Origin: Psychromonas sp. 14N.309.X.WAT.B.A12
Lineage (GTDB): Bacteria; Pseudomonadota; Gammaproteobacteria; Enterobacterales; Psychromonadaceae
Reading direction: 5' to 3'
Assembly: GCF_030397575.1 (NCBI RefSeq)
Contig: NZ_JAPNXS010000002.1
Span: forward strand, 62,001 to 126,000
Length of the DNA stretch: 64,000 bases
Below, piece by piece: positions 1-64,000 of this stretch; positions within the stretch are counted from its first letter, which is position 1, and every line of letters starts with the position of its first letter. A program made the position numbers and the translations under genes. Under the pieces are notes generated by a model, which was not told the origin of the DNA, made no database searches, and saw only the letters and a program-made list of their open reading frames with translations.

Positions 1-1551
1 GAGTTTGCTAAGCAATACGGTTTAGATATTAAAGCTGTAATCAAACCTGCCGATGCAGAAGTTGATGTTAGCGCTGAAGCATACACAGAAAAAGGCGTTT
101 GTTTTAACTCTGGTGATTTCGCTGAATTAGAAGGCCTCACTTTTGAAGCAGCATTTGATGCCGTTGAAGCTAAGTTAGTAAGTGAGAATAAAGGTAAGCG
201 CCAAGTTAACTTCCGTTTACGTGACTGGGGTGTTTCTCGCCAACGTTACTGGGGTGCTCCGATTCCAACATTAACATTGGAAGATGGTACCGTGGTACCC
301 GTACCTGAAGACCAACTGCCGGTTGTGTTACCTGAAGATGTAAAAATGAATGGCATCACGTCGCCAATCAAAGCGGATTTAGAGTGGGCAAAAACAACTT
401 ACCAAGGTCAACCTGCTACACACGAAACAGATACTTTTGATACCTTTATGGAATCAAGCTGGTACTACGCACGTTACTGTTCACCGCAAAGTGATGACCA
501 GATGCTTGACCCAGAAAAAGCAAACTACTGGTTACCAGTAGATCAATACATTGGTGGTATTGAGCATGCTATTTTACACCTTCTATACTCGCGTTTCTTC
601 CATAAGTTATTACGTGATTTTGGATTAGTAAACAGCGATGAGCCATACAAAAAGCTATTAACGCAAGGTATGGTATTAGCAGACGCTTATTACTATGAAG
701 ATGAGAAAGGCGGTAAAGTGTGGGTTGCACCAACAGATGCAATCACAGAAACAGATGCTAAAGGTAAAGTAATTTCAGCGAAAACAGCTGACGGTCAAGA
801 ATTGGTTTATGACGGCATGAGCAAAATGTCTAAATCAAAAAATAACGGCATTGACCCACAGTTAATGATTGATAAATACGGCGCGGACAGCGTTCGTTTA
901 TTCATGATGTTTGCGGCACCTTCTGACCAAACTCTTGAATGGTCTGATTCTGCATTAGAAGGCTCTTTACGTTTCCTTAAACGTTTATGGAAATTAGCAT
1001 TTGATCATGTTCAAGCTGGTGATGTTGCTGAATTAGATGTGAAAGTATTTAATGACAACCAAAAAACATTACGCAGAGAAGTACATAAAACAATTGCTAA
1101 AGTAAGTGATGATGTTGGTCGTCGTCAAACTTTCAATACTGCAATTGCTGCGGTGATGGAACTGATGAACAAACTAACGAAAGCACCGACTGCGGACGTA
1201 CAAGATCGAGCTATTTTACAAGAAGCACTAGTAGCCATCACTAAACTACTATCACCAATCACACCACATATTTGTGCAGAGTTGCACACGTTATTAGGCT
1301 CTGAAGGTGATATTCTATCTGCACCTTGGCCGACAGTGGATGAATCAGCTTTAGTTGAAGATTCAAAACTGATTGTGGTACAAGTAAATGGTAAATTACG
1401 TGCAAAATTAACAGTGCCAGCTGACGCTTCACAGGAACAAGTTGAAGCACAAGCAAACGCTGAAGAAAATGTAAATAAATTTACTGAAGGTAAAACAGTA
1501 CGTAAAGTGATTTATGTACCAGGTAAGCTACTGAATATTGTAGCTAACTAG
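1..1551 (+). CDS. leuS: Leucyl-tRNA synthetase (5' end missing)
   Basis: Class I aminoacyl-tRNA synthetase that charges tRNA-Leu in the cytoplasm. The reading frame is open from base 1, so the N-terminal part, with the HIGH motif and most of the editing domain, lies outside the window. About 516 residues remain of a family usually near 860. Visible features are the [12 protein letters not shown] segment that follows the editing domain, the KMSKSKNNG catalytic loop around base 820, and the C-terminal anticodon-binding and tRNA-binding modules ending in [11 protein letters not shown]. It lies upstream of lptE, holA and nadD, as in E. coli, but a strong hairpin separates it from lptE. Confidence 0.97.
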
Positions 1552-1598
1552 TTTGTTACGCTATTGATTAAACGATTAATAGCACTAGCAAATCACGT

Positions 1599-1628
1599 CA
1601 TCAACCGCTTATTTATGAGCGGTTGATG
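1599..1628 (+). terminator. Hairpin between leuS and lptE
   Basis: An 11-bp perfect stem (CATCAACCGCT / AGCGGTTGATG) with an 8-base loop lies 48 bases after the leuS stop. The tail is T-rich (AGCGTTTAATTTTATT) but is not an uninterrupted U run. It could terminate leuS partially and so lower expression of lptE-holA-nadD. Confidence 0.6.
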
Positions 1629-1704
1629 AGCGTTTAATTTTATTAAAAAACACATCAACCCGTTTATATTATTGATTGTCATAGACACTACAAAAGGCTT
1701 TTTT

Positions 1705-2232
1705 ATGTATTCACTTCGCCCTCAAGCTTTTTATCGCCGCTTTATGTTATTTGCGACTTTGGCAATGACTGTAATGCTCTCTGGTTGTGGATTTCACTTG
1801 AAACACAGTGATGGTTTAGTAGAAAAGTTTCCAGAAATATATGTGCAAACCAGTAACCCTAAAGGTGAGTTAGCACGTCTGGTTAAACTCCGCCTAGTAG
1901 GTGCAAATATTAAAGTATTAGCAGCACCGAATGAAGATACTGCCATCTTAAGATTAATATCAGAAAAACAAAGTAAACGTACTATTTCTCTGTATGCGAC
2001 GGCACAAAATGCTGAAAAAGAGATTGGTTACATCATGAAGTATTCTATTAAAATGCCAAATTACACGCCAAAAAATTACAGCGTAAATTTATACCGTGAC
2101 TTTTTATACGACTCAACACAAGCACTAGCAAAATCTCGTGAAGAAGAACAATTAATAGAAGAGTTACGTGTAGTTGCAGCTGACCACATCATCTCTACTA
2201 TGTTAAGTATTGAAAACAATTCTCCAGAGTAA
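1705..2232 (+). CDS. lptE: LPS-assembly lipoprotein LptE
   Basis: Outer-membrane lipoprotein that plugs the LptD barrel and helps deliver lipopolysaccharide to the cell surface. I chose the ATG at 1705, giving 175 residues. It is followed by a signal peptide with lipobox LSGC, so Cys28 would be lipidated and become residue 1 of the mature protein. The GFHLKHSDG sequence right after the Cys is typical of the family, as is the position between leuS and holA. A TTG start at 1672 is in frame but would put 11 extra residues before the signal peptide. The stop is only 6 bases before holA, so the two are probably cotranscribed. Confidence 0.92.
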   Translation: MYSLRPQAFYRRFMLFATLAMTVMLSGCGFHLKHSDGLVEKFPEIYVQTSNPKGELARLVKLRLVGANIKVLAAPNEDTAILRLISEKQSKRTISLYATAQNAEKEIGYIMKYSIKMPNYTPKNYSVNLYRDFLYDSTQALAKSREEEQLIEELRVVAADHIISTMLSIENNSPE

Positions 2233-2238
2233 CGGTTA

Positions 2239-3237
2239 ATGCGCATTTACCCAGAACAGTTATTAAAGCAGCTGCAACAGACGTTACCTAGCTGCTGCTT
2301 AATCTTTGGTGATGAAGCATTATTAACCATTGAAGCGCTTGAACAAATTCAAACGCAAGCTAAGCAACAAGGCTTTTTAGAACGTTTTAGTTACAGCCTA
2401 GATGGCAGTTTCGACAAAGATCAAATATTTAGTCAATTCAATACTCTATCTCTTTTTTCTGAAAGACAAATCATAGAATTATCCTTGTCTAAAACAACCA
2501 AGGATAATACGGATTTTATTAAAGAGATAACCCCTCTACTAAATCCAGATACTTTATTAATACTTAAAGGCCCTAAACTCACCACGCAACAATTAAAAAG
2601 TGCTTGGTTTACCAAACTAGAGCAACAAGGCTTATTTGTATCTACTAACGCGTTGTTACCACAGCGCTTTCCACAGTGGTTGTACCAGCGTTTAAAAGTA
2701 GTTGGTTTAAGTGCGGATAATGAAGTGATTGACTTTCTGACTTTGCATTTTGAAGGTAATTTACTGGCGGCCAAACAGGAAATTGAGAAGCTGTCTATTT
2801 TGTTCCCTAAACAGCACTTACACTTGCCGCAAGTCGAACAAAGCATCACTACCCATAACCATTTCAGCCTGTTTCAATGGGTTGATAGTTTATTAGCCGG
2901 TGATAAAGCACGTAATGCGCGGATCATTAAACAACTCAATGCCGAAGGTACTGAACTGCTTTTACTGAGTGCAACTTTAAGCAGTGAAGTGCAAAAACTA
3001 CTTAATTACGCCTATCAATTAACGCATACACCTTTAAGCCAGTTACTTGCGCAACAAAAACCTAAATTATGGCCTGCGAAACAAGCTTTAATTACTCAGG
3101 CCCTCACTCGCTTAAAAATACCTCAACTTGAAAATATTTTAATTGCTTGTGCAGATTTAGAAATTTCAGTTAAAGTAGAAAATCGTTCAGATATTTGGCT
3201 ACAACTGGATGCTATCTGTTATCAGTTTTTCAAATAA
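2239..3237 (+). CDS. holA: DNA polymerase III subunit delta
   Basis: Delta subunit of the clamp loader, which opens the beta sliding clamp during loading onto DNA. The 332-residue length is close to the E. coli protein (343). It begins MRIYPEQLLKQLQQ, and the N-terminal half carries the AAA+-like fold without a Walker A motif, as expected for delta. It sits 6 bases after lptE and 9 bases before nadD, the conserved gammaproteobacterial order. The C-terminal half is rich in Leu and Gln, as in relatives. Identification rests on conserved position and N-terminal similarity. Confidence 0.93.
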   Translation: MRIYPEQLLKQLQQTLPSCCLIFGDEALLTIEALEQIQTQAKQQGFLERFSYSLDGSFDKDQIFSQFNTLSLFSERQIIELSLSKTTKDNTDFIKEITPLLNPDTLLILKGPKLTTQQLKSAWFTKLEQQGLFVSTNALLPQRFPQWLYQRLKVVGLSADNEVIDFLTLHFEGNLLAAKQEIEKLSILFPKQHLHLPQVEQSITTHNHFSLFQWVDSLLAGDKARNARIIKQLNAEGTELLLLSATLSSEVQKLLNYAYQLTHTPLSQLLAQQKPKLWPAKQALITQALTRLKIPQLENILIACADLEISVKVENRSDIWLQLDAICYQFFK

Positions 3238-3246
3238 AGGAATTGA

Positions 3247-3900
3247 ATGAACAAAAAACACGAGTCTGCAATTGGCTTTTTGGGAGGGACATTTGATCCT
3301 ATTCATTTTGGGCATTTACGTCCTGCATTAGAGATTCAGGAAGCACTTCAGCTCCAGTCTTTATACCTCATGCCAAATTATATTGCACCGCATAAAGCAA
3401 CTAGTTTAGCCAGCACTGAACAACGCATTGAAATGGTTAAATTAGCCATTCAAGATACCCCTAGCTTACAAATGGATACACAAGAGCTATTACGCAACTC
3501 TCCTAGCTATACAGTGGAAACCTTAGCACTATTAAGAGCACAATACCCTAATACGCCGATCTGCTTCATTATGGGAATGGACTCATTAATTAACTTCCAT
3601 ACTTGGTATCGCTACCAAGATATTTTGCAATATTGCCATCTTGTTGTTAGCCATCGACCGGGTTGGTCACCGCAATTTAACGAAACAGTCTCAACGATTC
3701 TCGCCAAGCATCAAACACAAGATACAACAGATCTGCATTCATCACTTAATGGTTGTATCTATTTTCAAAGCACAACACAGCTAGATATTTCTTCATCACA
3801 AATTCGTAAGCTATGCGCGAATAACCAAGGCATAGAATTTTTAACGCCTACCCCTGTCTGTCACTACATTAAGGAGCAAAACTGTTACCAATTAAAATAA
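3247..3900 (+). CDS. nadD: Nicotinate-nucleotide adenylyltransferase
   Basis: Transfers AMP from ATP to nicotinate mononucleotide to form deamido-NAD in NAD biosynthesis. The nucleotidyltransferase signature GGTFDPIHFGH is at residues 13-23, and the second signature, ISSSQIRKL, lies near the C-terminus. Length (217 residues) matches the family. The start ATG has AAAGGAATTG just upstream. In many relatives nadD is followed by rsfS, rlmH and the rod-shape genes; here the next gene is a gamma-glutamyltransferase, so the cluster is broken at this point. Confidence 0.96.
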   Translation: MNKKHESAIGFLGGTFDPIHFGHLRPALEIQEALQLQSLYLMPNYIAPHKATSLASTEQRIEMVKLAIQDTPSLQMDTQELLRNSPSYTVETLALLRAQYPNTPICFIMGMDSLINFHTWYRYQDILQYCHLVVSHRPGWSPQFNETVSTILAKHQTQDTTDLHSSLNGCIYFQSTTQLDISSSQIRKLCANNQGIEFLTPTPVCHYIKEQNCYQLK

Positions 3901-3968
3901 ATAATTGGTATTACGCCTGACTTTATACCTTCGATAATAAATCTACACAAAAATAAAGGAATAGTATT

Positions 3969-5726
3969 ATGTTAGATCTGATCAAAAATAAAATAGCCAA
4001 ACCTATTAGCTTATTGGTTGTCTCCACTTCATTTTTATTAACTGCACCAGCGATTAATGCGGCTACCACTTCCCAACCGGCGATCTTTAGCCAAATGTCG
4101 ATTCATCACCCAGTGTGGGCAAAGAGCGGTATGGTTGCAACACAAGAAGCACTTGCGACTAAGATTGGTGTTGAGATTTTAAAGCAAGGCGGTAATGCGG
4201 TAGACGCAGCAGTGGCGGTAGGTTATGCGCTTGCAGTTACTTTACCAAGAGCAGGTAACCTTGGTGGCGGTGGTTTTATGTTAGTTTATTTAGCTGACAA
4301 AGAGCAAGTTATTGCCATTGATTATCGAGAAAAAGCACCAGCTACTGCATCACGTGATATGTATTTAGATGAAAATGGTGATGTTGTACCGGGTTTATCT
4401 AAATTCCATGGTTTAGCCATTGGTACACCAGGCACTGTGATGGGCTTAGAGCATGCGCGTAAAACCTACGGCACACTTTCAAGAGAAGCATTGATCGCTC
4501 CGGCTATTAAGTTGGCAAAAGATGGCATTATCGTTACACCTGATTTAGAAAACTCGTTAACGGCGATGCAAGAACGTTTAAGTAAATGGCCTAATACCAG
4601 CAAAATATTTTATAAAAAAGATGGTGCAAACTACCATGCTGGAGAGCTACTTAAACAAACTGACTTAGCTAAAACACTTTCTTTAATTAGTGAGCAAGGT
4701 GAAAAAGGTTTTTATCAAGGTCCAGTAGCTGATGCTATTGTATCGAGCATTAAAGAGGCTGGCGGTACAGTTAGTCAACAGGACTTAATCGACTACAACT
4801 CTGTTGATCGTAAAGCCATTGAAGGTACATACCGAGGTTACCAAATATTCTCTATGCCACCTCCATCTTCTGGGGGGGTTCACATAGTACAAATCCTTAA
4901 TATGCTAGAAAATTACGATATTAAAAAGATGGGCCACAATAGTGCTCAACATATTCATACCATGGTTGAAAGTATGCGCCGTGCTTATGCTGACCGTAGT
5001 TTACATTTGGGTGATAGTGACTTTGTTAAAGTACCTGTAAAAACCTTAACCAGTAAAAAGTATGCAAAACAACTAGTTGACGGTATTGACCCAGACAAAG
5101 CAACACCAAGCTCTGAGATTTTGCCTGATGCAGACTTGCCTTATGAAAGTAACCAAACGACTCACTTTAGTATCGTTGATAAATGGGGTAATGCCGTGGC
5201 CAATACTTATACCCTAAACTACAGCTATGGTTCTGGGATTGTCGCCGAAGGTACTGGCGTTTTATTAAATAATGAAATGGATGATTTCTCTTCAAAACCA
5301 GGCGTAGCTAATGGTTATGGATTGATTGGTGGTGAAGCAAATGCTATTGAGCCTGGTAAACGCCCACTGAGTTCCATGAGCCCAACTGTTATCCTAAAAG
5401 ATAATGAATTATTCATGGTAACCGGTACACCAGGCGGTTCAAGAATCATCACCACCACTTTACAGGTGATTTCTAATGTTATCGACTTTGATATGAATGT
5501 TGCCGATGCCACTGCAGCACCGCGTATCCATCATCAATGGTTACCTGATTACATTCGTATGGAATCTGGTTTGAGTTTAGATACAATCAAACTGTTAGAA
5601 GCAAAAGGACATCAACTTAAAGTTGAATCTGCAATGGGAAGTACGCAAAGTATTATTAAATCTGAAACTGGATTATATGGTGCGTCTGACCCACGTCGCC
5701 CTTCTTCTCTTAGTGAAGGTTACTAA
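3969..5726 (+). CDS. ggt: Gamma-glutamyltransferase, periplasmic
   Basis: Hydrolyses glutathione and transfers its gamma-glutamyl group; made as one chain that cleaves itself into large and small subunits. A signal peptide (about residues 1-31, ending AINA) predicts export. The autocleavage and catalytic nucleophile is Thr397 in TTHFSIVD, which becomes the first residue of the small subunit. The substrate-binding DYREKAP and PLSSMSP motifs and the GNLGGGGFM glycine loop are intact. Length 585 matches E. coli Ggt (580). The ATG has AAAGGAATAG upstream. It stands alone between nadD and a convergent PilZ gene, with a hairpin terminator after it. Confidence 0.95.
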   Translation: MLDLIKNKIAKPISLLVVSTSFLLTAPAINAATTSQPAIFSQMSIHHPVWAKSGMVATQEALATKIGVEILKQGGNAVDAAVAVGYALAVTLPRAGNLGGGGFMLVYLADKEQVIAIDYREKAPATASRDMYLDENGDVVPGLSKFHGLAIGTPGTVMGLEHARKTYGTLSREALIAPAIKLAKDGIIVTPDLENSLTAMQERLSKWPNTSKIFYKKDGANYHAGELLKQTDLAKTLSLISEQGEKGFYQGPVADAIVSSIKEAGGTVSQQDLIDYNSVDRKAIEGTYRGYQIFSMPPPSSGGVHIVQILNMLENYDIKKMGHNSAQHIHTMVESMRRAYADRSLHLGDSDFVKVPVKTLTSKKYAKQLVDGIDPDKATPSSEILPDADLPYESNQTTHFSIVDKWGNAVANTYTLNYSYGSGIVAEGTGVLLNNEMDDFSSKPGVANGYGLIGGEANAIEPGKRPLSSMSPTVILKDNELFMVTGTPGGSRIITTTLQVISNVIDFDMNVADATAAPRIHHQWLPDYIRMESGLSLDTIKLLEAKGHQLKVESAMGSTQSIIKSETGLYGASDPRRPSSLSEGY

Positions 5727-5751
5727 TCTTCCATAGTTAGCAATAAAAACT

Positions 5752-5798
5752 AAGCAGTTTACCTTCAGATAACCGATAGAATTGAAGGTAAGCTGCTT
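5752..5798. terminator. Bidirectional terminator between ggt and the PilZ gene
   Basis: A 16-bp stem (AAGCAGTTTACCTTCA / TGAAGGTAAGCTGCTT) with one G-U pair on one strand and a 15-base loop. On the minus strand the stem is followed by TTAGTTTTTATT, a good U run. It lies between convergent genes and can serve both. Confidence 0.8.
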
Positions 5799-5823
5799 TA
5801 TTGTCAATCAGTTTGGAATAACA

Positions 5824-6498
5824 TTATTTTTGTAAATAGTGTAAAAGTAATTGCTGAATCGCAGATTGCACATCTTCAGGTGTGGTAAATACTAAACCAT
5901 ATTGTACTTCGTCATTAACGCCTAATTCTTTATTACTCTTTAATGCTACTGATAGCGTCACTTTTGAGCTACCATCTCCTAAATCAATCAACAATTGATA
6001 AATCCCACCTATCGAAAGGCTGCCCTGCTTTTTACAAACAAACGCACAACCTTGAATAGATACATCAATCAATACACCGTTTGCTAATACAGTATCACTT
6101 TCAGAATTGACTAACGCCGCTTCAATACTAACGTCAACACGGCGGTGTTTACGTAACGGCACTGATTCTATATTTTTAGGGTAATCAAGCACTAACCAAC
6201 GACCAGTAATAGTCATAATTTTTTGTATCGACGTACGAAAAGCAGTGACGTTAGCTTGCTGCTGTTCACTATTCATAAAGCGAACAATCACATCATTCGT
6301 CTCTTTTAGATGTGGTAAGGCTTTGATCCAAGAAGCATCATTGCCAAATGCCAGAATAACCGACATATTTGGGTCGATGCCTATTAAACGTGTTTTTAAA
6401 CGAATAGGCTTAGTGGGTGTGACAACTTGAAGGTGCACTACTTCACCACAATTAACATGATTTAAACGAGTCAATTCTCGATTATCAATCTTAGTCAC
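5824..6498 (-). CDS. PilZ-domain cyclic-di-GMP-binding protein
   Basis: Predicted cyclic-di-GMP receptor of 224 residues with a YcgR-like N-terminal beta domain (about 15-105) followed by a PilZ domain. Both ligand-binding motifs are intact: RKHRR (Arg116 to Arg120) and DVSIQG (Asp145, Ser147, Gly150). The start is GTG, supported by a strong GGGGAAGG Shine-Dalgarno upstream. Two GGDEF-containing genes in this window could supply or remove the ligand. The output is unknown; YcgR relatives act as a flagellar brake, but no motility gene lies nearby. No transmembrane segment is visible. Confidence 0.85.
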   Translation of the reverse strand: MTKIDNRELTRLNHVNCGEVVHLQVVTPTKPIRLKTRLIGIDPNMSVILAFGNDASWIKALPHLKETNDVIVRFMNSEQQQANVTAFRTSIQKIMTITGRWLVLDYPKNIESVPLRKHRRVDVSIEAALVNSESDTVLANGVLIDVSIQGCAFVCKKQGSLSIGGIYQLLIDLGDGSSKVTLSVALKSNKELGVNDEVQYGLVFTTPEDVQSAIQQLLLHYLQK

Positions 6499-6686
6499 TT
6501 ACCTTCCCCTGTATTAAAATCCTTTCCCTTATGACATATTTTACCATGGTTCAAAAATCATAGAAGCGCCTTTGTAACAAGAATAGCAATTATGAGCTCT
6601 ATCTTCAGTGAAAAAAGATGGCTAAGGTGGTGATAAATGAACGGATCAGTTATGATCTCAATTAAGTTTATTATATGAGAAAAATC

Positions 6687-6998
6687 ATGACACAACCGGT
6701 TATCAGCAAAAAACAGCTTATCGATACATTGACACTTTGGCATCAAAAAAAAATCGATAATGAACAATTACAAGATTGGATGGTGACACATTTTGATCCA
6801 CCAGAGACATTAATTGGTGAAGATGAGCCTGAATTAGTTCAAGAAGCAATGCACGTGATCATGAATGAATATGAACTTGCAAAATTAGATAAGTTTAAGG
6901 AGCAAGGGTATGAATTTGCGATGCAGTTCTTACAATGTAACGAAGCCAACTTTACTCAACTAAGACAGCAATTTATCCATCAAGGTTTCAGCGATTAG
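6687..6998 (+). CDS. Conserved hypothetical protein, small and acidic
   Basis: I do not recognise this 103-residue protein. It is soluble, probably mainly helical, and acidic in the middle (IGEDEPELVQEAM). There is no signal peptide, transmembrane segment or metal motif. I prefer the ATG at 6687 (MTQPVISKK) because GAG lies just upstream; an in-frame ATG at 6675 has no Shine-Dalgarno. It is divergent from the PilZ gene and followed by a hairpin terminator, so it is probably transcribed alone. Codon use looks like its neighbours. Confidence 0.65.
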   Translation: MTQPVISKKQLIDTLTLWHQKKIDNEQLQDWMVTHFDPPETLIGEDEPELVQEAMHVIMNEYELAKLDKFKEQGYEFAMQFLQCNEANFTQLRQQFIHQGFSD

Positions 6999-7008
6999 TT
7001 CAGCGACT

Positions 7009-7037
7009 AAGGCAGTTTTAAATTGACTGCCTTTATT
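7009..7037 (+). terminator. Terminator after the small hypothetical gene
   Basis: An 8-bp stem AAGGCAGT / ACTGCCTT with a 9-base AT-rich loop and a TATTCTA tail, 11 bases after the stop. It lies between convergent genes; the other strand also reads into A/T-rich sequence. Confidence 0.6.
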
Positions 7038-7058
7038 CTAAGTCAGAATTAACGTGAG

Positions 7059-7463
7059 TTATAAATGGCGTGCCATTTTATAGTAAGCCACATCACTTTT
7101 ATAAAATAACTCTCCTTCCACTTCAAAACCAAAACCTTGATAAAAAGCTAAAGCAGATTCTCTTGCATCAAACCAAAAATAGCTGGTGCCTGCTTCTTTT
7201 AGGGCATTAATAATAAACCTTAACATCAAACTACCCGCACCTTTACCTTGATAGTCAACTAAGGTTGCAAACTTTCTTAAGCGAACACAATCATGATCGC
7301 GATAGATCGAAGCAACACAAATCAATTGACCGTTTAATTCCACTGCATAATGTAATGCTTGTTCGTCACCTTCGACAATGCAGAACTCAGGCTTTTTATC
7401 TGGCCATAAAACTTGATGGCGAATGGCAATCGTTTGTTGCCAATCAATTTCAATAATACGCAA
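7059..7463 (-). CDS. GNAT-family N-acetyltransferase
   Basis: A 134-residue GCN5-related acetyltransferase; the substrate cannot be read from sequence. The acetyl-CoA pyrophosphate-binding motif A is visible as LVDYQGKGAGSLML, followed by FWFDARESALAFYQGFGFEV, the usual C-terminal motif B with the A-x-x-F-Y-x-x-x-G-F pattern. The start is TTG at 7463, supported by a strong AAGGAAGG five bases upstream; no suitable ATG exists nearby. It runs in the same direction as, and 33 bases after, the DUF2007 gene, so they may share a transcript. Confidence 0.85.
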   Translation of the reverse strand: MRIIEIDWQQTIAIRHQVLWPDKKPEFCIVEGDEQALHYAVELNGQLICVASIYRDHDCVRLRKFATLVDYQGKGAGSLMLRFIINALKEAGTSYFWFDARESALAFYQGFGFEVEGELFYKSDVAYYKMARHL

Positions 7464-7496
7464 ATAGCCTTCCTTTATGTCAATTTTAATGCACGA

Positions 7497-7799
7497 TTAC
7501 TTTGCTTGCTGACACTGCCAACAAAAATCAAAGGAGCCATCATTACTCTCATTGCAACTATTACAAACCCAGTCAGGTGTATCAGCACTTTGCTGAGATT
7601 GCATTGCGATAGCTAATGCTTGTTGATGATCATTATCGTCAAAGACCCAAATTTCCGGCCAGCTATCTACGGCAGAAGTTTCACCCATTGCACCTTGTGT
7701 AAACTCATTCTTAATAAATGTTTGAATGCCTTGCGCTTCTATCAAATTTTTTATGTTACCGACAATAAAGTGGTTATCATGGCTATACACTAGTTTCAT
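7497..7799 (-). CDS. DUF2007 protein with C-terminal zinc ribbon
   Basis: A 100-residue protein of unknown function. Residues 1-67 match the pattern of the DUF2007 family (putative signal-transducing fold): a beta start, then VGNIKNLIEAQGIQTFIKNE, then the VFDDNDHQQALAIA helix. The C-terminus carries CNSC and CWQC, a four-cysteine zinc-finger knuckle pair similar to RanBP2-type fingers. Proteins with this two-part layout are common in marine gammaproteobacteria. It probably binds zinc; partner and role are unknown. Confidence 0.75.
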   Translation of the reverse strand: MKLVYSHDNHFIVGNIKNLIEAQGIQTFIKNEFTQGAMGETSAVDSWPEIWVFDDNDHQQALAIAMQSQQSADTPDWVCNSCNESNDGSFDFCWQCQQAK

Positions 7800-7856
7800 T
7801 ATGGCTGCCTATTTATCTATTCAACTTCTTATTTATTGATAATAAGTAGAACGGAA

Positions 7857-8333
7857 TTAATCCATATATATTTCCATTTCGTCACCTATTTTTTTACGCA
7901 TCTCCATCAACTTAACAGCCGTTTCGTGCTGTTTAATGTCTTCTTCACTTTCTGGCACCCATTGTGGTACTAATTCAGATTGACCATTTTGATCAACGGC
8001 AACCATGATCACTATACAATGTGTTGTCGTGCGTTTATTTAAAGATTTAGGATCACAGGCATTCACCTCTAGGGCAATATGCATTGATGTTTTGCCTGTA
8101 TAAACAACTTTTGCTTTTACTTCAACTAAGCTACCAACATGGATCGGGGCAACAAAGCGAATACCACCAGCATAAGCGGTAACACAATAACGTCCGCTCC
8201 ATCCAGCAGCACAAGCATAAGCAGCAAGGTCAATCCATTTCATCACTGCGCCACCGTGTACCTTCCCACCAAAATTTACATCCTGTGTTTCAGCTAAAAA
8301 TCGAAGTGTTATATCACGTTGTGGTTTTTTCAT
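7857..8333 (-). CDS. Acyl-CoA thioesterase, YciA-like hotdog fold
   Basis: Predicted cytoplasmic hexameric hotdog thioesterase that cleaves acyl-CoA to free acid and CoA. The family core NFGGKVHGGAVMKWIDLAAY contains the helix and the Asp used for catalysis in YciA-type enzymes. It is followed by the beta strands GIRFVAPIHVGSLVEVKAKV. With the ATG at 8333 the protein is 158 residues. An in-frame TTG at 8345 is possible, but GAG lies between it and the ATG as a Shine-Dalgarno. The chain-length preference cannot be predicted. It is divergent from the GGDEF-EAL gene. Confidence 0.85.
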   Translation of the reverse strand: MKKPQRDITLRFLAETQDVNFGGKVHGGAVMKWIDLAAYACAAGWSGRYCVTAYAGGIRFVAPIHVGSLVEVKAKVVYTGKTSMHIALEVNACDPKSLNKRTTTHCIVIMVAVDQNGQSELVPQWVPESEEDIKQHETAVKLMEMRKKIGDEMEIYMD

Positions 8334-8669
8334 TATTATTCTCAATAAGTATTAGGGTTATTTAAATTTATATCGTTAACAGTGGCTTAGCAAATATTTA
8401 ATCGTTTATTAACAACGAACTCAGTACCGTTGGTTATGTAAGCTTTTAATATTTACTATTTAGATATCAATAAGATAATAAAATCAGACTTATAATATAC
8501 TTAAAATATTTTAATTACCTATCGCATTATAGCCACTAAACAATAAAACCATAAAAATAACACTCCTATATTGGTAGTTTTTTCTGCTAAAATAGCAAAC
8601 AGAGTTACATTATTTATTAACTCGTTACACACAAAATATTACGATTGTTAATAATAAAAATAGGCTTCT
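8334..8669. other. Divergent intergenic region, no gene seen
   Basis: About 336 bases of very AT-rich sequence between the divergent thioesterase and GGDEF-EAL genes. It should hold both promoters, but I cannot fix either with confidence. No ORF with a Shine-Dalgarno and no strong hairpin is evident. Confidence 0.5.
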
Positions 8670-10625
8670 ATGCAGGTAAATATAGACCAATTACATACCG
8701 CGATCTGGATTTATGATATTGATGCCTATGCAATAATCTGGGCAAATACAGCTGCATTATTGTTGTGGGATAGCGCTAGTATCGATGACTTAGCCCAACG
8801 TGATTTTAAGATAGGTCAATCTGACGCTATCAATGAAACCATTGAACAATATCGTCGTGCATTTAAAGAGAATAAAGTCGTACAAGAAAACTGGTTTTTC
8901 TCTCCAAAAGGCAATGAAACAGAGGCATTGTGTCAGTTTTCAGGAGTGACTCTGGAAGATGGTCGATTAGCGATGTTAGTTGAAGCCACGCCAACTTTAG
9001 CACATACAACGATGCAGTTTAAAAGTGCAACAATCATCTCTTTATATAATTTAAATGGCGAATTCCTGAGTGCTAACTCTCCCTTCGCCAAAAAATTTAG
9101 TAGCACCACCACACATTTAAAAGACCTATGTTGCGATCATCAAGATGCGCTGAACTTACTGCAAGCGATCGATAAAGAGGAAAAGTTTGAATCTGATATC
9201 TTAATGAAGACTTGTTATGGCGATAACTGGTTTAGAGTGATTGCCAATAGAATTAAAAACCAAGATGACTCGACACATATCTTAATTAATCAATATGATA
9301 TCCATGAAAGTAAAATTGTTGAGCAAAATTTACGTCAACAAGCATGGGCAGACCCGTTAACGAACTTAGTAAATAGACGTGGTTTAATCGATACTTTAAA
9401 ACCTATGTTTGAAAAACAAACTCCTTTTACTTTGCTATATATCGACCTAGATGGCTTTAAAATGGTTAATGACTCTCTTGGGCACAGACAAGGTGATGAG
9501 ATACTAGTTAAAGTGAGTGAACGGTTAAAAGAGCACAAGCAAAAAGGCGATATCCTTTGCCGTTTTGGCGGAGATGAGTTTATTTTCATTATTGAAAACG
9601 GTTCATCACAGAGTGATATTTCTACTACATTACGTTGCCAAGCTATCATCGACTCCTTAAGTGAACCTTATCAAAGCTTCCTAAGTCGAGAACTTTTATT
9701 ATCTGCCAGTATTGGCGTAGCAGATTACCCTAATGATGCACAAAGCTACGAGCAAATTATCGCTTATGCAGATGCCGCTATGTATCACGCTAAAAAACTC
9801 GGTAAAAAGCAATGGGTGCAATACCAAACAGGCATGGAAAATAGCCAAAAACGTTTAAGTGTAATTGCACAAAAATTGTCTTTTGCCTTAGCTAATAATG
9901 AACTTTACTTGCATTACCAACCTGTACTTGATTGCTCCACAGGAAAGATCGTTTCCTTTGAGGCTTTATTAAGATGGTATAACGATGAGCTTGGGTTTGT
10001 TTCACCAGAAGAAGCAATTAGTGTTGCTGAAGAGGTTGGCTTAATATACGAAATTGAAACCTGGGTGCTGGACCAAGCTCTGCATGATCTCCTAACCCTC
10101 AAAGATCTGTTCCACCCTAGTATCACCATGGCTGTTAATTTATCTGGGTTACATTTGGTTAACCCTAACTTAGTCGATACTATTTTATACATGCTCGATA
10201 AACATGACTTACAGGCACAAGACTTGATTCTTGAATTGACAGAAAGTGTGTTGCTAACTGATGTTAATCATAGCAATAGCCCAATTAATACTCTAGCTAG
10301 CCACCAGATTAAAGTCAGTATTGATGATTTTGGTACAGGTTATTCTTCTTTAGCCTACTTGCACACCATTCCTGCAACCACGGTAAAGGTAGATAAAACG
10401 TTTCTAGAAAATATCAATAGCACTTTAACTCTGGAATGTATTCAGCGTTTAGTGACTGACTTATCGATGAATAGTTTAATTGAAGGTATTGAAACGGAAG
10501 AGCAAGCAGAGTTGTTAAACTCATTAGGTTATCGCTTACAGCAAGGTTACTATCATGGCCGCCCACAACCACTTTCATATTACTTAAGCGCCGACACACA
10601 AAGGCAATCAGAGGTTTCTGACTGA
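8670..10625 (+). CDS. PAS-GGDEF-EAL cyclic-di-GMP enzyme
   Basis: A 651-residue cytoplasmic protein with a PAS sensor domain (about 1-110), probably a second PAS-like segment (about 115-215), a GGDEF domain (about 220-380) and an EAL domain (about 395-640). The GGDEF active site is intact at residues 300-304. The inhibitory I-site is degenerate: the conserved Asp is present five residues before GGDEF, but the Arg position holds Gln (QKGD). EAL is intact at 431-433, followed by LTES, DDFGTGYSS and KVDKTF, so phosphodiesterase activity is likely. No transmembrane segment is visible. Its 3' end overlaps the antisense merR-like gene by 46 bases. Confidence 0.93.
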   Translation: MQVNIDQLHTAIWIYDIDAYAIIWANTAALLLWDSASIDDLAQRDFKIGQSDAINETIEQYRRAFKENKVVQENWFFSPKGNETEALCQFSGVTLEDGRLAMLVEATPTLAHTTMQFKSATIISLYNLNGEFLSANSPFAKKFSSTTTHLKDLCCDHQDALNLLQAIDKEEKFESDILMKTCYGDNWFRVIANRIKNQDDSTHILINQYDIHESKIVEQNLRQQAWADPLTNLVNRRGLIDTLKPMFEKQTPFTLLYIDLDGFKMVNDSLGHRQGDEILVKVSERLKEHKQKGDILCRFGGDEFIFIIENGSSQSDISTTLRCQAIIDSLSEPYQSFLSRELLLSASIGVADYPNDAQSYEQIIAYADAAMYHAKKLGKKQWVQYQTGMENSQKRLSVIAQKLSFALANNELYLHYQPVLDCSTGKIVSFEALLRWYNDELGFVSPEEAISVAEEVGLIYEIETWVLDQALHDLLTLKDLFHPSITMAVNLSGLHLVNPNLVDTILYMLDKHDLQAQDLILELTESVLLTDVNHSNSPINTLASHQIKVSIDDFGTGYSSLAYLHTIPATTVKVDKTFLENINSTLTLECIQRLVTDLSMNSLIEGIETEEQAELLNSLGYRLQQGYYHGRPQPLSYYLSADTQRQSEVSD

Positions 10626-10969
10626 TGGCATTGCTCAACTAGTGTTAATAGTTGTAACTCTAGCTCCTTTAATTTCGCTATCTTATTCCTAACATCCGTT
10701 AAATGACTCTGCACAATAGAATGCGATTTTTGGCCACTATCAAACTGACCGTTTTGTAATTTAATCAATTGTTTAATCTCTTTGAGACTAAACCCTAGTG
10801 CACGACTATGGCAGATTAGATTTAATCGTTCGCAATGTGCTTGTGTATATTGACGCTGATTTCCTGTGCTGCGAGTCGCTTTATCTAAAATACCTATCTC
10901 TTCGTAATAACGAATGGTAGGTATTTTACACTGTGCCAGTTTACTCAGTTGACCAATTGAATAAATCAT
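10580..10969 (-). CDS. MerR-family metal-responsive regulator (CadR/PbrR-like)
   Basis: A 129-residue activator with an N-terminal winged helix (IGQLSKLAQCKIPTIRYYEE), a long dimerisation helix and a Cys-rich C-terminal loop. Cysteines lie at 14, 46, 53, 114, 122 and 124. Cys14 and the 114/122 pair are placed as in Pb/Cd/Zn sensors, while the Cys usually found at the start of the dimer helix (near residue 79) is absent. The ATG at 10969 has GAGGAG six bases upstream; the ATG at 10975 directly abuts the Shine-Dalgarno. It is divergent from a CDF exporter whose promoter has the MerR hallmark, so that gene is the likely target. Its 3' end overlaps the GGDEF-EAL gene. Confidence 0.88.
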   Translation of the reverse strand: MIYSIGQLSKLAQCKIPTIRYYEEIGILDKATRSTGNQRQYTQAHCERLNLICHSRALGFSLKEIKQLIKLQNGQFDSGQKSHSIVQSHLTDVRNKIAKLKELELQLLTLVEQCHQSETSDCLCVSALK

Positions 10970-11150
10970 ATGCATCTCCTCGTTAAACTATTTTTATTAA
11001 ATAACTGTTCGATATTTTGTATAGGAAAAATGACTTAGTTTAAAACGGAACATTCATAACTAATTGTTAAATTTACAAATAATCCATAAATTACCTTAAC
11101 AAGAATAATAGGATAGCTAATTTTTATGATTGATATTAATAAAAAAAAGC

Positions 11151-11181
11151 TTGAACCTCTAGTTACTAGAGCTTGTAGACT
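11151..11181 (+). promoter_or_regulatory. MerR-type promoter and operator of the CDF exporter
   Basis: The -35 box TTGAAC (11151-11156) and -10 box TAGACT (11176-11181) are separated by 19 bases rather than 17. The spacer contains the perfect inverted repeat CTCTAG-TTA-CTAGAG (11157-11171). An overlong spacer with a centred palindrome is the hallmark of MerR-activated promoters; the CTCTAG half-sites resemble those of lead and cadmium regulators. The CDF start is 43 bases downstream. Confidence 0.85.
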
Positions 11182-11223
11182 ATCTTAACGTTTCCGAATT
11201 CATTTATCAAAGAGGTATAAACT

Positions 11224-11856
11224 ATGGCTGGATGTTGTGATCATAAAGCAGACTTCACAGGAATTGATCCTGTTTATAAACGTATTTTAATTGCCGTTAT
11301 TGTAATCAATGCAGTTATGTTTTTAGTAGAGATGTTCGCAGGTATAAAATCTAATTCACAAGCACTGCAAGCCGACGCATTAGACTTTTTAGGTGATACT
11401 CTGACCTATGGCATTAGCCTTTGGGTCATTGGTAAATCATTAAGCTTACGCAGTAATATTGCTCTTATAAAAGGCGTTAGCTTATTGTTGATGGCAATAT
11501 ATGTATTAGCTTCTACATTCTACAAACTTTGGTTTTCTGTCACTCCTGATGCCAGCATTATGGGGAGTATTGCGATATTAGCTTTTGCTGCCAATGTATT
11601 AAGTGTTTTGTTGCTAATGAAATACAAAGATGGTGACGCCAATGTTCGTTCGGTGTGGTTATGTAGCCGTAATGACGCCATTGGTAACTTAGTGGTTTTA
11701 TTGGCAGCGTCAGGCGTATGGGTCACAGACAGTGCATTGCCCGACCTCATTGTCGCCGCTTTTTTAGCCACCCTATTTTTAAGTTCTGCAAAACAAATTA
11801 TTCAACAAGCAAGGCAAGAGAAAAAACAAGCACTTGAAAATGATAGCTGCTCATAA
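11224..11856 (+). CDS. Cation-diffusion-facilitator-type metal exporter, short form
   Basis: A 210-residue inner-membrane protein with about six hydrophobic segments. It resembles only the transmembrane half of CDF transporters: the C-terminal cytoplasmic metal-binding domain is missing. In the second helix the metal site reads DFLGD (Asp54, Asp58). In the fifth helix it reads CSRND (Cys147, Asp151), so a Cys replaces the usual His or Asp. The N-terminus MAGCCDHK and C-terminal Cys add possible soft-metal ligands. Control by the divergent MerR-like regulator suggests export of Cd, Pb or Zn; the exact metal is inferred. It is followed by a strong terminator. Confidence 0.85.
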   Translation: MAGCCDHKADFTGIDPVYKRILIAVIVINAVMFLVEMFAGIKSNSQALQADALDFLGDTLTYGISLWVIGKSLSLRSNIALIKGVSLLLMAIYVLASTFYKLWFSVTPDASIMGSIAILAFAANVLSVLLLMKYKDGDANVRSVWLCSRNDAIGNLVVLLAASGVWVTDSALPDLIVAAFLATLFLSSAKQIIQQARQEKKQALENDSCS

Positions 11857-11863
11857 ACCTTCC

Positions 11864-11896
11864 GCTAAGCGACACCTTTGAGTCGCTTAGCTTTTT
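11864..11896 (+). terminator. Terminator of the CDF exporter gene
   Basis: Perfect 10-bp stem GCTAAGCGAC / GTCGCTTAGC, 8-base loop, followed by TTTTTATTC. It begins 8 bases after the stop codon. Confidence 0.9.
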
Positions 11897-12026
11897 ATTC
11901 TTCATTTAGAACTAAAAAAGGCCAGAAAAGCGATACAAATAACATAAACACCCTTTTACAAAAATTTAACCTGCCCTTATGATGGAGAATGAAACAATTA
12001 ATTATCATTCATCATTGGGAATTGTT

Positions 12027-12671
12027 ATGCAGCCTATTTTATATTCTTTTAGACGTTGTCCTTATGCAATGCGAGCAAGGTTGGCACTTGCAATCAGCGA
12101 ACAATCAGTACGACTCAGAGAAATTGTATTAAAGCACAAACCCGCTGATCTATTAGCTATTTCACCTAATAAGACCATTCCTGTACTGCAATTAACACAA
12201 CAAGTGACTCCTGATACTGTACTTGATGAAAGTTTAGAAATTATGGTTTGGGCTTTATCAGAAAACGATCCAGCACAATGGTTGTCCCCCTCTATTGAAG
12301 AGATGTTAGACCTTATCGATATTAACGATTATGAGTTTAAACCTTGGTTAGATAGATATAAATACGCAGATCGCCACCCTGAACACTCAGTAGATTATTA
12401 TCGACAACAAGCAGAAGAGTTTATTTTTCTATTAGAATCACGTTTGAATGAGAATCCCTACCTATTTTCAGATCGTATTAGTTTAGCGGATATGGCTATT
12501 TTTCCATTTATTCGTCAGTTTGCCAGTGTTGATAAATCATGGTTTGAGCAGGCAGGTTATCAGCAAGTTAAGCGATGGCTAGAGACATTGATGAATAGTA
12601 ATTTATTTGCTCAGTGCATGAAAAAGTATCCAACATGGTTAGAATCTGGTGAAGAGATTATATTTCCTTAA
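12027..12671 (+). CDS. Glutathione S-transferase-family protein
   Basis: A 214-residue cytoplasmic protein with a thioredoxin-fold N-terminal GST domain beginning PILYSFRRCPYAMRARLAL and the cis-Pro segment PNKTIPVLQL, then a helical C-terminal domain (ISLADMAIFPFIRQF). The Cys in RRCPYAMR is in the catalytic position typical of Omega- and Beta-like thiol transferases rather than Tyr or Ser enzymes. I chose the ATG at 12027 (GGGAA upstream); the in-frame ATG at 11979 would add 16 residues before the first beta strand. It lies 18 bases upstream of cytochrome b561, and the three genes to yceI are probably an operon. Confidence 0.85.
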   Translation: MQPILYSFRRCPYAMRARLALAISEQSVRLREIVLKHKPADLLAISPNKTIPVLQLTQQVTPDTVLDESLEIMVWALSENDPAQWLSPSIEEMLDLIDINDYEFKPWLDRYKYADRHPEHSVDYYRQQAEEFIFLLESRLNENPYLFSDRISLADMAIFPFIRQFASVDKSWFEQAGYQQVKRWLETLMNSNLFAQCMKKYPTWLESGEEIIFP

Positions 12672-12689
12672 CACGTAGTGAGGTTTACG

Positions 12690-13217
12690 ATGGCAACAAT
12701 AATTGCTAAATATAATGGATTAAGTAGAGCGTTTCATTGGCTATCAGCAGTACTTGTAATTGGCTTGTTTGCAGCCGGATATTGGATGGTTGACTTAAGC
12801 TACTACAGTGAATGGTATAAAACAGCCCCACACTGGCATAAATCAGTAGGCCTTTGTTTTGTTGCTATCACCACTGCTCGATTAATCTGGAAACTACTAT
12901 CAACCGCACCAGAGATTGAAGGCTCAGCCATTGAGAAGAAAGCGGCGACGGCAGCGCATATATTAATTTACATATTATTGTTCACTATGTTTTTATCTGG
13001 CTATTTAATCTCAACAGCAGATGGGCGGGGTATTGATGTATTTGATTGGTTTGAAGTACCAGGATTAGGCTCTTTTGTGGAAGATCAAGAAGACTATGCA
13101 GGATTAGTACATGAATACGTTGCTTATACCTTAATTGGCTTAGCTAGTTTGCATGCACTTGCGGCACTCAAACACCACTTTATTAATAAAGATAACACCC
13201 TAAAGAAAATGCTTTAA
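12690..13217 (+). CDS. Cytochrome b561 family protein
   Basis: Inner-membrane di-heme b-type cytochrome of 175 residues with four transmembrane helices. Candidate heme-ligand histidines are in AFHWLSA, PHWHKS and VHEYVAY and in the C-terminal HALAALKHH. I chose ATG 12690 because AGG lies 7 bases upstream; the GTG at 12678 would add four residues. It directly precedes a yceI gene, as in the E. coli yceJ-yceI pair. The electron partners are unknown; quinol or superoxide oxidation has been shown for the CybB branch of the family. Confidence 0.9.
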   Translation: MATIIAKYNGLSRAFHWLSAVLVIGLFAAGYWMVDLSYYSEWYKTAPHWHKSVGLCFVAITTARLIWKLLSTAPEIEGSAIEKKAATAAHILIYILLFTMFLSGYLISTADGRGIDVFDWFEVPGLGSFVEDQEDYAGLVHEYVAYTLIGLASLHALAALKHHFINKDNTLKKML

Positions 13218-13245
13218 TTTACATTTAACTTAATAAGGAAATATC

Positions 13246-13815
13246 ATGAAAAAATTAATGATGGCTTCAGCACTAACTGCTGTAATGGCCTTACCGCTAA
13301 GTGCAATGGCTGCTGACTATACTGTTGATACTAAAGGTGCACATGCTTTTGTTAGCTTTAAAGTAAGTCACTTAGGTTATAGCTTTATTCAAGGCCGTTT
13401 CAATGAGTTTGATGGCACATTCAGTTACGATGCTGACAATATAGAAGCTTCTAAAGTGACCGTAAACGTTAACACTGAAAGCTTAGATTCAAACCATGCT
13501 GAACGTGATAAGCATTTAAGAAGTGATGATTTTATTAACGCAAGTAAATACTCAACAGCTAAATTTGTGAGTACTAAAGTAACAAAGAATGACGATGGTA
13601 CATTAGCTATTGCAGGCAATATGACACTACACGGCGTGACTAAACCAGCGGTTATAGATGCTAAATTTATCGGCGAAGGTAAAGATCCATGGGGTGGTTA
13701 CCGTGCAGGTTTTGAAGGTACAACTCGTTTACAAGTGGCAGATTACGGCATTAAAGTGGTAGGTGCTTCGAGTTATGTCGATTTAGACATTGTATTGGAA
13801 GGTGTTAGAAACTAA
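13246..13815 (+). CDS. yceI: YceI-family periplasmic protein
   Basis: A 189-residue lipocalin-like protein exported by a clear signal peptide (cleavage after PLSAMA). The family is known to bind isoprenoid lipids such as ubiquinone-8 in an elongated barrel. Typical segments are [16 protein letters not shown], the [11 protein letters not shown] motif and [11 protein letters not shown]. Linkage to a b561 cytochrome 28 bases upstream fits a role with quinones in the periplasm. A Shine-Dalgarno AAGGAAAT lies 6 bases before the ATG. A hairpin follows the gene. Confidence 0.92.
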
Positions 13816-13842
13816 GCTAAACAATTGATTCATAGACAAAAA

Positions 13843-13893
13843 ATTTTACCAATAGACATCTATTCTGTTGGTAAAATGACCTCCATTTTTTTA
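13843..13893 (+). terminator. Terminator after yceI
   Basis: A 10-bp perfect stem ATTTTACCAA / TTGGTAAAAT with a 15-base loop, followed by GACCTCCATTTTTTT. The U run begins 8 bases after the stem, so efficiency is uncertain. No gene is seen from here to dgt at 14027. Confidence 0.6.
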
Positions 13894-14026
13894 AATTCCT
13901 TATTTTTTAACTTACTTTTTTAAAGAAAAAACACTTTAAAATTTTATTTTTCAGTCATTTACTTATATTTTTCATTATAGAAACGCGTTACACTTTTTAT
14001 GTGATTAGCAAAACTATGGTGAATAT

Positions 14027-15469
14027 ATGAGTTTAGAGACGAACACAGTAACAGTAGATAACCTACAAGAAGCTAACGACACAGAATTACATTTAGACCC
14101 AAAACAGCCTACTCTTTTTGTATCCGATATCTGGCTAGAGCGTTTAACAGCAGAGCCTAATAAAAATCGACGACTCGACCAACGCAGCGCATTTCAGCGA
14201 GATAAAGCACGTGTTTTGCATTCTGCAGCCTTTCGACGACTGCAATCTAAAACACAAATTCACAATAATGGATTAAGTGACTTTTACCGTACCCGTTTAA
14301 CCCACTCTCTAGAAGTGGCGCAAATTGGCTCGGGGATTATTGCGAACTTAAAAATGATCCAACCAGAATTTCGTCCTTTATTATCTGGTTATAACTTGAT
14401 AGAAACAATCTGTCTTAGCCACGACATCGGTCACCCACCCTTTGGGCATGGCGGTGAAACAGCCCTGAATTACATGATGGCTAAACATGGTGGATTTGAA
14501 GGTAATGCACAAACCTTTAGAATTCTCACTCAACTAGAGCAATACACTGAGCATAACGGTATGAACTTAACGCGCCGCAGTTTATTAGGGGTATTAAAAT
14601 ACCCGCTATGTTTAAGTGAATTAAGCATGCCTTATCCTGCAGATAATCAACGTAACTTTCGCCAATTAAAAACATCAGAGTGGACGCCAGCAAAAGGCAT
14701 TTACGACCATGATAGACATTTATTGGATGCCGTATTATCAACGTTGTGTGAAAGTGACCGCCGCTTGTTTGCCAGCACCCGAACGCCCGATGCCGATGTG
14801 CAGACTAAGCAACACTTAAAAACAAAATATAAATCCTTTGATTGTTCAATAATGGAAATAGCTGATGACATTGCCTACGGCGTACATGACTTAGAAGATG
14901 CGATCGCGATGGGGATTATCAATAAATCACTATGGCAAGAAAAGGTAGTTCCACAACTAGCCGCCATTGAAAATTTTTGTCTTCATGATAAATTGCAAGA
15001 ACTCACCGACAACTTATTTTCATCACAGCACTTTAAACGCAAAGATGCGATAGGCTCATTAGTTAATGCGTTAATCACTTCCATTACCATTCAACGTGTT
15101 GATAAGCAGTTTAAAGAGCCGCTATTGGCTTACAATGCTTATTTAGATACTGCTATGTTTAAAACCTTAGAAGTATTGAAGAAGTTTGTATTAACCTATG
15201 TTATCCAAAGCCCAGATTTACAAATTTTGGAATACCGTGGACAACAAATTGTAATGGAACTATTTGAAGCCTTTGAGTCTGGCCCTTTACGTTTTTTACC
15301 AGAAAGAGCAAAAAACCTGTGGACGCTGTATGAAGGCGATGTATCACGTCAACAACGAGTGATTGCCGATTACATTTCCAGCTTAACTGATAATCATGCA
15401 TTACGATTACACGCTAGCTTATTCAGCAGTAACCAAACCGCCCCAATGATCGGTGAACATGCTTTTTAA
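14027..15469 (+). CDS. dgt: Deoxyguanosinetriphosphate triphosphohydrolase (HD domain)
   Basis: Cytoplasmic dNTP triphosphohydrolase that releases tripolyphosphate from dGTP and shapes nucleotide pools. The HD-superfamily metal site is complete: His in RLTHSLEV, the His132-Asp133 pair in LSHDIGHPPFGH, and the later Asp in EIADDIAYGVHDLED. Length (480 residues) is slightly under E. coli Dgt (505). The N-terminal RAVFRRLQ-type segment (ARVLHSAAFRRLQSKTQ) is characteristic. GGTGAA precedes the ATG. It appears monocistronic, with a strong terminator just after it. Confidence 0.93.
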   Translation: MSLETNTVTVDNLQEANDTELHLDPKQPTLFVSDIWLERLTAEPNKNRRLDQRSAFQRDKARVLHSAAFRRLQSKTQIHNNGLSDFYRTRLTHSLEVAQIGSGIIANLKMIQPEFRPLLSGYNLIETICLSHDIGHPPFGHGGETALNYMMAKHGGFEGNAQTFRILTQLEQYTEHNGMNLTRRSLLGVLKYPLCLSELSMPYPADNQRNFRQLKTSEWTPAKGIYDHDRHLLDAVLSTLCESDRRLFASTRTPDADVQTKQHLKTKYKSFDCSIMEIADDIAYGVHDLEDAIAMGIINKSLWQEKVVPQLAAIENFCLHDKLQELTDNLFSSQHFKRKDAIGSLVNALITSITIQRVDKQFKEPLLAYNAYLDTAMFKTLEVLKKFVLTYVIQSPDLQILEYRGQQIVMELFEAFESGPLRFLPERAKNLWTLYEGDVSRQQRVIADYISSLTDNHALRLHASLFSSNQTAPMIGEHAF

Positions 15470-15490
15470 TAAATAGATTCAATATTAAAT

Positions 15491-15518
15491 AAACGGCGCT
15501 TAATAGCGCCGTTTTTGT
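15491..15518 (+). terminator. Terminator after dgt
   Basis: Perfect 10-bp stem AAACGGCGCT / AGCGCCGTTT with a 4-base loop TAAT, running into TTGTTT. It lies 21 bases after the dgt stop. Confidence 0.92.
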
Positions 15519-15854
15519 TTCTTGTAAAAACAGAGAAGAGTAATGATGACTCGTCAAAGTTTATGGGTGTTCTTGATCTCATCCCCAAATATACGTGTCA
15601 TTTCGTGAGTTTTAACTACATCCATTGTTTGGGTTGTCTATTGCGTTAATCACTAACCACATTTTGGTCTAAATAGATGACGTAAGTTATTTATTGCCCC
15701 CATTGCTGTATTGGTTTACTAAACCAAAAAATCTATGTTTCTAGCACATAGAAAAAAATCATAGTCATGGTAATAGATGAATAAAGTGGGGATTAAAAAT
15801 AGAAATGCGCAACATTAAGTGCACTTATCTATAAAAAAATTAAAGGAGAGAAAC
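15519..15854. other. Gene-free region with tandem hairpins; possible minus-strand small RNA
   Basis: No ORF with a Shine-Dalgarno is seen. Two neighbouring hairpins lie at 15711-15727 (TTGGTTT / AAACCAA) and 15732-15752 (TCTATGT / ACATAGA). Read on the minus strand, the second hairpin is followed at once by TTTTTT, the form of an intrinsic terminator. Because the FAD oxidoreductase gene already has its own terminator at 15855-15893, this could mark the 3' end of a separate short minus-strand transcript. Confidence 0.3.
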
Positions 15855-15893
15855 TAAAAAATCCCATGGTCTGTTAAGTCATGGGATTTTTTA
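15855..15893. terminator. Terminator of the FAD oxidoreductase gene
   Basis: Perfect 14-bp stem TAAAAAATCCCATG / CATGGGATTTTTTA with an 11-base loop. Both strands have U-rich 3' arms, so it can stop transcription in either direction. Confidence 0.88.
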
Positions 15894-15954
15894 TTTAAGC
15901 TGAATAAGTAATCTCACTTATTGCTCTAAGCTCAGGTTAGCCAGCGTAAGCAAC

Positions 15955-17385
15955 TTAATCCTGTTTAATATTACGATAAGCTAAGGCAATAGGATAACCA
16001 CGTTGTTGCGTATACAGCTCTGAACGTTCAGTAATTGCTTGGTCGTCAATCGAGTCAGTGATTGGGAACAATCTTGCACCTACTTTTTCTCTATCCACAA
16101 ACCCTAGTTCAGCTAACTTTTCAGTTAATGCATCAGCACAAGTTAATACTGAAGAAGCTTTCACTATTTCACAACGCGCATAATGGTTACTTTCAAAAGA
16201 GATACCTGCAGTACGTAACGTTGAATCATCACCTGGTATTTGCTGCGCACCAAATAAAGGTTTACCAGCAACGCTAGCATCTTTAAAGGCAGGGATATAC
16301 TGCGATAGGAAATCTATCGACAACTGCCCTCTTGCAGCGATCTCTTGCTCCAACCACCCTTTATCTATTTTTCTCAAAAATTTAGCATCTAATTGCGGCT
16401 GAGAGCTGTTTTCAGTATTTTCGACTAAACCATCTTTAAATAAGGTAATATCCTCGGTCATACCGTGCAATTGTACTAGATTACCTGGGTATGGGGTAAA
16501 TTGAGCCATCCCCTGAGGTGTACCGCGTGTGCCATGAAAAATTACTTCAGGCCAGAAACCACCTGTACCTTCCCAATGCGTAACGTAAGCAGCTTTAAAC
16601 TCTACTAAACGATCTCGATGAAATCCTGCTAAGTCATCAATTTCACCCGTTCTAAAACCAGCAGCATTGATCACATAATCAAATTCATGCTCACCTTCCA
16701 CATCATCTTCAACATAGTTTAACTGCCATTTTTCCGGCTGTTGTTGAGATAGTTTGGTTACCTTGCTATTGAGATGAATCTGACAATTAGCATTTTTCTC
16801 TAAAGATAACGCAGCCGTTGCACCTAAGCGGAATACATTCCAACCGAACTCTTGTACCAGAACCACAGGGAACTTAAGTAAAGATAGATCGGTATGCTTA
16901 GCAAAGGGAATTAACCATTCCTCAGATGTGCTTGGCACTTTTTGCTCATCTAAAGTGGCTAAGTGCTGTAACTCTTCTAATTCAACTAAACGATAATAAT
17001 CATTTACTTCACCTAGCACTTTATTATTACTATCTTTATCAATTAACTTTTGATATTCATCTTGTAATAACGTTAAACGTGGTAACAGATCCAATGGTTG
17101 CCCTGGGTCATGTTTTGGCACTGCGATGACCGTTGGTCGGTAATCAATAGAATCGGGGTACAAACGTAATGCTTCAATAGACTCTTCTAATAAAGTCACG
17201 CATTGCTCGTCAGGAATCTCTCTATACAGATTGCCACCAGCATGTAAGTGGCAAATTGGAGGTCCATTAACTAGACTTGTGCCCTTTTCAAATAAATCTA
17301 CTTTTAACCCAATTTCACTCAAGTACAGGGCAATGGATGCTCCTGCGATTCCACCACCTATAACTGCAATTTTTTTATCAGACAT
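15955..17385 (-). CDS. FAD-dependent oxidoreductase (DAO superfamily), substrate unknown
   Basis: A 476-residue flavoprotein. The N-terminus has the dinucleotide-binding fold GGGIAGASIALYLSEIG, ending with the acidic residue in DLFEKG. A second FAD contact, VINAAGFRTGE, lies in the middle, as in D-amino acid oxidase and glycerol-3-phosphate dehydrogenase relatives. I chose ATG 17385 (MSDKKIAVIGGG); an in-frame ATG at 17415 would add 10 residues and has no Shine-Dalgarno. No signal peptide or transmembrane helix is seen. It lies downstream of gph but 81 bases away. The substrate cannot be read from sequence or context. Confidence 0.85.
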   Translation of the reverse strand: MSDKKIAVIGGGIAGASIALYLSEIGLKVDLFEKGTSLVNGPPICHLHAGGNLYREIPDEQCVTLLEESIEALRLYPDSIDYRPTVIAVPKHDPGQPLDLLPRLTLLQDEYQKLIDKDSNNKVLGEVNDYYRLVELEELQHLATLDEQKVPSTSEEWLIPFAKHTDLSLLKFPVVLVQEFGWNVFRLGATAALSLEKNANCQIHLNSKVTKLSQQQPEKWQLNYVEDDVEGEHEFDYVINAAGFRTGEIDDLAGFHRDRLVEFKAAYVTHWEGTGGFWPEVIFHGTRGTPQGMAQFTPYPGNLVQLHGMTEDITLFKDGLVENTENSSQPQLDAKFLRKIDKGWLEQEIAARGQLSIDFLSQYIPAFKDASVAGKPLFGAQQIPGDDSTLRTAGISFESNHYARCEIVKASSVLTCADALTEKLAELGFVDREKVGARLFPITDSIDDQAITERSELYTQQRGYPIALAYRNIKQD

Positions 17386-17466
17386 ATCGCTTCTAGTCAC
17401 TATTAAACCGTTCATATTTGCGTAAAAAGAGGGAAACTAATCAGTTAACATTGATTGATTAGCGTC

Positions 17467-18141
17467 CTAAAGTGTCGCAATGATATTTGCAAAATCATCA
17501 AAGCTAACATCAGGCCCATGCTCGTTAATATCTTCGCCGTAGTTATAACCGTAGGTTAAACCAATGCTCTGCATGTTCGCTGCATTAGCGGCTAAAATAT
17601 CGTTTTTAGAATCACCTACCATCACACACTGTTCCGCTTTTACGCCTAGTTTTTCACAAGCAAAGTGTAAAGGCAGTGGATCAGGTTTCCGTTTCTCTAA
17701 GGTATCTCCGCCAACTAACAGCGAAAATAAGCCGTTCAGTGATAAACCATCTAAAATTGGCTGTATAAAGTCATAAGGTTTATTGGTCACAATCGCAAGT
17801 TGGTAGCCCTTGTCTTTCAATGCGTGAAGCGATGAAACCACATTAGGATATGTCACTGTATCAACGCAAAGATTTTTAGCGTAAAAGTCTAAGAAAATGG
17901 CTAAAGACTTTTCTAATAATACAGGATCTAAATCTGGGTCAATCTCTGTTTGCCCAGATAAACCACGTTGTACTAAAATGCTAGCTCCATTACCTACCCA
18001 AGAGCGGATGATAACAGGGTCAATCTCTTCTCGACCGATACTGGTTAGCATGTGATTAATGGCTAATGCTAAATCTGGCGCGCTATCAATTAAAGTACCA
18101 TCTAGATCAAACAGGATTGCTTTTTTATCCGTGAATTTCAA
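17467..18141 (-). CDS. gph: Phosphoglycolate phosphatase (HAD superfamily)
   Basis: Removes phosphate from 2-phosphoglycolate, a product of DNA 3'-end repair and oxidative damage. The HAD motifs are in order: DLDGTLIDS (residues 12-20, nucleophile Asp12), VTNKP (motif II Thr), the Lys in KRKPDPLPLH and VGDSKNDILAA (motif III/IV). The cap domain lies between motifs I and II. Length is 224 residues against about 250 in E. coli. In E. coli gph sits in the dam-rpe-gph-trpS cluster; here it is alone, so another HAD phosphatase of the same branch cannot be fully excluded. Confidence 0.85.
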   Translation of the reverse strand: MKFTDKKAILFDLDGTLIDSAPDLALAINHMLTSIGREEIDPVIIRSWVGNGASILVQRGLSGQTEIDPDLDPVLLEKSLAIFLDFYAKNLCVDTVTYPNVVSSLHALKDKGYQLAIVTNKPYDFIQPILDGLSLNGLFSLLVGGDTLEKRKPDPLPLHFACEKLGVKAEQCVMVGDSKNDILAANAANMQSIGLTYGYNYGEDINEHGPDVSFDDFANIIATL

Positions 18142-18392
18142 AAATAACTCCTACAACATTTTTATTTTTTAGTGTGTGTTCATCTAAGCAGAATGTGTTT
18201 AATAACGCCAATAAAATTTGATATTTATCACAATTATTCACTCTTTCAGCCTTTAATAAGTGATACGGAGATCTCTTAGATTAAGTTCACCGATTTTTAG
18301 ATTATTTAGATAGATTTAATCAATGACTTAGTTAGTTTTAACCAATTAAACTTTTAAGCCTAATCATTGATGTTTTATAGCAGAGGATAAGC

Positions 18393-18431
18393 AATGCAAA
18401 AGGTTTTACAGGAATGGGTTGATAGGCATTA
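18393..18431 (+). CDS. Possible 12-residue small protein
   Basis: The ORF encodes MQKVLQEWVDRH and has AGAGGA seven bases before the ATG. It is on the strand opposite to its neighbours and lies 22 bases before a strong hairpin. It may be chance; no homology can be judged at this length. Confidence 0.2.
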
Positions 18432-18453
18432 AAATACTGGGAGGAAATATACA

Positions 18454-18483
18454 AGTAAGAGCAGAGGTTCCTCTGCTCTTACT
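18454..18483. terminator. Hairpin after the 264-residue membrane-protein gene
   Basis: Perfect 14-bp inverted repeat AGTAAGAGCAGAGG / CCTCTGCTCTTACT with two bases between. It lies 14 bases past the stop of the minus-strand gene; the minus-strand tail TGTATATTTCC is only moderately U-rich. Confidence 0.6.
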
Positions 18484-18497
18484 GAGGGATGCTCAAG

Positions 18498-19292
18498 TTA
18501 AGCTTCAAAGCCACCATGGCGAGAACCTGAATCTGAGTCTGGTCCTGAGTCGGAATCTTGATCATCTGTTTCTGTTACCGCAATGCTCACACCACAGATT
18601 TGACGATAAACAATACCTAATACGTTGATGCAGTAAGGAATAACAAACAGTAAACCGATGCCAGAAGTGATTAAACCAAAGAGAAACAGTAAACAGAAAA
18701 TAACTAATAATTGTGTAAACTGGCTAATGTTTTTATGCACTAATTTAAAAGACAATTTTAAGGCCATTACAGGCGAGGCTTTCTTTTCCGCAATCAATGG
18801 ATAAACCAAGCAGAATGACATTTTCAAATACAGTAAAACAAGTACAGACAATACAAATCCTGCACTGCCAAATATTTGTCCAAACACCATACTCACAGCA
18901 TTAGTCATTAAATTAACCATCATCGCTGCCAGTGACAATTTCAATATCATTTTAAAGTAATGAAAAAGATGGAAAGAGTTGGTTTTAAGCCCCACAGAAT
19001 GATGAACGCCCATCATAATAAGCCCTGTCATTATTGGAGGTGCAATCAGTAATGCAAATACAAAAAATAAACCAATCACTTTAGGATCGGTTAGTGACGT
19101 TTCAGTATCAATGAATAGACTTAATAAGGAGAAAGACGCTAACATGATAAAAAGACATGCAGAGACAAGCGGCAGAAAATGTTTGCGAGTGATTTTAAAA
19201 CCATCGCTTAACAATTTTTTTAAATCTAAATGATACCCTTCGGCCAACGATTTTTTAATATCACCGCCCAATACAAAATATTTTGAACTCAT
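18498..19292 (-). CDS. Multi-pass inner-membrane protein, unknown function
   Basis: A 264-residue protein with about six hydrophobic segments (roughly residues 40-60, 72-95, 110-130, 133-158, 185-215 and a loop before 230). The N-terminus is cytoplasmic-like, with DLKKLLSDGFKITRKHFLPLV. The last 22 residues form an acidic, low-complexity tail rich in Asp-Ser repeats (DSDSGPDSDSGS). The general pattern resembles the uncharacterised membrane proteins found in Shewanella and Vibrio, but I cannot name a function. It is probably transcribed alone; a hairpin follows it. Confidence 0.7.
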   Translation of the reverse strand: MSSKYFVLGGDIKKSLAEGYHLDLKKLLSDGFKITRKHFLPLVSACLFIMLASFSLLSLFIDTETSLTDPKVIGLFFVFALLIAPPIMTGLIMMGVHHSVGLKTNSFHLFHYFKMILKLSLAAMMVNLMTNAVSMVFGQIFGSAGFVLSVLVLLYLKMSFCLVYPLIAEKKASPVMALKLSFKLVHKNISQFTQLLVIFCLLFLFGLITSGIGLLFVIPYCINVLGIVYRQICGVSIAVTETDDQDSDSGPDSDSGSRHGGFEA

Positions 19293-19428
19293 AACCTAGT
19301 AACTTCCCTAAATGAAATAACAGCTGTTCAGCAGCCCGTCATTGTAGGGGGTTCTGATAGCATTTCAAGTTTATTCATACTTAGCTAAGACGATTTAGAT
19401 TGAAAACAAAACAACCAAGACTTAGTGC

Positions 19429-20136
19429 TTAGCTTAAAATTTGTTTAACTAATTCAGGCACCAACTGCGTTGCTTTACCTTGTATAACTTGATCAAAATG
19501 ACTATGTACTTCGCTGACTTCAAGGTTAATCTCAATGGACTCTGCCCCACTACTTTTTGCTTCTTCCACAAAGCCTGCTGCAGGATAAACAGTGCCGGAA
19601 GTCCCAATCGCAATAAACAGGTCTGCTTCAGATAAATGATGATAGATTTTATCCAAGCCAATCGGCATTTCACCAAACCAGACAATATGTGGGCGTAAGG
19701 GAACTGGATACTGGCAACAAGTACACAAGTCATCACTGTTTAAATCTCCCAGCCACTGCACCAATTGATTAGAGCCAGGGCAACGCGCTTTTAATAATTC
19801 CCCATGCATGTGTAACACATTTTTCGAACCCGCTTGCTCATGTAAATTATCAATATTTTGTGTCACTAAGAGAAAGTCACCATCAAACTTTTGTTCTAAC
19901 TCAACCAATGCATGATGAGCAGCATTAGGTAGGTTAATACCCGAACAAAATTGCTTTCGGCGTTGATTATAAAAATCTAAGACTAATTCTGGATCACGCT
20001 GATACCCTTCGGGTGTCGCTACATCCTCTAGTTTGTACCTTTCCCATAAGCCATCTTTAGTACGAAATGTATCAATACCAGACTCTGCAGAAATACCAGC
20101 TCCGGTTAATACCACAATTTTTTTATAGTCACTCAA
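19429..20136 (-). CDS. cobB: NAD-dependent protein deacylase, sirtuin
   Basis: Removes acetyl and succinyl groups from lysines, using NAD. Sirtuin motifs are all present: [14 protein letters not shown] (NAD binding), [12 protein letters not shown], the catalytic His in HMHGEL, and the C-terminal [11 protein letters not shown]. The zinc site is the CobB type, with one Cys in ARCPGSNQ and the CTCC cluster. YNQRRKQ supplies the Tyr and Arg that allow desuccinylation in class III enzymes. The start appears to be TTG at 20136 because no ATG is in frame upstream or before the NAD motif. Length 235 matches the short form of E. coli CobB. Confidence 0.93.
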
Positions 20137-20284
20137 ATCTTCGGTCCTAATTGGTTAAGGAAGTTGAAAGTACATAAAGTTAGCATTCATTTTATGCACA
20201 ACATTGTAATCTGAACAGCATGACAAATGTGTGTCTGAACTCATGTAATACCAATCACATATTTAAGCGAGCCAAATTTTAGGC

Positions 20285-20310
20285 AAAAAAAAAGCCGCAG
20301 AGCGACTTTT
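20285..20310 (-). terminator. Terminator of pheST-ihfA
   Basis: On the minus strand the stem AAAAGTCGC / GCGGCTTTT (one G-U pair) with a 3-base loop is followed by an uninterrupted U run. It lies about 57 bases after the ihfA stop. Confidence 0.85.
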
Positions 20311-20367
20311 CTAGATAGTATATTGGCTAACCCTAGATTAATGATTAATAGCAAAAACGCTGATTAA

Positions 20368-20673
20368 TTATTTGTTAGGTTTGTCTGATAAGCTAGTTTC
20401 CACTAACTCTTTCAGCTTCTGACCCGCTTTAAAGGTAACAACTCTTCGAGCTTCAATCGGGATATCTTCTCCCGTTTTAGGGTTACGACCAGGTCGCTCG
20501 CCTTTGTCTTTAAGCTCAAAACCACCAAAGCCAGAAATTTTAACTGGCGAGCCAGATTCAAGCGTTGATTTAATTTCTTCAAAGAAAGATTCTACAAACT
20601 CTTTTGCTTCTCGTTTGCTTAATCCAATTTCTTCCGATAAGTGTGCTGCTATTTCAGCTTTTGTCAGTGCCAT
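20368..20673 (-). CDS. ihfA: Integration host factor subunit alpha
   Basis: DNA-bending nucleoid protein that works as a heterodimer with IhfB in transcription, replication and recombination. The 101-residue length and sequence match: [20 protein letters not shown], the HU/IHF signature [21 protein letters not shown] with the minor-groove-inserting Pro of the beta arm, and [17 protein letters not shown]. It starts 4 bases after pheT, the conserved gammaproteobacterial arrangement. A U-rich hairpin ends the transcript. Confidence 0.97.
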
Positions 20674-20677
20674 AAAA

Positions 20678-23065
20678 TTAATCTCTCAAAGATGCATTAA
20701 ACTCCGTAGAAACCGCTTCAACTATCGAGCTAACGCTGTCAGCAATCTCTTGTTCTTCCAAAGTACGTGTAGAATCTTGTAATATTAAGCCTATTGCTAA
20801 GCTTTTTTTACCTTCTTCAACGCCTTGACCTTGGTATACGTCAAACAAGTTTATGCTAACTAGCTCAGAACCGCCAATTTTTTCTATAAATTTTAGGACC
20901 TTACCTGCATTTACTTGTTCATCTACAACAAAAGCAAGATCTCGGCTGTTCGCAGGGAACTTAGAAATATCACCAGCTTGAGGTAGTTGTCTAGTTAATA
21001 TACTATCAACTTCTATTTCAAAAACAATAGCTTGACCATTTAATGCAAAAGGTTTCTTCAAACTTGGGTGTAGGCTACCGATATAACCAACATTTACACC
21101 ATTTCGGTAGATACCTGCTGATTGTCCTGGGTGCAATGCACTGTGTTTTTCTGCTTTAAACTCAAAACTAGCATCATCAACCGTTAAATCTAATACTGCT
21201 TCTAAATCAGCTTTAAGATCAAAGAAGTCTGCGGCACGAGTTTCCATTGACCAATGTTCATCGCTAACATTACCGATAATCACACCTGATAACATAGCCT
21301 GTTGACGAATACCATTTTCAGCTTGTTCATCTTTGATGAAACGTAAACCCGTTTCGAATAAACGAACACGGTTCTGTTGACGTTTTTGATTTTTAGATAC
21401 ACTTTCTAATAAACCAGTCCATAAGCTAACACGCATTGCTGACATATCTTTAGAGATTGGATGCGGTAAAATAAGTGCATCAGCTTCTGGGTGTAATTTA
21501 AGTTGCTTATCAGGGTCAACAAAGCTGTATGTGATAGCTTCTTGGTATTCACGGTTCACTAATACATCACGAATTTTAGATAATTTTAAACGTGACTCAT
21601 TGTGAGCTGGCATAGTTAATGCAGCTTGAGGTGCGATATTTGGGATGTTGTTGTAACCAAATACACGAGCAACTTCTTCGATTAAGTCTTCTTCAATTTC
21701 CATATCGAAACGGTAACTTGGTGCAACTGCAGACCAACCTTCAGCGGTTTCAGTTACTTCACAACCTAGTTGAGTCAGAATTTGTTGAACACGTTCTGCA
21801 TCAATTGAAATACCGATTAAACGATCTAGTTTGCTACGACGTAATTCAATGGTTGCTTGTTTTGGTAAATTTGCTTCGCTCACAGCTTCTGTGATTGGGC
21901 CAACTTGACCGCCACAAATTTCAACTAATAACTGAGTTGCACGTTCCATCGCAGTTACTTGTAACAGTGGATCAACACCACGTTCGTAACGATGAGAAGC
22001 ATCTGTATGTAGACCATAGCTACGTGCACGGCCTGCAATAGCTAATGGAGCAAAGAAAGCACTTTCTAAGAAGATATCTGTTGAACCTTCTTGTACACCA
22101 GAATCTTGACCACCAAAAATCCCTGCCATTGCTAAGGCTTTTGATTGGTCTGCAATCACTAATGTGTCTGCATTTAATTTAACTTCTTTGCCATCTAATA
22201 ATGTAAGCTCTTCATCTTGGTTAGCTAAACGAACTTCAATACCGCCTTCTAGTTTTGATAAATCAAAGGCATGCATCGGATGACCTAGCTCAAGTAATAC
22301 ATACTGAGTAATATCCACGACTGCATCAACACTGCGCACACCACAACGGCGAAGTTTTTCAACCATCCATAATGGCGTTGTTGCATTTTGATTAATACCT
22401 TTGATCACACGTCCAAGGTAACGAGGGCAAGCTTCTGGCGCTTGTAAGTTGATAGCCACTTGGTCATCAATTGAAACAACCACATTTTCCCAAGTTGGTT
22501 GTGTTGCTACAATGCCATTTAATACCGCCACTTCACGAGCAAGACCTGCAATACCTAAACAATCTGCACGATTTGCTGTTAAATCAACATCAATGATCAC
22601 GTCATCTAGTTGTAAGTACTCACGAACACATTGACCAATCGGTGCATCTAAAGGTAGTTCAATGATACCTTCTGCACTTTCTGCCATGCCTAATTCAGAT
22701 TCACTACACAGCATGCCAAAAGAGGGTTGGCCGCGCAGTTTTGCTTTTTTAATTTTAAAGTCACCAGGTAAAACAGCACCCACAACCGCGACTGCTACTT
22801 TTAAACCTAAACGACAGTTTTTAGCACCACAAACAATATCGATTAACTCTTCTTCACCGATATTGATTTTAGTCACTTGTAGTTTATCAGCATCAGGGTG
22901 TTGACCACATTCAACCACTTCACCGACTAATACTTTGGTAAACTCACCGGCAACAGGATCTACATCATCAACTTCAAGACCTGCCATGGTAATTTGATGT
23001 GTTAATTCATCACGTGTAATTTCTGGGTTAACCCACTCGCGTAACCAAGCTTCACTAAATTTCAT
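20678..23065 (-). CDS. pheT: Phenylalanyl-tRNA synthetase beta subunit
   Basis: Large subunit of the alpha2-beta2 enzyme that charges tRNA-Phe. The 795-residue chain shows the N-terminal tRNA-binding EMAP-like domain (residues about 40-150, with the [14 protein letters not shown] segment), the B3/B4 editing region (about 210-390), the B5 domain and the C-terminal anticodon-binding FDX-ACB fold ([14 protein letters not shown] near 705). E. coli PheT has the same length. It follows pheS by 12 bases and precedes ihfA by 4. The plus-strand sequence opposite has only shadow frames. Confidence 0.97.
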
Positions 23066-23077
23066 TATTATTAACCC

Positions 23078-24058
<981 letters not shown>

Positions 24059-24158
24059 TCAATTTACTCTACTTTATACAAGTGATAAAAAATATGGCTG
24101 TAATTTTACGCAGATCAAATAGATATGGCTAGTGCTGAGAAGTGTTTGCGGCAGATAA

Positions 24159-24195
24159 AAGGCTGGAAATGCATAATTATTTTGTGCATTTCCAG
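24159..24195 (-). terminator. Terminator of the FAH-family gene
   Basis: Perfect 11-bp stem CTGGAAATGCA / TGCATTTCCAG with an 11-base loop; on the minus strand it is followed by CCTTTTATC. It isolates the FAH gene from pheS. Confidence 0.85.
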
Positions 24196-24224
24196 TACCT
24201 AATAGGATGAGTGCTTAATGCACC

Positions 24225-24836
24225 TTATGAGACGGTCCAGCTTTGCGACACTAAAAGTGTGTCCTGAGAAAAAATCTGCCCAGTGAATTTATCACCTTGG
24301 TTAATTTTACCCACACCTTTTGGTGTGCCTGTCATTAAAATATCGTGCTTTTCAAAGGACATAAATTCATTTACTGCCGCAATAATTTCAGCAGGTTTGT
24401 AAATCATAAGTTGGTAGTTTGCCTGTTGAATGATTTGATCATTAATCGATAAAACTAAGCTTAAGGAATCCACCGGCTGATCAAAACTCACAAACTCAGA
24501 AAAAACAGCAGAGGCATCAAAAGCTTTAGCTCGCTCCCAAGGTAAAGATTTGCTTTTAAGCACACTTTGTACTTCTCGCTTAGTTAAATCTAATCCAACA
24601 GCAACACCAACAAACTGATTATCGTCGATCAATAGTGAGATTTCAGCTTCATAGTGAATCGCATCAACAGCATGGGTCGTCATGTCAGTACTAATCGCAG
24701 AATTCGGCTTCACAAAAATCACTGGTTCTGTAGGAACTTCATTATTGAGTTCAGCAATATGCTCAACATAATTACGTCCAATACAGACCACTTTTGAAGG
24801 GCTAATGGGTTGTCCATCAAATAATACTGTTTGCAT
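24225..24836 (-). CDS. Fumarylacetoacetate hydrolase-family protein, YcgM-like
   Basis: A 203-residue enzyme of the FAH fold. Family features are VVCIGRNYVEHIAELNNEVP, the metal-binding Glu pair in HYEAEISLLID, and the C-terminal DILMTGTPKGVG. This short single-domain form resembles YcgM and the FAHD1 group, which act as acylpyruvate hydrolases or oxaloacetate decarboxylases; the substrate here is inferred only. It follows the tatD-like gene by 31 bases on the same strand and may be the last gene of the long fab cluster transcript, which a terminator then ends. Confidence 0.87.
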   Translation of the reverse strand: MQTVLFDGQPISPSKVVCIGRNYVEHIAELNNEVPTEPVIFVKPNSAISTDMTTHAVDAIHYEAEISLLIDDNQFVGVAVGLDLTKREVQSVLKSKSLPWERAKAFDASAVFSEFVSFDQPVDSLSLVLSINDQIIQQANYQLMIYKPAEIIAAVNEFMSFEKHDILMTGTPKGVGKINQGDKFTGQIFSQDTLLVSQSWTVS

Positions 24837-24867
24837 AAAAGCTCCTTGGCTAATACCGCCTAATTAA

Positions 24868-25644
24868 TTAACGTTTTGCATTTTTAAATAAGGTGAAGTA
24901 GTTATTAGTCGTTGCTTCGGCTAGTTCAGCAAATGAAACACCTTTTAAGTCAGCAACAAACTCTGCCACATTGTAAGTGTATGCGGGTTCATTTTCTTCA
25001 CCACGATGTGGTACAGGAGCTAAATAAGGCGAATCAGTTTCCACTAATAAACGTTCTAACGGTACCGCTTTAATTACTTCTTGTAACTCTTTAGCATTCT
25101 TGAAGGTAACAATGCCTGATACTGAAATATAAAACCCCATTTGCATTGCTTCCTGCGCCATTTCAATAGACTCTGTAAAGCAATGTAAAATGCCACCGAC
25201 TTGTTCCGCCCCCTCTTCACGAAGAATATTCAGAGTATCTTCACGAGCGCCACGGGTATGAATAATCAAAGGTTTGTTGAGTTTTTTAGCAACTCGAATC
25301 TGTTTACGGAAAGCATCTATTTGCCACTCTTTTGTCTCTGGCGAGTAGAAATAATCTAAGCCTGTTTCACCAATGGCAATCACTTTTTCAGCACTTGCAT
25401 ATTCAAGTAACAAATCTTCATTCATCACTGCTTCTTTGTACAAGGGATGTACGCCACAAGTACTCGATACTTGATCGTAAGGTTGAATCATTTCAGCCAT
25501 CGCTGGATAATCTTCTAACGTGACACAAACGCTTAATAGGTGATTGATGCCTTTTGCTTGTGCCTTTTCAATCACATCGGCAATTCCCGTGTGTTTTTTA
25601 GTGTAATCTAATCGATCAAGGTGACAGTGAGAATCAACTAACAT
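24868..25644 (-). CDS. ycfH: TatD-family metal-dependent hydrolase YcfH
   Basis: A 258-residue TIM-barrel hydrolase of the amidohydrolase superfamily. The metal ligands are visible as DSHCHLD near the N-terminus, GETGLDY, HTRGA, HCF and ETDSPYLAP near the C-terminus. TatD relatives have 3'-5' exonuclease activity, but the in vivo substrate of YcfH is unclear. The start overlaps the end of holB by 11 bases, so translation is probably coupled. The tmk-holB-ycfH order is as in E. coli. Confidence 0.92.
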   Translation of the reverse strand: MLVDSHCHLDRLDYTKKHTGIADVIEKAQAKGINHLLSVCVTLEDYPAMAEMIQPYDQVSSTCGVHPLYKEAVMNEDLLLEYASAEKVIAIGETGLDYFYSPETKEWQIDAFRKQIRVAKKLNKPLIIHTRGAREDTLNILREEGAEQVGGILHCFTESIEMAQEAMQMGFYISVSGIVTFKNAKELQEVIKAVPLERLLVETDSPYLAPVPHRGEENEPAYTYNVAEFVADLKGVSFAELAEATTNNYFTLFKNAKR

Positions 25645-26689
25645 GGTGCGTTTCCTTAAATTCGTTCTTTATTTTAATCAACAGAGCGCTGATCAATAAC
25701 TCTTTCTTTAATGCGTTGTGTTCGGTTAATAAGCTTCGTGTTTTTAATATTTCTTGGCTTAACATACGTAAACTTTTAAAGCTTAATTGGGCTTGCCAAA
25801 GTTGTAACTGTGGCAATGCAAAGTAATAGATAGCATCTTGATCAAGTTGTTCGGTGTTTAATTTTAATTTATGAATATCATGTAATAGATGAAAAAGCAG
25901 TAATAAATTTTGCTCTGCATCGTTAGCTAACAAGCGTGAAAAGCTAAATAACTGCTGTGGTTGATACAGCATGTTAAACACACCTTCCACACATTGACGA
26001 CGTGTATCTAGACTTGCATCTTGCTGTAATGCTTTTAAATGATTTAATAAAGCTAATGGACTATTTTGAAACCAACGCAATACACCTAGATCACTGACTT
26101 GATAACCCAGTTCATACAACCAGTTAATTAAGCTTTGGTCATCCGGGCTATGCAAATGAGTTTGTTGCAATCGGCTTAATAAAGTTGGCATTAATTGATG
26201 ATGCGTTCTTGCTAGCAAAACCAGATAACTATCACCCTGCGGCTCTTCTAATGTTTTTAATAATGCATTGGCTGCGGCTTCAGTGAGCTGTTCTGCTCCT
26301 TTAATTAGCACGACTTTATTGTTGCCTAGCTGTGGGCGTTCATTGAGTTTTTCAGTCAATAAACGAATTTGATCAATACCGATAGATTTATTTTTTTCAG
26401 CCACTAACAAATGATAATCGAGGTGATTATGAGCACTAAATAGCTTGCAGGAATGGCATTCAAAGCAGGCATCATCATGTTGTTTGTTAGTACACAACAG
26501 ATATTGTGCTAATTGTTGTGCTAACTTGTACTTTCCAATACCAGCACTCCCCGTAAACAACAAACCATGGGCAAATCGCCCCTGCAAATAAGTCTGCTGA
26601 AGTTGCTGATAAAAAGGAGTTAACCAAGGCGTTGACACTTGTTCAAAACTTGATTCAACCATATCTGATGTTACTTGCGTAGTAGCCAT
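25634..26689 (-). CDS. holB: DNA polymerase III subunit delta prime
   Basis: Stationary subunit of the clamp loader. The 351-residue chain begins with an AAA+ domain. The Walker A region reads GSAGIGKYKLA, followed by the four-cysteine zinc module (C in LLCTN, then CFECHSC). EPQGDSYLVLLARTHHQLMPTLLSRLQ contains the SRC-like arginine-finger region. The ATG abuts the tmk stop (TAAATG), so coupling is likely. The N-terminus is about 17 residues longer than in E. coli; an ATG at 26662 would give a shorter protein. Confidence 0.93.
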   Translation of the reverse strand: MATTQVTSDMVESSFEQVSTPWLTPFYQQLQQTYLQGRFAHGLLFTGSAGIGKYKLAQQLAQYLLCTNKQHDDACFECHSCKLFSAHNHLDYHLLVAEKNKSIGIDQIRLLTEKLNERPQLGNNKVVLIKGAEQLTEAAANALLKTLEEPQGDSYLVLLARTHHQLMPTLLSRLQQTHLHSPDDQSLINWLYELGYQVSDLGVLRWFQNSPLALLNHLKALQQDASLDTRRQCVEGVFNMLYQPQQLFSFSRLLANDAEQNLLLLFHLLHDIHKLKLNTEQLDQDAIYYFALPQLQLWQAQLSFKSLRMLSQEILKTRSLLTEHNALKKELLISALLIKIKNEFKETHHVS

Positions 26690-27343
26690 TTATAAACTCG
26701 CTAACCAGTTATCGAGTTGCAGATGAATCGCAGCTTTTACTTGTTCAAAATCCTGACTTGCATCGATACTCACGGCATTTTTTTCTTGCTCTGTCAGTTG
26801 CTGAAACACTGCTCGAGAGCGATTAAAGAAGTCGATAGCTAATCGCTCGATACGATCTAACTCTCCGCGACCTCTTGCTCGGCTTAACCCTAATTCCGGT
26901 TCAATATCTAAAAATAGGGTAAAGTCTGCCTTGAAGTCACCTAAAGCCACTTGCTTAATGTCATTAATTAACTGTAAGTCGATGCCACGACCGCCGCCTT
27001 GATAGGCTAAAGAAGACCAATTATGACGATCACCAATCACCACTTTATCTGCTGCCAGTGCTGGTTTAACTTTATGTTCAACCAGTTGTACACGAGCAGC
27101 ATACATGATCAATAACTCTGCTTTGTCATCAAGTTGTTCATCTGCGACATCCATTTTAACTATTTCTCGCATCTTTTCAGCGAGTACAGTGCCACCAGGC
27201 TCACGCGTTAATTCAATATGTTGTTTATTGACTCCTTGTTGCTCTAACCAATCTTGAATGTATTGAATAGCAGTACTTTTACCTGCACCTTCTAATCCTT
27301 CAATAACAATAAATTTACCCGCTAGTTTTTGTATTGCTGACAT
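26690..27343 (-). CDS. tmk: Thymidylate kinase
   Basis: Phosphorylates dTMP to dTDP. I chose the ATG at 27343 (MSAIQKLAGKF) because GAGGAAAATAA precedes it, giving 217 residues. The P-loop is EGLEGAGKST, the DR-type motif TREPGGT follows, and GDRHNWSSLAYQGGGR holds the dTMP-binding region. The LID region RARGRGELDRIE has the Arg-rich form seen in E. coli-type enzymes. The start is one base from the mltG stop and the end abuts holB, a tight operon. Confidence 0.95.
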   Translation of the reverse strand: MSAIQKLAGKFIVIEGLEGAGKSTAIQYIQDWLEQQGVNKQHIELTREPGGTVLAEKMREIVKMDVADEQLDDKAELLIMYAARVQLVEHKVKPALAADKVVIGDRHNWSSLAYQGGGRGIDLQLINDIKQVALGDFKADFTLFLDIEPELGLSRARGRGELDRIERLAIDFFNRSRAVFQQLTEQEKNAVSIDASQDFEQVKAAIHLQLDNWLASL

Positions 27344-27344
27344 T

Positions 27345-28340
27345 TTATTTTCCTCGGATATATTTATTAACTGCATTGTTATGCTCTCTTAAGTTTTTAG
27401 AGAAATAAGAGGTGCCATCCCCTTTGCTCACAAAATATAAGTATTTTGTATCTGCAGGGTGCAAAGCGGCATACAGCGCTTCTTCACTTGGCATCGCAAT
27501 TGGTGTCGGTGGTAATCCGGTAATGGTGTAAGTGTTATAAGCTGTTTTTTCTCGTAAATCTTTACTACGGATACGTCCATCATAACGTTCCCCCATTCCA
27601 TAGATAACCGTTGGATCTGTTTGTAAACGCATACCTATTTTTAAACGATTAACAAACACCGAGGCTATTTTGTCTCTATCGTTGGCTAAACCACTCTCTT
27701 TCTCAATGATTGACGCCATAATCAAGGCTTCATAAGGTGTTTTATAGGGAAGGTTTTTGTCTCTTTCTGCCCATAATTTTTCAACGACCGCCTGTTGATG
27801 TAAGTACGCTTTTTTAATAATACTAAAGGCACTCATATCAGCAGAATAGTGATAGGTTTCAGGAAAAAGTAACCCTTCTAATTTAGGTGAAGTGCTGCCT
27901 AGCTTAGCTAAAATAGCTTGTTCATCTTCTACAATTGGTTTGATTCTGTCAGCTTTGCTTAATGTGGTTAGCCAATCCTTGTAAGTGCTACCTTCAACAA
28001 AGGTCACTTTAAACTGATAGCCTCGCCCACTGTTTAAGATAGTTAAGATTTGCTGTAAAGATGCCTCTTTAGGAAATTGATAAGTACCTGATTTAATATG
28101 TGTTAACTCAGGATACAATTTCGCAACTACTTTCCACCAACGGTCTGAGTCTAATAATCCTTGTTCCATTAATTGTGGTGCTAAATGCGAAAAGTAGCTG
28201 CCCTCCGACAAGGTAAATAGTTGTGTTTCAGTTACACGTGGTGTACTTAAATAAGTGTCCACTTGCTGTTTTGCCCAACCTATCATAGCGATTACTATAA
28301 CAATGAATAAGGCGACTGCTAAACCAACTTTCTTGATCAT
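27345..28340 (-). CDS. mltG: Endolytic murein transglycosylase MltG
   Basis: Inner-membrane enzyme that cleaves nascent peptidoglycan strands and sets glycan chain length. The 331-residue protein has one N-terminal membrane anchor (KKVGLAVALFIVIVIAMIGW), a LysM-like segment, and the YceG catalytic domain with the active Glu in IMASIIEKESG. The terminal part GLPPTPIAMPSEEAL is diagnostic. It sits between pabC (5 bases) and tmk (1 base), as in E. coli. Length fits the family (about 340). Confidence 0.95.
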   Translation of the reverse strand: MIKKVGLAVALFIVIVIAMIGWAKQQVDTYLSTPRVTETQLFTLSEGSYFSHLAPQLMEQGLLDSDRWWKVVAKLYPELTHIKSGTYQFPKEASLQQILTILNSGRGYQFKVTFVEGSTYKDWLTTLSKADRIKPIVEDEQAILAKLGSTSPKLEGLLFPETYHYSADMSAFSIIKKAYLHQQAVVEKLWAERDKNLPYKTPYEALIMASIIEKESGLANDRDKIASVFVNRLKIGMRLQTDPTVIYGMGERYDGRIRSKDLREKTAYNTYTITGLPPTPIAMPSEEALYAALHPADTKYLYFVSKGDGTSYFSKNLREHNNAVNKYIRGK

Positions 28341-28345
28341 ATAAA

Positions 28346-29158
28346 TTAACTTCCTTGCTTAAGCAATGTTTGTAATTCAGTAACAGGTTTAAGTTGCTCT
28401 ACTGAATAATGTCTATCTTGATATTGTTTGACTGCAACAACGCCCATAAGTGCATTAGTTAAACACAGGCATGTTGCTTGATTAATGTCTGCTAAGGTGA
28501 TCTCTTTCTCAATCACATTGATATTTTGCAGCTGTAAAATACGGGCTCTCATCACTCCAGCGACACCACTATAATTAAGCTTTGGAGTGATCCATTGACC
28601 TGCTAGGTAAATAAAAACATTGGCGCTACAGGCTTCGATGATATGGCCGAATTCATCGCAAACTAACCCTTCAACAGCATTCAATTTAAGTAGTTCTTGT
28701 TTGATAAAGACTTGCTCTAATCGTGCTAAGGACTTTAAACCAGCTAATTGTTGGTTGCGCCCTAATTGACTCTGGCACTGTACTATGGCGATGCCTGTTT
28801 GTTGCCAAGTAAGATACTGCTCGGGAAAAGCTGACAAGCTGATAATCCGCACCACTTGCTCACAGCCACTTGCACTATAGCCTCGACCACCACTGCCTCT
28901 GGTCAACATCACTTTTAATACATGTTGAGGGTATGCAGCAACTGATTGCGCACTGTTAAATACTTCTGTTTGTAACAACTCCCAATCAATATCAGGGAAA
29001 AATAAACGCACTGCACCATCTTTAAGTCGTTGTAAATGCAATGACCAATCAATTACTTCACCGTGTGCAATTTTGATGGTAGAAAATACCCCATCACCAT
29101 AAGCTAAACCACGATCAGCAGCATCAATAGTTTGACTGACAATACCGTTAATTAACAT
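28346..29158 (-). CDS. pabC: 4-Amino-4-deoxychorismate lyase
   Basis: PLP enzyme that makes p-aminobenzoate for folate. The start I prefer is ATG 29158 (MLINGIVSQ), with GGATGAG seven bases upstream. This gives 270 residues, equal to E. coli PabC (269). The longer open frame upstream to 29272 adds 38 residues unlike the family. The class IV aminotransferase fold is shown by DRGLAYGDGVFSTIKI, the PLP Lys in LKSLARLEQ, and VEGLVCDEFGHIIEACSANVF. It lies in the fab cluster after fabF, separated by a hairpin. Confidence 0.92.
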   Translation of the reverse strand: MLINGIVSQTIDAADRGLAYGDGVFSTIKIAHGEVIDWSLHLQRLKDGAVRLFFPDIDWELLQTEVFNSAQSVAAYPQHVLKVMLTRGSGGRGYSASGCEQVVRIISLSAFPEQYLTWQQTGIAIVQCQSQLGRNQQLAGLKSLARLEQVFIKQELLKLNAVEGLVCDEFGHIIEACSANVFIYLAGQWITPKLNYSGVAGVMRARILQLQNINVIEKEITLADINQATCLCLTNALMGVVAVKQYQDRHYSVEQLKPVTELQTLLKQGS

Positions 29159-29472
29159 GACGTTACTCATCCAATGTAAAGTTGAATAAAGGATTATACG
29201 CATAATCCCTTGTTCACTAAATAGCAGATCGGAAATAATCCCCATCACGCTAAATAGCGGAATATTATTCATTACTAAAATACATTATTTTAGATTATAA
29301 ATTCTGCAAAAAAGTGCAGCATTAGCTGTATGTCTACCCATAATTGCTATTATTAAAATTGAAATATCCCTTTTGCGGACACAATTTTTGGACATAAAAA
29401 AACCCGAACTTGCGTATCGGGTTTTTAAGATCAGCAACTACAAGTGGCTGATTCATATCATTAGCAATAGTA
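29159..29472. other. fabF-pabC intergenic region
   Basis: It contains the fabF terminator (29396-29426) and an 8-bp palindrome CTAAAATA-CAT-TATTTTAG (29275-29293) of unknown meaning. Together with the terminator this suggests pabC-mltG-tmk-holB-ycfH has its own promoter here; I cannot place it precisely. Confidence 0.45.
29396..29426 (-). terminator. Terminator of fabF
   Basis: Perfect 10-bp stem AAAAACCCGA / TCGGGTTTTT with a 9-base loop; the minus strand reads TTTTTAT after the stem. It lies about 47 bases past the fabF stop. Confidence 0.88.
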
Positions 29473-30714
29473 CTAGATACGTTTAAAAATTAACGTACCG
29501 TTAGTGCCACCAAAACCAAATGAGTTTGACAGTGCATATTCAATATTTGCAGGACGTGCTTTACCGTCTGTTACGTAATCTAAATCACAGCCTTCACTTG
29601 GGTTTTTAAGGTTAATCGTTGGTGGAGCAACTTGATCTTTCAGGGCTAGCACACTGAAGATAGCTTCGATTGCACCAGCAGCACCTAATAAGTGACCCGT
29701 CATTGATTTAGTTGAGCTCATCATCACTGAATTTGCTGCCTCACCCCAAATGCTTTTCACTGCTTGAGTTTCAGCAATGTCACCAGCTGGTGTAGACGTA
29801 CCATGTGCATTGATGTACTGAATATCAGAAGCATCGATACCTGCATCACGGATTGCATTTTTCATTGATAATGCTGCACCTGCGCCACTTTCTGGTGGTG
29901 ACGTCATGTGGTAAGCATCACCACTCATACCAAAACCAACCATTTCAGCATAGATTTTTGCACCACGTGCTTTCGCGTGCTCATATTCTTCGATAATTAA
30001 TACGCCTGCACCATCACCTAATACAAAACCGTCACGAGATTCATCCCATGGGCGACTGGCTGTTTCTGGTGAATCATTACGTGTAGAAAGTGCACGTGCA
30101 GCACCGAAGCCACCCATTCCCATTTCAGTTGATGCTTTTTCTGCACCACCAACAAACATAACATCCGCATCACCATGTTGGATCATACGCGCACCTAAAC
30201 CAATGCTGTGTGTACCTGTAGTACAAGCAGTTGTTACGGCGATGTTTGGACCTTTCAGGCCTTTGTTGATTGAAACATGACCAGAGATCATATTGATAAT
30301 AGTTGCAGGTACAAAGAAAGGACTGATTTTACGTGGTCCTGTTTTGTTATAATTATCTTTGTTTTGTTCGATAATGCCTAGACCACCGATACCAGAGCCG
30401 ATTGCAACACCGATTCTCTCTGCATTTTCTTCTGTAATTTCTAAGCCAGAATCTTGTAATGCTTGTTCAGAAGCGGCCACACCGTATTGGATAAATAGAT
30501 CCATTTTGCGTGCTTCTTTCTTTGGCATATACTCTTCGACGTTAAAGTCTTTAACTAGACCAGCGAATTTAGTGGAAAACTTTTCAGTATCAAAGTGTTC
30601 AATATTTGAAATCCCACTTTGACCAGATTGAATAGCCTGCCATGATTGCTCAACCGTATTACCTACTGGTGAGATGATCCCTAAACCGGTTACTACAACG
30701 CGACGCTTTGACAC
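29473..30714 (-). CDS. fabF: 3-Oxoacyl-ACP synthase II
   Basis: Elongating condensing enzyme of fatty-acid synthesis, which also raises the share of cis-vaccenate at low temperature. The nucleophile is Cys164 in [10 protein letters not shown]; the catalytic His residues are in [12 protein letters not shown] and [11 protein letters not shown]. Length 413 equals E. coli FabF. The C-terminal [12 protein letters not shown] is intact. It is separated from acpP by 314 bases that include a terminator, so it probably has its own promoter. Confidence 0.97.
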
Positions 30715-31028
30715 TAGACTCTCCTAAAATAAAGCTATAAAAATAATAACTAAAAATTTTTATACCAATGTATATTAATTTCGTGTTTCTAATATGACAC
30801 TGATGAAAAAATGGCTGAATTTGTGACGTAAGTTAATGTAATGATGTCTCTTTTACTAAACTTACAACAAAAAACAAGTCACTTTAACCAGGAATATAGA
30901 ACACGGGATTTGTATGATTGGTGTTTTAAAATACTTAGCTATTATTTAAGGTCAAATTATTAATGTTTAAATAGACAAAAGGCGGTCACAAGACCGCCTT
31001 TAGATATTTCTACACTTATAGTGAGAAA
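30715..31028. other. acpP-fabF intergenic region
   Basis: This 314-base stretch holds the acpP terminator (30978-31001) and AT-rich sequence that should carry the fabF promoter. I see no ORF with a Shine-Dalgarno and no other repeat of note. Confidence 0.5.
30978..31001 (-). terminator. Terminator of acpP
   Basis: Perfect 10-bp stem AAAGGCGGTC / GACCGCCTTT with a 4-base loop; the minus strand continues TTTTGTC. It lies 28 bases after the acpP stop. Confidence 0.92.
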
Positions 31029-31262
31029 TTAACCGTTGTTAACAACGTAATCAATCGCAGATTGAACAGTAGTGATTTTCTCTGCTTCGTCATCTGGGAT
31101 CTCTGTATCAAATTCTTCTTCTAGAGCCATTACAAGCTCAACTGTGTCTAGTGAATCAGCACCAAGATCGTCAACGAAAGAAGCTTCGTTTTTAACTTCG
31201 TCTAGTTGAACACCTAATTGCTCAACGATGATGTTCTTTACGCGTTCTTCGATATTGCTCAT
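31029..31262 (-). CDS. acpP: Acyl carrier protein
   Basis: Small acidic protein that carries acyl chains on a phosphopantetheine arm. The attachment site is Ser37 in [15 protein letters not shown]. The 77-residue length is that of E. coli AcpP (78). The gene has a 182-base leader after fabG, long enough for its own promoter, and is followed by a strong terminator, which fits the very high expression expected of ACP. Confidence 0.98.
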
Positions 31263-31444
31263 TTTTTATCTTCCTATGTAATTACGCATTTGCGTTAAGT
31301 TGCGGTAGTTTATTCTATCGCGTTTAATATTCAAGTATTCTATCACTGGTTAGACCAGTATTTTAAGATTTTAATCAATAAATTAATAGAATATCTATCT
31401 TTTTGAGTTAATTGCTTATTTGCTCAACAAAGTTAGGCAAAAAA

Positions 31445-32179
31445 TTAAACCATGTACATGCCGCCATTAACGTGAATTGTTTCACCGTTAATGTAAGCAG
31501 CACCTTCAGAGGCTAAAAATACAACAGTAGCAGCAATCTCTTTTGGATCACCTAAACGACCAGCAGGCACATTTGCTAAAGTAGCTGCGCGTTGCTCTTC
31601 GTTTAATGCTTTCGTCATATCTGTTTCAATGAAACCAGGTGCAACTGTATTAACAGTAATACCACGGCTTGCAACTTCACGTGCTAATGATTTAGTAAAA
31701 CCAATTACACCAGCTTTAGCAGCTGCATAGTTAGTTTGACCAGCATTACCCATTGTACCGACTACAGAACCTACATTAATAATGCGACCAGCACGCTTTT
31801 TCATCATTGGACGAAGTGCAGCTTTACTCAATTTAAAGATAGGCGTTAAGTTAGTGCCAATGATGTCATCCCACTCAGCATCTTTCATACGCATCAATAG
31901 GTTGTCACGTGTGATACCTGCGTTATTCACTAACACATCCACACTACCAAACTCTTTCTTAATGTCAGCAAATAATGCTTCAATAGACTCTGTTTCTGTG
32001 ACGTTTAAGACAAAACCTTTACCAGCATCACCTAAATATTCACTGATTGCAGCAGCGCCACTTTCGCTCGTTGCTGTTCCTAATACAGTTGCACCTAATG
32101 CTACAAAACTTTCAGCAATTGCTCGGCCAATACCACGGCTTGCACCTGTTACTAAAACAACTTGATCTTGCATACTCAT
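31445..32179 (-). CDS. fabG: 3-Oxoacyl-ACP reductase
   Basis: NADPH-dependent reductase of the second fatty-acid elongation step. The 244-residue SDR-fold protein has the cofactor loop VTGASRGIGRAIAES, the NNAGITRDNLLMRM segment, Ser in INVGSVVG, and the catalytic Tyr-x-x-x-Lys in YAAAK. PAGRLGDPKEIAATVVFLAS at the C-terminus is typical. It starts 2 bases after fabD. Confidence 0.97.
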   Translation of the reverse strand: MSMQDQVVLVTGASRGIGRAIAESFVALGATVLGTATSESGAAAISEYLGDAGKGFVLNVTETESIEALFADIKKEFGSVDVLVNNAGITRDNLLMRMKDAEWDDIIGTNLTPIFKLSKAALRPMMKKRAGRIINVGSVVGTMGNAGQTNYAAAKAGVIGFTKSLAREVASRGITVNTVAPGFIETDMTKALNEEQRAATLANVPAGRLGDPKEIAATVVFLASEGAAYINGETIHVNGGMYMV

Positions 32180-32181
32180 TC

Positions 32182-33123
32182 TTATTCTCCTTTAACAGCA
32201 GCTAATGCAGCCGCTAAACTTGCTGTATCGTTAATTGCTTGTGCAGTGAAGCTCTTGTCGATACGACGAACTAAACCACTTAATACTTTACCTGGGCCAG
32301 CTTCAACTTGTAAGTCGATACCTTGCTCAGCCATTTTAACTACTATATCAGTCCAACGAACCGGACAATATAGTTGACGCACTAGCGCATCTTTAATTTT
32401 GTCAGCATCTGTTTCAATCGCAACATCTACATTATTAATGACTGAAATGCTTGGCGTATTAAAAGTAACGTCTTGTAATGCAACAGCTAACTGGTCTGCA
32501 GCTGGTTTCATTAATGCACAATGTGAAGGTACTGATACTGGTAATGGCAAGGCACGTTTAGCACCTGCTTCTTTACATAACACACCAGCACGCTCAACGG
32601 CATCTTTGTTACCTGCAATAACCACTTGACCTGGTGAGTTAAAGTTTACTGGAGAAACCACTTCTCCTTGCGCTGCTTGCTCACAAGCCGCTTGAATTTC
32701 TGCATCACCTAAACCGATAATCGCATACATTGCGCCAACACCTGCAGGAACCGCTTGTTGCATCAATTGGCCACGTAATTCAACTAATTTAAGTGCATCT
32801 TTAAAGTCAATCACACCAGCACATACTAATGCTGAGTACTCACCTAAACTATGCCCAGCAATGATCGTTGGTTTTTCCCCACCAACCTCTGCCCAAACAC
32901 GCCAAATAGCAACAGAAGCAGCTAATAAAGCAGGTTGTGTTTTATCAGTTTGGTTTAATGATTCTACCGGTCCATCTTGGCATAACGCCCAAAGATCGTA
33001 ACCTAGTACTTCACTTGCTTCTTTAAATGTATCAACAACAACCGGGTAAGTTGCCGCTAAATCAGCGAGCATACCTAAGCTTTGCGAACCTTGGCCAGGA
33101 AAGGCAAATGTAAAGTTTGTCAT
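32182..33123 (-). CDS. fabD: Malonyl-CoA:ACP transacylase
   Basis: Loads malonate onto ACP for fatty-acid synthesis. The catalytic Ser92 lies in GHSLGEYSALV, with the oxyanion-side GQGSQ near residue 10 and the His partner in PVSVPSHCALM. Length 313 matches E. coli FabD (309). Its start is 79 bases after the fabH stop, and the fabG start is 2 bases downstream. Confidence 0.97.
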   Translation of the reverse strand: MTNFTFAFPGQGSQSLGMLADLAATYPVVVDTFKEASEVLGYDLWALCQDGPVESLNQTDKTQPALLAASVAIWRVWAEVGGEKPTIIAGHSLGEYSALVCAGVIDFKDALKLVELRGQLMQQAVPAGVGAMYAIIGLGDAEIQAACEQAAQGEVVSPVNFNSPGQVVIAGNKDAVERAGVLCKEAGAKRALPLPVSVPSHCALMKPAADQLAVALQDVTFNTPSISVINNVDVAIETDADKIKDALVRQLYCPVRWTDIVVKMAEQGIDLQVEAGPGKVLSGLVRRIDKSFTAQAINDTASLAAALAAVKGE

Positions 33124-33202
33124 GTTTAATTCCTAATATTTATTCTTACGATCTCATCAATGTATCGCTTGTCTATATTGTTACTTTAAAGAGTGTCAGT
33201 TG

Positions 33203-34162
33203 TTACATTACAACTAATGCACTTCCCCAAGTAAAACCACCACCAAATGCTTCTAATAGCACTAATTGGCCAGGTTTAATTTTTCCACTTTTTACCCCTT
33301 CGTCTAAGGCAAGTGGTACTGAAGCAGCTGAGGTATTCCCATGTTTATCAAGTGTTAAAATAACTTGATCCATAGACATACCTAGTTTTTTAGCTGTTGC
33401 AGCAATAATTCGTTGATTGGCTTGATGTGGAACTAGCCAGTCTAACTTGTCTTTCTCAATGTTATTTGCAGCTAATGTATCCACCACCACTTGGCTCAGT
33501 TTCTTCACCGCTACTTTAAACACTTCGTTCCCAGCCATTGATAGGTATGAATTAGTTAATGTTTGATCATTACCACGTTCAACATTAGGCAACTTTAATA
33601 GGTCACCAAAACGGCCATCGGCATTAATATGAGTAGATAAAATACCTACTTCTTCAGTTGCTGTTAACACTACGGCACCGGCACCATCACCGAACAAAAT
33701 GATAGTACTACGATCTTCTGGGTCACAGGTTGCCGCTAATGCATCAGCACCAATCACTAGCACATTCTTAGCGCTACCTGATTTGATAAAATTATCTGCC
33801 ACACTCAATGCGTATGTGAAACCAGCACAAGCGGCTGATACGTCAAACGCAGGAATATCATAAATACCCAATAGATTCTGAACTTCACAAGCAGCAGAAG
33901 GGAAGGCATTATGATTACTTGTTGTCGCTACAACAATTAAATCCAAATCACTTGCAGCTAAACCAGCAGATTGTAACGCTTGCTCGCCAGCTTTTGTGCC
34001 CATAAACGCGATCGTTTCTTGTTCACTTGCAATACGACGCTCTTTAATGCCGGTGCGTACTGTGATCCATTCATCACTAGTATCGACCATCTTCTCTAAA
34101 TCTTGATTGGTGCGTACTGCTGTTGGTAAATAACTACCCGTACCTATAATTTTGCTATTCAT
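33203..34162 (-). CDS. fabH: 3-Oxoacyl-ACP synthase III
   Basis: Starts fatty-acid synthesis by condensing acetyl-CoA with malonyl-ACP. The catalytic triad is complete: Cys112 in [11 protein letters not shown], His in [11 protein letters not shown] and Asn in KHGNTSAAS. The 319-residue length is typical. The start overlaps the end of plsX by 8 bases, giving tight coupling of the phospholipid and fatty-acid steps. Confidence 0.97.
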
Positions 34163-35195
34163 GTAATAAACAATCTCGCTCTGCTAATACAGATGCCAAC
34201 CTTTCGCTAATACTCGTTGGGATCTGCCATTGAATTTCTTTGATGGCTTGTTCTATTGCACAAGTGAATGCTTCTACATTTGCGCTACCGTGACTTTTCA
34301 CAACAATGCCACGTAACCCTATCAAACTGGCACCATTATACAGATCTGGATGTAAATGTTTTAATTGGTTTTTTATCAATGGATTTAATAACTTACCAAG
34401 CAAACGACTATACCAGGTTGCATCCATGGCTTTTTTTAATTGTGCTATAAAAACGCGTCCCATCCCTTCATAGCTTTTTAATGCGATATTGCCACTAAAT
34501 CCATCAGTTACTACAACATCCGCTGGGCTATCAAACAGCTCATTTGCTTCAATAAAACCGATATAATTAATATATTTAGTTTCATTAAGTAAACTCGCGC
34601 AATGTTTGATTTCATCGCTCCCTTTATTACTTTCTCGTCCTACATTTAATAGGGAAATAGATGGTGAACTCACTTGTTCAACCTTCTCGCAAAGCACACT
34701 TCCCATTAATGCAAAATTAAATAAAGTATCACAACCACATTGTAAATTTGCCCCCAAATCCATCATATAACTGTGTCCGCCACGGTTATTGGGTAAAGCA
34801 GAAACCAATGCTGGTCTGGAAATCCCCTCAAGCGTTTTTAATATATGCTTAGAAAGCAACATTAATGCGCCAGTATTTCCCGCACTAACACATGCATCAG
34901 CTTCTCCATCAGCGACTAATTGTAGTGCCATTAGCATTGAAGAGGGTGAGCGATGACGTAACACTGAAACAGGATCATCTTCCATTGATATGGTTTCAGG
35001 TGCATGCACTAATTTAACGCGAGCGTGATCAAGTAAATGATATTTTTTTAATAAGGGATTTATTTGCTGCTCATCACCGACAATTATGATGAATAAGTTG
35101 GGATGGAGTTGTAAGGATTTATAGCTTGCAGGTAAAGAAATATGGGGGCCAAAATCGCCCCCCATGGCATCAAGCGCAATAGTAAAGTTACGCAA
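34155..35195 (-). CDS. plsX: Phosphate acyltransferase PlsX
   Basis: Makes acyl-phosphate from acyl-ACP for phospholipid synthesis; a peripheral membrane enzyme. The 346 residues begin [12 protein letters not shown] and contain [24 protein letters not shown] and the C-terminal [13 protein letters not shown], all family signatures. It is 9 bases from rpmF upstream and overlaps fabH downstream. Confidence 0.96.
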
Positions 35196-35204
35196 AGTAA
35201 TAAC

Positions 35205-35375
35205 TTACTTTTCGATTACTTTTTTGCCTTTGTAGAAGCCGTCAGCAGTAACGTGATGACGACGGTGAGTTTCACCAGAAGTACTGTCAACAGTTAAAGT
35301 AGGTGCACTTAGTGCATCATGTGAACGACGCATACCGCGTTTTGAAGGAGTCTTACGACTTTTTTGTACTGCCAT
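35205..35375 (-). CDS. rpmF: 50S ribosomal protein L32
   Basis: A 56-residue ribosomal protein, [20 protein letters not shown] at its N-terminus and a basic [18 protein letters not shown] region near its C-terminus. The N-terminal part is the diagnostic L32 motif. It lacks the four-Cys zinc site found in some L32 forms, as is usual in gammaproteobacteria. It lies between yceD (18 bases) and plsX (9 bases), the conserved order linking ribosome and lipid genes. Confidence 0.97.
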
Positions 35376-35393
35376 TTTAAAAATTCCTGCTTG

Positions 35394-35915
35394 TTACTTG
35401 AGCTTTAGCTGAGCTAGAGCATCAAATGGGTTAGGACGTTCTTGTTCTTCTTCAATTTCGCCGAAGCTACTTTCGTAGTCACTGTAATGACAATCCTCAA
35501 TTGCATGCATTGCAATCTGTGGAAGTGTTAATAACAGCTCGTCTTCAACTATTTGGTGAAGATTTACCTCCCCATTTTCATCGTAATAAATGGGTTCATA
35601 AACGTCTGGTAAATTATTTTCCTGCTCTTCATTCAGAACAGGACAATACGTAAATTCAGCTTCACATTGATAAGTCATAGGCTCATTGCACCGTTGACAA
35701 GTGAGTTCTACTGCGACGCTTGCTTTCCCATGAAATATTCTCAACCTTTGCTGATCTACTTCAAAAGAAAAATGCACGTCGATATCAGAGTGAATACTGT
35801 TTGTTGACTCTCTTAATCTGCTTAATAAAGACTTGTCGAGGCTAGCATTTAGCTCCAATCTATTATTAGCAGCGCGAACAGAATCAACGCTAATCGGTAG
35901 TTTAACCTTTTGCAT
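35394..35915 (-). CDS. yceD: 23S rRNA accumulation protein YceD (DUF177)
   Basis: A 173-residue protein of the DUF177 family; relatives are needed for normal 23S rRNA levels. CQRCNEPMTYQC with a later Cys forms a likely metal-binding knuckle, and the C-terminal end PNPFDALAQLK is typical. It is the first gene of the rpmF-plsX-fab cluster and is divergent from the yceF-type maf gene, as in E. coli. Confidence 0.93.
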   Translation of the reverse strand: MQKVKLPISVDSVRAANNRLELNASLDKSLLSRLRESTNSIHSDIDVHFSFEVDQQRLRIFHGKASVAVELTCQRCNEPMTYQCEAEFTYCPVLNEEQENNLPDVYEPIYYDENGEVNLHQIVEDELLLTLPQIAMHAIEDCHYSDYESSFGEIEEEQERPNPFDALAQLKLK

Positions 35916-36051
35916 GGTCGCGAATAATATAGATAGAGTTCAATATAGTCAAAGAAAAACCGCTATTTTTCTTAAGTTTTTATTCAACTATCGCTTTATT
36001 CTTTCACAGTCCTTAAAATAAACTTATTTTTACACATAACTAGGATTCATT

Positions 36052-36633
36052 ATGCCACAAAAGCTAGTATTAGCATCGACTTCGCCGTTTCGTAAACAGC
36101 TATTAGAAAAGCTACACGTAGACTTTTCCACAGCTAACCCACAGGTTAATGAAGATGAACTGCCTGGTGAAACCGCCATTCAATTAGTAGAAAGACTGGC
36201 GATCGCAAAAGCACAAGCTGTCACTAGTGATTTTCCCAATGCTTTAATCATTGGTTCAGACCAAGTTTGTTTGAACAATGGTCAAATTTTAGGTAAACCC
36301 GGTAACTTTGAAAATGCCTTCAAACAATTAAAAGCAGCTAGTGGTCAACATGTCACCTTCTACACTGGTTTAGCCTTAGTGAACAGTGCAACGGGCGAAG
36401 TACAGTCTTTAGTTGAACCCTACGATGTTTATTTTCGTGAGTTATCAGACCAAATGATCACTAATTACTTGAACAAAGAAGAGCCGTATAATTGTGCAGG
36501 CAGTTTTAAAAGCGAAGGGTTTGGCATCAGTTTATTTAGCCGCTTTGAAGGTAAAGATCCGAACAGTTTAATCGGCCTGCCACTTATTTCATTAATCGAA
36601 ATGTTAGACAAAGAAGGTCATCCTGTACTTTAA
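36052..36633 (+). CDS. yceF: Maf-family nucleotide pyrophosphatase, YceF type
   Basis: House-cleaning pyrophosphatase; the YceF branch acts on 7-methyl-GTP. The N-terminal signature [14 protein letters not shown], the acidic QVNEDE, the catalytic region [18 protein letters not shown] and the C-terminal [11 protein letters not shown] are intact over 193 residues. Assignment to the YceF rather than the dTTP/UTP branch (YhdE) rests on the divergent yceD neighbour and the SPFRKQLL form. AGGA lies 7 bases before the ATG. Confidence 0.92.
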
Positions 36634-36680
36634 TCGAAAGCAATATTGACATTACAGTATTACCTTTGGCATGATTCAAG

Positions 36681-36747
36681 GGAAGTAATATTAGGTGATT
36701 CACCTTTATTCAATATAAGCTCATCGCTGTATATTAATATTACTTCC
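36681..36747. repeat. Long inverted repeat between convergent genes
   Basis: Two perfect 13-base arms GGAAGTAATATTA and TAATATTACTTCC flank 41 bases that contain a smaller palindrome GGTGATTCACC. The plus strand continues TTTTGTTCTATATTTTT. It may be a bidirectional terminator for yceF and the GGDEF gene, although the large loop is unusual for that. Confidence 0.55.
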
Positions 36748-36778
36748 TTTTGTTCTATATTTTTTAAGCAACACTTAG

Positions 36779-37801
36779 CTACCCTGTTTCGTTGCCACTT
36801 TGCCACTCATGAAAAGAGTCACTTGATTTTAAAATAGATTTTACCACATACATATTTTTATCTGCTCTATGGATCAGGGTATCTGGTAAACAAAAATCAC
36901 TAGGCCCGGTCTGCGCATAACCGATACTCATGGTGAGATTATCTAAATTAAGCTTAACCCGTTCTATTAAACGTACTCCAAAGGTTTGTCGCACTTGCTC
37001 ATGTACACAGTTGGGAAAAATAATACAAAACTCATCACCACCATACCGAAAAGCATAATCCTCTACTCTAGTCAGCTCTTGAATTGTCTGTGCGACAGCC
37101 AGTAAAATTTCATTGCCTTTTTGATGCCCTTGCATATCATTAATTTGCTTAAAATCATTAATATCAATATACACTAAAGTAACTGGATATGAGTGTCGCT
37201 GTGCTATTTTTAAAGTGTCAGCAAGGGTATCGTTTAATGCTTTTACATTCAGTAATCCGGTGAGAGGGTCTTTTCTTGCTTGCTCACGTAAATGATTAAA
37301 GATGTACTCGCGTTTAGATTCATAAACATACACCATTGACCAGATAGCAGCGAGTGTAAAACCAACGTTTCCCATAACAATCCAATGCATCTCATGATTA
37401 TCAACCCACACCATGTTCCCCAAAACAGCTAAACCACCAGATACACTAATAAAAGTGATCCAACTGCCCGCTTTTATGCCTAGTAACAGATAAGACAAAA
37501 TAGGGAAAATGAACAACCAAGAAAATAATCCAGCTTTAAAAGTGGTGATCAAAATACCGTAAATCACTAAAAAGTAGAAAGTACACAAATAAATAAAAGA
37601 CCATCGCTGTAGGTATTTTGTACTTTTAGCAAAAATCAAGATCCAACACCAAAAAGCGGCAACACCCCCTTCTATTACAGCAAAAAGGTGGAAACCTGCT
37701 ATCCAATTATTCACCGCAAAAAAACTTGCAGCAAAAATGGTCACGGCGAGTAAAACCCGTAATGTAGTACGGCGATATCCATATTCTTCGTTATCAATCA
37801 T
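36779..37801 (-). CDS. Membrane-bound diguanylate cyclase
   Basis: A 340-residue protein with about six transmembrane helices (roughly 15-170) followed by a GGDEF domain. The active site FRYGGDEF is intact, and the inhibitory I-site Arg-x-x-Asp (RVED) lies exactly five residues upstream, so product inhibition is expected. DPLTGLLNVKAL marks the start of the domain. GGAAAG precedes the ATG. The membrane part has no named sensor signature, so its signal is unknown. It is convergent with yceF. Confidence 0.93.
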   Translation of the reverse strand: MIDNEEYGYRRTTLRVLLAVTIFAASFFAVNNWIAGFHLFAVIEGGVAAFWCWILIFAKSTKYLQRWSFIYLCTFYFLVIYGILITTFKAGLFSWLFIFPILSYLLLGIKAGSWITFISVSGGLAVLGNMVWVDNHEMHWIVMGNVGFTLAAIWSMVYVYESKREYIFNHLREQARKDPLTGLLNVKALNDTLADTLKIAQRHSYPVTLVYIDINDFKQINDMQGHQKGNEILLAVAQTIQELTRVEDYAFRYGGDEFCIIFPNCVHEQVRQTFGVRLIERVKLNLDNLTMSIGYAQTGPSDFCLPDTLIHRADKNMYVVKSILKSSDSFHEWQSGNETG

Positions 37802-38049
37802 TAACTTTCCATTTTAAGATTGCTGAATTTTTTAACTATTCATTATTATTGCTTAATTTAAGGATTTTGCCTGTAATCGTACTTTAGTATTAAGATAAAG
37901 TTTAATTTTGTCTTTGATTTCTACTCAAAAATACAAGTTATTAATACCTAGTTACAACAACACAATTTATCCCACTGATAACCTACTTACTTTATTTCCA
38001 TATAAAGCGAGCTAGTATTTTAACGGATCCCCTCATTAGTAATAGTTAT

Positions 38050-40077
38050 TTATCCTGTTGCAATAAGTTGCTCGTGTAATTTAGAGACTTGATCACGTAA
38101 TTGAGCAGCTTTTTCAAACTCTAAATCCTTTGCAAAGGCAAACATTTGCTTTTCTAATTTAGCAATCTCTTTCAAAATTTCCTGCTCTGAACGAACCACT
38201 TTATCAGCGGAATATGGCGCATCGGTTTCAGCCACTTTATTCAATGGTGTAATGGTTGATTTTGGTTGAGGGTTTTGCCCTAGTTGCATCACATCGGCCA
38301 CTGACTTCGACAACCCTTTCGGTGATATGCCATTTTCTTTATTAAAGTTATCTTGCAGTTCTCTTCTATCTTCAGTGGTTTTAATCGCTTTTTTCATTGA
38401 GTCAGTAATTCTATCAGCATATAAAATGGCTTTACCTTCAAGGTTACGTGCTGCACGTCCCATGGTTTGAATCAACGAACGCTCTGAACGTAAGAATCCT
38501 TCTTTATCTGCATCAAGTATCGCCACTAAAGAAACCTCTGGAATGTCTAGCCCTTCTCGTAATAAGTTAATACCGATCAACACATCAAATATACCTAGGC
38601 GTAAATCACGAATAATCTCCACACGCTCCACGGTATCTACATCAGAATGCAGGTAACGTACTTTAATACCGTGTTCATTTAAGTATTCAGTTAAATCCTC
38701 TGCCATACGTTTCGTTAATGTAGTGACCAACACTCGTTCACTTTTAGGAATGCGAATATTAATTTCAGATAGTAGGTCATCAACCTGAGAACTAACCGGA
38801 CGTACTTCAATAATTGGGTCCAATAAACCAGTCGGACGTATCACCTGCCTGATAATATCACCCTGTGATTTATCTATTTCATAGTCGCTCGGTGTTGCCG
38901 ATACATATATGGTTTGTGGAGCAAGCTTTTCAAATTCTTCAAATTTAAGAGGACGATTATCTAACGCAGAGGGTAACCGAAACCCATAATTGACTAGATT
39001 TTCTTTACGTGACCGGTCACCTTTATACATCGCGCCAATTTGCGGCACAGTAACATGGCTTTCATCCAATATTAATAAGCCATCTTTAGGTAAATAATCA
39101 AATAAGGTAGGCGGCGCTTCGCCCTGCCCTCTACTAGACAGATAACGTGAATAGTTTTCGATACCTGAACAATAACCTAACTCGTTCATCATCTCTAAAT
39201 CATATAACGTACGCTGCGAAATGCGCTGCTCTTCTATTAATTTATTTTCCGCTAAGAACTCTTTTTTACGTTCCTGTAATTCTTCTTTAATACCTTCAAT
39301 AGCATTTAAGATTTGCTCTCTTGGAGTCACATAATGAGTTTTAGGAAAAATTGTGGTGCGCGATAATTTTTCTAACTGCTGTCCGGTGAGTGGGTCGAAT
39401 ACACTTATGCCTTCTACCTCATCGTCAAATAGCTCAATGCGTATTGCTTGTTTCTCTGAATCAGCAGGGAAAATATCAACAACTTCCCCTCGTACTCTAA
39501 ATGTACCGCGACTTAACTCAGTTTCATTACGGGTATATTGAATATCCACTAATCGCTGTAAAATATCACGACTTGAAATTATCTCTCCAACACTGATATG
39601 TAACATCATTTGTAAATAAGATTGTGGATCACCTAAACCATAAATAGCTGACACTGATGCAACTAACACTACATCTTTACGCTCTAGTAAGGCTTTAGTA
39701 GCCGATAACCGCATCTGTTCTATATGTGCATTTACCGCAGCATCTTTTTCTATAAAAGAATCAGAGCTAGGTACATAGGCTTCCGGCTGATAATAATCAT
39801 AATAAGAAACAAAATACTCCACCGCGTTATGTGGGAAGAACGCTTTCATTTCACCATACAATTGAGCCGCTAGGGTTTTGTTTGGCGCGAGGATCAAGGT
39901 GGGTTTATTCAATTGAGCAATAGTATTGGCTAATGTAAATGTTTTACCCGAACCGGTTACCCCTAATAGCGTTTGATAAGCAAGACCAGACTCAATCCCT
40001 TCGACTAACTGCTCTATCGCTTGTGGTTGGTCCCCTGCGGGAGAAAATGGACATACTAATTCAAATGACTTACTCAT
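38050..40077 (-). CDS. uvrB: UvrABC system protein B
   Basis: Damage-verifying helicase-like subunit of nucleotide excision repair. The 675-residue chain has Walker [11 protein letters not shown], the beta-hairpin region [12 protein letters not shown], Walker B LDESH, the helicase motif [13 protein letters not shown], and the C-terminal UVR motif ([21 protein letters not shown] region) that contacts UvrC. Length equals E. coli UvrB (673). I could not find a clear LexA box in the 150 bases upstream. Confidence 0.98.
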
Positions 40078-40994
40078 AAACCCTCTTTACAACCTGTTAA
40101 TACTACTCACTCAAAAAGTGTTACCAGTATAGTTATCTTTTTATCTTACCATTACTCATTCGCAACAGAATGATCCTTTACGAATAAAATTAAATAAATG
40201 CAGATCGTAAAAACTGAAAACCATAAAAACACGTAGTATGTAAAATTATTATCCTCAAACCTGCATTTTAATTAACAACAATGCTACAAAATAAGCCAAT
40301 AAGCCCCTTTTTATTTATCAAATGTTATTTACTATCCAATAAATAAAGCCTCACAAAACACATATCCTCCTAAAATAGCTTGTAGAATAAATAAACAATA
40401 TAAATTCTGTTATGTAAAAGTTTGTCAATAAAAATAAATTAATATATTTTCAAATAATACACACATAGCTATTGACAGACTAATAAATAAAGAGCCGGTA
40501 TAGATTACTAAACCTTCTCTATAAAAAACCACTTGACGATTATAACCAGTTGAAAATAAAGGGTTATTTATTACGGTTAAAAATAACTCTATTTAACCAA
40601 AAGCAAGGTATAGCAAGGCCTTCAGACACTTCTCATTGAACTTCCCACAGAGTTATCCACAGAAAAAGTGGATAACCACCGCTAGCCTAGAGTTAATCAG
40701 TGTTACAGAAAGATTAAGGTAATATGACGAAGATCTCACAATAAAAAAAATAGCCTGACTAGGTCAAATTTTATGCAAAATGTTTTTAGTAAAGTTATCG
40801 TCTGTTTAGCATGGCAAACAGCTAAATACTTGCTCATAATAGGTAAAACACCTCTTTATTAGATAAAAATATCCTATACAAAATAAGTAGTGGTTAAAAT
40901 AAAATCGATTAATGGCATCGCTTAAGATAAATTAACTCGCTTCTATAATAGGTTTGCTATGATGTACCTTTACTCACCCAATCAGGATCTAAAA
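40078..40994. other. Large AT-rich gap upstream of uvrB, no gene seen
   Basis: A stretch of about 917 bases between divergent uvrB and the YajG-like lipoprotein gene, the longest gene-free stretch in the window. It is very AT-rich. It holds an inverted pair of DnaA-box-like sites (40652-40676), an AT-rich inverted repeat TTTATTTAT / ATAAATAAA (40310-40347), a TTGACA at 40472 without a well-placed -10, and a 6-codon ORF after AAGG near 40724. No gene or clear RNA terminator was found. Confidence 0.5.
40652..40676. promoter_or_regulatory. Inverted pair of DnaA-box-like sites
   Basis: TTATCCACA at 40653-40661 is a perfect DnaA box. The opposite strand carries TTATCCACT at 40667-40675, one mismatch from consensus. 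Together they form a 9-bp inverted repeat GTTATCCAC / GTGGATAAC spaced by 7 bases. The role is unknown; GATC sites are too few nearby for a typical oriC. Confidence 0.5.
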
Positions 40995-41579
40995 ATGTTT
41001 AAAATGTGTTGCAAATGGCTTTTACTCAATATCAGTTTATTCACTTTGTTAGGGTGTGCTTCCACTCCCACTTATACCAATATCACACCCCAGGTTAATC
41101 TTGAACAAAATAGACAAGCATTCACCAACTTGCAGCCTTGGAAAATAGACAGCCAAGATTTACGTATAGCTCGACACGTTATTGAAATAACAGATGGAGA
41201 TGGGGTTGCCAAATTAATCAACGAACAGCAGTCATTACGTCTCTTAGTCGAAAAAAGTTTAACGAAGGCTTGGTTAGAGAATGGTTTAAAAACAGATGCT
41301 AACAGTGACTACCAAGTCGACATAAAACTGGTTAAAGCAATCGCTAAAGTGACTGAGTCGACTTTTAGTTACGATGCCTCGTCACAAATGGTAGTAGATG
41401 TTGCATTAAGCCATCGAGGTAAACACTTCCATAAAATATTCCGCTCTAATAAACAATGGGATGGTGCCTTTTCTAATCAGATTGACGGCATTACAGACCA
41501 ACTTAACAAGCAATTATCTTTATTATTAAAACAAATTATTGAAGATCAAGAATTAAACGGTCAGCTTCAACAATTTTAA
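40995..41579 (+). CDS. YajG-family lipoprotein
   Basis: A 194-residue predicted outer-membrane lipoprotein. The start at ATG 40995 has AGGAT upstream and leads directly into a signal peptide with lipobox LLGC, so Cys21 would be lipidated. An in-frame ATG at 40959 would add 12 residues. The mature part resembles the YajG family (DUF of about 190 residues) in size and pattern, including DYQVDIKLVKAIAKV and the basic HRGKHFHK segment. Function is unknown. It lies 26 bases upstream of a periplasmic cyclophilin and is probably cotranscribed with it. Confidence 0.8.
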   Translation: MFKMCCKWLLLNISLFTLLGCASTPTYTNITPQVNLEQNRQAFTNLQPWKIDSQDLRIARHVIEITDGDGVAKLINEQQSLRLLVEKSLTKAWLENGLKTDANSDYQVDIKLVKAIAKVTESTFSYDASSQMVVDVALSHRGKHFHKIFRSNKQWDGAFSNQIDGITDQLNKQLSLLLKQIIEDQELNGQLQQF

Positions 41580-41605
41580 ATATCTACTTATATCAAGGAA
41601 ATTAC

Positions 41606-42151
41606 ATGAAATTTATTACCGCACTATTCTTTTTATTAATGAGCAATACCGTACTTGCTGCAAATCCAACTGTACTAATTGATACGAATAAAGGCCAAAT
41701 AACTCTTGAGCTGTATCCTAATGAAGCACCTAAAACCGTTGAAAATTTTTTGACTTACATACAGAAAGATCAGTTTAAAGGAACTGTCTTTCACCGTGTG
41801 ATTGATGGGTTTATGATTCAAGGAGGTGGCTTTTTAACATCAGGGCAACGTGCAGAAACGCTTGCGCCTATTAAAAATGAATCAACTAATGGTTTAAGCA
41901 ATAAACGTGGGACGATTGCCATGGCACGAACTAATTCACCTCACTCTGCTTCTCGTCAGTTTTTCATTAATCAAAAAGACAATAGTTTTTTAGATGCAAA
42001 GGGAAGCCAATGGGGTTATGCAGTATTTGGCAAAGTTACTGAAGGGTTAGATGTAGTTGATAGTATCGCTAAAGTGCAAACAACATCCCAGGACAAACCT
42101 TTACATAACATCATAATCAATAGCATTGTTGTTCAAGAGAACCAAGAATAA
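41606..42151 (+). CDS. Periplasmic peptidyl-prolyl cis-trans isomerase, cyclophilin type
   Basis: Folding helper that isomerises Xaa-Pro bonds. The 181-residue protein has an N-terminal signal peptide (cleavage after TVLA) followed by a complete cyclophilin domain: VFHRVIDGFMIQGGG, the catalytic Arg in FHR, SASRQFFINQKDNSFLD and YAVFGKVTEG. Export suggests PpiA-like placement in the periplasm rather than the cytosolic PpiB role, though the bacterial domain itself is of the PpiA/PpiB type. AAGGAAATT precedes the ATG. Confidence 0.9.
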   Translation: MKFITALFFLLMSNTVLAANPTVLIDTNKGQITLELYPNEAPKTVENFLTYIQKDQFKGTVFHRVIDGFMIQGGGFLTSGQRAETLAPIKNESTNGLSNKRGTIAMARTNSPHSASRQFFINQKDNSFLDAKGSQWGYAVFGKVTEGLDVVDSIAKVQTTSQDKPLHNIIINSIVVQENQE

Positions 42152-42178
42152 ATACTTTAAAGCGTCTTTTTCAGAGCA

Positions 42179-42209
42179 AAAAAATGCGACTGTTTAAGTC
42201 GCATTTTTT
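42179..42209. terminator. Bidirectional terminator between the cyclophilin gene and minE
   Basis: Perfect 13-bp stem AAAAAATGCGACT / AGTCGCATTTTTT with a 5-base loop. A/T-rich arms on both sides give a U run on either strand. Confidence 0.92.
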
Positions 42210-42240
42210 ATTTGAAGCGCTATATCTCATCAGATATAGA

Positions 42241-42507
42241 TTACTTTTGTTTTGGTAACGTTACATTCACTTCTAATACAGATAGCTCATCTTCTTCTTT
42301 ATCACTGAATTCACATTTAACATCATCTGTTGAGATATCCATGTATTTACGGATAACTGCGACCAGCTCTTTTTGTAATTCAGGCATGTAAGATGGAACA
42401 TCAAAGCTAGAGTGTTCGTGTGCAACAATGATCTGTAAACGATCTTTAGCTAATTTAGCCGTACCTTTTTTTGGTTTGTCCTTAATAAAGTATTGTAATA
42501 ATCCCAT
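42241..42507 (-). CDS. minE: Cell division topological factor MinE
   Basis: Drives pole-to-pole oscillation of MinD and so places the division site at mid-cell. The 88-residue length equals E. coli MinE. I chose the ATG at 42507 (MGLLQYFIKD), one base after the minD stop; an in-frame upstream start would add four residues and overlap minD. The anti-MinCD helix lies in KLAKDRLQIIVAHE, and the C-terminal half is the topological specificity domain. A terminator follows. Confidence 0.95.
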   Translation of the reverse strand: MGLLQYFIKDKPKKGTAKLAKDRLQIIVAHEHSSFDVPSYMPELQKELVAVIRKYMDISTDDVKCEFSDKEEDELSVLEVNVTLPKQK

Positions 42508-42508
42508 T

Positions 42509-43321
42509 TTATCCCCCAAATATACGACTTAAAAAGCCTTTCTTTTCGACCGTTACAAAACGTAAGTCGCGTTTTTCTCCTAATAATCTATCAACAGCAT
42601 CTTGATATGCCTTACCTGCATCACAATCTTGATTTAAGATAACAGGTTCACCTAAGTTAGATGCACTTAATACATCTTGAGACTCAGGAATCACGCCCAA
42701 TAAATCAATACCTAATAGGTCATCAATATCTTCAATACTTAACATCTCTTCACGCTCAACACGCTCAGGAGAATAACGTGTAATTAACAGGTGTACCTTA
42801 ACCGGTTCCATCTGTTTTTCTGAACGGTAAGACTTACTTGATAGCATGCCTGTAATACGATCAGAATCTCGTACAGAAGAGACTTCCGGATTAGTAGTTA
42901 CAACAGCTTCATCAGCAAAATACAAGGCCATCATCGCACCTTGTTCAATACCAGCTGGTGAATCACAGATGATATAATCGAAACCATCGGCTTTTAACGC
43001 ATCGATAACTTCAGCCACACCTTCTTTACTCAACGCATCTTTATTGCGCGTTTGAGAAGCAGGTAAAATGTATAAGGTCTCAACACGCTTATCTTTTACT
43101 AATGCTTGCTGTAAGTTTGCTTCGCCGTTAATCACGTTAATCAAATCGTAAACAACACGTCGCTCACATCCCATGATTAGATCTAGATTTCGTAGACCAA
43201 TATCAAAATCAATAATAACCGTTTTAGCGCCCGTTTTCGCTAACCCTGTACCAATAGCAGCACTACTTGTTGTTTTACCAACGCCGCCTTTACCAGATGT
43301 GACAACAATTACCTTTGCCAT
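42509..43321 (-). CDS. minD: Septum site-determining ATPase MinD
   Basis: Membrane-bound ATPase that recruits MinC and oscillates with MinE. The deviant Walker A motif GKGGVGKTTSS is at the N-terminus, followed by FDIGLRNLDLIMGCERR. The C-terminal amphipathic membrane helix KKGFLSRIFGG is intact. Length 270 equals E. coli MinD. It lies 18 bases after minC and one base before minE. Confidence 0.98.
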   Translation of the reverse strand: MAKVIVVTSGKGGVGKTTSSAAIGTGLAKTGAKTVIIDFDIGLRNLDLIMGCERRVVYDLINVINGEANLQQALVKDKRVETLYILPASQTRNKDALSKEGVAEVIDALKADGFDYIICDSPAGIEQGAMMALYFADEAVVTTNPEVSSVRDSDRITGMLSSKSYRSEKQMEPVKVHLLITRYSPERVEREEMLSIEDIDDLLGIDLLGVIPESQDVLSASNLGEPVILNQDCDAGKAYQDAVDRLLGEKRDLRFVTVEKKGFLSRIFGG

Positions 43322-43339
43322 ATAACTTTCCTTTGAATT

Positions 43340-44086
43340 TTAAATTTTATTTAAACTTGAAAAGACCAAATTTTGGTCCTCTAAAGAAACAGAGCAAGAG
43401 GTAGACCACATATCCTCTGGTAATGTTTCACTTAATTTATAAACACCCGCAATTGATACTAATTCAGGCTCTAATACAGTACAAAAGATAGCCGCACTCG
43501 TGTTGCCCATGGCACCCGCTAATGCTTTACCTCTTAATGTTCCATATATATGAATGTTGCCATCGGCAATAACTTCAGCGCCGGCACCCACATCGCCGTT
43601 AATCACCAAATCACATTCTTTAGCATAAATTTGTTGGCCTGAGCGGACTCGTCCAACATGCACTTTTGTTTTCACTTCGCTGACCACATATTCAGAGTCA
43701 TCTAACGAAGCTTCAGTGCTTTGTGTATTTTGTTGTTCTGATTCAGCTGACTGTTCGGTTGTTTTTTCCGAAGGTGTTGCTTTGACCACTTGTCTTTTTG
43801 AACCATGCAATAGTGCAATCGAATGCTCAATTGCTAACTGTTTTTGTGCTTCTGATACCGTTCCAGTAATGCCCACTAAAATAAAGCCATGCTCTGCAAC
43901 TGTACGCTTTAATTGAGAAAAATCGATATTTAATGAAGATTCTTCTATATTTACCACCATGGGAGTATTAGCAAAAAACTCAGGTGCCATTAGTCGTCTT
44001 TTATTCAACTCTTCAGCTAATGCTGAAAGTGATTCACTTTCAAGATTGACGACCAATAAGGTAAAATTCAACGATTTTAACGTCAT
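43340..44086 (-). CDS. minC: Septum site-determining inhibitor MinC
   Basis: Inhibits FtsZ polymerisation near the poles. The N-terminal FtsZ-binding domain (about 1-105) is followed by a polar linker rich in Gln, Ser and Glu, then the C-terminal beta-helix ([40 protein letters not shown]) that binds MinD. Length 248 is slightly above E. coli MinC (231), mainly because of the linker. It heads minCDE and is divergent from ycgL. Confidence 0.95.
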
Positions 44087-44212
44087 AATTGTCCTTTCTA
44101 ATTAAATCTTTCTGTTTTGACATAAAATTCAGTCAATTTCTATAAAAAATAAATGCTTATGCATGTTATAGTTTGCGTCAACATTAGGCAAGTAAAGGGC
44201 TCGATAAGTATT

Positions 44213-44503
44213 ATGTTATGTGCTGTATATAAAAGTATCCGTAAACCGCAAACCTATCTTTTTGTTGCAAAACGAGACGACTTTTCTCGCGTCCCCACTC
44301 CTTTGCTCGAACAATTTGGTCCACCGAAATTAGTCTCTGTATTAAATATTACAGACACCACTAAAATGGCGATGGCAAAAGCACCTAAAGTGATCGCTGA
44401 AGTCACTTTATCTGGTTTTTATTTACAGCTTCCACCACCACCTGTAGATTACTTAAAAGACCATAAACAACGTAAACAACAGCAATTGGAATCAGATTCA
44501 TGA
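44213..44503 (+). CDS. ycgL: YcgL-domain protein
   Basis: A 96-residue protein with the YcgL signature: an N-terminal LCAVYKS and YLFVAKRDDFSRVP, and the C-terminal GFYLQLPPPP. The function is unknown. I chose ATG 44213; an earlier in-frame ATG would add 20 residues not found in relatives. The 3' end overlaps the next gene by 4 bases (ATGA), so they are translationally coupled. The minC-ycgL divergent layout is conserved from E. coli. Confidence 0.88.
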   Translation: MLCAVYKSIRKPQTYLFVAKRDDFSRVPTPLLEQFGPPKLVSVLNITDTTKMAMAKAPKVIAEVTLSGFYLQLPPPPVDYLKDHKQRKQQQLESDS

Positions 44504-45525
44504 AAGTAAAGAATGTATTACTTAACAATATTAGTCGCTCACTAAAAAGCCTTTCCGCGATCACTTTGTGCTGTTTTTCTATCACAAGTTTTGCAGCTAC
44601 AGAGCGTGACATTTCATTTACACAATATATCGATAATTTAAAACAAGAAGCCACTGAGCTAGGCATAGATCAAAATACCATCAATAGTGCCTTTAAAGAT
44701 GCTGAATTTTTGGAACGCAGTGTTTCGTCGGATAAACAGCAACCTGAATTCAAAATGACCTTGGATACTTACATTCCTCGTGCTGTTCCTGAATGGAAAG
44801 TAAAGCAAGCGCGTGAAGCTTATAAAAAGCATTACAAACTGTTGCATAAAATTGGTAAAGAATATGGCGTTCAACCCAGCTTTATTGTGGCGCTTTGGGG
44901 AATTGAAACTAATTTTGGACGCTTAACTGGGCGTCATTACGTCATCTCTTCATTAGCGACTATGGCGTATGAAGGCCGCCGTGAAGCATTATTTAAAAAG
45001 CAATTATTTGCAGCCTTAACCATTTTAGAACAAGGTCATATCAGCCAAGATAAATTTATTGGTTCATGGGCTGGTGCAATGGGTCAAGTACAATTTATGC
45101 CAACTTCATATCTAAATTATGCTGTTGATTATGATGGTGACGGTAGAAAAGATATATGGGGCACCCCTGCCGATGTATTTGCCTCTGCTGCTAATTACCT
45201 TAAAACTGAAGGGTGGGATAGTCGCCATATTTGGGGGCGCCAAGTTACCATTCCTAAAGATTTCGATACTGATCTAGCAGGTATTAAACAACAAAAATCA
45301 TTAGCTGAATGGCAGGTATTAGGTGTGCGTCGTTATGAAGGCCAAGACCTACCGGATGTTGATTTACAAGCTTCACTGATTATTCCTGATGATAAAAACG
45401 GTCGTGTTTACCTCGCTTATAATAATTATAAAGTACTGATGCATTGGAATCGTTCTTATTACTTTGCAACAGCGGTCACCTATCTTTCAGAACGTATTAT
45501 GTCACCGCAAATTGTAGTTGAGTAA
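44500..45525 (+). CDS. Lytic murein transglycosylase, MltB family
   Basis: Periplasmic peptidoglycan-cleaving enzyme of 341 residues. A signal peptide (cleavage after TSFA) without a lipobox suggests a soluble, not lipid-anchored, form. The catalytic Glu136 lies in ALWGIETNFGR; the substrate-groove motif GAMGQVQFMPTSYLNYAVDYDGDGRKDIW, split here as two segments, is complete, including the EF-hand-like DYDGDGRKD. The C-terminal peptidoglycan-binding domain found in some relatives is absent. It overlaps ycgL by 4 bases and precedes ycgN by 10. Confidence 0.92.
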   Translation: MKVKNVLLNNISRSLKSLSAITLCCFSITSFAATERDISFTQYIDNLKQEATELGIDQNTINSAFKDAEFLERSVSSDKQQPEFKMTLDTYIPRAVPEWKVKQAREAYKKHYKLLHKIGKEYGVQPSFIVALWGIETNFGRLTGRHYVISSLATMAYEGRREALFKKQLFAALTILEQGHISQDKFIGSWAGAMGQVQFMPTSYLNYAVDYDGDGRKDIWGTPADVFASAANYLKTEGWDSRHIWGRQVTIPKDFDTDLAGIKQQKSLAEWQVLGVRRYEGQDLPDVDLQASLIIPDDKNGRVYLAYNNYKVLMHWNRSYYFATAVTYLSERIMSPQIVVE

Positions 45526-45535
45526 GGAAAAGTAA

Positions 45536-45976
45536 ATGGACAAATTTTGGGAAACCAAGACACTTTCACAAATGTCACAACCAGAATGGGAATCACTCTG
45601 CGATGGTTGTGGTAAGTGCTGTCTTAATAAGATAATTGATGATGAAACAGAGGAGCTGCATTTTACGAATGTGGCCTGTCATCTTTTACACACCAAAACA
45701 TGCCGATGCAAAAAATATGAAAAGCGTTTAAAAATAGTACCAGAATGTGTGAAAGTATCCTTAGATGATATTGAACAATTTCATTGGTTACCTGCGAGTT
45801 GCGCCTATAAATTATTAGTGGAAGAAAAACCATTGCCTGAATGGCATCCATTATTAACAGGCAGTCAATCTGCAATGCATAAAGGCGGCCACTCAGTGCG
45901 CGGGAAAATAGTCTCAGAAACGCAGGTAGATCCTGATAATTTAGAAGATTATATTGCCATTTGGCCTGCAGAATAA
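45536..45976 (+). CDS. ycgN: YcgN-family cysteine-cluster protein
   Basis: A 146-residue protein with a conserved Cys cluster: CDGCGKCCLNK, then CHLLHTKTCRCKKY and later Cys residues. This suggests metal or Fe-S binding, but the role is unknown. WLPASCAYKLL and GHSVRGKIVSE are family segments. It follows the MltB-family gene by 10 bases and precedes the ArsC-like gene by 22, probably as one operon with ycgL. Confidence 0.9.
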   Translation: MDKFWETKTLSQMSQPEWESLCDGCGKCCLNKIIDDETEELHFTNVACHLLHTKTCRCKKYEKRLKIVPECVKVSLDDIEQFHWLPASCAYKLLVEEKPLPEWHPLLTGSQSAMHKGGHSVRGKIVSETQVDPDNLEDYIAIWPAE

Positions 45977-45998
45977 TAAATACAAGATAGAGAACGAT

Positions 45999-46349
45999 AT
46001 GACAGATATTACTTTTTACCACAACCCTCGCTGCTCTAAAAGCCGTGAAACATTAGCTTTAGTAGATAATGAACAACACCAAGTAGAAATAATTAAATAC
46101 TTAACCACACCACCTTCAGTGGAGACAATTACACAGCTAATTAAGCAGTTAGGATTTGATTCAGCACGTCAATTAATGCGCACTAAAGAAAGCGTATATA
46201 AAGAGTTAAACTTAGCTGAAGAGGAAGATGAAGTGGCATTAATTGCGGCGATGCAGGCCAACCCAAAATTAATTGAGCGCCCAATTGTAGTAGCTAATGG
46301 CAAAGCAGCCATCGGTCGTCCACCAGAGTCAGTATTAAGTATTTTATAA
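45999..46349 (+). CDS. yfgD: ArsC-family protein YfgD
   Basis: A thioredoxin-fold protein of 116 residues related to glutaredoxin-coupled arsenate reductases. The Cys-x-x-x-x-x-Arg-type site is HNPRCSKSRETLAL, and the further Arg positions are LMRTKES and ERPIVV. I chose ATG 45999. E. coli yfgD also lies next to hda and is not known to give arsenate resistance, so true arsenate reduction is uncertain; no arsB or arsR is nearby. Confidence 0.87.
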   Translation: MTDITFYHNPRCSKSRETLALVDNEQHQVEIIKYLTTPPSVETITQLIKQLGFDSARQLMRTKESVYKELNLAEEEDEVALIAAMQANPKLIERPIVVANGKAAIGRPPESVLSIL

Positions 46350-46368
46350 TCACCTAATATATAAAAAA

Positions 46369-46398
46369 CACCGATGATAGAAAACGATATCATCGGTG
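46369..46398. terminator. Terminator between yfgD and hda
   Basis: Perfect 11-bp stem CACCGATGATA / TATCATCGGTG with an 8-base loop. On the minus strand the stem is followed by TTTTTTATATATT, so it mainly serves hda. yfgD and hda converge here. Confidence 0.85.
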
Positions 46399-46441
46399 GT
46401 TCATGATCCAAATAACAGTCAAAGAATTATTAATAAACGCC

Positions 46442-47170
46442 TTATAAACGTAATACTTCTTTGACAAAAGGAATCGTTAGCTTACGTTTAGCTTCTAAAG
46501 ACGCATTATCTAATTGGTCTAGTGTATTTAATAACATACACATTTCACGGGATAAACGATTCAATAAAAATCGCCCCACATCAATTGGTAAACGCATCCC
46601 TTTTAACTGTGCTCGTAACTGTAATGCGCCTAATTTTTCTTCATCATTGAGCGGTTGTAAATGATGGCAAGCCCCCCACTCCAAACGTGATACTAAATCC
46701 ACTAACTCGATACCAATTTGTTTAGGTAAATCACTAGCAGAAATGACCAAATTCGCACCAGGTGCACGGTTATCTTTATTGTCTAACCAACGATTATAAA
46801 AATCGAACAGCGCTTTTTCCCATTGTTTGTTACCCGCAATCGCATCCACATTATCAATACATACGAGAGTGATATTTTCCATGTTTTCGAAAATATCTAA
46901 GGTCATACTACGATGATGATGCAAAGGAATATAAGCAACGGTTTCGCCTATTTCGTCCACTTCAGAACATAAAGCATGTAATAGGTGTGAACGGCCGCTG
47001 CCTGACTCTCCCCACATGTACAAGATAGGTTCGCCGATACCTACCACATTATTCTTAAGTAAAGTTAATAACTCGGCATTTTGACCAGGATAAAAGCTCG
47101 CAAAGGTTTCATCATCAGGAAACTTTAACGCCAATAAAGGGTATTGAAATCTTAATTCATCTTGAGGCAT
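46442..47170 (-). CDS. hda: DnaA-inactivating protein Hda
   Basis: AAA+ protein that, bound to the loaded beta clamp, drives ATP hydrolysis by DnaA and so prevents over-initiation. The 242 residues show PDDETFASFYPGQN, Walker A GESGSGRSHLL, Walker B-like LVCIDNVD and the sensor 2 region. The clamp-binding motif in E. coli is QLSLPL before PDDETF; here it reads QYPLL one residue further out, a divergent but recognisable form. It lies 8 bases after the DUF2066 gene. Confidence 0.93.
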   Translation of the reverse strand: MPQDELRFQYPLLALKFPDDETFASFYPGQNAELLTLLKNNVVGIGEPILYMWGESGSGRSHLLHALCSEVDEIGETVAYIPLHHHRSMTLDIFENMENITLVCIDNVDAIAGNKQWEKALFDFYNRWLDNKDNRAPGANLVISASDLPKQIGIELVDLVSRLEWGACHHLQPLNDEEKLGALQLRAQLKGMRLPIDVGRFLLNRLSREMCMLLNTLDQLDNASLEAKRKLTIPFVKEVLRL

Positions 47171-47178
47171 TAAATACT

Positions 47179-48225
47179 CTACTGTCGCCAGTTATAATAA
47201 AAAGGTGCGTTGCTAATTAAATCTTGTTGTAATTTAGGTTGTGCATTGAGTGCATTTTCTAAACTTGCTGCACTGCCTTTTAAAGTGACTAATACTTGCA
47301 CCTTTGTAGCACTTAAACTCAATATTTCAAAGCTATCCACCGCATTTAAATTATTCAATATATTGTCTAGTGCCATCAAACTCGTCAATGAAGTTAAGTT
47401 GCTGATATTAACAAGCTGTGTAGTTCGCTCGCCGTTATTTTCTACAATAGCAAATTGCTTCGCATAATAGTCAGCAATATCTCCCATCATATTAGCCATG
47501 ACATTAGATTTTTCACCACGATTAGTTTGCTTGATGACTACTTGGCTTTGCTTATTTTGGGCATTATATTTCACCAATTCCCATTTCAACTGCCATTCCC
47601 CAGCAGCGCGGTTTAGATTTGCTAATACAAAAAACTCTGCATCATATCTTGTTGAAGCTTCGGCAACGGTTTGGTAAAAGCGTCCGCTCACATCTGAAAC
47701 AGAGACTATTAATGAATCCTCTAAATCAACCAATGGAAAATTAGCCGAAATACCACGTTCAAGCTGCGCACTATCTAAACCAATAGAAAGCGAGTTGTCT
47801 TGGTGACTATTAACCATGTTATCTGAGGTTAACTGTCTATTTTCATTGACTAACCAAATCAGAGGGTTAGGACGAGTCTCATCCCAAATTGGTTGTTGCA
47901 TCTCAATTAATGCTTGATTAATTCTTTGTTTATCAAATAAAGCGGAGTAGTAACGGTCACCCTCAATATTTTGATAACCATATTTGGCTAAGATCGAAGG
48001 GATATCTTTTGCTAGTAGCTGTGTTTCATCTAATTTGATAACACTTTTATTGCCGGATACTTTGACTAATACTTGTTGCAAAGCTTGCTCTCGTAATTGC
48101 GCTTCGTTATTTCCCTCTGCAAGTACTAAGCCTTGATAAGCACTGATTTGCGGTAAAGCAACACTGTGCGCTGAAAACAACACACTTACCACTAACATAA
48201 AAGCAATCAACACATTATTTTTCAT
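47179..48225 (-). CDS. DUF2066 periplasmic protein
   Basis: A 348-residue exported protein with a signal peptide (cleavage after SVALP region, near residue 24). The pattern LREQALQQVLVKVSGN, RYYSALFDKQRINQAL and NPLIWLV is typical of the DUF2066 family, which lies between purM and hda in many Vibrio and Shewanella genomes. Function is unknown. It is divergent from purM, so the 276-base gap between them holds both promoters. Confidence 0.8.
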   Translation of the reverse strand: MKNNVLIAFMLVVSVLFSAHSVALPQISAYQGLVLAEGNNEAQLREQALQQVLVKVSGNKSVIKLDETQLLAKDIPSILAKYGYQNIEGDRYYSALFDKQRINQALIEMQQPIWDETRPNPLIWLVNENRQLTSDNMVNSHQDNSLSIGLDSAQLERGISANFPLVDLEDSLIVSVSDVSGRFYQTVAEASTRYDAEFFVLANLNRAAGEWQLKWELVKYNAQNKQSQVVIKQTNRGEKSNVMANMMGDIADYYAKQFAIVENNGERTTQLVNISNLTSLTSLMALDNILNNLNAVDSFEILSLSATKVQVLVTLKGSAASLENALNAQPKLQQDLISNAPFYYNWRQ

Positions 48226-48307
48226 CTACTTACACAACCATTCAATTTCATCAATACTAAGAGATCATAAGCAGATCTTCTACTAATGCAAGTATCATGC
48301 ATTAAAT

Positions 48308-48323
48308 ATATAAACGTTTGACT
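48308..48323 (+). promoter_or_regulatory. Possible PurR operator upstream of purM
   Basis: The 16-mer ATATAAACGTTTGACT matches the PurR consensus ACGCAAACGTTTGCGT at 11 of 16 positions, including the whole central AAACGTTTG. It is about 180 bases before purM, farther than usual, and its outer bases are poor. Regulation of purMN by PurR is known in E. coli. Confidence 0.35.
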
Positions 48324-48501
48324 ATTTAACCTTCTTTTTAATGACTTACGAACCTAAATCAAAAAATTTTAGGTAAAAGAGACAATTCTTTTCAGAAATA
48401 ATTCGACCCTCGTCGTATAGATGTTAAAATACGCGCAATTTTTTACCTTCTAAACTTTTAAAGCGATTTTCGCTTTTAACTTCTATCTGTGGGGAAACCA
48501 A

Positions 48502-49542
48502 GTGAGCAACCAAAAAACCTCTTTAAGCTACAAAGACGCTGGTGTTGATATTGACGCGGGAACGGCATTAGTTGAACGTATTAAAGGTGTAGCAAAAAGC
48601 ACTAAACGTCCTGAAGTAATGGGCGGACTAGGTGGTTTTGGCGCATTATGTCAACTACCAACGGGTTACAAAGAGCCGCTATTAGTTGCTGGAACTGATG
48701 GTGTTGGTACTAAGTTACGTCTAGCTATCGACCTTAAAAAACACGATACCGTTGGTATTGATTTGGTTGCTATGTGTGTTAATGACCTAATCGTACAAGG
48801 TGCTGAGCCACTATTCTTCTTAGATTACTATGCAACAGGTAAGCTAGATGTTGATGTTGCAGCTGACGTGGTAACAGGTATCGGCGAAGGTTGTCTATTA
48901 TCGAACTGTTCATTAATCGGTGGTGAAACTGCTGAAATGCCTGGTATGTATGAAGGTGACGATTACGATATCGCTGGTTTCTGTGTAGGTGTTGTTGAAA
49001 AATCTGAAGTAATTGACGGTACTAAAGTTGCTGCTGGCGATGCATTAATTGCTGTTGCTTCGAGTGGACCTCATTCAAACGGTTATTCTCTAGTACGTAA
49101 GATTTTAGAAGTATCTGAAGCTGATACGAATGCACCATTTGGTGATTCAACGTTAGGTGAAACACTATTAACACCAACAAAAATCTACGTTAAATCTACA
49201 TTGGAATTAATCAAGAACTGTCCAGTACATGCTATTTCTCATATTACTGGTGGTGGTTTCTGGGAAAACATTCCTCGCGTATTACCCGCTGGTAGCAAAG
49301 CGGTTGTTGATGGCAAAAGCTGGGAATGGCCTGCTATTTTCGACTGGTTACAAGAAAATGGTAATGTTGAAACAGAAGAGATGTACCGTACCTTCAACTG
49401 TGGTGTTGGCTTAATGATTGTTGTGCCAGCTGCAGAAAAAGAAAAAGCAGTTGAGATCTTAAATGCACAAGGCGAAAAAGCTTGGGTATTAGGTCACATC
49501 GAAGATGCTGCTGAAGGTGAATCTCAAGTAGAGATTAAATAA
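48502..49542 (+). CDS. purM: Phosphoribosylformylglycinamidine cyclo-ligase
   Basis: Makes AIR from FGAM in purine synthesis. The 346-residue enzyme shows [12 protein letters not shown], the ATP-binding [10 protein letters not shown] and [10 protein letters not shown], and [11 protein letters not shown]. The start is GTG at 48502, preceded by GGGGAAACC as Shine-Dalgarno. It lies 4 bases before purN, the E. coli purMN operon. Confidence 0.97.
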
Positions 49543-49546
49543 TCAG

Positions 49547-50200
49547 ATGAGCATTAAAAAAGTCGTTGTACTTATCTCTGGAAGTGGCAGTAACTTACAA
49601 GCATTAATGGATAAGTTACACCAACAACAGATAAATGAACAACAAGTTGAAGTGGTTGCTGTGATTAGCAATAAAGCAGATGCATACGGTTTACAACGTG
49701 CAACTGATGCCAATATCCCTGCTATATTAGTAGAGAGTAAAGGTGTTGCTTCACGTGAAGAGTATGATGCTTTATTAGCCGCTGAACTTGATAAATTACA
49801 ACCAGATCTTATTTTGTTAGCAGGCTTTATGCGCATTTTAACACCTGATTTTGTTAATCAATACCAAGGTAAAATGCTTAATATCCACCCTTCTTTACTA
49901 CCAAAATATCCGGGTGTTAATACACATCAGCGTGCTATTGATGCAGGTGATAAAGAACATGGAGCAACAGTGCATTTTGTGACACCAGAGTTAGATAGCG
50001 GTCCAACTGTACTGCAAGCTAAAGTGCCTATTTTCACTGAAGATAGTGCACAAGATCTAGCGGAGCGTGTGTTAACGCAAGAGCATCAGATTTACGCATT
50101 AGCTGCATCGTGGTTTATTAGTGACCGTTTAACGATGCAAGGCCAATATGCGTTTTTAGATGGTCAACAACTCACTGAGTTTGGCTACGCTGCTGACTAA
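49547..50200 (+). CDS. purN: Phosphoribosylglycinamide formyltransferase 1
   Basis: Transfers formyl from 10-formyltetrahydrofolate to GAR in purine synthesis. The 217 residues show VLISGSGSNLQALMD (phosphate binding), the catalytic Asn and His in MLNIHPSLLPKYPG and the Asp in HFVTPELDSGP. A strong terminator follows 24 bases after the stop. Confidence 0.96.
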   Translation: MSIKKVVVLISGSGSNLQALMDKLHQQQINEQQVEVVAVISNKADAYGLQRATDANIPAILVESKGVASREEYDALLAAELDKLQPDLILLAGFMRILTPDFVNQYQGKMLNIHPSLLPKYPGVNTHQRAIDAGDKEHGATVHFVTPELDSGPTVLQAKVPIFTEDSAQDLAERVLTQEHQIYALAASWFISDRLTMQGQYAFLDGQQLTEFGYAAD

Positions 50201-50223
50201 TATCATCATTTATATCGCATAAT

Positions 50224-50253
50224 AAAAAACCGAAGCAAGCTTCGGTTTTTTTT
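50224..50253 (+). terminator. Terminator of purMN
   Basis: Perfect 13-bp stem AAAAAACCGAAGC / GCTTCGGTTTTTT with a 2-base loop (4 in practice), followed by more T. Confidence 0.95.
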
Positions 50254-50287
50254 CGTCTACTCAATTTTAATATGATTGGTATAACAA

Positions 50288-50968
50288 TTAGATAATTAAC
50301 CACTGATACAACACAGGCATAATCAAGGCCGACAAAATAGCACAAATAATTAATGCAATAGAAGAAAAAGCGCCAGACTCTTCACTCTCTTCTAATATTT
50401 TTGCCGTGCCTAATGCATGAGACGCACAGCCAATTGCTACACCGACTGCTTGAGGGTCTTTTACGTTACATAACCTTAAAAAAGGCAGCCCAATACTTGC
50501 ACCAATAATACCTGCAAAAATGACCATAGCAGCCGTTAAGGAAACAATACCTTGCAGATTTTTACTGATCTCCATAGCAATTGGAGTAGTCACAGATTGT
50601 CCGGCAAAAGACGCTGCAGTCACTGGATCAGCGCCTAATAAAGGCATCACGTAAAAAGCACAGAAAAAGGCAACCAGTACAGAGACCAAACAGCTTAATA
50701 ATATATATTTAAGGCGTGCTTTAATCACCTTTAATTGTAAATACAACGGCACAGCTAAAGCAACAATAGCGGGCTCTAATAAAGCGGTGATCACACTCGT
50801 GCCCTGTTGATAATCTTGATACGGGATAGCAAATATCAGTAACAGAGAAATTAAACTAAAAATAGTTACTAATACCGGGTTCAATAATGGGTTAGGTGCC
50901 ATGCTGTATAATTTTTTGGCTAAGAAAAAAAACAATAATGTCAGTGGTGTAGCGATATAAACAAACAT
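50288..50968 (-). CDS. LrgB/YohK-family membrane protein
   Basis: A 226-residue inner-membrane protein with about six to seven helices. The family signature QSVTTPIAMEISKNL and the later SHALGTAKILEESEE are complete. In staphylococci LrgB acts with LrgA against murein hydrolase activity; in Gram-negatives the role is less clear, with proposals of metabolite export or glycolate transport for related plant proteins. It overlaps the LrgA-like gene by one base, so they form a two-gene operon. Confidence 0.9.
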   Translation of the reverse strand: MFVYIATPLTLLFFFLAKKLYSMAPNPLLNPVLVTIFSLISLLLIFAIPYQDYQQGTSVITALLEPAIVALAVPLYLQLKVIKARLKYILLSCLVSVLVAFFCAFYVMPLLGADPVTAASFAGQSVTTPIAMEISKNLQGIVSLTAAMVIFAGIIGASIGLPFLRLCNVKDPQAVGVAIGCASHALGTAKILEESEESGAFSSIALIICAILSALIMPVLYQWLII

Positions 50969-51438
50969 CAGCTTTTCTCCTTAGTTAGCCATTGATAACA
51001 ATGCCCAACCATAAATAAAGTCACTAAAGTGGTAAAAAACAAAGAAAAGATAATCACTAACCAATGCGCAGTAATCAACTCAAAATAGTTAATCAAGCCA
51101 ACACCAACCGGAATAAACAACAGTGCAAGATATTTTAAAACCAAGTTACCTGTGAACTCAATCCAAGTTAATTTTATGACCCCTAACGACAGCGCTAAAA
51201 ACAACATTAACATACCAAGAATTGAAGCAGGAAAGGTACTGTTAAAGTAATGAATAATTAACTTAGCTATCGCTAAAAACAAAAATATAATGGATAAACC
51301 TGCGCACAGTTGTAAGCTATTTTTAACCATTATTGCGACTTTTTGCAGATCAGTTAGCGGCGTTTCAACGGTTTGTTGTGTTTTTGGGCTGTTTAATGAG
51401 TTAGTCTGCTGATCTTGTGTTTTCGAAGGCTCTTTCAT
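50968..51438 (-). CDS. LrgA/CidA/YohJ-family membrane protein
   Basis: Predicted small holin-like membrane protein with four helices. SFPASILGMLMLFLALSLG is the family motif. As drawn (ATG 51438) it has 156 residues and a polar, Gln/Thr/Ser-rich N-terminal extension of about 36 residues that E. coli YohJ (132) lacks. An internal ATG at 51330 would remove most of it, but neither start has a good Shine-Dalgarno. The partner lrgB gene is one base overlapped downstream. Confidence 0.85.
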   Translation of the reverse strand: MKEPSKTQDQQTNSLNSPKTQQTVETPLTDLQKVAIMVKNSLQLCAGLSIIFLFLAIAKLIIHYFNSTFPASILGMLMLFLALSLGVIKLTWIEFTGNLVLKYLALLFIPVGVGLINYFELITAHWLVIIFSLFFTTLVTLFMVGHCYQWLTKEKS

Positions 51439-51524
51439 GATATCAATTCAACTAGATTAAATGAGCTGTTACTATACCAAGTTACATCCTCAGTGTTAAA
51501 AACAATTATAAATAAGTAACCAAT

Positions 51525-52418
51525 ATGTCTCTACAATTACAACAATTTATCACCGAAAGCCGTAATCAAGCTAGTACTGATATTGATATTGTATCTACTG
51601 AAACAATGTTAACCATTATCAATAATGAAGATAAAAAAGTCGCACTGGCCGTTGAGCGTATTTTACCGGCTATTGCTCAAGCAGTTGACCTAATACAATC
51701 AGCTTTTAGTCAAGGTGGACGTTTAATCTATTGCGGTGCAGGCACCTCGGGACGTTTAGGTATTTTAGATGCAAGTGAGTGTCCGCCTACTTTTGGTAGT
51801 CCTGCAGAGCAAGTCATTGGGTTAATTGCTGGTGGAAATCAAGCTATTTTAAAAGCGGTTGAAAATGCTGAAGATAATCAACAAGCAGGACAGCAAGACT
51901 TAGTAGATATCAAATTAATTTCACAGGATGTAGTGGTAGGTATTGCAGCTAGTGGGCGCACACCTTACGTTATTGGTGCAATGCAATATGCACAACAACA
52001 AGGTTGTAAAGTAATTAGTTTAACCTGTAATGACAACAGTACGATGGCTAAAATTGCAGATGTTCCGCTAGAAGTCATTGTTGGGCCAGAAGTCGTAACA
52101 GGCTCGTCAAGATTAAAAGCAGGCACTGCGCAGAAGATGGTACTGAATATGTTAAGCACAGGCGCTATGATCAAAAGCGGTAAGGTATTTGGCAACTTAA
52201 TGGTGGATGTTCAAGCAACTAATGCCAAACTCATCGAACGCCAAAAGAAGATCATTATGGAAGCCACAGAATGTAGTAGGGAAACTGCTGAATTAGCACT
52301 GGAAGAATCAGGTAACCACTGTAAAACAGCGATAGTAATGATATTAACTGGCGTAAATGCCCAGCAAGCAAAAAACAGTTTACAGCAACATCAAGGTTTT
52401 ATTCGAGAATGTATTTAA
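51525..52418 (+). CDS. murQ: N-acetylmuramic acid 6-phosphate etherase
   Basis: Splits the lactyl ether of MurNAc-6-phosphate during peptidoglycan recycling. The 297 residues contain the SIS-fold phosphate-binding [20 protein letters not shown] (catalytic Glu in ASEC), AASGRTPYV and [12 protein letters not shown]. Length matches E. coli MurQ (298). No anmK, murP or murR is adjacent. Confidence 0.95.
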
Positions 52419-52445
52419 TTTAACAATGCAAAAAATGGCATAAAA

Positions 52446-52474
52446 AAATGCCGCTCACACAGTGAACGGCATTT
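52446..52474. terminator. Bidirectional terminator between murQ and galU
   Basis: A 13-bp stem AAATGCCGCTCAC / GTGAACGGCATTT with one mismatch and a 3-base loop. The minus strand continues with a run of seven T, so it is a good galU terminator. Confidence 0.85.
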
Positions 52475-52505
52475 GCAAATATAAGTTTATAACATTCACT
52501 AAGGA

Positions 52506-53333
52506 CTAGTCTTCGTAAAGGTTGTCATAAACGTAGTTAGTCGCTTCGATGTAACCAGGGACACTACCGCAGTCAAAACGCTTACCTTTAAATTTATAAG
52601 CTAATACACAACCACGTTTAGCTTGTTCTAACAACGCATCGGTAATTTGAATTTCGCCACCTTTACCAGGCTTAGTCTCTTTAATAATATCAAAAATATC
52701 AGGTGTTAAGATATAACGGCCAATAACAGCTAGGTTACTAGGCTCAGTACCTGGCGCTGGTTTTTCAACCATATCATCAACACGGTAAATATCATCACGG
52801 ATCATCGACCCTTTAATCACACCGTATTTATAAATCTCTTCTTTTGGTACTTCTTGCACAGCAACAATTGAACAACGGAACTGTTCATATAATGCAGCCA
52901 TTTGTTTCAATACGCCATCACCATCAGGGTTGATACATAAATCATCAGCTAGCACCACTGCAAAAGGTTGGTCACCAATCAGCTCTTGACCAATTAGGAT
53001 TGCATGGCCTAAACCTTTCATTTGACGTTGGCGAATAAAAGAGAAGCGTGCATTATCCATAATCTTACGGATATCTTTTAATTTCTCTTCTTTTGGTGTG
53101 CCACTGATTTCATTTTCTAACTCGTAATTATGATCAAAATGATCGGCAATTGAATGCTTACCACGACCAACTACAATCCCCATACCTGTCATACCAGCTT
53201 CAAGTGCTTCATCAACACCAAACTCGATTAACGGTTTGTTAACCAATGGCATCATCTCTTTAGGCATAGACTTAGTAGCAGGTAGAAAACGCGTTCCGTA
53301 TCCAGCAGCTGGAAATAAACATTTTTTAATCAT
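52506..53333 (-). CDS. galU: UTP-glucose-1-phosphate uridylyltransferase
   Basis: Makes UDP-glucose for LPS, capsule and sugar metabolism. The 275 residues show the nucleotidyltransferase loop FPAAGYGTRFLPATKSMPKEM, PFAVVLADDLC and KFKGKRFDCGSVPGYIEA. It is somewhat shorter than E. coli GalU (302) at the C-terminus, but all catalytic segments are present. It probably has its own promoter in the 90 bases after rluB. Confidence 0.95.
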   Translation of the reverse strand: MIKKCLFPAAGYGTRFLPATKSMPKEMMPLVNKPLIEFGVDEALEAGMTGMGIVVGRGKHSIADHFDHNYELENEISGTPKEEKLKDIRKIMDNARFSFIRQRQMKGLGHAILIGQELIGDQPFAVVLADDLCINPDGDGVLKQMAALYEQFRCSIVAVQEVPKEEIYKYGVIKGSMIRDDIYRVDDMVEKPAPGTEPSNLAVIGRYILTPDIFDIIKETKPGKGGEIQITDALLEQAKRGCVLAYKFKGKRFDCGSVPGYIEATNYVYDNLYED

Positions 53334-53423
53334 AATCCCTCACCTTGTTAATATATTTATTTGACATAGATCTACTTTATCATTGTTTTAAAAATAAAAC
53401 ACCTAAACATAATCTATTGTTTT

Positions 53424-54296
53424 TTAACTTCTTGTACGGGTTACGCGACGTCTTTCACCTGCTTTACGGTGTTGATTATGTTTTTTCACTGCTCGGCGGA
53501 TTCGAGCCTGAGGGTTAGAGACTTTATTAGTATCAACACGTACTTTAGTTTCCGTTTCACGCGGCATATCAACCATTTTACGTAAGTAGTTCACTTCTTT
53601 TAGTGTTAGCTCCTGCCAACCGCCCTGTGGTAATTGATTATTTAAAATAATGTTACCGTAACGAACACGCATTAAACGGCTAACTTGAAGGCCCTGGCTT
53701 TCCCATAAACGACGAACTTCACGTGTACGCCCTTCAGTTAATACCACATGGAACCAGCGGTTGATACCTTCACCACCGTGCTCTTTAATATCCAAGAATT
53801 TTGCTTCACCATCTTCAAGTTGTACGCCAGTACGTAAGCGATTCAAAATAGCTTCCGTGACATCACCGAATACACGCACTGCATATTCTCGCTCAACCTG
53901 TTGGCTTGGGTGCATCATTTTATTTGCAAACTCACCGTCAGTTGTAAATAACAACAGACCTGACGTATTGATATCTAAACGGCCGATAGAGATCCAACGT
54001 GCACCTTTCAATTGCGGTAGGCGATCAAAAACCGTTTTGCGCCCTTCTTCATCACTACGAGTACACACTTCACCTTCCGGTTTGTTGTAAGCTAGAATAC
54101 GACAAACAACACTTTCTGCTGCTTGGTATTTAACCACATGTCCGTCTACACGAATTACTTGCTCCTGTGTAACACGCTCACCTAACTCAACAATTTTACC
54201 GTCTAAACTGACACGACCTTCTGAGATCACGGTTTCCATTTTACGACGAGAACCTAATCCCGCTCGTGCTAATACTTTTTGTAATTTTTCGCTCAT
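53424..54296 (-). CDS. rluB: 23S rRNA pseudouridine(2605) synthase
   Basis: Modifies U2605 of 23S rRNA. I chose ATG 54296 ([18 protein letters not shown]), preceded by AAAGGAAAG, giving 290 residues like E. coli RluB (291). The S4 RNA-binding domain is N-terminal and the catalytic Asp lies in [18 protein letters not shown]. The C-terminus is basic and rich in Arg. In E. coli it is also next to yciO, rnm and trp. Confidence 0.95.
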
Positions 54297-54393
54297 GTTA
54301 CTTTCCTTTGGGTAATTCACATTATGCCAACTGCCTTTCTCTATTAACAAAGCTCAATAAAGAGAGACAACATTGTTTCTGTTTAAATTAAAT

Positions 54394-55014
54394 TTATTGG
54401 AACGGACTTAAATCGCCCGTGCCTTCTCTTACTATCACGACATCATCTTCGGATAAATCAATTACAGTAGTGGGTGATTCTCCTAAATATCCGCCATTAA
54501 TAATCAAATCGACTTGATGCTCTAATTGATCACGAATTTCTTCAGGGTCAAACTCTGTACTTATATTGCCCGGTAGTATTAAACTTGTGGTCATTAGAGG
54601 GGTCTCTAATTCTTCTAAGAGCGATAACGCAATCGCGTTATCTGGAATACGTATACCAATGGTACGTTTACTTGGATTCATCAAACGTTTTGGTAAGTCT
54701 TTAGTGGATTTAAAGATAAAGGTGTACGCGCCTGGTGTATTATTTTTCAACATACGATATGCACTATTATCAACACGAGCATACACAGCGATTTCAGCTA
54801 AGTCTTTACATACTAAAGTGAAATTATGCTTTTTATCTATTTTCCTGATTTGACACATACGCTCAAGTGCACGCTTGTCATCCAGCGCACAACCTAATGC
54901 ATACCCGGAATCGGTCGGAAAAATAATCACGCCACCATTGTTCACTATTTCAGCTGCTTGCTTCATTAGTCTTTTTTGTGGGTTTTCAGGATGTACATAA
55001 AAAAACTGACTCAT
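54394..55014 (-). CDS. yciO: YciO-family Sua5/TsaC-like protein
   Basis: A 206-residue protein of the Sua5/YrdC/YciO fold. The nucleotide and RNA-binding groove is suggested by GGVIIFPTDSGYALGC, IRKIDKKHNFTLVCKD and RTIGIRIPDNAI. Its relative TsaC makes threonylcarbamoyl-AMP for tRNA modification; the in vivo role of YciO is less certain. It lies between rnm and rluB as in E. coli. Confidence 0.9.
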   Translation of the reverse strand: MSQFFYVHPENPQKRLMKQAAEIVNNGGVIIFPTDSGYALGCALDDKRALERMCQIRKIDKKHNFTLVCKDLAEIAVYARVDNSAYRMLKNNTPGAYTFIFKSTKDLPKRLMNPSKRTIGIRIPDNAIALSLLEELETPLMTTSLILPGNISTEFDPEEIRDQLEHQVDLIINGGYLGESPTTVIDLSEDDVVIVREGTGDLSPFQ

Positions 55015-55093
55015 ATTGTTCTATAGCCTTTTATCAAAATCACTAACTAAAAAATGACACACTAGCCTAACTCTCATTGCTACCAACTCAATA

Positions 55094-55951
55094 TTAAGCG
55101 CTAATCTCTGCGCTATGATTGAGATCCCAATTATGCCAAATTGGCTGACAAATATCAGGTAAAAATAGACTTTTTCCTAAATCGCGCCAACGCCCAACAA
55201 AATGGAAGTCACTACCTTGAGAAGCAAGTAAATCATACTCTTTGCTCCACATACCTAATTGTAAACGCATCTGTGGCGATTGTTGCCCCATTGCCACTTC
55301 CATGGCATCTCCACCAGCGGCTTTAAAGGTAATTAATAGCTTTCTTAACCATTTGTTAGATAATCGGTAAGCATCTGGATGTGCTAATACCGCTTGTCCA
55401 CCAGCAGCATGAATGGCCGCTATTGCATCAGCTAAGTCCACCCAATCGTGAGGCACATATCCCGTGTTGCCGCGACTTAAGTATTTATCGAATACTTTAG
55501 GGAATGTAGGTGCAACGCCAATCTCTACAAGATAACGCGCAAAATGGGCTCGAGTGATCGCACCATCACCGGCTAGAGCCTTAGCTCCTTCATAAACATT
55601 TTCAATATTTGCCTTGGCTAAACGTCGCCCCATTTCAATAGCACGCTGTTCACGTTTATTTTTTTGTATGTCAATCAGCTCCAGTAAAGCAGGATGCGTA
55701 GGATCGATATTTAAGCCTACAACGTGAATCTCATGATTTAACCAATTACTGGTGACTTCTATTCCATTAATTAACTGTAATTTTAACTGATGATTTTGAA
55801 TATATTGTGACGCTTCAGCTAAACCATCTATAGTGTCATGATCGGTAATGGCTAAAAAGTGAACTTGTCTGTTTTCAGCACGTTGCACTAATTCACTAGG
55901 GGTAAGTTGTCCATCTGAAGCTTTAGTATGCGAGTGAAGATCAATTAACAT
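55094..55951 (-). CDS. rnm: RNase AM, PHP-domain 5'-3' exonuclease
   Basis: Trims 5' ends of rRNA precursors; formerly YciV. The 285-residue protein begins with the PHP metal motif DLHSHTKASDG, followed by ITDHDTIDG, and contains VLAHPDAYR and SDFHFVGRW, which carry further metal ligands. I chose ATG 55951 with AGGA six bases upstream; the longer frame to 55993 adds 14 residues. It is divergent from the trp operon, as in E. coli. Confidence 0.92.
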   Translation of the reverse strand: MLIDLHSHTKASDGQLTPSELVQRAENRQVHFLAITDHDTIDGLAEASQYIQNHQLKLQLINGIEVTSNWLNHEIHVVGLNIDPTHPALLELIDIQKNKREQRAIEMGRRLAKANIENVYEGAKALAGDGAITRAHFARYLVEIGVAPTFPKVFDKYLSRGNTGYVPHDWVDLADAIAAIHAAGGQAVLAHPDAYRLSNKWLRKLLITFKAAGGDAMEVAMGQQSPQMRLQLGMWSKEYDLLASQGSDFHFVGRWRDLGKSLFLPDICQPIWHNWDLNHSAEISA

Positions 55952-55970
55952 GAATATCCTAAAAATAACC

Positions 55971-55999
55971 TTGACATTAGAAGCAGAATGCAAAAAAAT
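55971..55999 (+). promoter_or_regulatory. trp operon promoter
   Basis: Perfect -35 TTGACA (55971-55976), 17-base spacer and -10 AAAAAT (4 of 6). Transcription should start near 56006, about 24 bases before trpL. I see no clear TrpR operator palindrome overlapping it. Confidence 0.6.
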
Positions 56000-56029
56000 A
56001 ACTCCTAATTAATACGGGATGCATAATAT

Positions 56030-56083
56030 ATGATTTTTAATACAATTACTCTTAAAGATTCTTGGTGGCACTCATTCTCATAA
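56030..56083 (+). CDS. trpL: trp operon leader peptide
   Basis: A 17-residue leader, MIFNTITLKDSWWHSFS, with tandem Trp codons at 56063-56068. Ribosomes stalled there when charged tRNA-Trp is scarce would cover region 1 of the attenuator. GGGA lies about 10 bases before the ATG, a weak Shine-Dalgarno. The peptide lies between the promoter and the terminator hairpin, which is the expected attenuator layout. Confidence 0.88.
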   Translation: MIFNTITLKDSWWHSFS

Positions 56084-56158
56084 GCGAGCAATGAGGTTTT
56101 TGTATATTTAATTTCCCAGAAAAACCTATTTAGAAGCTCGCATATTGCGGGCTTTTTT
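56071..56158 (+). promoter_or_regulatory. trp transcription attenuator
   Basis: The protector (1:2) hairpin is 56071-56079 with 56086-56095, with one bulge. The antiterminator (2:3) has two parts: GCGAGC (56084-56089) with GCTCGC (56136-56141), and AGGTTTTT (56094-56101) with AAAAACCT (56120-56127). The terminator (3:4) is AGCTCGC (56135-56141) with GCGGGCT (56147-56153) and a following U run. The three are mutually exclusive, so the design is the classic trp one. Confidence 0.9.
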
Positions 56159-56194
56159 CATATTTGGAACACACAAAAGTAAAACAGGTAAACC

Positions 56195-56248
56195 ATGATC
56201 ATTTTAAACACCGCCCTTAATTGGCGATGGCAAATAAAAATCAGCTAA
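56195..56248 (+). CDS. Second Trp-containing leader ORF before trpE
   Basis: A 17-codon ORF, MIILNTALNWRWQIKIS, that starts 6 bases after ACAGGTA, a fair Shine-Dalgarno. Its Trp codons are at 56222-56224 and 56228-56230. It lies after the attenuator terminator and 39 bases before the trpE start. Like trpL it is 17 residues with two Trp, and both begin MI and share NT and a Leu. It may be a second regulatory leader; coincidence is possible. Confidence 0.5.
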   Translation: MIILNTALNWRWQIKIS

Positions 56249-56280
56249 ACACTCTATTTGCAATCACTAATTTTTAAGGA
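56215..56280 (+). promoter_or_regulatory. Possible trpE ribosome-binding-site sequestering stem
   Basis: CCTTAATTGG (56215-56224) can pair with TTAAGG (56274-56279) plus CTAA (56267-56270) across a 3-base bulge, with one G-U pair. Inside it GCAAATA (56230-56236) pairs with TATTTGC (56255-56261). The trpE Shine-Dalgarno AAGGA is in the 3' arm, and the Trp codons of the second leader are in or beside the 5' arm. The pairing is AU-rich and its stability is not calculated. Confidence 0.4.
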
Positions 56281-56287
56281 CTTAAAT

Positions 56288-57895
56288 ATGAACACGCACC
56301 ACCCAATCGGCACATTAAAAACGATCGAAGCACCCTGTCAATACATCCAAGATTCATTGGGACTATTTCAGCAAATCAGTGCAGACAGCGACCATCATCT
56401 CCTCTTTGACTCAGCAGAAATTGAAAGCAAAGCGCACTTAAAAAGTTTAATTTTAGTTGATGCTTGTTTAAAAATAACCTGTCAAGGGTTGACCGTTACT
56501 CTAGATGCATTAACGGATAATGGTAAAGACCTACTTACTTTCATTACTCCTAAATTTTCAACGCAATTAATCACAGCACAGCAACCAAGCCAATTACAAC
56601 TTACTTTCCCTCAATCAGATACCAGTGGTGACGAAGACCAACGTCTAAAATCAGCTTCGCCAATGGATGCTATTCGTTGCATCGTAGAGCGTATTAAAAA
56701 GGTATCAACCCATCCTGAAGCGTTGTTCCTCGGTGGAGTGTTTGCCTATGACTTTATCGCAACCTTTGAACAGTTATTAGAGGTACCTGATAGTGAAAAC
56801 ACAACACCTGACTACCTGTTCTATGTTGCAGAGACATTAATGCTACACGATCACCAAACTCAACAAGGTGAAGTGCTAGGCAGTGTATTTGGTGGTTTAT
56901 ATTCAGATGAGAGTGAAGCGCGTATTGCACAGCGTATTGAACAATTACAAGGCTTCTGTACTGACTTTATTGCGCCTGTTAATCAACAAGTAAGCATTGA
57001 TGCGACAGTAAAAGTCGATATCAGTGATGTCGAATATTGCGCTATTGTCGAAGAGTTGAAAACTAATATTGTTAAAGGTGATATTTTTCAAGTAGTCCCT
57101 TCTCGAAGTTTTTCATTGCCTTGCCCCGATCCTATTTCTGCTTACCAAAAGTTAAAAGAAACTAATCCAAGTCCATATATGTTCTACTTAAAAGACAGTG
57201 ATTTTGTTTTGTTTGGGGCATCACCAGAAAGTGCAATTAAATATACGCAAAGCTCAGGTGATGTGGAGATTTACCCCATTGCCGGCACACGTCGTCGTGG
57301 TTTCAATGCAGATGGCAGTATTAATAAAGATTTAGATGGACGCCTAGAATTAGAATTGCGTCTTGATAAAAAAGAGACATCAGAACATCTTATGCTGGTT
57401 GATTTAGCACGCAACGATGTAGCACGAATTAGTCAACCAGGCACTCGCCACGTAGCAGATCTATTGCAAGTTGATCGCTACAGTCATGTGATGCACTTAG
57501 TGTCACGCGTTGTTGGTAAATTACGTGAAGATTTAGATGCATTACATGCATACCAAGCTTGTATGAATATGGGCACCCTAGTAGGTGCGCCAAAAATCAG
57601 TGCTTCTAACCTAGTACGTAAGGTAGAGAAAAAGCGCCGTGGTAGTTATGGTGGTGCAGTCGGTTATATTAATGGTAACGGCGATATGGATAGCTGTATT
57701 GTTATTCGCTCTGCGTTTGTAAAAGACGGGGTTGCCCATGCGCAAGCAGGTGCAGGCGTTGTCTATGATTCAGTGCCGCAATTAGAAGCTGATGAAACCC
57801 GTAGCAAAGCGGCAGCAGTACTTAATGCAGTAGCACTTGCTCATGGCACCACACTCAAGGCTGTTACAGCCAACACCACAGAGCAAGGAGAATAA
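56288..57895 (+). CDS. trpE: Anthranilate synthase component I
   Basis: Makes anthranilate from chorismate with ammonia supplied by TrpG; first committed step of tryptophan synthesis. I chose ATG 56288 (MNTHHPIGTLK) with AAGGA eight bases upstream, giving 535 residues. The chorismate-binding domain shows the FQVVPSRSF region, IAGTRRRGF, LMLVDLARND and GSYGGAVGYINGNG. The Trp feedback site, LLES in E. coli, reads LFDS here (LLFDSAEIESK), which could change sensitivity slightly. TrpG follows 3 bases after. Confidence 0.96.
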   Translation: MNTHHPIGTLKTIEAPCQYIQDSLGLFQQISADSDHHLLFDSAEIESKAHLKSLILVDACLKITCQGLTVTLDALTDNGKDLLTFITPKFSTQLITAQQPSQLQLTFPQSDTSGDEDQRLKSASPMDAIRCIVERIKKVSTHPEALFLGGVFAYDFIATFEQLLEVPDSENTTPDYLFYVAETLMLHDHQTQQGEVLGSVFGGLYSDESEARIAQRIEQLQGFCTDFIAPVNQQVSIDATVKVDISDVEYCAIVEELKTNIVKGDIFQVVPSRSFSLPCPDPISAYQKLKETNPSPYMFYLKDSDFVLFGASPESAIKYTQSSGDVEIYPIAGTRRRGFNADGSINKDLDGRLELELRLDKKETSEHLMLVDLARNDVARISQPGTRHVADLLQVDRYSHVMHLVSRVVGKLREDLDALHAYQACMNMGTLVGAPKISASNLVRKVEKKRRGSYGGAVGYINGNGDMDSCIVIRSAFVKDGVAHAQAGAGVVYDSVPQLEADETRSKAAAVLNAVALAHGTTLKAVTANTTEQGE

Positions 57896-57898
57896 GCA

Positions 57899-58510
57899 AT
57901 GACTTCTACCAACAACAAAGCAACCTTATTCTTTCTTGATAATTTTGACTCATTTACTTACAACTTAGTAGATCAATTCAAATCATCAGGTTACCCAGTC
58001 AAAATTTACCGTAATAACCAAAGTGCTGAACAAATCAAAGCACATATTGATGCCTGTATAGGCGAAGTGGTGTTAGTGTTATCACCTGGTCCAGGTACAC
58101 CAAGTGCTGCAGGGTGTATGATTGACTTAATCACACTGTGTAAAGGACAAGTGCCTATCCTAGGCATATGTCTAGGGCATCAAGCTTTAATTGAACAATA
58201 TGGCGGAGTTGTAGGACAAGCAGATGAAATTCAACATGGTAAATCATCGTTAATTAACCATTGTGCTGACAAGATGTTTGCAGGTTTATCTTTGCCGTTA
58301 TCCGTGGCCCGTTACCACTCATTAGTAGGTACTAAGGTACCAGATACATTACAAACTGTGGCGGATTATAACGATATGTGTATGGCTATCTATCAAGCAC
58401 AAGATAAGGTGATCGGGTTTCAATTCCACCCTGAGTCTATTTTGACCTGTGAAGGGGCACAACTTTTAGAGAACAGCCTTAATTTATTGACTAAATCGGA
58501 GAATGTTTAA
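57899..58510 (+). CDS. trpG: Anthranilate synthase component II
   Basis: Glutamine amidotransferase that gives ammonia to TrpE. The 203-residue protein is a free subunit, not fused to TrpD as in E. coli. The nucleophile is Cys91 in GICLGHQA; His177 and Glu179 lie in FHPESIL. NFDSFTYNLVDQF is the N-terminal signature. The stop is directly followed by the trpD ATG. Confidence 0.96.
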   Translation: MTSTNNKATLFFLDNFDSFTYNLVDQFKSSGYPVKIYRNNQSAEQIKAHIDACIGEVVLVLSPGPGTPSAAGCMIDLITLCKGQVPILGICLGHQALIEQYGGVVGQADEIQHGKSSLINHCADKMFAGLSLPLSVARYHSLVGTKVPDTLQTVADYNDMCMAIYQAQDKVIGFQFHPESILTCEGAQLLENSLNLLTKSENV

Positions 58511-59533
58511 ATGAGCAAATATGATGTATACCCGACCTTGGAACAATTATATCAAGGTCAAACTCTCTCTGAGTCACAAAGCCAAGCATTCTTTGAGCAA
58601 GTTGTCTTAGGTGAAATAGACCCGATTGTACTGTCTTCAGTATTAACTGCGCTAAAAATTAAAGGCGAAACCCCTGCTGAAATAACTGGTGCAGCAAGAG
58701 CCTTGTTAGCACAAGCAAAAACCTTCCCTCGCCCTGATTACCCATTTACCGATATCGTGGGTACGGGCGGTGATGGACTAGGTACTATCAACATTTCAAC
58801 GGCCAGCGCATTTGTTGCTGCAGCTTGTGGTGTAAAGGTTTGTAAACATGGTAGCCGTAGTGTTTCTAGCAAATCTGGTTCATCAGATTTGCTGGCGGCG
58901 TTTGGTGTTAACTTAGATATGTCACCTGAAACAGCGCGCCAATGTTTAGATGATTTGAACGTATGCTTTATTTTTGCACCAAGCTACCATGCAGGAATGC
59001 GTTTTGCAGCACCGGTGCGTGGCGCATTAAAAACTCGCTCAATTTTCAATGTACTTGGCCCGCTAATTAACCCGGCACGCCCTGACTTTGAATTGATGGG
59101 TGTGTATGCACCAGAGTTACTCGTCCCCATTGCTAAAGTACACCAACAATTAGGTATGAAACGTGTCATGGTGGTTTTCGGTAGTGGTTTAGATGAAGTA
59201 GCATTGCATGGTTCAACTCAAGTAGCCGAACTACACAATGATAAAATAACAGAATACACATTAACACCTGAAGATTTTGGTGTGCAGCATCATCCAGTTG
59301 AAAGTATTTTTGGTGGCACACCAGCAGAAAATAAACAGATTATTGAACAAATTTTACAAGGTAAAGGCACTGAAGCTCAGCAATCTGCTGTGGCAATTAA
59401 TGTATCTGCATTATTAGTCTTAAACGGCAAAGCAGATAACTTTAAACAAGGGACTGAAATGGCCCTCAATATCATGAAATCAGGGCAACCTTTAACACTA
59501 TTAAAACAACTTGCGGAGCAAAGTAATGCTTAA
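58511..59533 (+). CDS. trpD: Anthranilate phosphoribosyltransferase
   Basis: Joins anthranilate to PRPP. The 340 residues show the PRPP-binding GTGGDGLGTINIS, KHGSRSVSSKSGSSDLL and the NVLGPLINP region. It starts at the base after the trpG stop and its end overlaps trpCF by 8 bases, so translation is coupled. Confidence 0.96.
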   Translation: MSKYDVYPTLEQLYQGQTLSESQSQAFFEQVVLGEIDPIVLSSVLTALKIKGETPAEITGAARALLAQAKTFPRPDYPFTDIVGTGGDGLGTINISTASAFVAAACGVKVCKHGSRSVSSKSGSSDLLAAFGVNLDMSPETARQCLDDLNVCFIFAPSYHAGMRFAAPVRGALKTRSIFNVLGPLINPARPDFELMGVYAPELLVPIAKVHQQLGMKRVMVVFGSGLDEVALHGSTQVAELHNDKITEYTLTPEDFGVQHHPVESIFGGTPAENKQIIEQILQGKGTEAQQSAVAINVSALLVLNGKADNFKQGTEMALNIMKSGQPLTLLKQLAEQSNA

Positions 59534-60932
59534 TGACCAAAGTTTACAAGATACAATTTTAGGCAAGATTGTTGATGACAAATTAATCTGGGTTGAACAA
59601 CGTAAACAGCAACAACCTTTAATTACCTTTAAAGATCAATTAATAGAAAGTGATCGCCACTTCTATCAAGCACTCGACCAAGAAGACAGTGTATTCATTC
59701 TTGAGTGTAAAAAAGCGTCACCTTCAAAAGGGTTAATTCGTAAAGAGTTCGATTTAGATTTAATTGCCAGCACTTACAAAAACTATGCTTCAGCTATTTC
59801 AGTATTAACTGATGAAAAGTATTTTCAAGGTGACTTTGAATATATTAATACTGTACGTTCTCAAGTTTCTCAGCCGGTTATTTGTAAAGACTTTATTGTT
59901 GACCCATACCAGATTTACTTAGCACGTTATTATCAAGCAGATGCGATCTTATTGATGCTATCGGTATTAGATGATGATGCTTACCAAGCTTATCGTGATA
60001 CCGCTCATAGCCTCAATATGGGTGTATTAACCGAAGTCAGTAACGAGCATGAATTAGTACGTGCTATTGCCCTTGGTGCTAAAGTTATTGGCATTAATAA
60101 TAGAGACTTACGTGATCTGAGTATTGACCTAAACCGTACCAAAGAGTTAGCGGTTAAGATTCCACAGGATCGCATTGTGATTTCTGAATCAGGCATTTAC
60201 GAACACCAACAAATAAAAGACCTTAGCGCCTATGCGAATGGTTTTTTAGTAGGCAGTTCAATCATGTCACAGGCAAACATTGACTTTGCTTGTCGTAAAC
60301 TGATTTTAGGTGAAAACAAAGTGTGTGGTTTGACGCACGCTCGAGATGCCGCTGATGTACATAAAGCGGGAGCGGTTTACGGTGGATTAATTTTTGTCGA
60401 AAAATCACCTCGTTTTGTAGAATTAGAGCAAGCACGTTTAGTGATGTTAGGCGCACCACTCGCTTATGTCGGCGTTTTCCAAAATGAAGAAGTTGAGCTA
60501 GTTGCTTATACTGCCAAAAGCCTAGGCTTAACTGCAGTACAACTTCACGGTGATGAATCACCTAAATATATTAAAGAGTTACTTGCAGTATTGCCTAAAA
60601 ACTGTGAAGTTTGGAAAGCACACGGCATTACTGACAGCTTACCTGAGTTTGAAAAATACAATGTAAGCAAGCATATCTTAGACACACGTGTTGGCGAGCA
60701 AAGTGGTGGCACAGGTCAACGCTTTGACTGGACTCTACTTAATCAACAAAACTGTGATAAAAATAGCATTATTATCGCAGGTGGTCTTAACCCTGAAAAT
60801 GCACAGCAAGCCGCATTAATAGGCTGTGCAGGATTAGATTTCAACTCAGGTGTTGAATCTGCTCCAGGAAAGAAAGACGCGGACAAATTAAACCGTAGCT
60901 TCTCTGAAATTCGTCGATACATGACGCGATAA
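59526..60932 (+). CDS. trpCF: Bifunctional indole-3-glycerol-phosphate synthase / phosphoribosylanthranilate isomerase
   Basis: Fusion enzyme of 468 residues. The IGPS half (about 1-255) shows FILECKKASPSKGLIRKEFD, the PVICKDFIVDPYQI segment and IGINNRDLRDLSIDL with VISESGI. The PRAI half (about 256-468) starts KVCGLTHARDAADVHKAGA and has the VQLHGDESPKYI and IIIAGGLNPENAQ segments. I chose ATG 59526 with GGAG upstream; it overlaps trpD by 8 bases. Confidence 0.95.
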   Translation: MLNDQSLQDTILGKIVDDKLIWVEQRKQQQPLITFKDQLIESDRHFYQALDQEDSVFILECKKASPSKGLIRKEFDLDLIASTYKNYASAISVLTDEKYFQGDFEYINTVRSQVSQPVICKDFIVDPYQIYLARYYQADAILLMLSVLDDDAYQAYRDTAHSLNMGVLTEVSNEHELVRAIALGAKVIGINNRDLRDLSIDLNRTKELAVKIPQDRIVISESGIYEHQQIKDLSAYANGFLVGSSIMSQANIDFACRKLILGENKVCGLTHARDAADVHKAGAVYGGLIFVEKSPRFVELEQARLVMLGAPLAYVGVFQNEEVELVAYTAKSLGLTAVQLHGDESPKYIKELLAVLPKNCEVWKAHGITDSLPEFEKYNVSKHILDTRVGEQSGGTGQRFDWTLLNQQNCDKNSIIIAGGLNPENAQQAALIGCAGLDFNSGVESAPGKKDADKLNRSFSEIRRYMTR

Positions 60933-60981
60933 ATGATGTTGATATTAGACAACATTAAACCGATTAAAAGGTAATATAAAA

Positions 60982-62169
60982 ATGGAAACATTAAACGCTT
61001 ATTTTGGTGACTTTGGTGGTATGTATGTACCACAAATATTAGTCCCAGCATTAAAACAACTTGAAGCTGAATTTCTAAAAGCGCAGCAAGATGAATCATT
61101 TCAAGAAGAATTTAAAGAACTACTGACAGAGTATGCTGGTCGCCCTACTCCACTGACTTTGTGCCGTAATTTAACCAAGGGTAAAAAAACCAAGTTATAC
61201 CTAAAACGTGAGGACTTGTTACACGGTGGCGCACACAAAACTAATCAAGTATTAGGCCAAGCTTTATTAGCAAAACGCATGGGTAAAACAGAGATCATTG
61301 CTGAAACAGGCGCAGGTCAACACGGTGTAGCAACAGCATTAGCCTGTGCATTACTTGGTTTAAAGTGCCGAGTTTACATGGGTGCAGTAGACTGTGAACG
61401 CCAAAAACCTAATATGTTCAGAATGCGTCTAATGGGGGCTGAAGTGATTCCAGTTACTTCTGGCTCTTCAACATTAAAAGATGCATGTAATGAAGCACTT
61501 CGTGATTGGGCTGGTAGCTACGAAACTGCGCATTACCTGTTAGGTACTGCTGCAGGACCACACCCATTCCCTACCATTGTCCGTGAATACCAAAAAGTCA
61601 TTGGTGAAGAAGCGAAGCAGCAATGTTTACGTAAAGAAGGTATTTTACCTGATAAAGTAATTGCTTGTGTTGGTGGTGGGTCTAATGCGATTGGTATTTT
61701 TGCTGACTTTATTGAAGAAGAAAACGTGCAGCTAATTGGTGTAGAACCAGGTGGCCACGGAATAGAAACGGGCGAGCATGGTTGTCCTATTGCTTGTGGT
61801 ACAGATGGTATATTCTTTGGAATGAAATCATTGATGATGCAAGATGACCATGGCCAAATTCAAGAATCATACTCAATTTCAGCTGGTTTAGATTTTCCAT
61901 CAGTGGGGCCACAACATGCTCACTTAGCAAAAATAGGCCGCGCAGAATATGTCAATGCAACCGATGATGAAGCGCTACTTGCATTTAAAGCATTAGCCGA
62001 GCAGGAAGGTATTATTCCAGCTTTGGAATCATCTCATGCTTTAGCACACGCATTAAAAATTATTGAGCATGATGATAAAGAACAGGTCATCATTGTGAAT
62101 TTATCAGGACGTGGCGATAAAGATATCTTCACTGTCGCAGACATATTTGAAAAGAGAGGTATGATCTAA
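60982..62169 (+). CDS. trpB: Tryptophan synthase beta chain
   Basis: PLP enzyme that joins indole and serine. Lys86 in [16 protein letters not shown] holds PLP. The [10 protein letters not shown] phosphate-binding loop, the catalytic Glu in [12 protein letters not shown] and the C-terminal SGRGDKD are intact. Length 395 matches E. coli TrpB (397). A 49-base gap with AAGG separates it from trpCF, and its stop overlaps the trpA start by one base. Confidence 0.97.
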
Positions 62170-62993
62170 TGGCACACGATCTACAATCACAGCGATACGC
62201 AAAATTATTCGACAAACTAGCAAAAGCGAATCAAGGTGCCTTTGTCCCATTTGTGACAGTTGGAGACCCTGACCGCGAGCAGTCGTTAAATATTATTGAT
62301 ACACTAGTTAAAGCAGGCGCAGATGCACTTGAATTAGGCATCCCATTTTCAGATCCCGTTGCTGACGGCGTGGTGATTCAAGATGCTTCAATTCGTGCCT
62401 TAAACTCAGGTACTACACCGCAAGTATGCTTTGAAATAATCAAAGAGATTCGTGCAAGGCATCCTGAAACTCCTATCGGTTTATTGTTATATGTTAACCT
62501 TGTTTATCGTAATGGCATTGAATCTTTCTACCAAGAGTGTAAAGCAGCTGGCGTTGATTCAATTCTGATTGCGGATGTGCCGTTACATGAAAGTGCACCT
62601 TACCGAGCAGCAGCAGACAAAGTGGGGTTACAACAAATCTTTATTGCACCACCTAATGGTGATAAAGCAACTTTAAAACAAGTTGCTGAATATGGCCAAG
62701 GTTATACTTACTTATTAAGTCGTGCCGGTGTCACTGGCGCTGATGCTAAAGCAGGTATGCCCGTTGAACATATGCTTGAAACATTAGGTGAGCATAACGC
62801 CCCTCCTTCGTTACTGGGCTTTGGTATTTCTCAACCTGAACAGGTTGCAGATGCTATCAAATCGGGTGCAGCTGGAGCTATTTCTGGGTCCGCGGTAGTT
62901 AAAGTGATTGAGCGTAATCTAGGTAATCCGGAAAAAATGCAATCAGAAATGACTGAATTTATCAGTGCTATGAAAGCTGCAACATTCAAATAA
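62169..62993 (+). CDS. trpA: Tryptophan synthase alpha chain
   Basis: Cleaves indole-3-glycerol phosphate to indole, which is channelled to TrpB. The catalytic residues Glu55 ([11 protein letters not shown]) and Asp66 (VADG) match E. coli Glu49 and Asp60. [11 protein letters not shown] and [11 protein letters not shown] are phosphate-binding segments. The 274-residue length is typical. One-base overlap with trpB. Confidence 0.97.
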
Positions 62994-63004
62994 TAGAGAG
63001 TGAT

Positions 63005-63574
63005 ATGAAACAATTTTTTGAATTTATACCTTTAATCATCTTTTTTATTGTTTATAAAATGGTTGATATCTACGCAGCGACTGGCTCGTTAATTATCAGC
63101 ACGGGGTTATTACTCGCTTATAACTACTTTAAACACGGTAAAGTAGAAAAAATGCACGTGATCACTTTTTTAATGGTGTTAATCTTTGGCTCTTTAACAC
63201 TCGTCCTACACAACGACCTATTTATTAAATGGAAAGTGACGGCAGTATATGCCCTCTTCTCTATTGCTTTGTTAGCCAGCCAATATATCTTCAAAAAGCC
63301 AATCATCAAGCAGATGTTAGGTAAAGAGATCACCTTACCAGAGCAGGTTTGGAAAAATTTAAACCTAGCTTGGGCGGTATTCTTCTTCATCTTAGGGCTC
63401 TTGAATATCTACGTAGCTTTTTATATGGCAGAAGATGTTTGGGTTAACTTCAAAGTATTTGGTTTATTGGGCGCAACTATCGTCTTTACATTAATAAGTG
63501 GTGTTTATATTTATAAATATTTACCTAAAGATGAAGAAAAAATAAAAGACAAAATGGATGCAGATAGTAAATAG
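63005..63574 (+). CDS. yciB: Septation protein A / YciB
   Basis: An inner-membrane protein of 189 residues with about five helices. The family pattern [39 protein letters not shown] and [27 protein letters not shown] is complete. YciB proteins affect cell-envelope synthesis and septation. It starts 11 bases after trpA and is probably cotranscribed with the trp operon; a terminator follows. Confidence 0.94.
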
Positions 63575-63917
63575 CCTTTATTGGCACGCTTAATTTAATA
63601 AACCATCAGCATTGAATAGATAATTCACAAAATCCAATACAGCAATGTATTGGATTTTTTCTTTAAGCAATATAAATAACACTGCTTTTAGCTTTTATAA
63701 TCCCTCATTTCAGCATTTCTGTGACAGAACAATTATTACGCACATTTCAAAGTGAAAAACTAATACCCATTAAAAATATAAGACTATTAAGAGTAAAACG
63801 CTAAATTCTACGATATTTTCAGTGTTTTATTCTGAAAGAAATGTAAATACAAACATTAATAATGATCAATAGCCATTATGATGAGATTACTAATGGATGA
63901 TTATTTTTGGAATAATA
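63575..63917. other. yciB-dadA intergenic region
   Basis: This 343-base stretch holds the trp/yciB terminator and the upstream region of dadA. It is very AT-rich. I see no further gene and cannot fix the dadA promoter. Confidence 0.5.
63630..63660 (+). terminator. Terminator of the trp-yciB transcript
   Basis: Perfect 11-bp stem AAATCCAATAC / GTATTGGATTT, 6-base loop, then TTTCTTT. It lies 55 bases after yciB. Confidence 0.88.
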
Positions 63918-64000
63918 ATGAAAGTGTTAATTTTAGGTTCAGGTGTAATAGGCGTAACAAGTGCATGGTACTTAGCTAAGTCCGGACATGATGTTACTGT
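63918..64000 (+). CDS. dadA: D-amino acid dehydrogenase small subunit (3' end missing)
   Basis: Only the first 27 residues are in the window, starting [20 protein letters not shown], the FAD-binding loop of DadA. GGA lies 8 bases before the ATG. DadA oxidises D-alanine and other D-amino acids. The same first residues could begin a related DAO enzyme, so the call is likely but not certain. Confidence 0.8.

Follow-up and report, generated by a model that had tools for sequence, protein, structure and literature searches.

The standard textbook example of attenuation is the trp operon, and the trpL leader of Escherichia coli, an open reading frame (ORF) with Trp codons before trpE, is part of its classical attenuator. 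In a 64,000-nucleotide stretch of the genome of Psychromonas sp. 14N.309.X.WAT.B.A12 (the window in what follows), the operon starts with a leader of this classical type (Rfam RF00513), and a second short ORF with Trp codons lies between the terminator of the attenuator and trpE. The question raised by this locus is what a second leader for the same amino acid might do there. The relevant features are as follows.

56030–56083, + strand: first trp leader peptide ORF (MIFNTITLKDSWWHSFS, then stop), with Trp-Trp codons at 56063–56068
56132–56156, + strand: intrinsic terminator of the ordinary trp attenuator, with a U-tract after it
56186–56188, + strand: AGG resembling a Shine-Dalgarno sequence, 6 nt upstream of the ATG of the second leader ORF, read from the sequence
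56195–56248, + strand: second leader ORF (ORF2), 17 codons by translation (MIILNTALNWRWQIKIS, then stop), conserved in the genus and in other genera
56215–56220, + strand: anti-Shine-Dalgarno (anti-SD) CCUUAA in the codons preceding the first Trp codon, partner of 56274–56279
56222–56230, + strand: regulatory codons TGG-CGA-TGG (Trp-Arg-Trp), with Trp codons at 56222–56224 and 56228–56230 and CGA at 56225–56227
56230–56236, + strand: 5' arm of an inner stem, GCAAATA, whose first base is the final one of the second Trp codon (from folding)
56255–56261, + strand: 3' arm of the inner stem, TATTTGC (from folding)
56274–56280, + strand: Shine-Dalgarno (SD) region of trpE, TTAAGGA, partner of the anti-SD; the SD itself is AAGGA at 56276–56280
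56288–57895, + strand: trpE, first gene of trpEGD(CF)BA, matching NF010079 and TIGR00565 over cut-off, with its ATG at 56288–56290

The rest of the operon occupies 57899–62993 (trpG from 57899, trpD from 58511, trpCF ending at 60932, trpB at 60982–62169 and trpA at 62169–62993), and an RNase RNM gene lies upstream in the opposite direction. A search of 55400–56500 with the Rfam Trp_leader model gave a sole match, at 56057–56160, whose 28.3 bits are below the gathering score of 41; the second element was left unmatched. The terminator search of the window found no second terminator-like site between ORF2 and trpE. ORF2 therefore differs from a classical attenuator leader in that it lies beyond the terminator, lacks one of its own in the window and forms part of a stem that holds the trpE SD.

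The preliminary description of this DNA had recognized a 17-codon ORF with two Trp codons and its own SD in this position. Its coordinates are right, and an ORF2 with Trp-Arg is present upstream of trpE in 23 of 24 Psychromonas genomes. The exception, L021, has neither leader and was excluded from the set of 23 sequences; a first-leader-like ORF is whole in 22 of the 24 genomes and partial, with only its end, in L011. The first Trp codon of ORF2 is conserved in 23/23 and the second in 21/23, being gone in L022 and L024, where ORF2 ends W-R-stop. The codon table covers 21 of the 23 sequences (L016 and L020, one codon shorter, were omitted), and the Arg codon is CGA in all 21; CGA is also read from the leaders of L016 and L020. 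By comparison, CGA makes up 9.9% of the Arg codons in ten ORFs of the window. The distance from the first Trp codon to trpE is 60–71 nt except in L011. Because the 23 sequences are related, these counts are not independent. That ORF2 is real and conserved is almost certain. A third ORF, starting from an ATG inside GGCGATGG and open for 16 codons in the window, was rejected, since by eye it is not conserved in relatives.

The explanation that we regard as likely is that Psychromonas, mostly without the repressor TrpR, places transcription attenuation and then translational attenuation by SD release in series, both sensing charged tRNA-Trp. The first leader would work as a classical transcription attenuator, and transcripts that read through it would carry ORF2. 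When charged tRNA-Trp is ample, ribosomes would move past the Trp codons and come off ORF2; the anti-SD would pair with the trpE SD and lower trpE initiation. When it is scarce, a ribosome whose A site holds the first Trp codon would wait there, covering the anti-SD and leaving the trpE SD free. The model thus supposes that ORF2 is translated, that ribosomes stall on it and that the amount of TrpE responds, and it builds on computed properties of the leader, namely ORF2 itself, the conservation of its Trp codons, conserved complementarity and a predicted opening.

The stem that had been described as placing the trpE SD in its 3' arm is real, and its SD-facing part pairs CCUUAA (56215–56220) with UUAAGG (56274–56279). 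The Trp codons had been put in or next to the 5' arm, which can now be given more exactly: the anti-SD lies just before the first Trp codon, and a second stem begins with the final base of the second. In 17 of 23 Psychromonas, the SD has its best partner in the 18 nt that precede the first Trp codon, with none of 307 other leader segments equal to them, as is also the case in the window's own leader (0/307). In L010, L012, L013, L015, L017 and L011, the segments pairing equally well number 45, 24, 11, 38, 12 and 1 of 307, respectively. All six pairs of the six-base anti-SD block can form in 16/23 sequences and at least five in 20/23. In the first subgroup of the genus, the block reads GCCCTT, GTCCTT, GTCTTT or ATCCTT, with GCACTT in L010; in the second subgroup, it lies six bases farther upstream and reads ATCCTT, ATCTTT (L015) or ATCCTG (L012 and L013). 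L012 and L013 have the SD AAGGAC and a nearer GTCC block, with a switch predicted in L013 and none in L012.

The anti-SD and SD bases are conserved in Psychromonas while much of the spacer varies, and the codons within the block are unusual. Its Leu codon is CTT in 15/17 and CTG in 2/17 sequences; the remaining 4 of the 21 have Phe TTT, which keeps the pairing through a U-G pair. In the ten ORFs of the window, CTT accounts for 10.8% of Leu codons and TTA for 54%, and the Leu at codon 4 of ORF2 in the first subgroup is TTA in 8/8. Codon choice in ORF2 tracks the pairing rather than the peptide. Covariation had been proposed as a check, and changes on both sides are seen at one pair: the outermost anti-SD/SD pair is A-U in 11, G-C in 5, G-U in 2 and unpaired in 5 of the 23 sequences and differs on both sides between the subgroups, but no pair is altered on both sides inside either subgroup (the second-subgroup alignment held 10 of 13 sequences, with L011, L013 and L019 omitted), and the pair statistics do not exceed those of shuffles. 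In the inner stem, six core pairs are invariant in the ten closest genomes. Formal covariation was set aside as the main proof; because both-side changes are missing within the subgroups, it is the conserved complementarity and the choice of codons that carry the argument.

Folding of the 23 Psychromonas leaders, with the ribosome modelled as 27 blocked bases and with 100 shuffles per stretch, bears on whether the trpE SD is paired and can be released. It is predicted to be paired in most of them: the median unpaired value of the free SD is 0.04, against 0.56 in shuffles (the median of the mean values of the species). A ribosome placed on the first Trp codon raises the median to 0.63; for the second codon place, the stop and the start, the medians are 0.45, 0.18 and 0.05, respectively. 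The free value is at or below the 5% level of shuffles in 16/23 leaders, and the rise reaches that level in 15/23. The rise exceeds 0.1 in 18/23 at 37 °C and in 19/23 at 15 and 5 °C, temperature leaving the overall picture across the 23 unchanged. In the second subgroup, a ribosome at the first Trp position frees the SD more than one at the second in 12 of 13 species, because the anti-SD is covered from the first position alone, which agrees with L022 and L024 having lost their second Trp codon.

The earlier proposal that a ribosome at the Trp codons opens the stem is thus supported by prediction in most Psychromonas, but the effect is weak in the window and lacking or reversed in L010 and L015, where the SD is open from the start, and in L012 and L018, where it stays unopened. 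For the window's own leader, the predicted change is 0.38 to 0.47 in the main folding set; in the temperature series it is 0.38 to 0.57 at 37 °C and 0.38 to 0.43 at 15 °C and is reversed, 0.40 to 0.33, at 5 °C. Its fold gives z = −2.04 against shuffles, with 8/200 as good, and z = −1.11 with 27/200 when longer flanks are included, so that the fold of the window alone is only moderately better than shuffles. Across species, an unpaired value of at most 0.1 is found in 12/23 Psychromonas and in 1/38 scorable relatives lacking ORF2 (38 of 59 were scored, the other 21 having no assignable SD under the rule used); L011 scores 0.67 in this comparison, its anti-SD lying outside the folded stretch. 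The leader of L011 has about 90 extra nt between ORF2 and trpE, and anti-SD pairing is still predicted in it, with the SD closed at first and opened by a ribosome at the first Trp codon (0.13 to 0.88).

Outside the genus, the search for second leaders required two Trp codons or a TGGCG core, so that one with a single Trp codon could be missed (L145 was spotted by eye), and group codes such as f25g25, f7 and f21 were matched to names by sequence likeness. Related leaders with the core TGGCGATGG are found in Motilimonas, most Aeromonas, a second genus of that family (f25g25) and some Rheinheimera. Among 80 named loci, several of which are the same Psychromonas genomes, a WRW ORF is present in 3/3 Motilimonas and 14/17 Aeromonas. 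A. lacus (L061) has retained the second Trp only, and A. simiae (L073) and A. diversa (L077) have no leader within 400 nt before the match. One of three Rheinheimera (L098) has WRWW. Conservation in relatives, the check first proposed, holds in Psychromonas; in Moritella, which had been named for this check, no second ORF with two Trp codons was seen in five loci (two named and three further), and the two named ones have no core either. The Agarivorans-like loci and most Alteromonadaceae examined have neither such an ORF nor the core, and some Vibrio-like and other loci have no leader at all under the search rule. Among 60 further stretches, 14 have the core (3/4 Aeromonas-like, 10/10 f25g25 and one f7g38), and variant forms are seen in L145 (one Trp, W-CGA), L176 (G-R-W-R) and L146 (an attenuator-like unit with WWW). 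In L146 (genome G250, f7g87), two attenuator-like units stand in tandem; both have a leader ORF with WWW and, by eye, a hairpin with a T run that resembles a terminator. A permissive second-leader pattern matches at least 129 of 394 genomes and is useful for f1, f12 and f25; no totals were taken from it, because many of the matches listed elsewhere look like chance. Another TGGCGATGG at 44367–44375 of the window, in a 15-codon open frame (ILQTPLKWRWQKHLK) overlapping a 116-codon frame, is probably chance too.

Among the WR-type ORF2s seen, which include 13/13 tabulated Aeromonas with CGA, L098 alone has another Arg codon (CGC), and the sequences that have lost one Trp (L022, L024, L061, L145 and L176) all keep CGA. 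This near-invariant CGA is not accounted for by the peptide alone, nor by the explanation preferred here.

The sequestering of the SD mostly does not travel with ORF2. As a partner of the SD, the 18 nt that precede the Trp codon mostly do not stand out in the sequences scored from Aeromonas, f25g25 and Motilimonas (two of the latter), with exceptions in L131 (6/337 windows as good), L132 (best window at w−13) and L126 (w+1 as the best window for the SD of the third ORF); L128, L050 and L145 gave no SD in this survey, and some Aeromonas entries had one start only. In the two Rheinheimera-type sequences, TTTCCTGG pairs with CAGGA in a similar way at the Trp codon, and in both the best window of the leader starts at w−15. 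SD sequestering by ORF2 in every clade is accordingly not borne out: ORF2 is common to these groups and the SD switch mostly is not, since the anti-SD is mostly missing in Aeromonas, f25g25 and Motilimonas. In f25g25 (L127–L136), ORF2 has 44–46 codons and ends in DxDIASQVIRQ(I/V)PDD and two more residues. Its last 21 codons have 17 variable columns at third, 6 at first and 5 at second positions, a bias that makes its translation very likely, and its stop lies 5–6 nt before the trpE SD in the 10 sequences. In Aeromonas, a third mini-ORF follows ORF2 (MNIGKQHHTQGNAL in L058), with its TGA overlapping the trpE ATG (ATGA). It starts 58–74 nt from the first Trp codon of ORF2 (11 sequences), close to the 60–71 nt that separate this codon from trpE in Psychromonas.

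The distribution of TrpR, searched with PF01371 and counted over cut-off, runs partly alongside that of ORF2. No TrpR was found in 20 of 24 Psychromonas genomes, including that of the window, two of these having weak matches below cut-off; both TrpR and ORF2 are present in G002, G007, G008 and G019. None was found in 16/16 Motilimonas, Aeromonas-like and f25g25 genomes tried or in two f7g38 genomes, one of which was seen with ORF2. TrpR is present in Moritella (3/3), f6 (2/2), Vibrio-like f21 (2/2) and an enteric-like genome (1/1), and no ORF2 was seen in the TrpR-bearing Moritella, f6 and f21. TrpR is also missing from the f10 (four) and f7 (nine) genomes tried, most of which have no ORF2. 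The link is therefore loose, and absence of TrpR is not sufficient for ORF2, because the four f10 and other f7 genomes lack both.

A wider proposal, which we offer tentatively and hold to be possible rather than probable, is that ORF2, with its Trp-Arg(CGA)-Trp, represents an old second sensor of tRNA-Trp that is common to Aeromonadaceae, Psychromonas, Motilimonas and part of Rheinheimera and has replaced a lost TrpR. Its outputs would differ: Psychromonas and Rheinheimera would release the SD, f25g25 would use a stop next to the trpE SD, as in rtpLP, and Aeromonas a coupled third mini-ORF. The CGA would be functional in the stall. In a TrpE tree of 96 sequences (43 with ORF2), the ORF2 label needs four changes. 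A single origin of ORF2 is not settled by this tree, as four changes fit one origin with losses, transfer or repeated gains alike.

Other readings of the second leader would do without SD release. A ribosome stalled at the Trp codons of ORF2 could shield a G-poor stretch from Rho, so that the second layer would be antitermination; the tna operon has a Rho-type scheme of this sort with the opposite sign. The 45 nt after the second Trp codon (56231–56275) hold 9 C and 2 G, the stretch after ORF2 reads as C-rich in Aeromonas, and ORF2 is followed by no intrinsic terminator in the window. This stretch is, however, short for a Rho site, and the conserved anti-SD, the CTT bias and the opening predicted at the first Trp codon would be left unexplained; we consider it unlikely that ORF2 acts through Rho. 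The overlap of ORF2 with the sequestering stem and the Aeromonas mini-ORF that ends on the trpE start codon would also suit an upstream ORF that opens the trpE start by translational coupling, without Trp sensing and with incidental Trp codons. Such coupling has a slim chance, as it has to be set against a first Trp codon and a CGA that are invariant in the 21 tabulated sequences and against a ribosome at the ORF2 stop that leaves the SD mostly closed in the model (0.18).

It is very improbable that ORF2 is what remains of another ordinary transcription attenuator whose terminator was lost, and that it is conserved by descent more than by use. The first Trp codon, the CGA and the frame are kept in 23/24 Psychromonas and the core is kept in other genera, and the anti-SD and SD bases are conserved though much of the spacer varies; what speaks for such a remnant are the two leader-plus-terminator units of G250, with terminators recognized by eye, the second of which has three Trp codons, and a hairpin with a short T run read after ORF2 in L143 (f7g38). 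Serial attenuation with SD release is the reading we retain for Psychromonas.

Leaders that control translation of the next gene exist elsewhere. The leader peptide of B. subtilis rtpA holds Trp codons, and the block there is a ribosome at the leader stop codon, with the stop of rtpLP next to the SD, and not an anti-SD stem. In the window, the distance from the ORF2 stop (56246–56248) to the start of the SD at 56276 is 27 nt, so that a stop beside the SD is lacking; the long ORF2 of f25g25 looks more like the rtpA leader. For rtpA (anti-TRAP), PMC11255114 describes tandem transcription and translation sensing of uncharged tRNA-Trp, in which ribosomes that stall in a tRNA-dependent manner control how the following gene is translated (Chen and Yanofsky 2003, 2004). 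As described there, the first layer is a T-box and the target is rtpA, whereas in Psychromonas the first layer is an attenuator and the target is trpE. The actinobacterial LEU element before leuA offers a parallel for the pairing: its predicted leader ORF contains consecutive regulatory codons, and these pair with the SD belonging to the first biosynthetic gene (PMC1262725). It differs in that it concerns leucine and actinobacteria and forms a pseudoknot, and the Leucine section of that paper has no serial transcription attenuator. The leader of Salmonella mgtCBR contains two short ORFs in tandem, and each of them belongs to an attenuator (PMC3641672); the tandem arrangement is what they share with the present leader. 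Cysteine genes of M. smegmatis are stated to be regulated by translation attenuation (PMC13236596), and polycysteine leader ORFs of mycobacteria, leaderless by the title of the study, appear in the reference list of PMC9094748 (Canestrari 2020). These resemble ORF2 as amino-acid-responsive attenuation before biosynthetic genes. The study cited in PMC13236596 is presumably the same one. The mycobacterial ORFs differ in amino acid, in organism and, going by that title, in being leaderless. We know of no case in which they are combined with another leader that responds to cysteine as well. In the open full text of PMC, with subscription papers outside the scope, no title or abstract start among the matches listed concerns a second trp leader or translational attenuation of trpE. 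The type of attenuation is already known, and the arrangement of two in series on trpE was not found in the papers searched.

For Psychromonas, this means that a ribosome short of Trp probably uncovers the start signal of trpE through ORF2, and that the supply of Trp would be checked twice in a row. If this is true, two leaders for the same amino acid would govern first the transcription and then the translation of one mRNA, so that the cell would act twice on one signal, and the double leader could substitute for the missing repressor.
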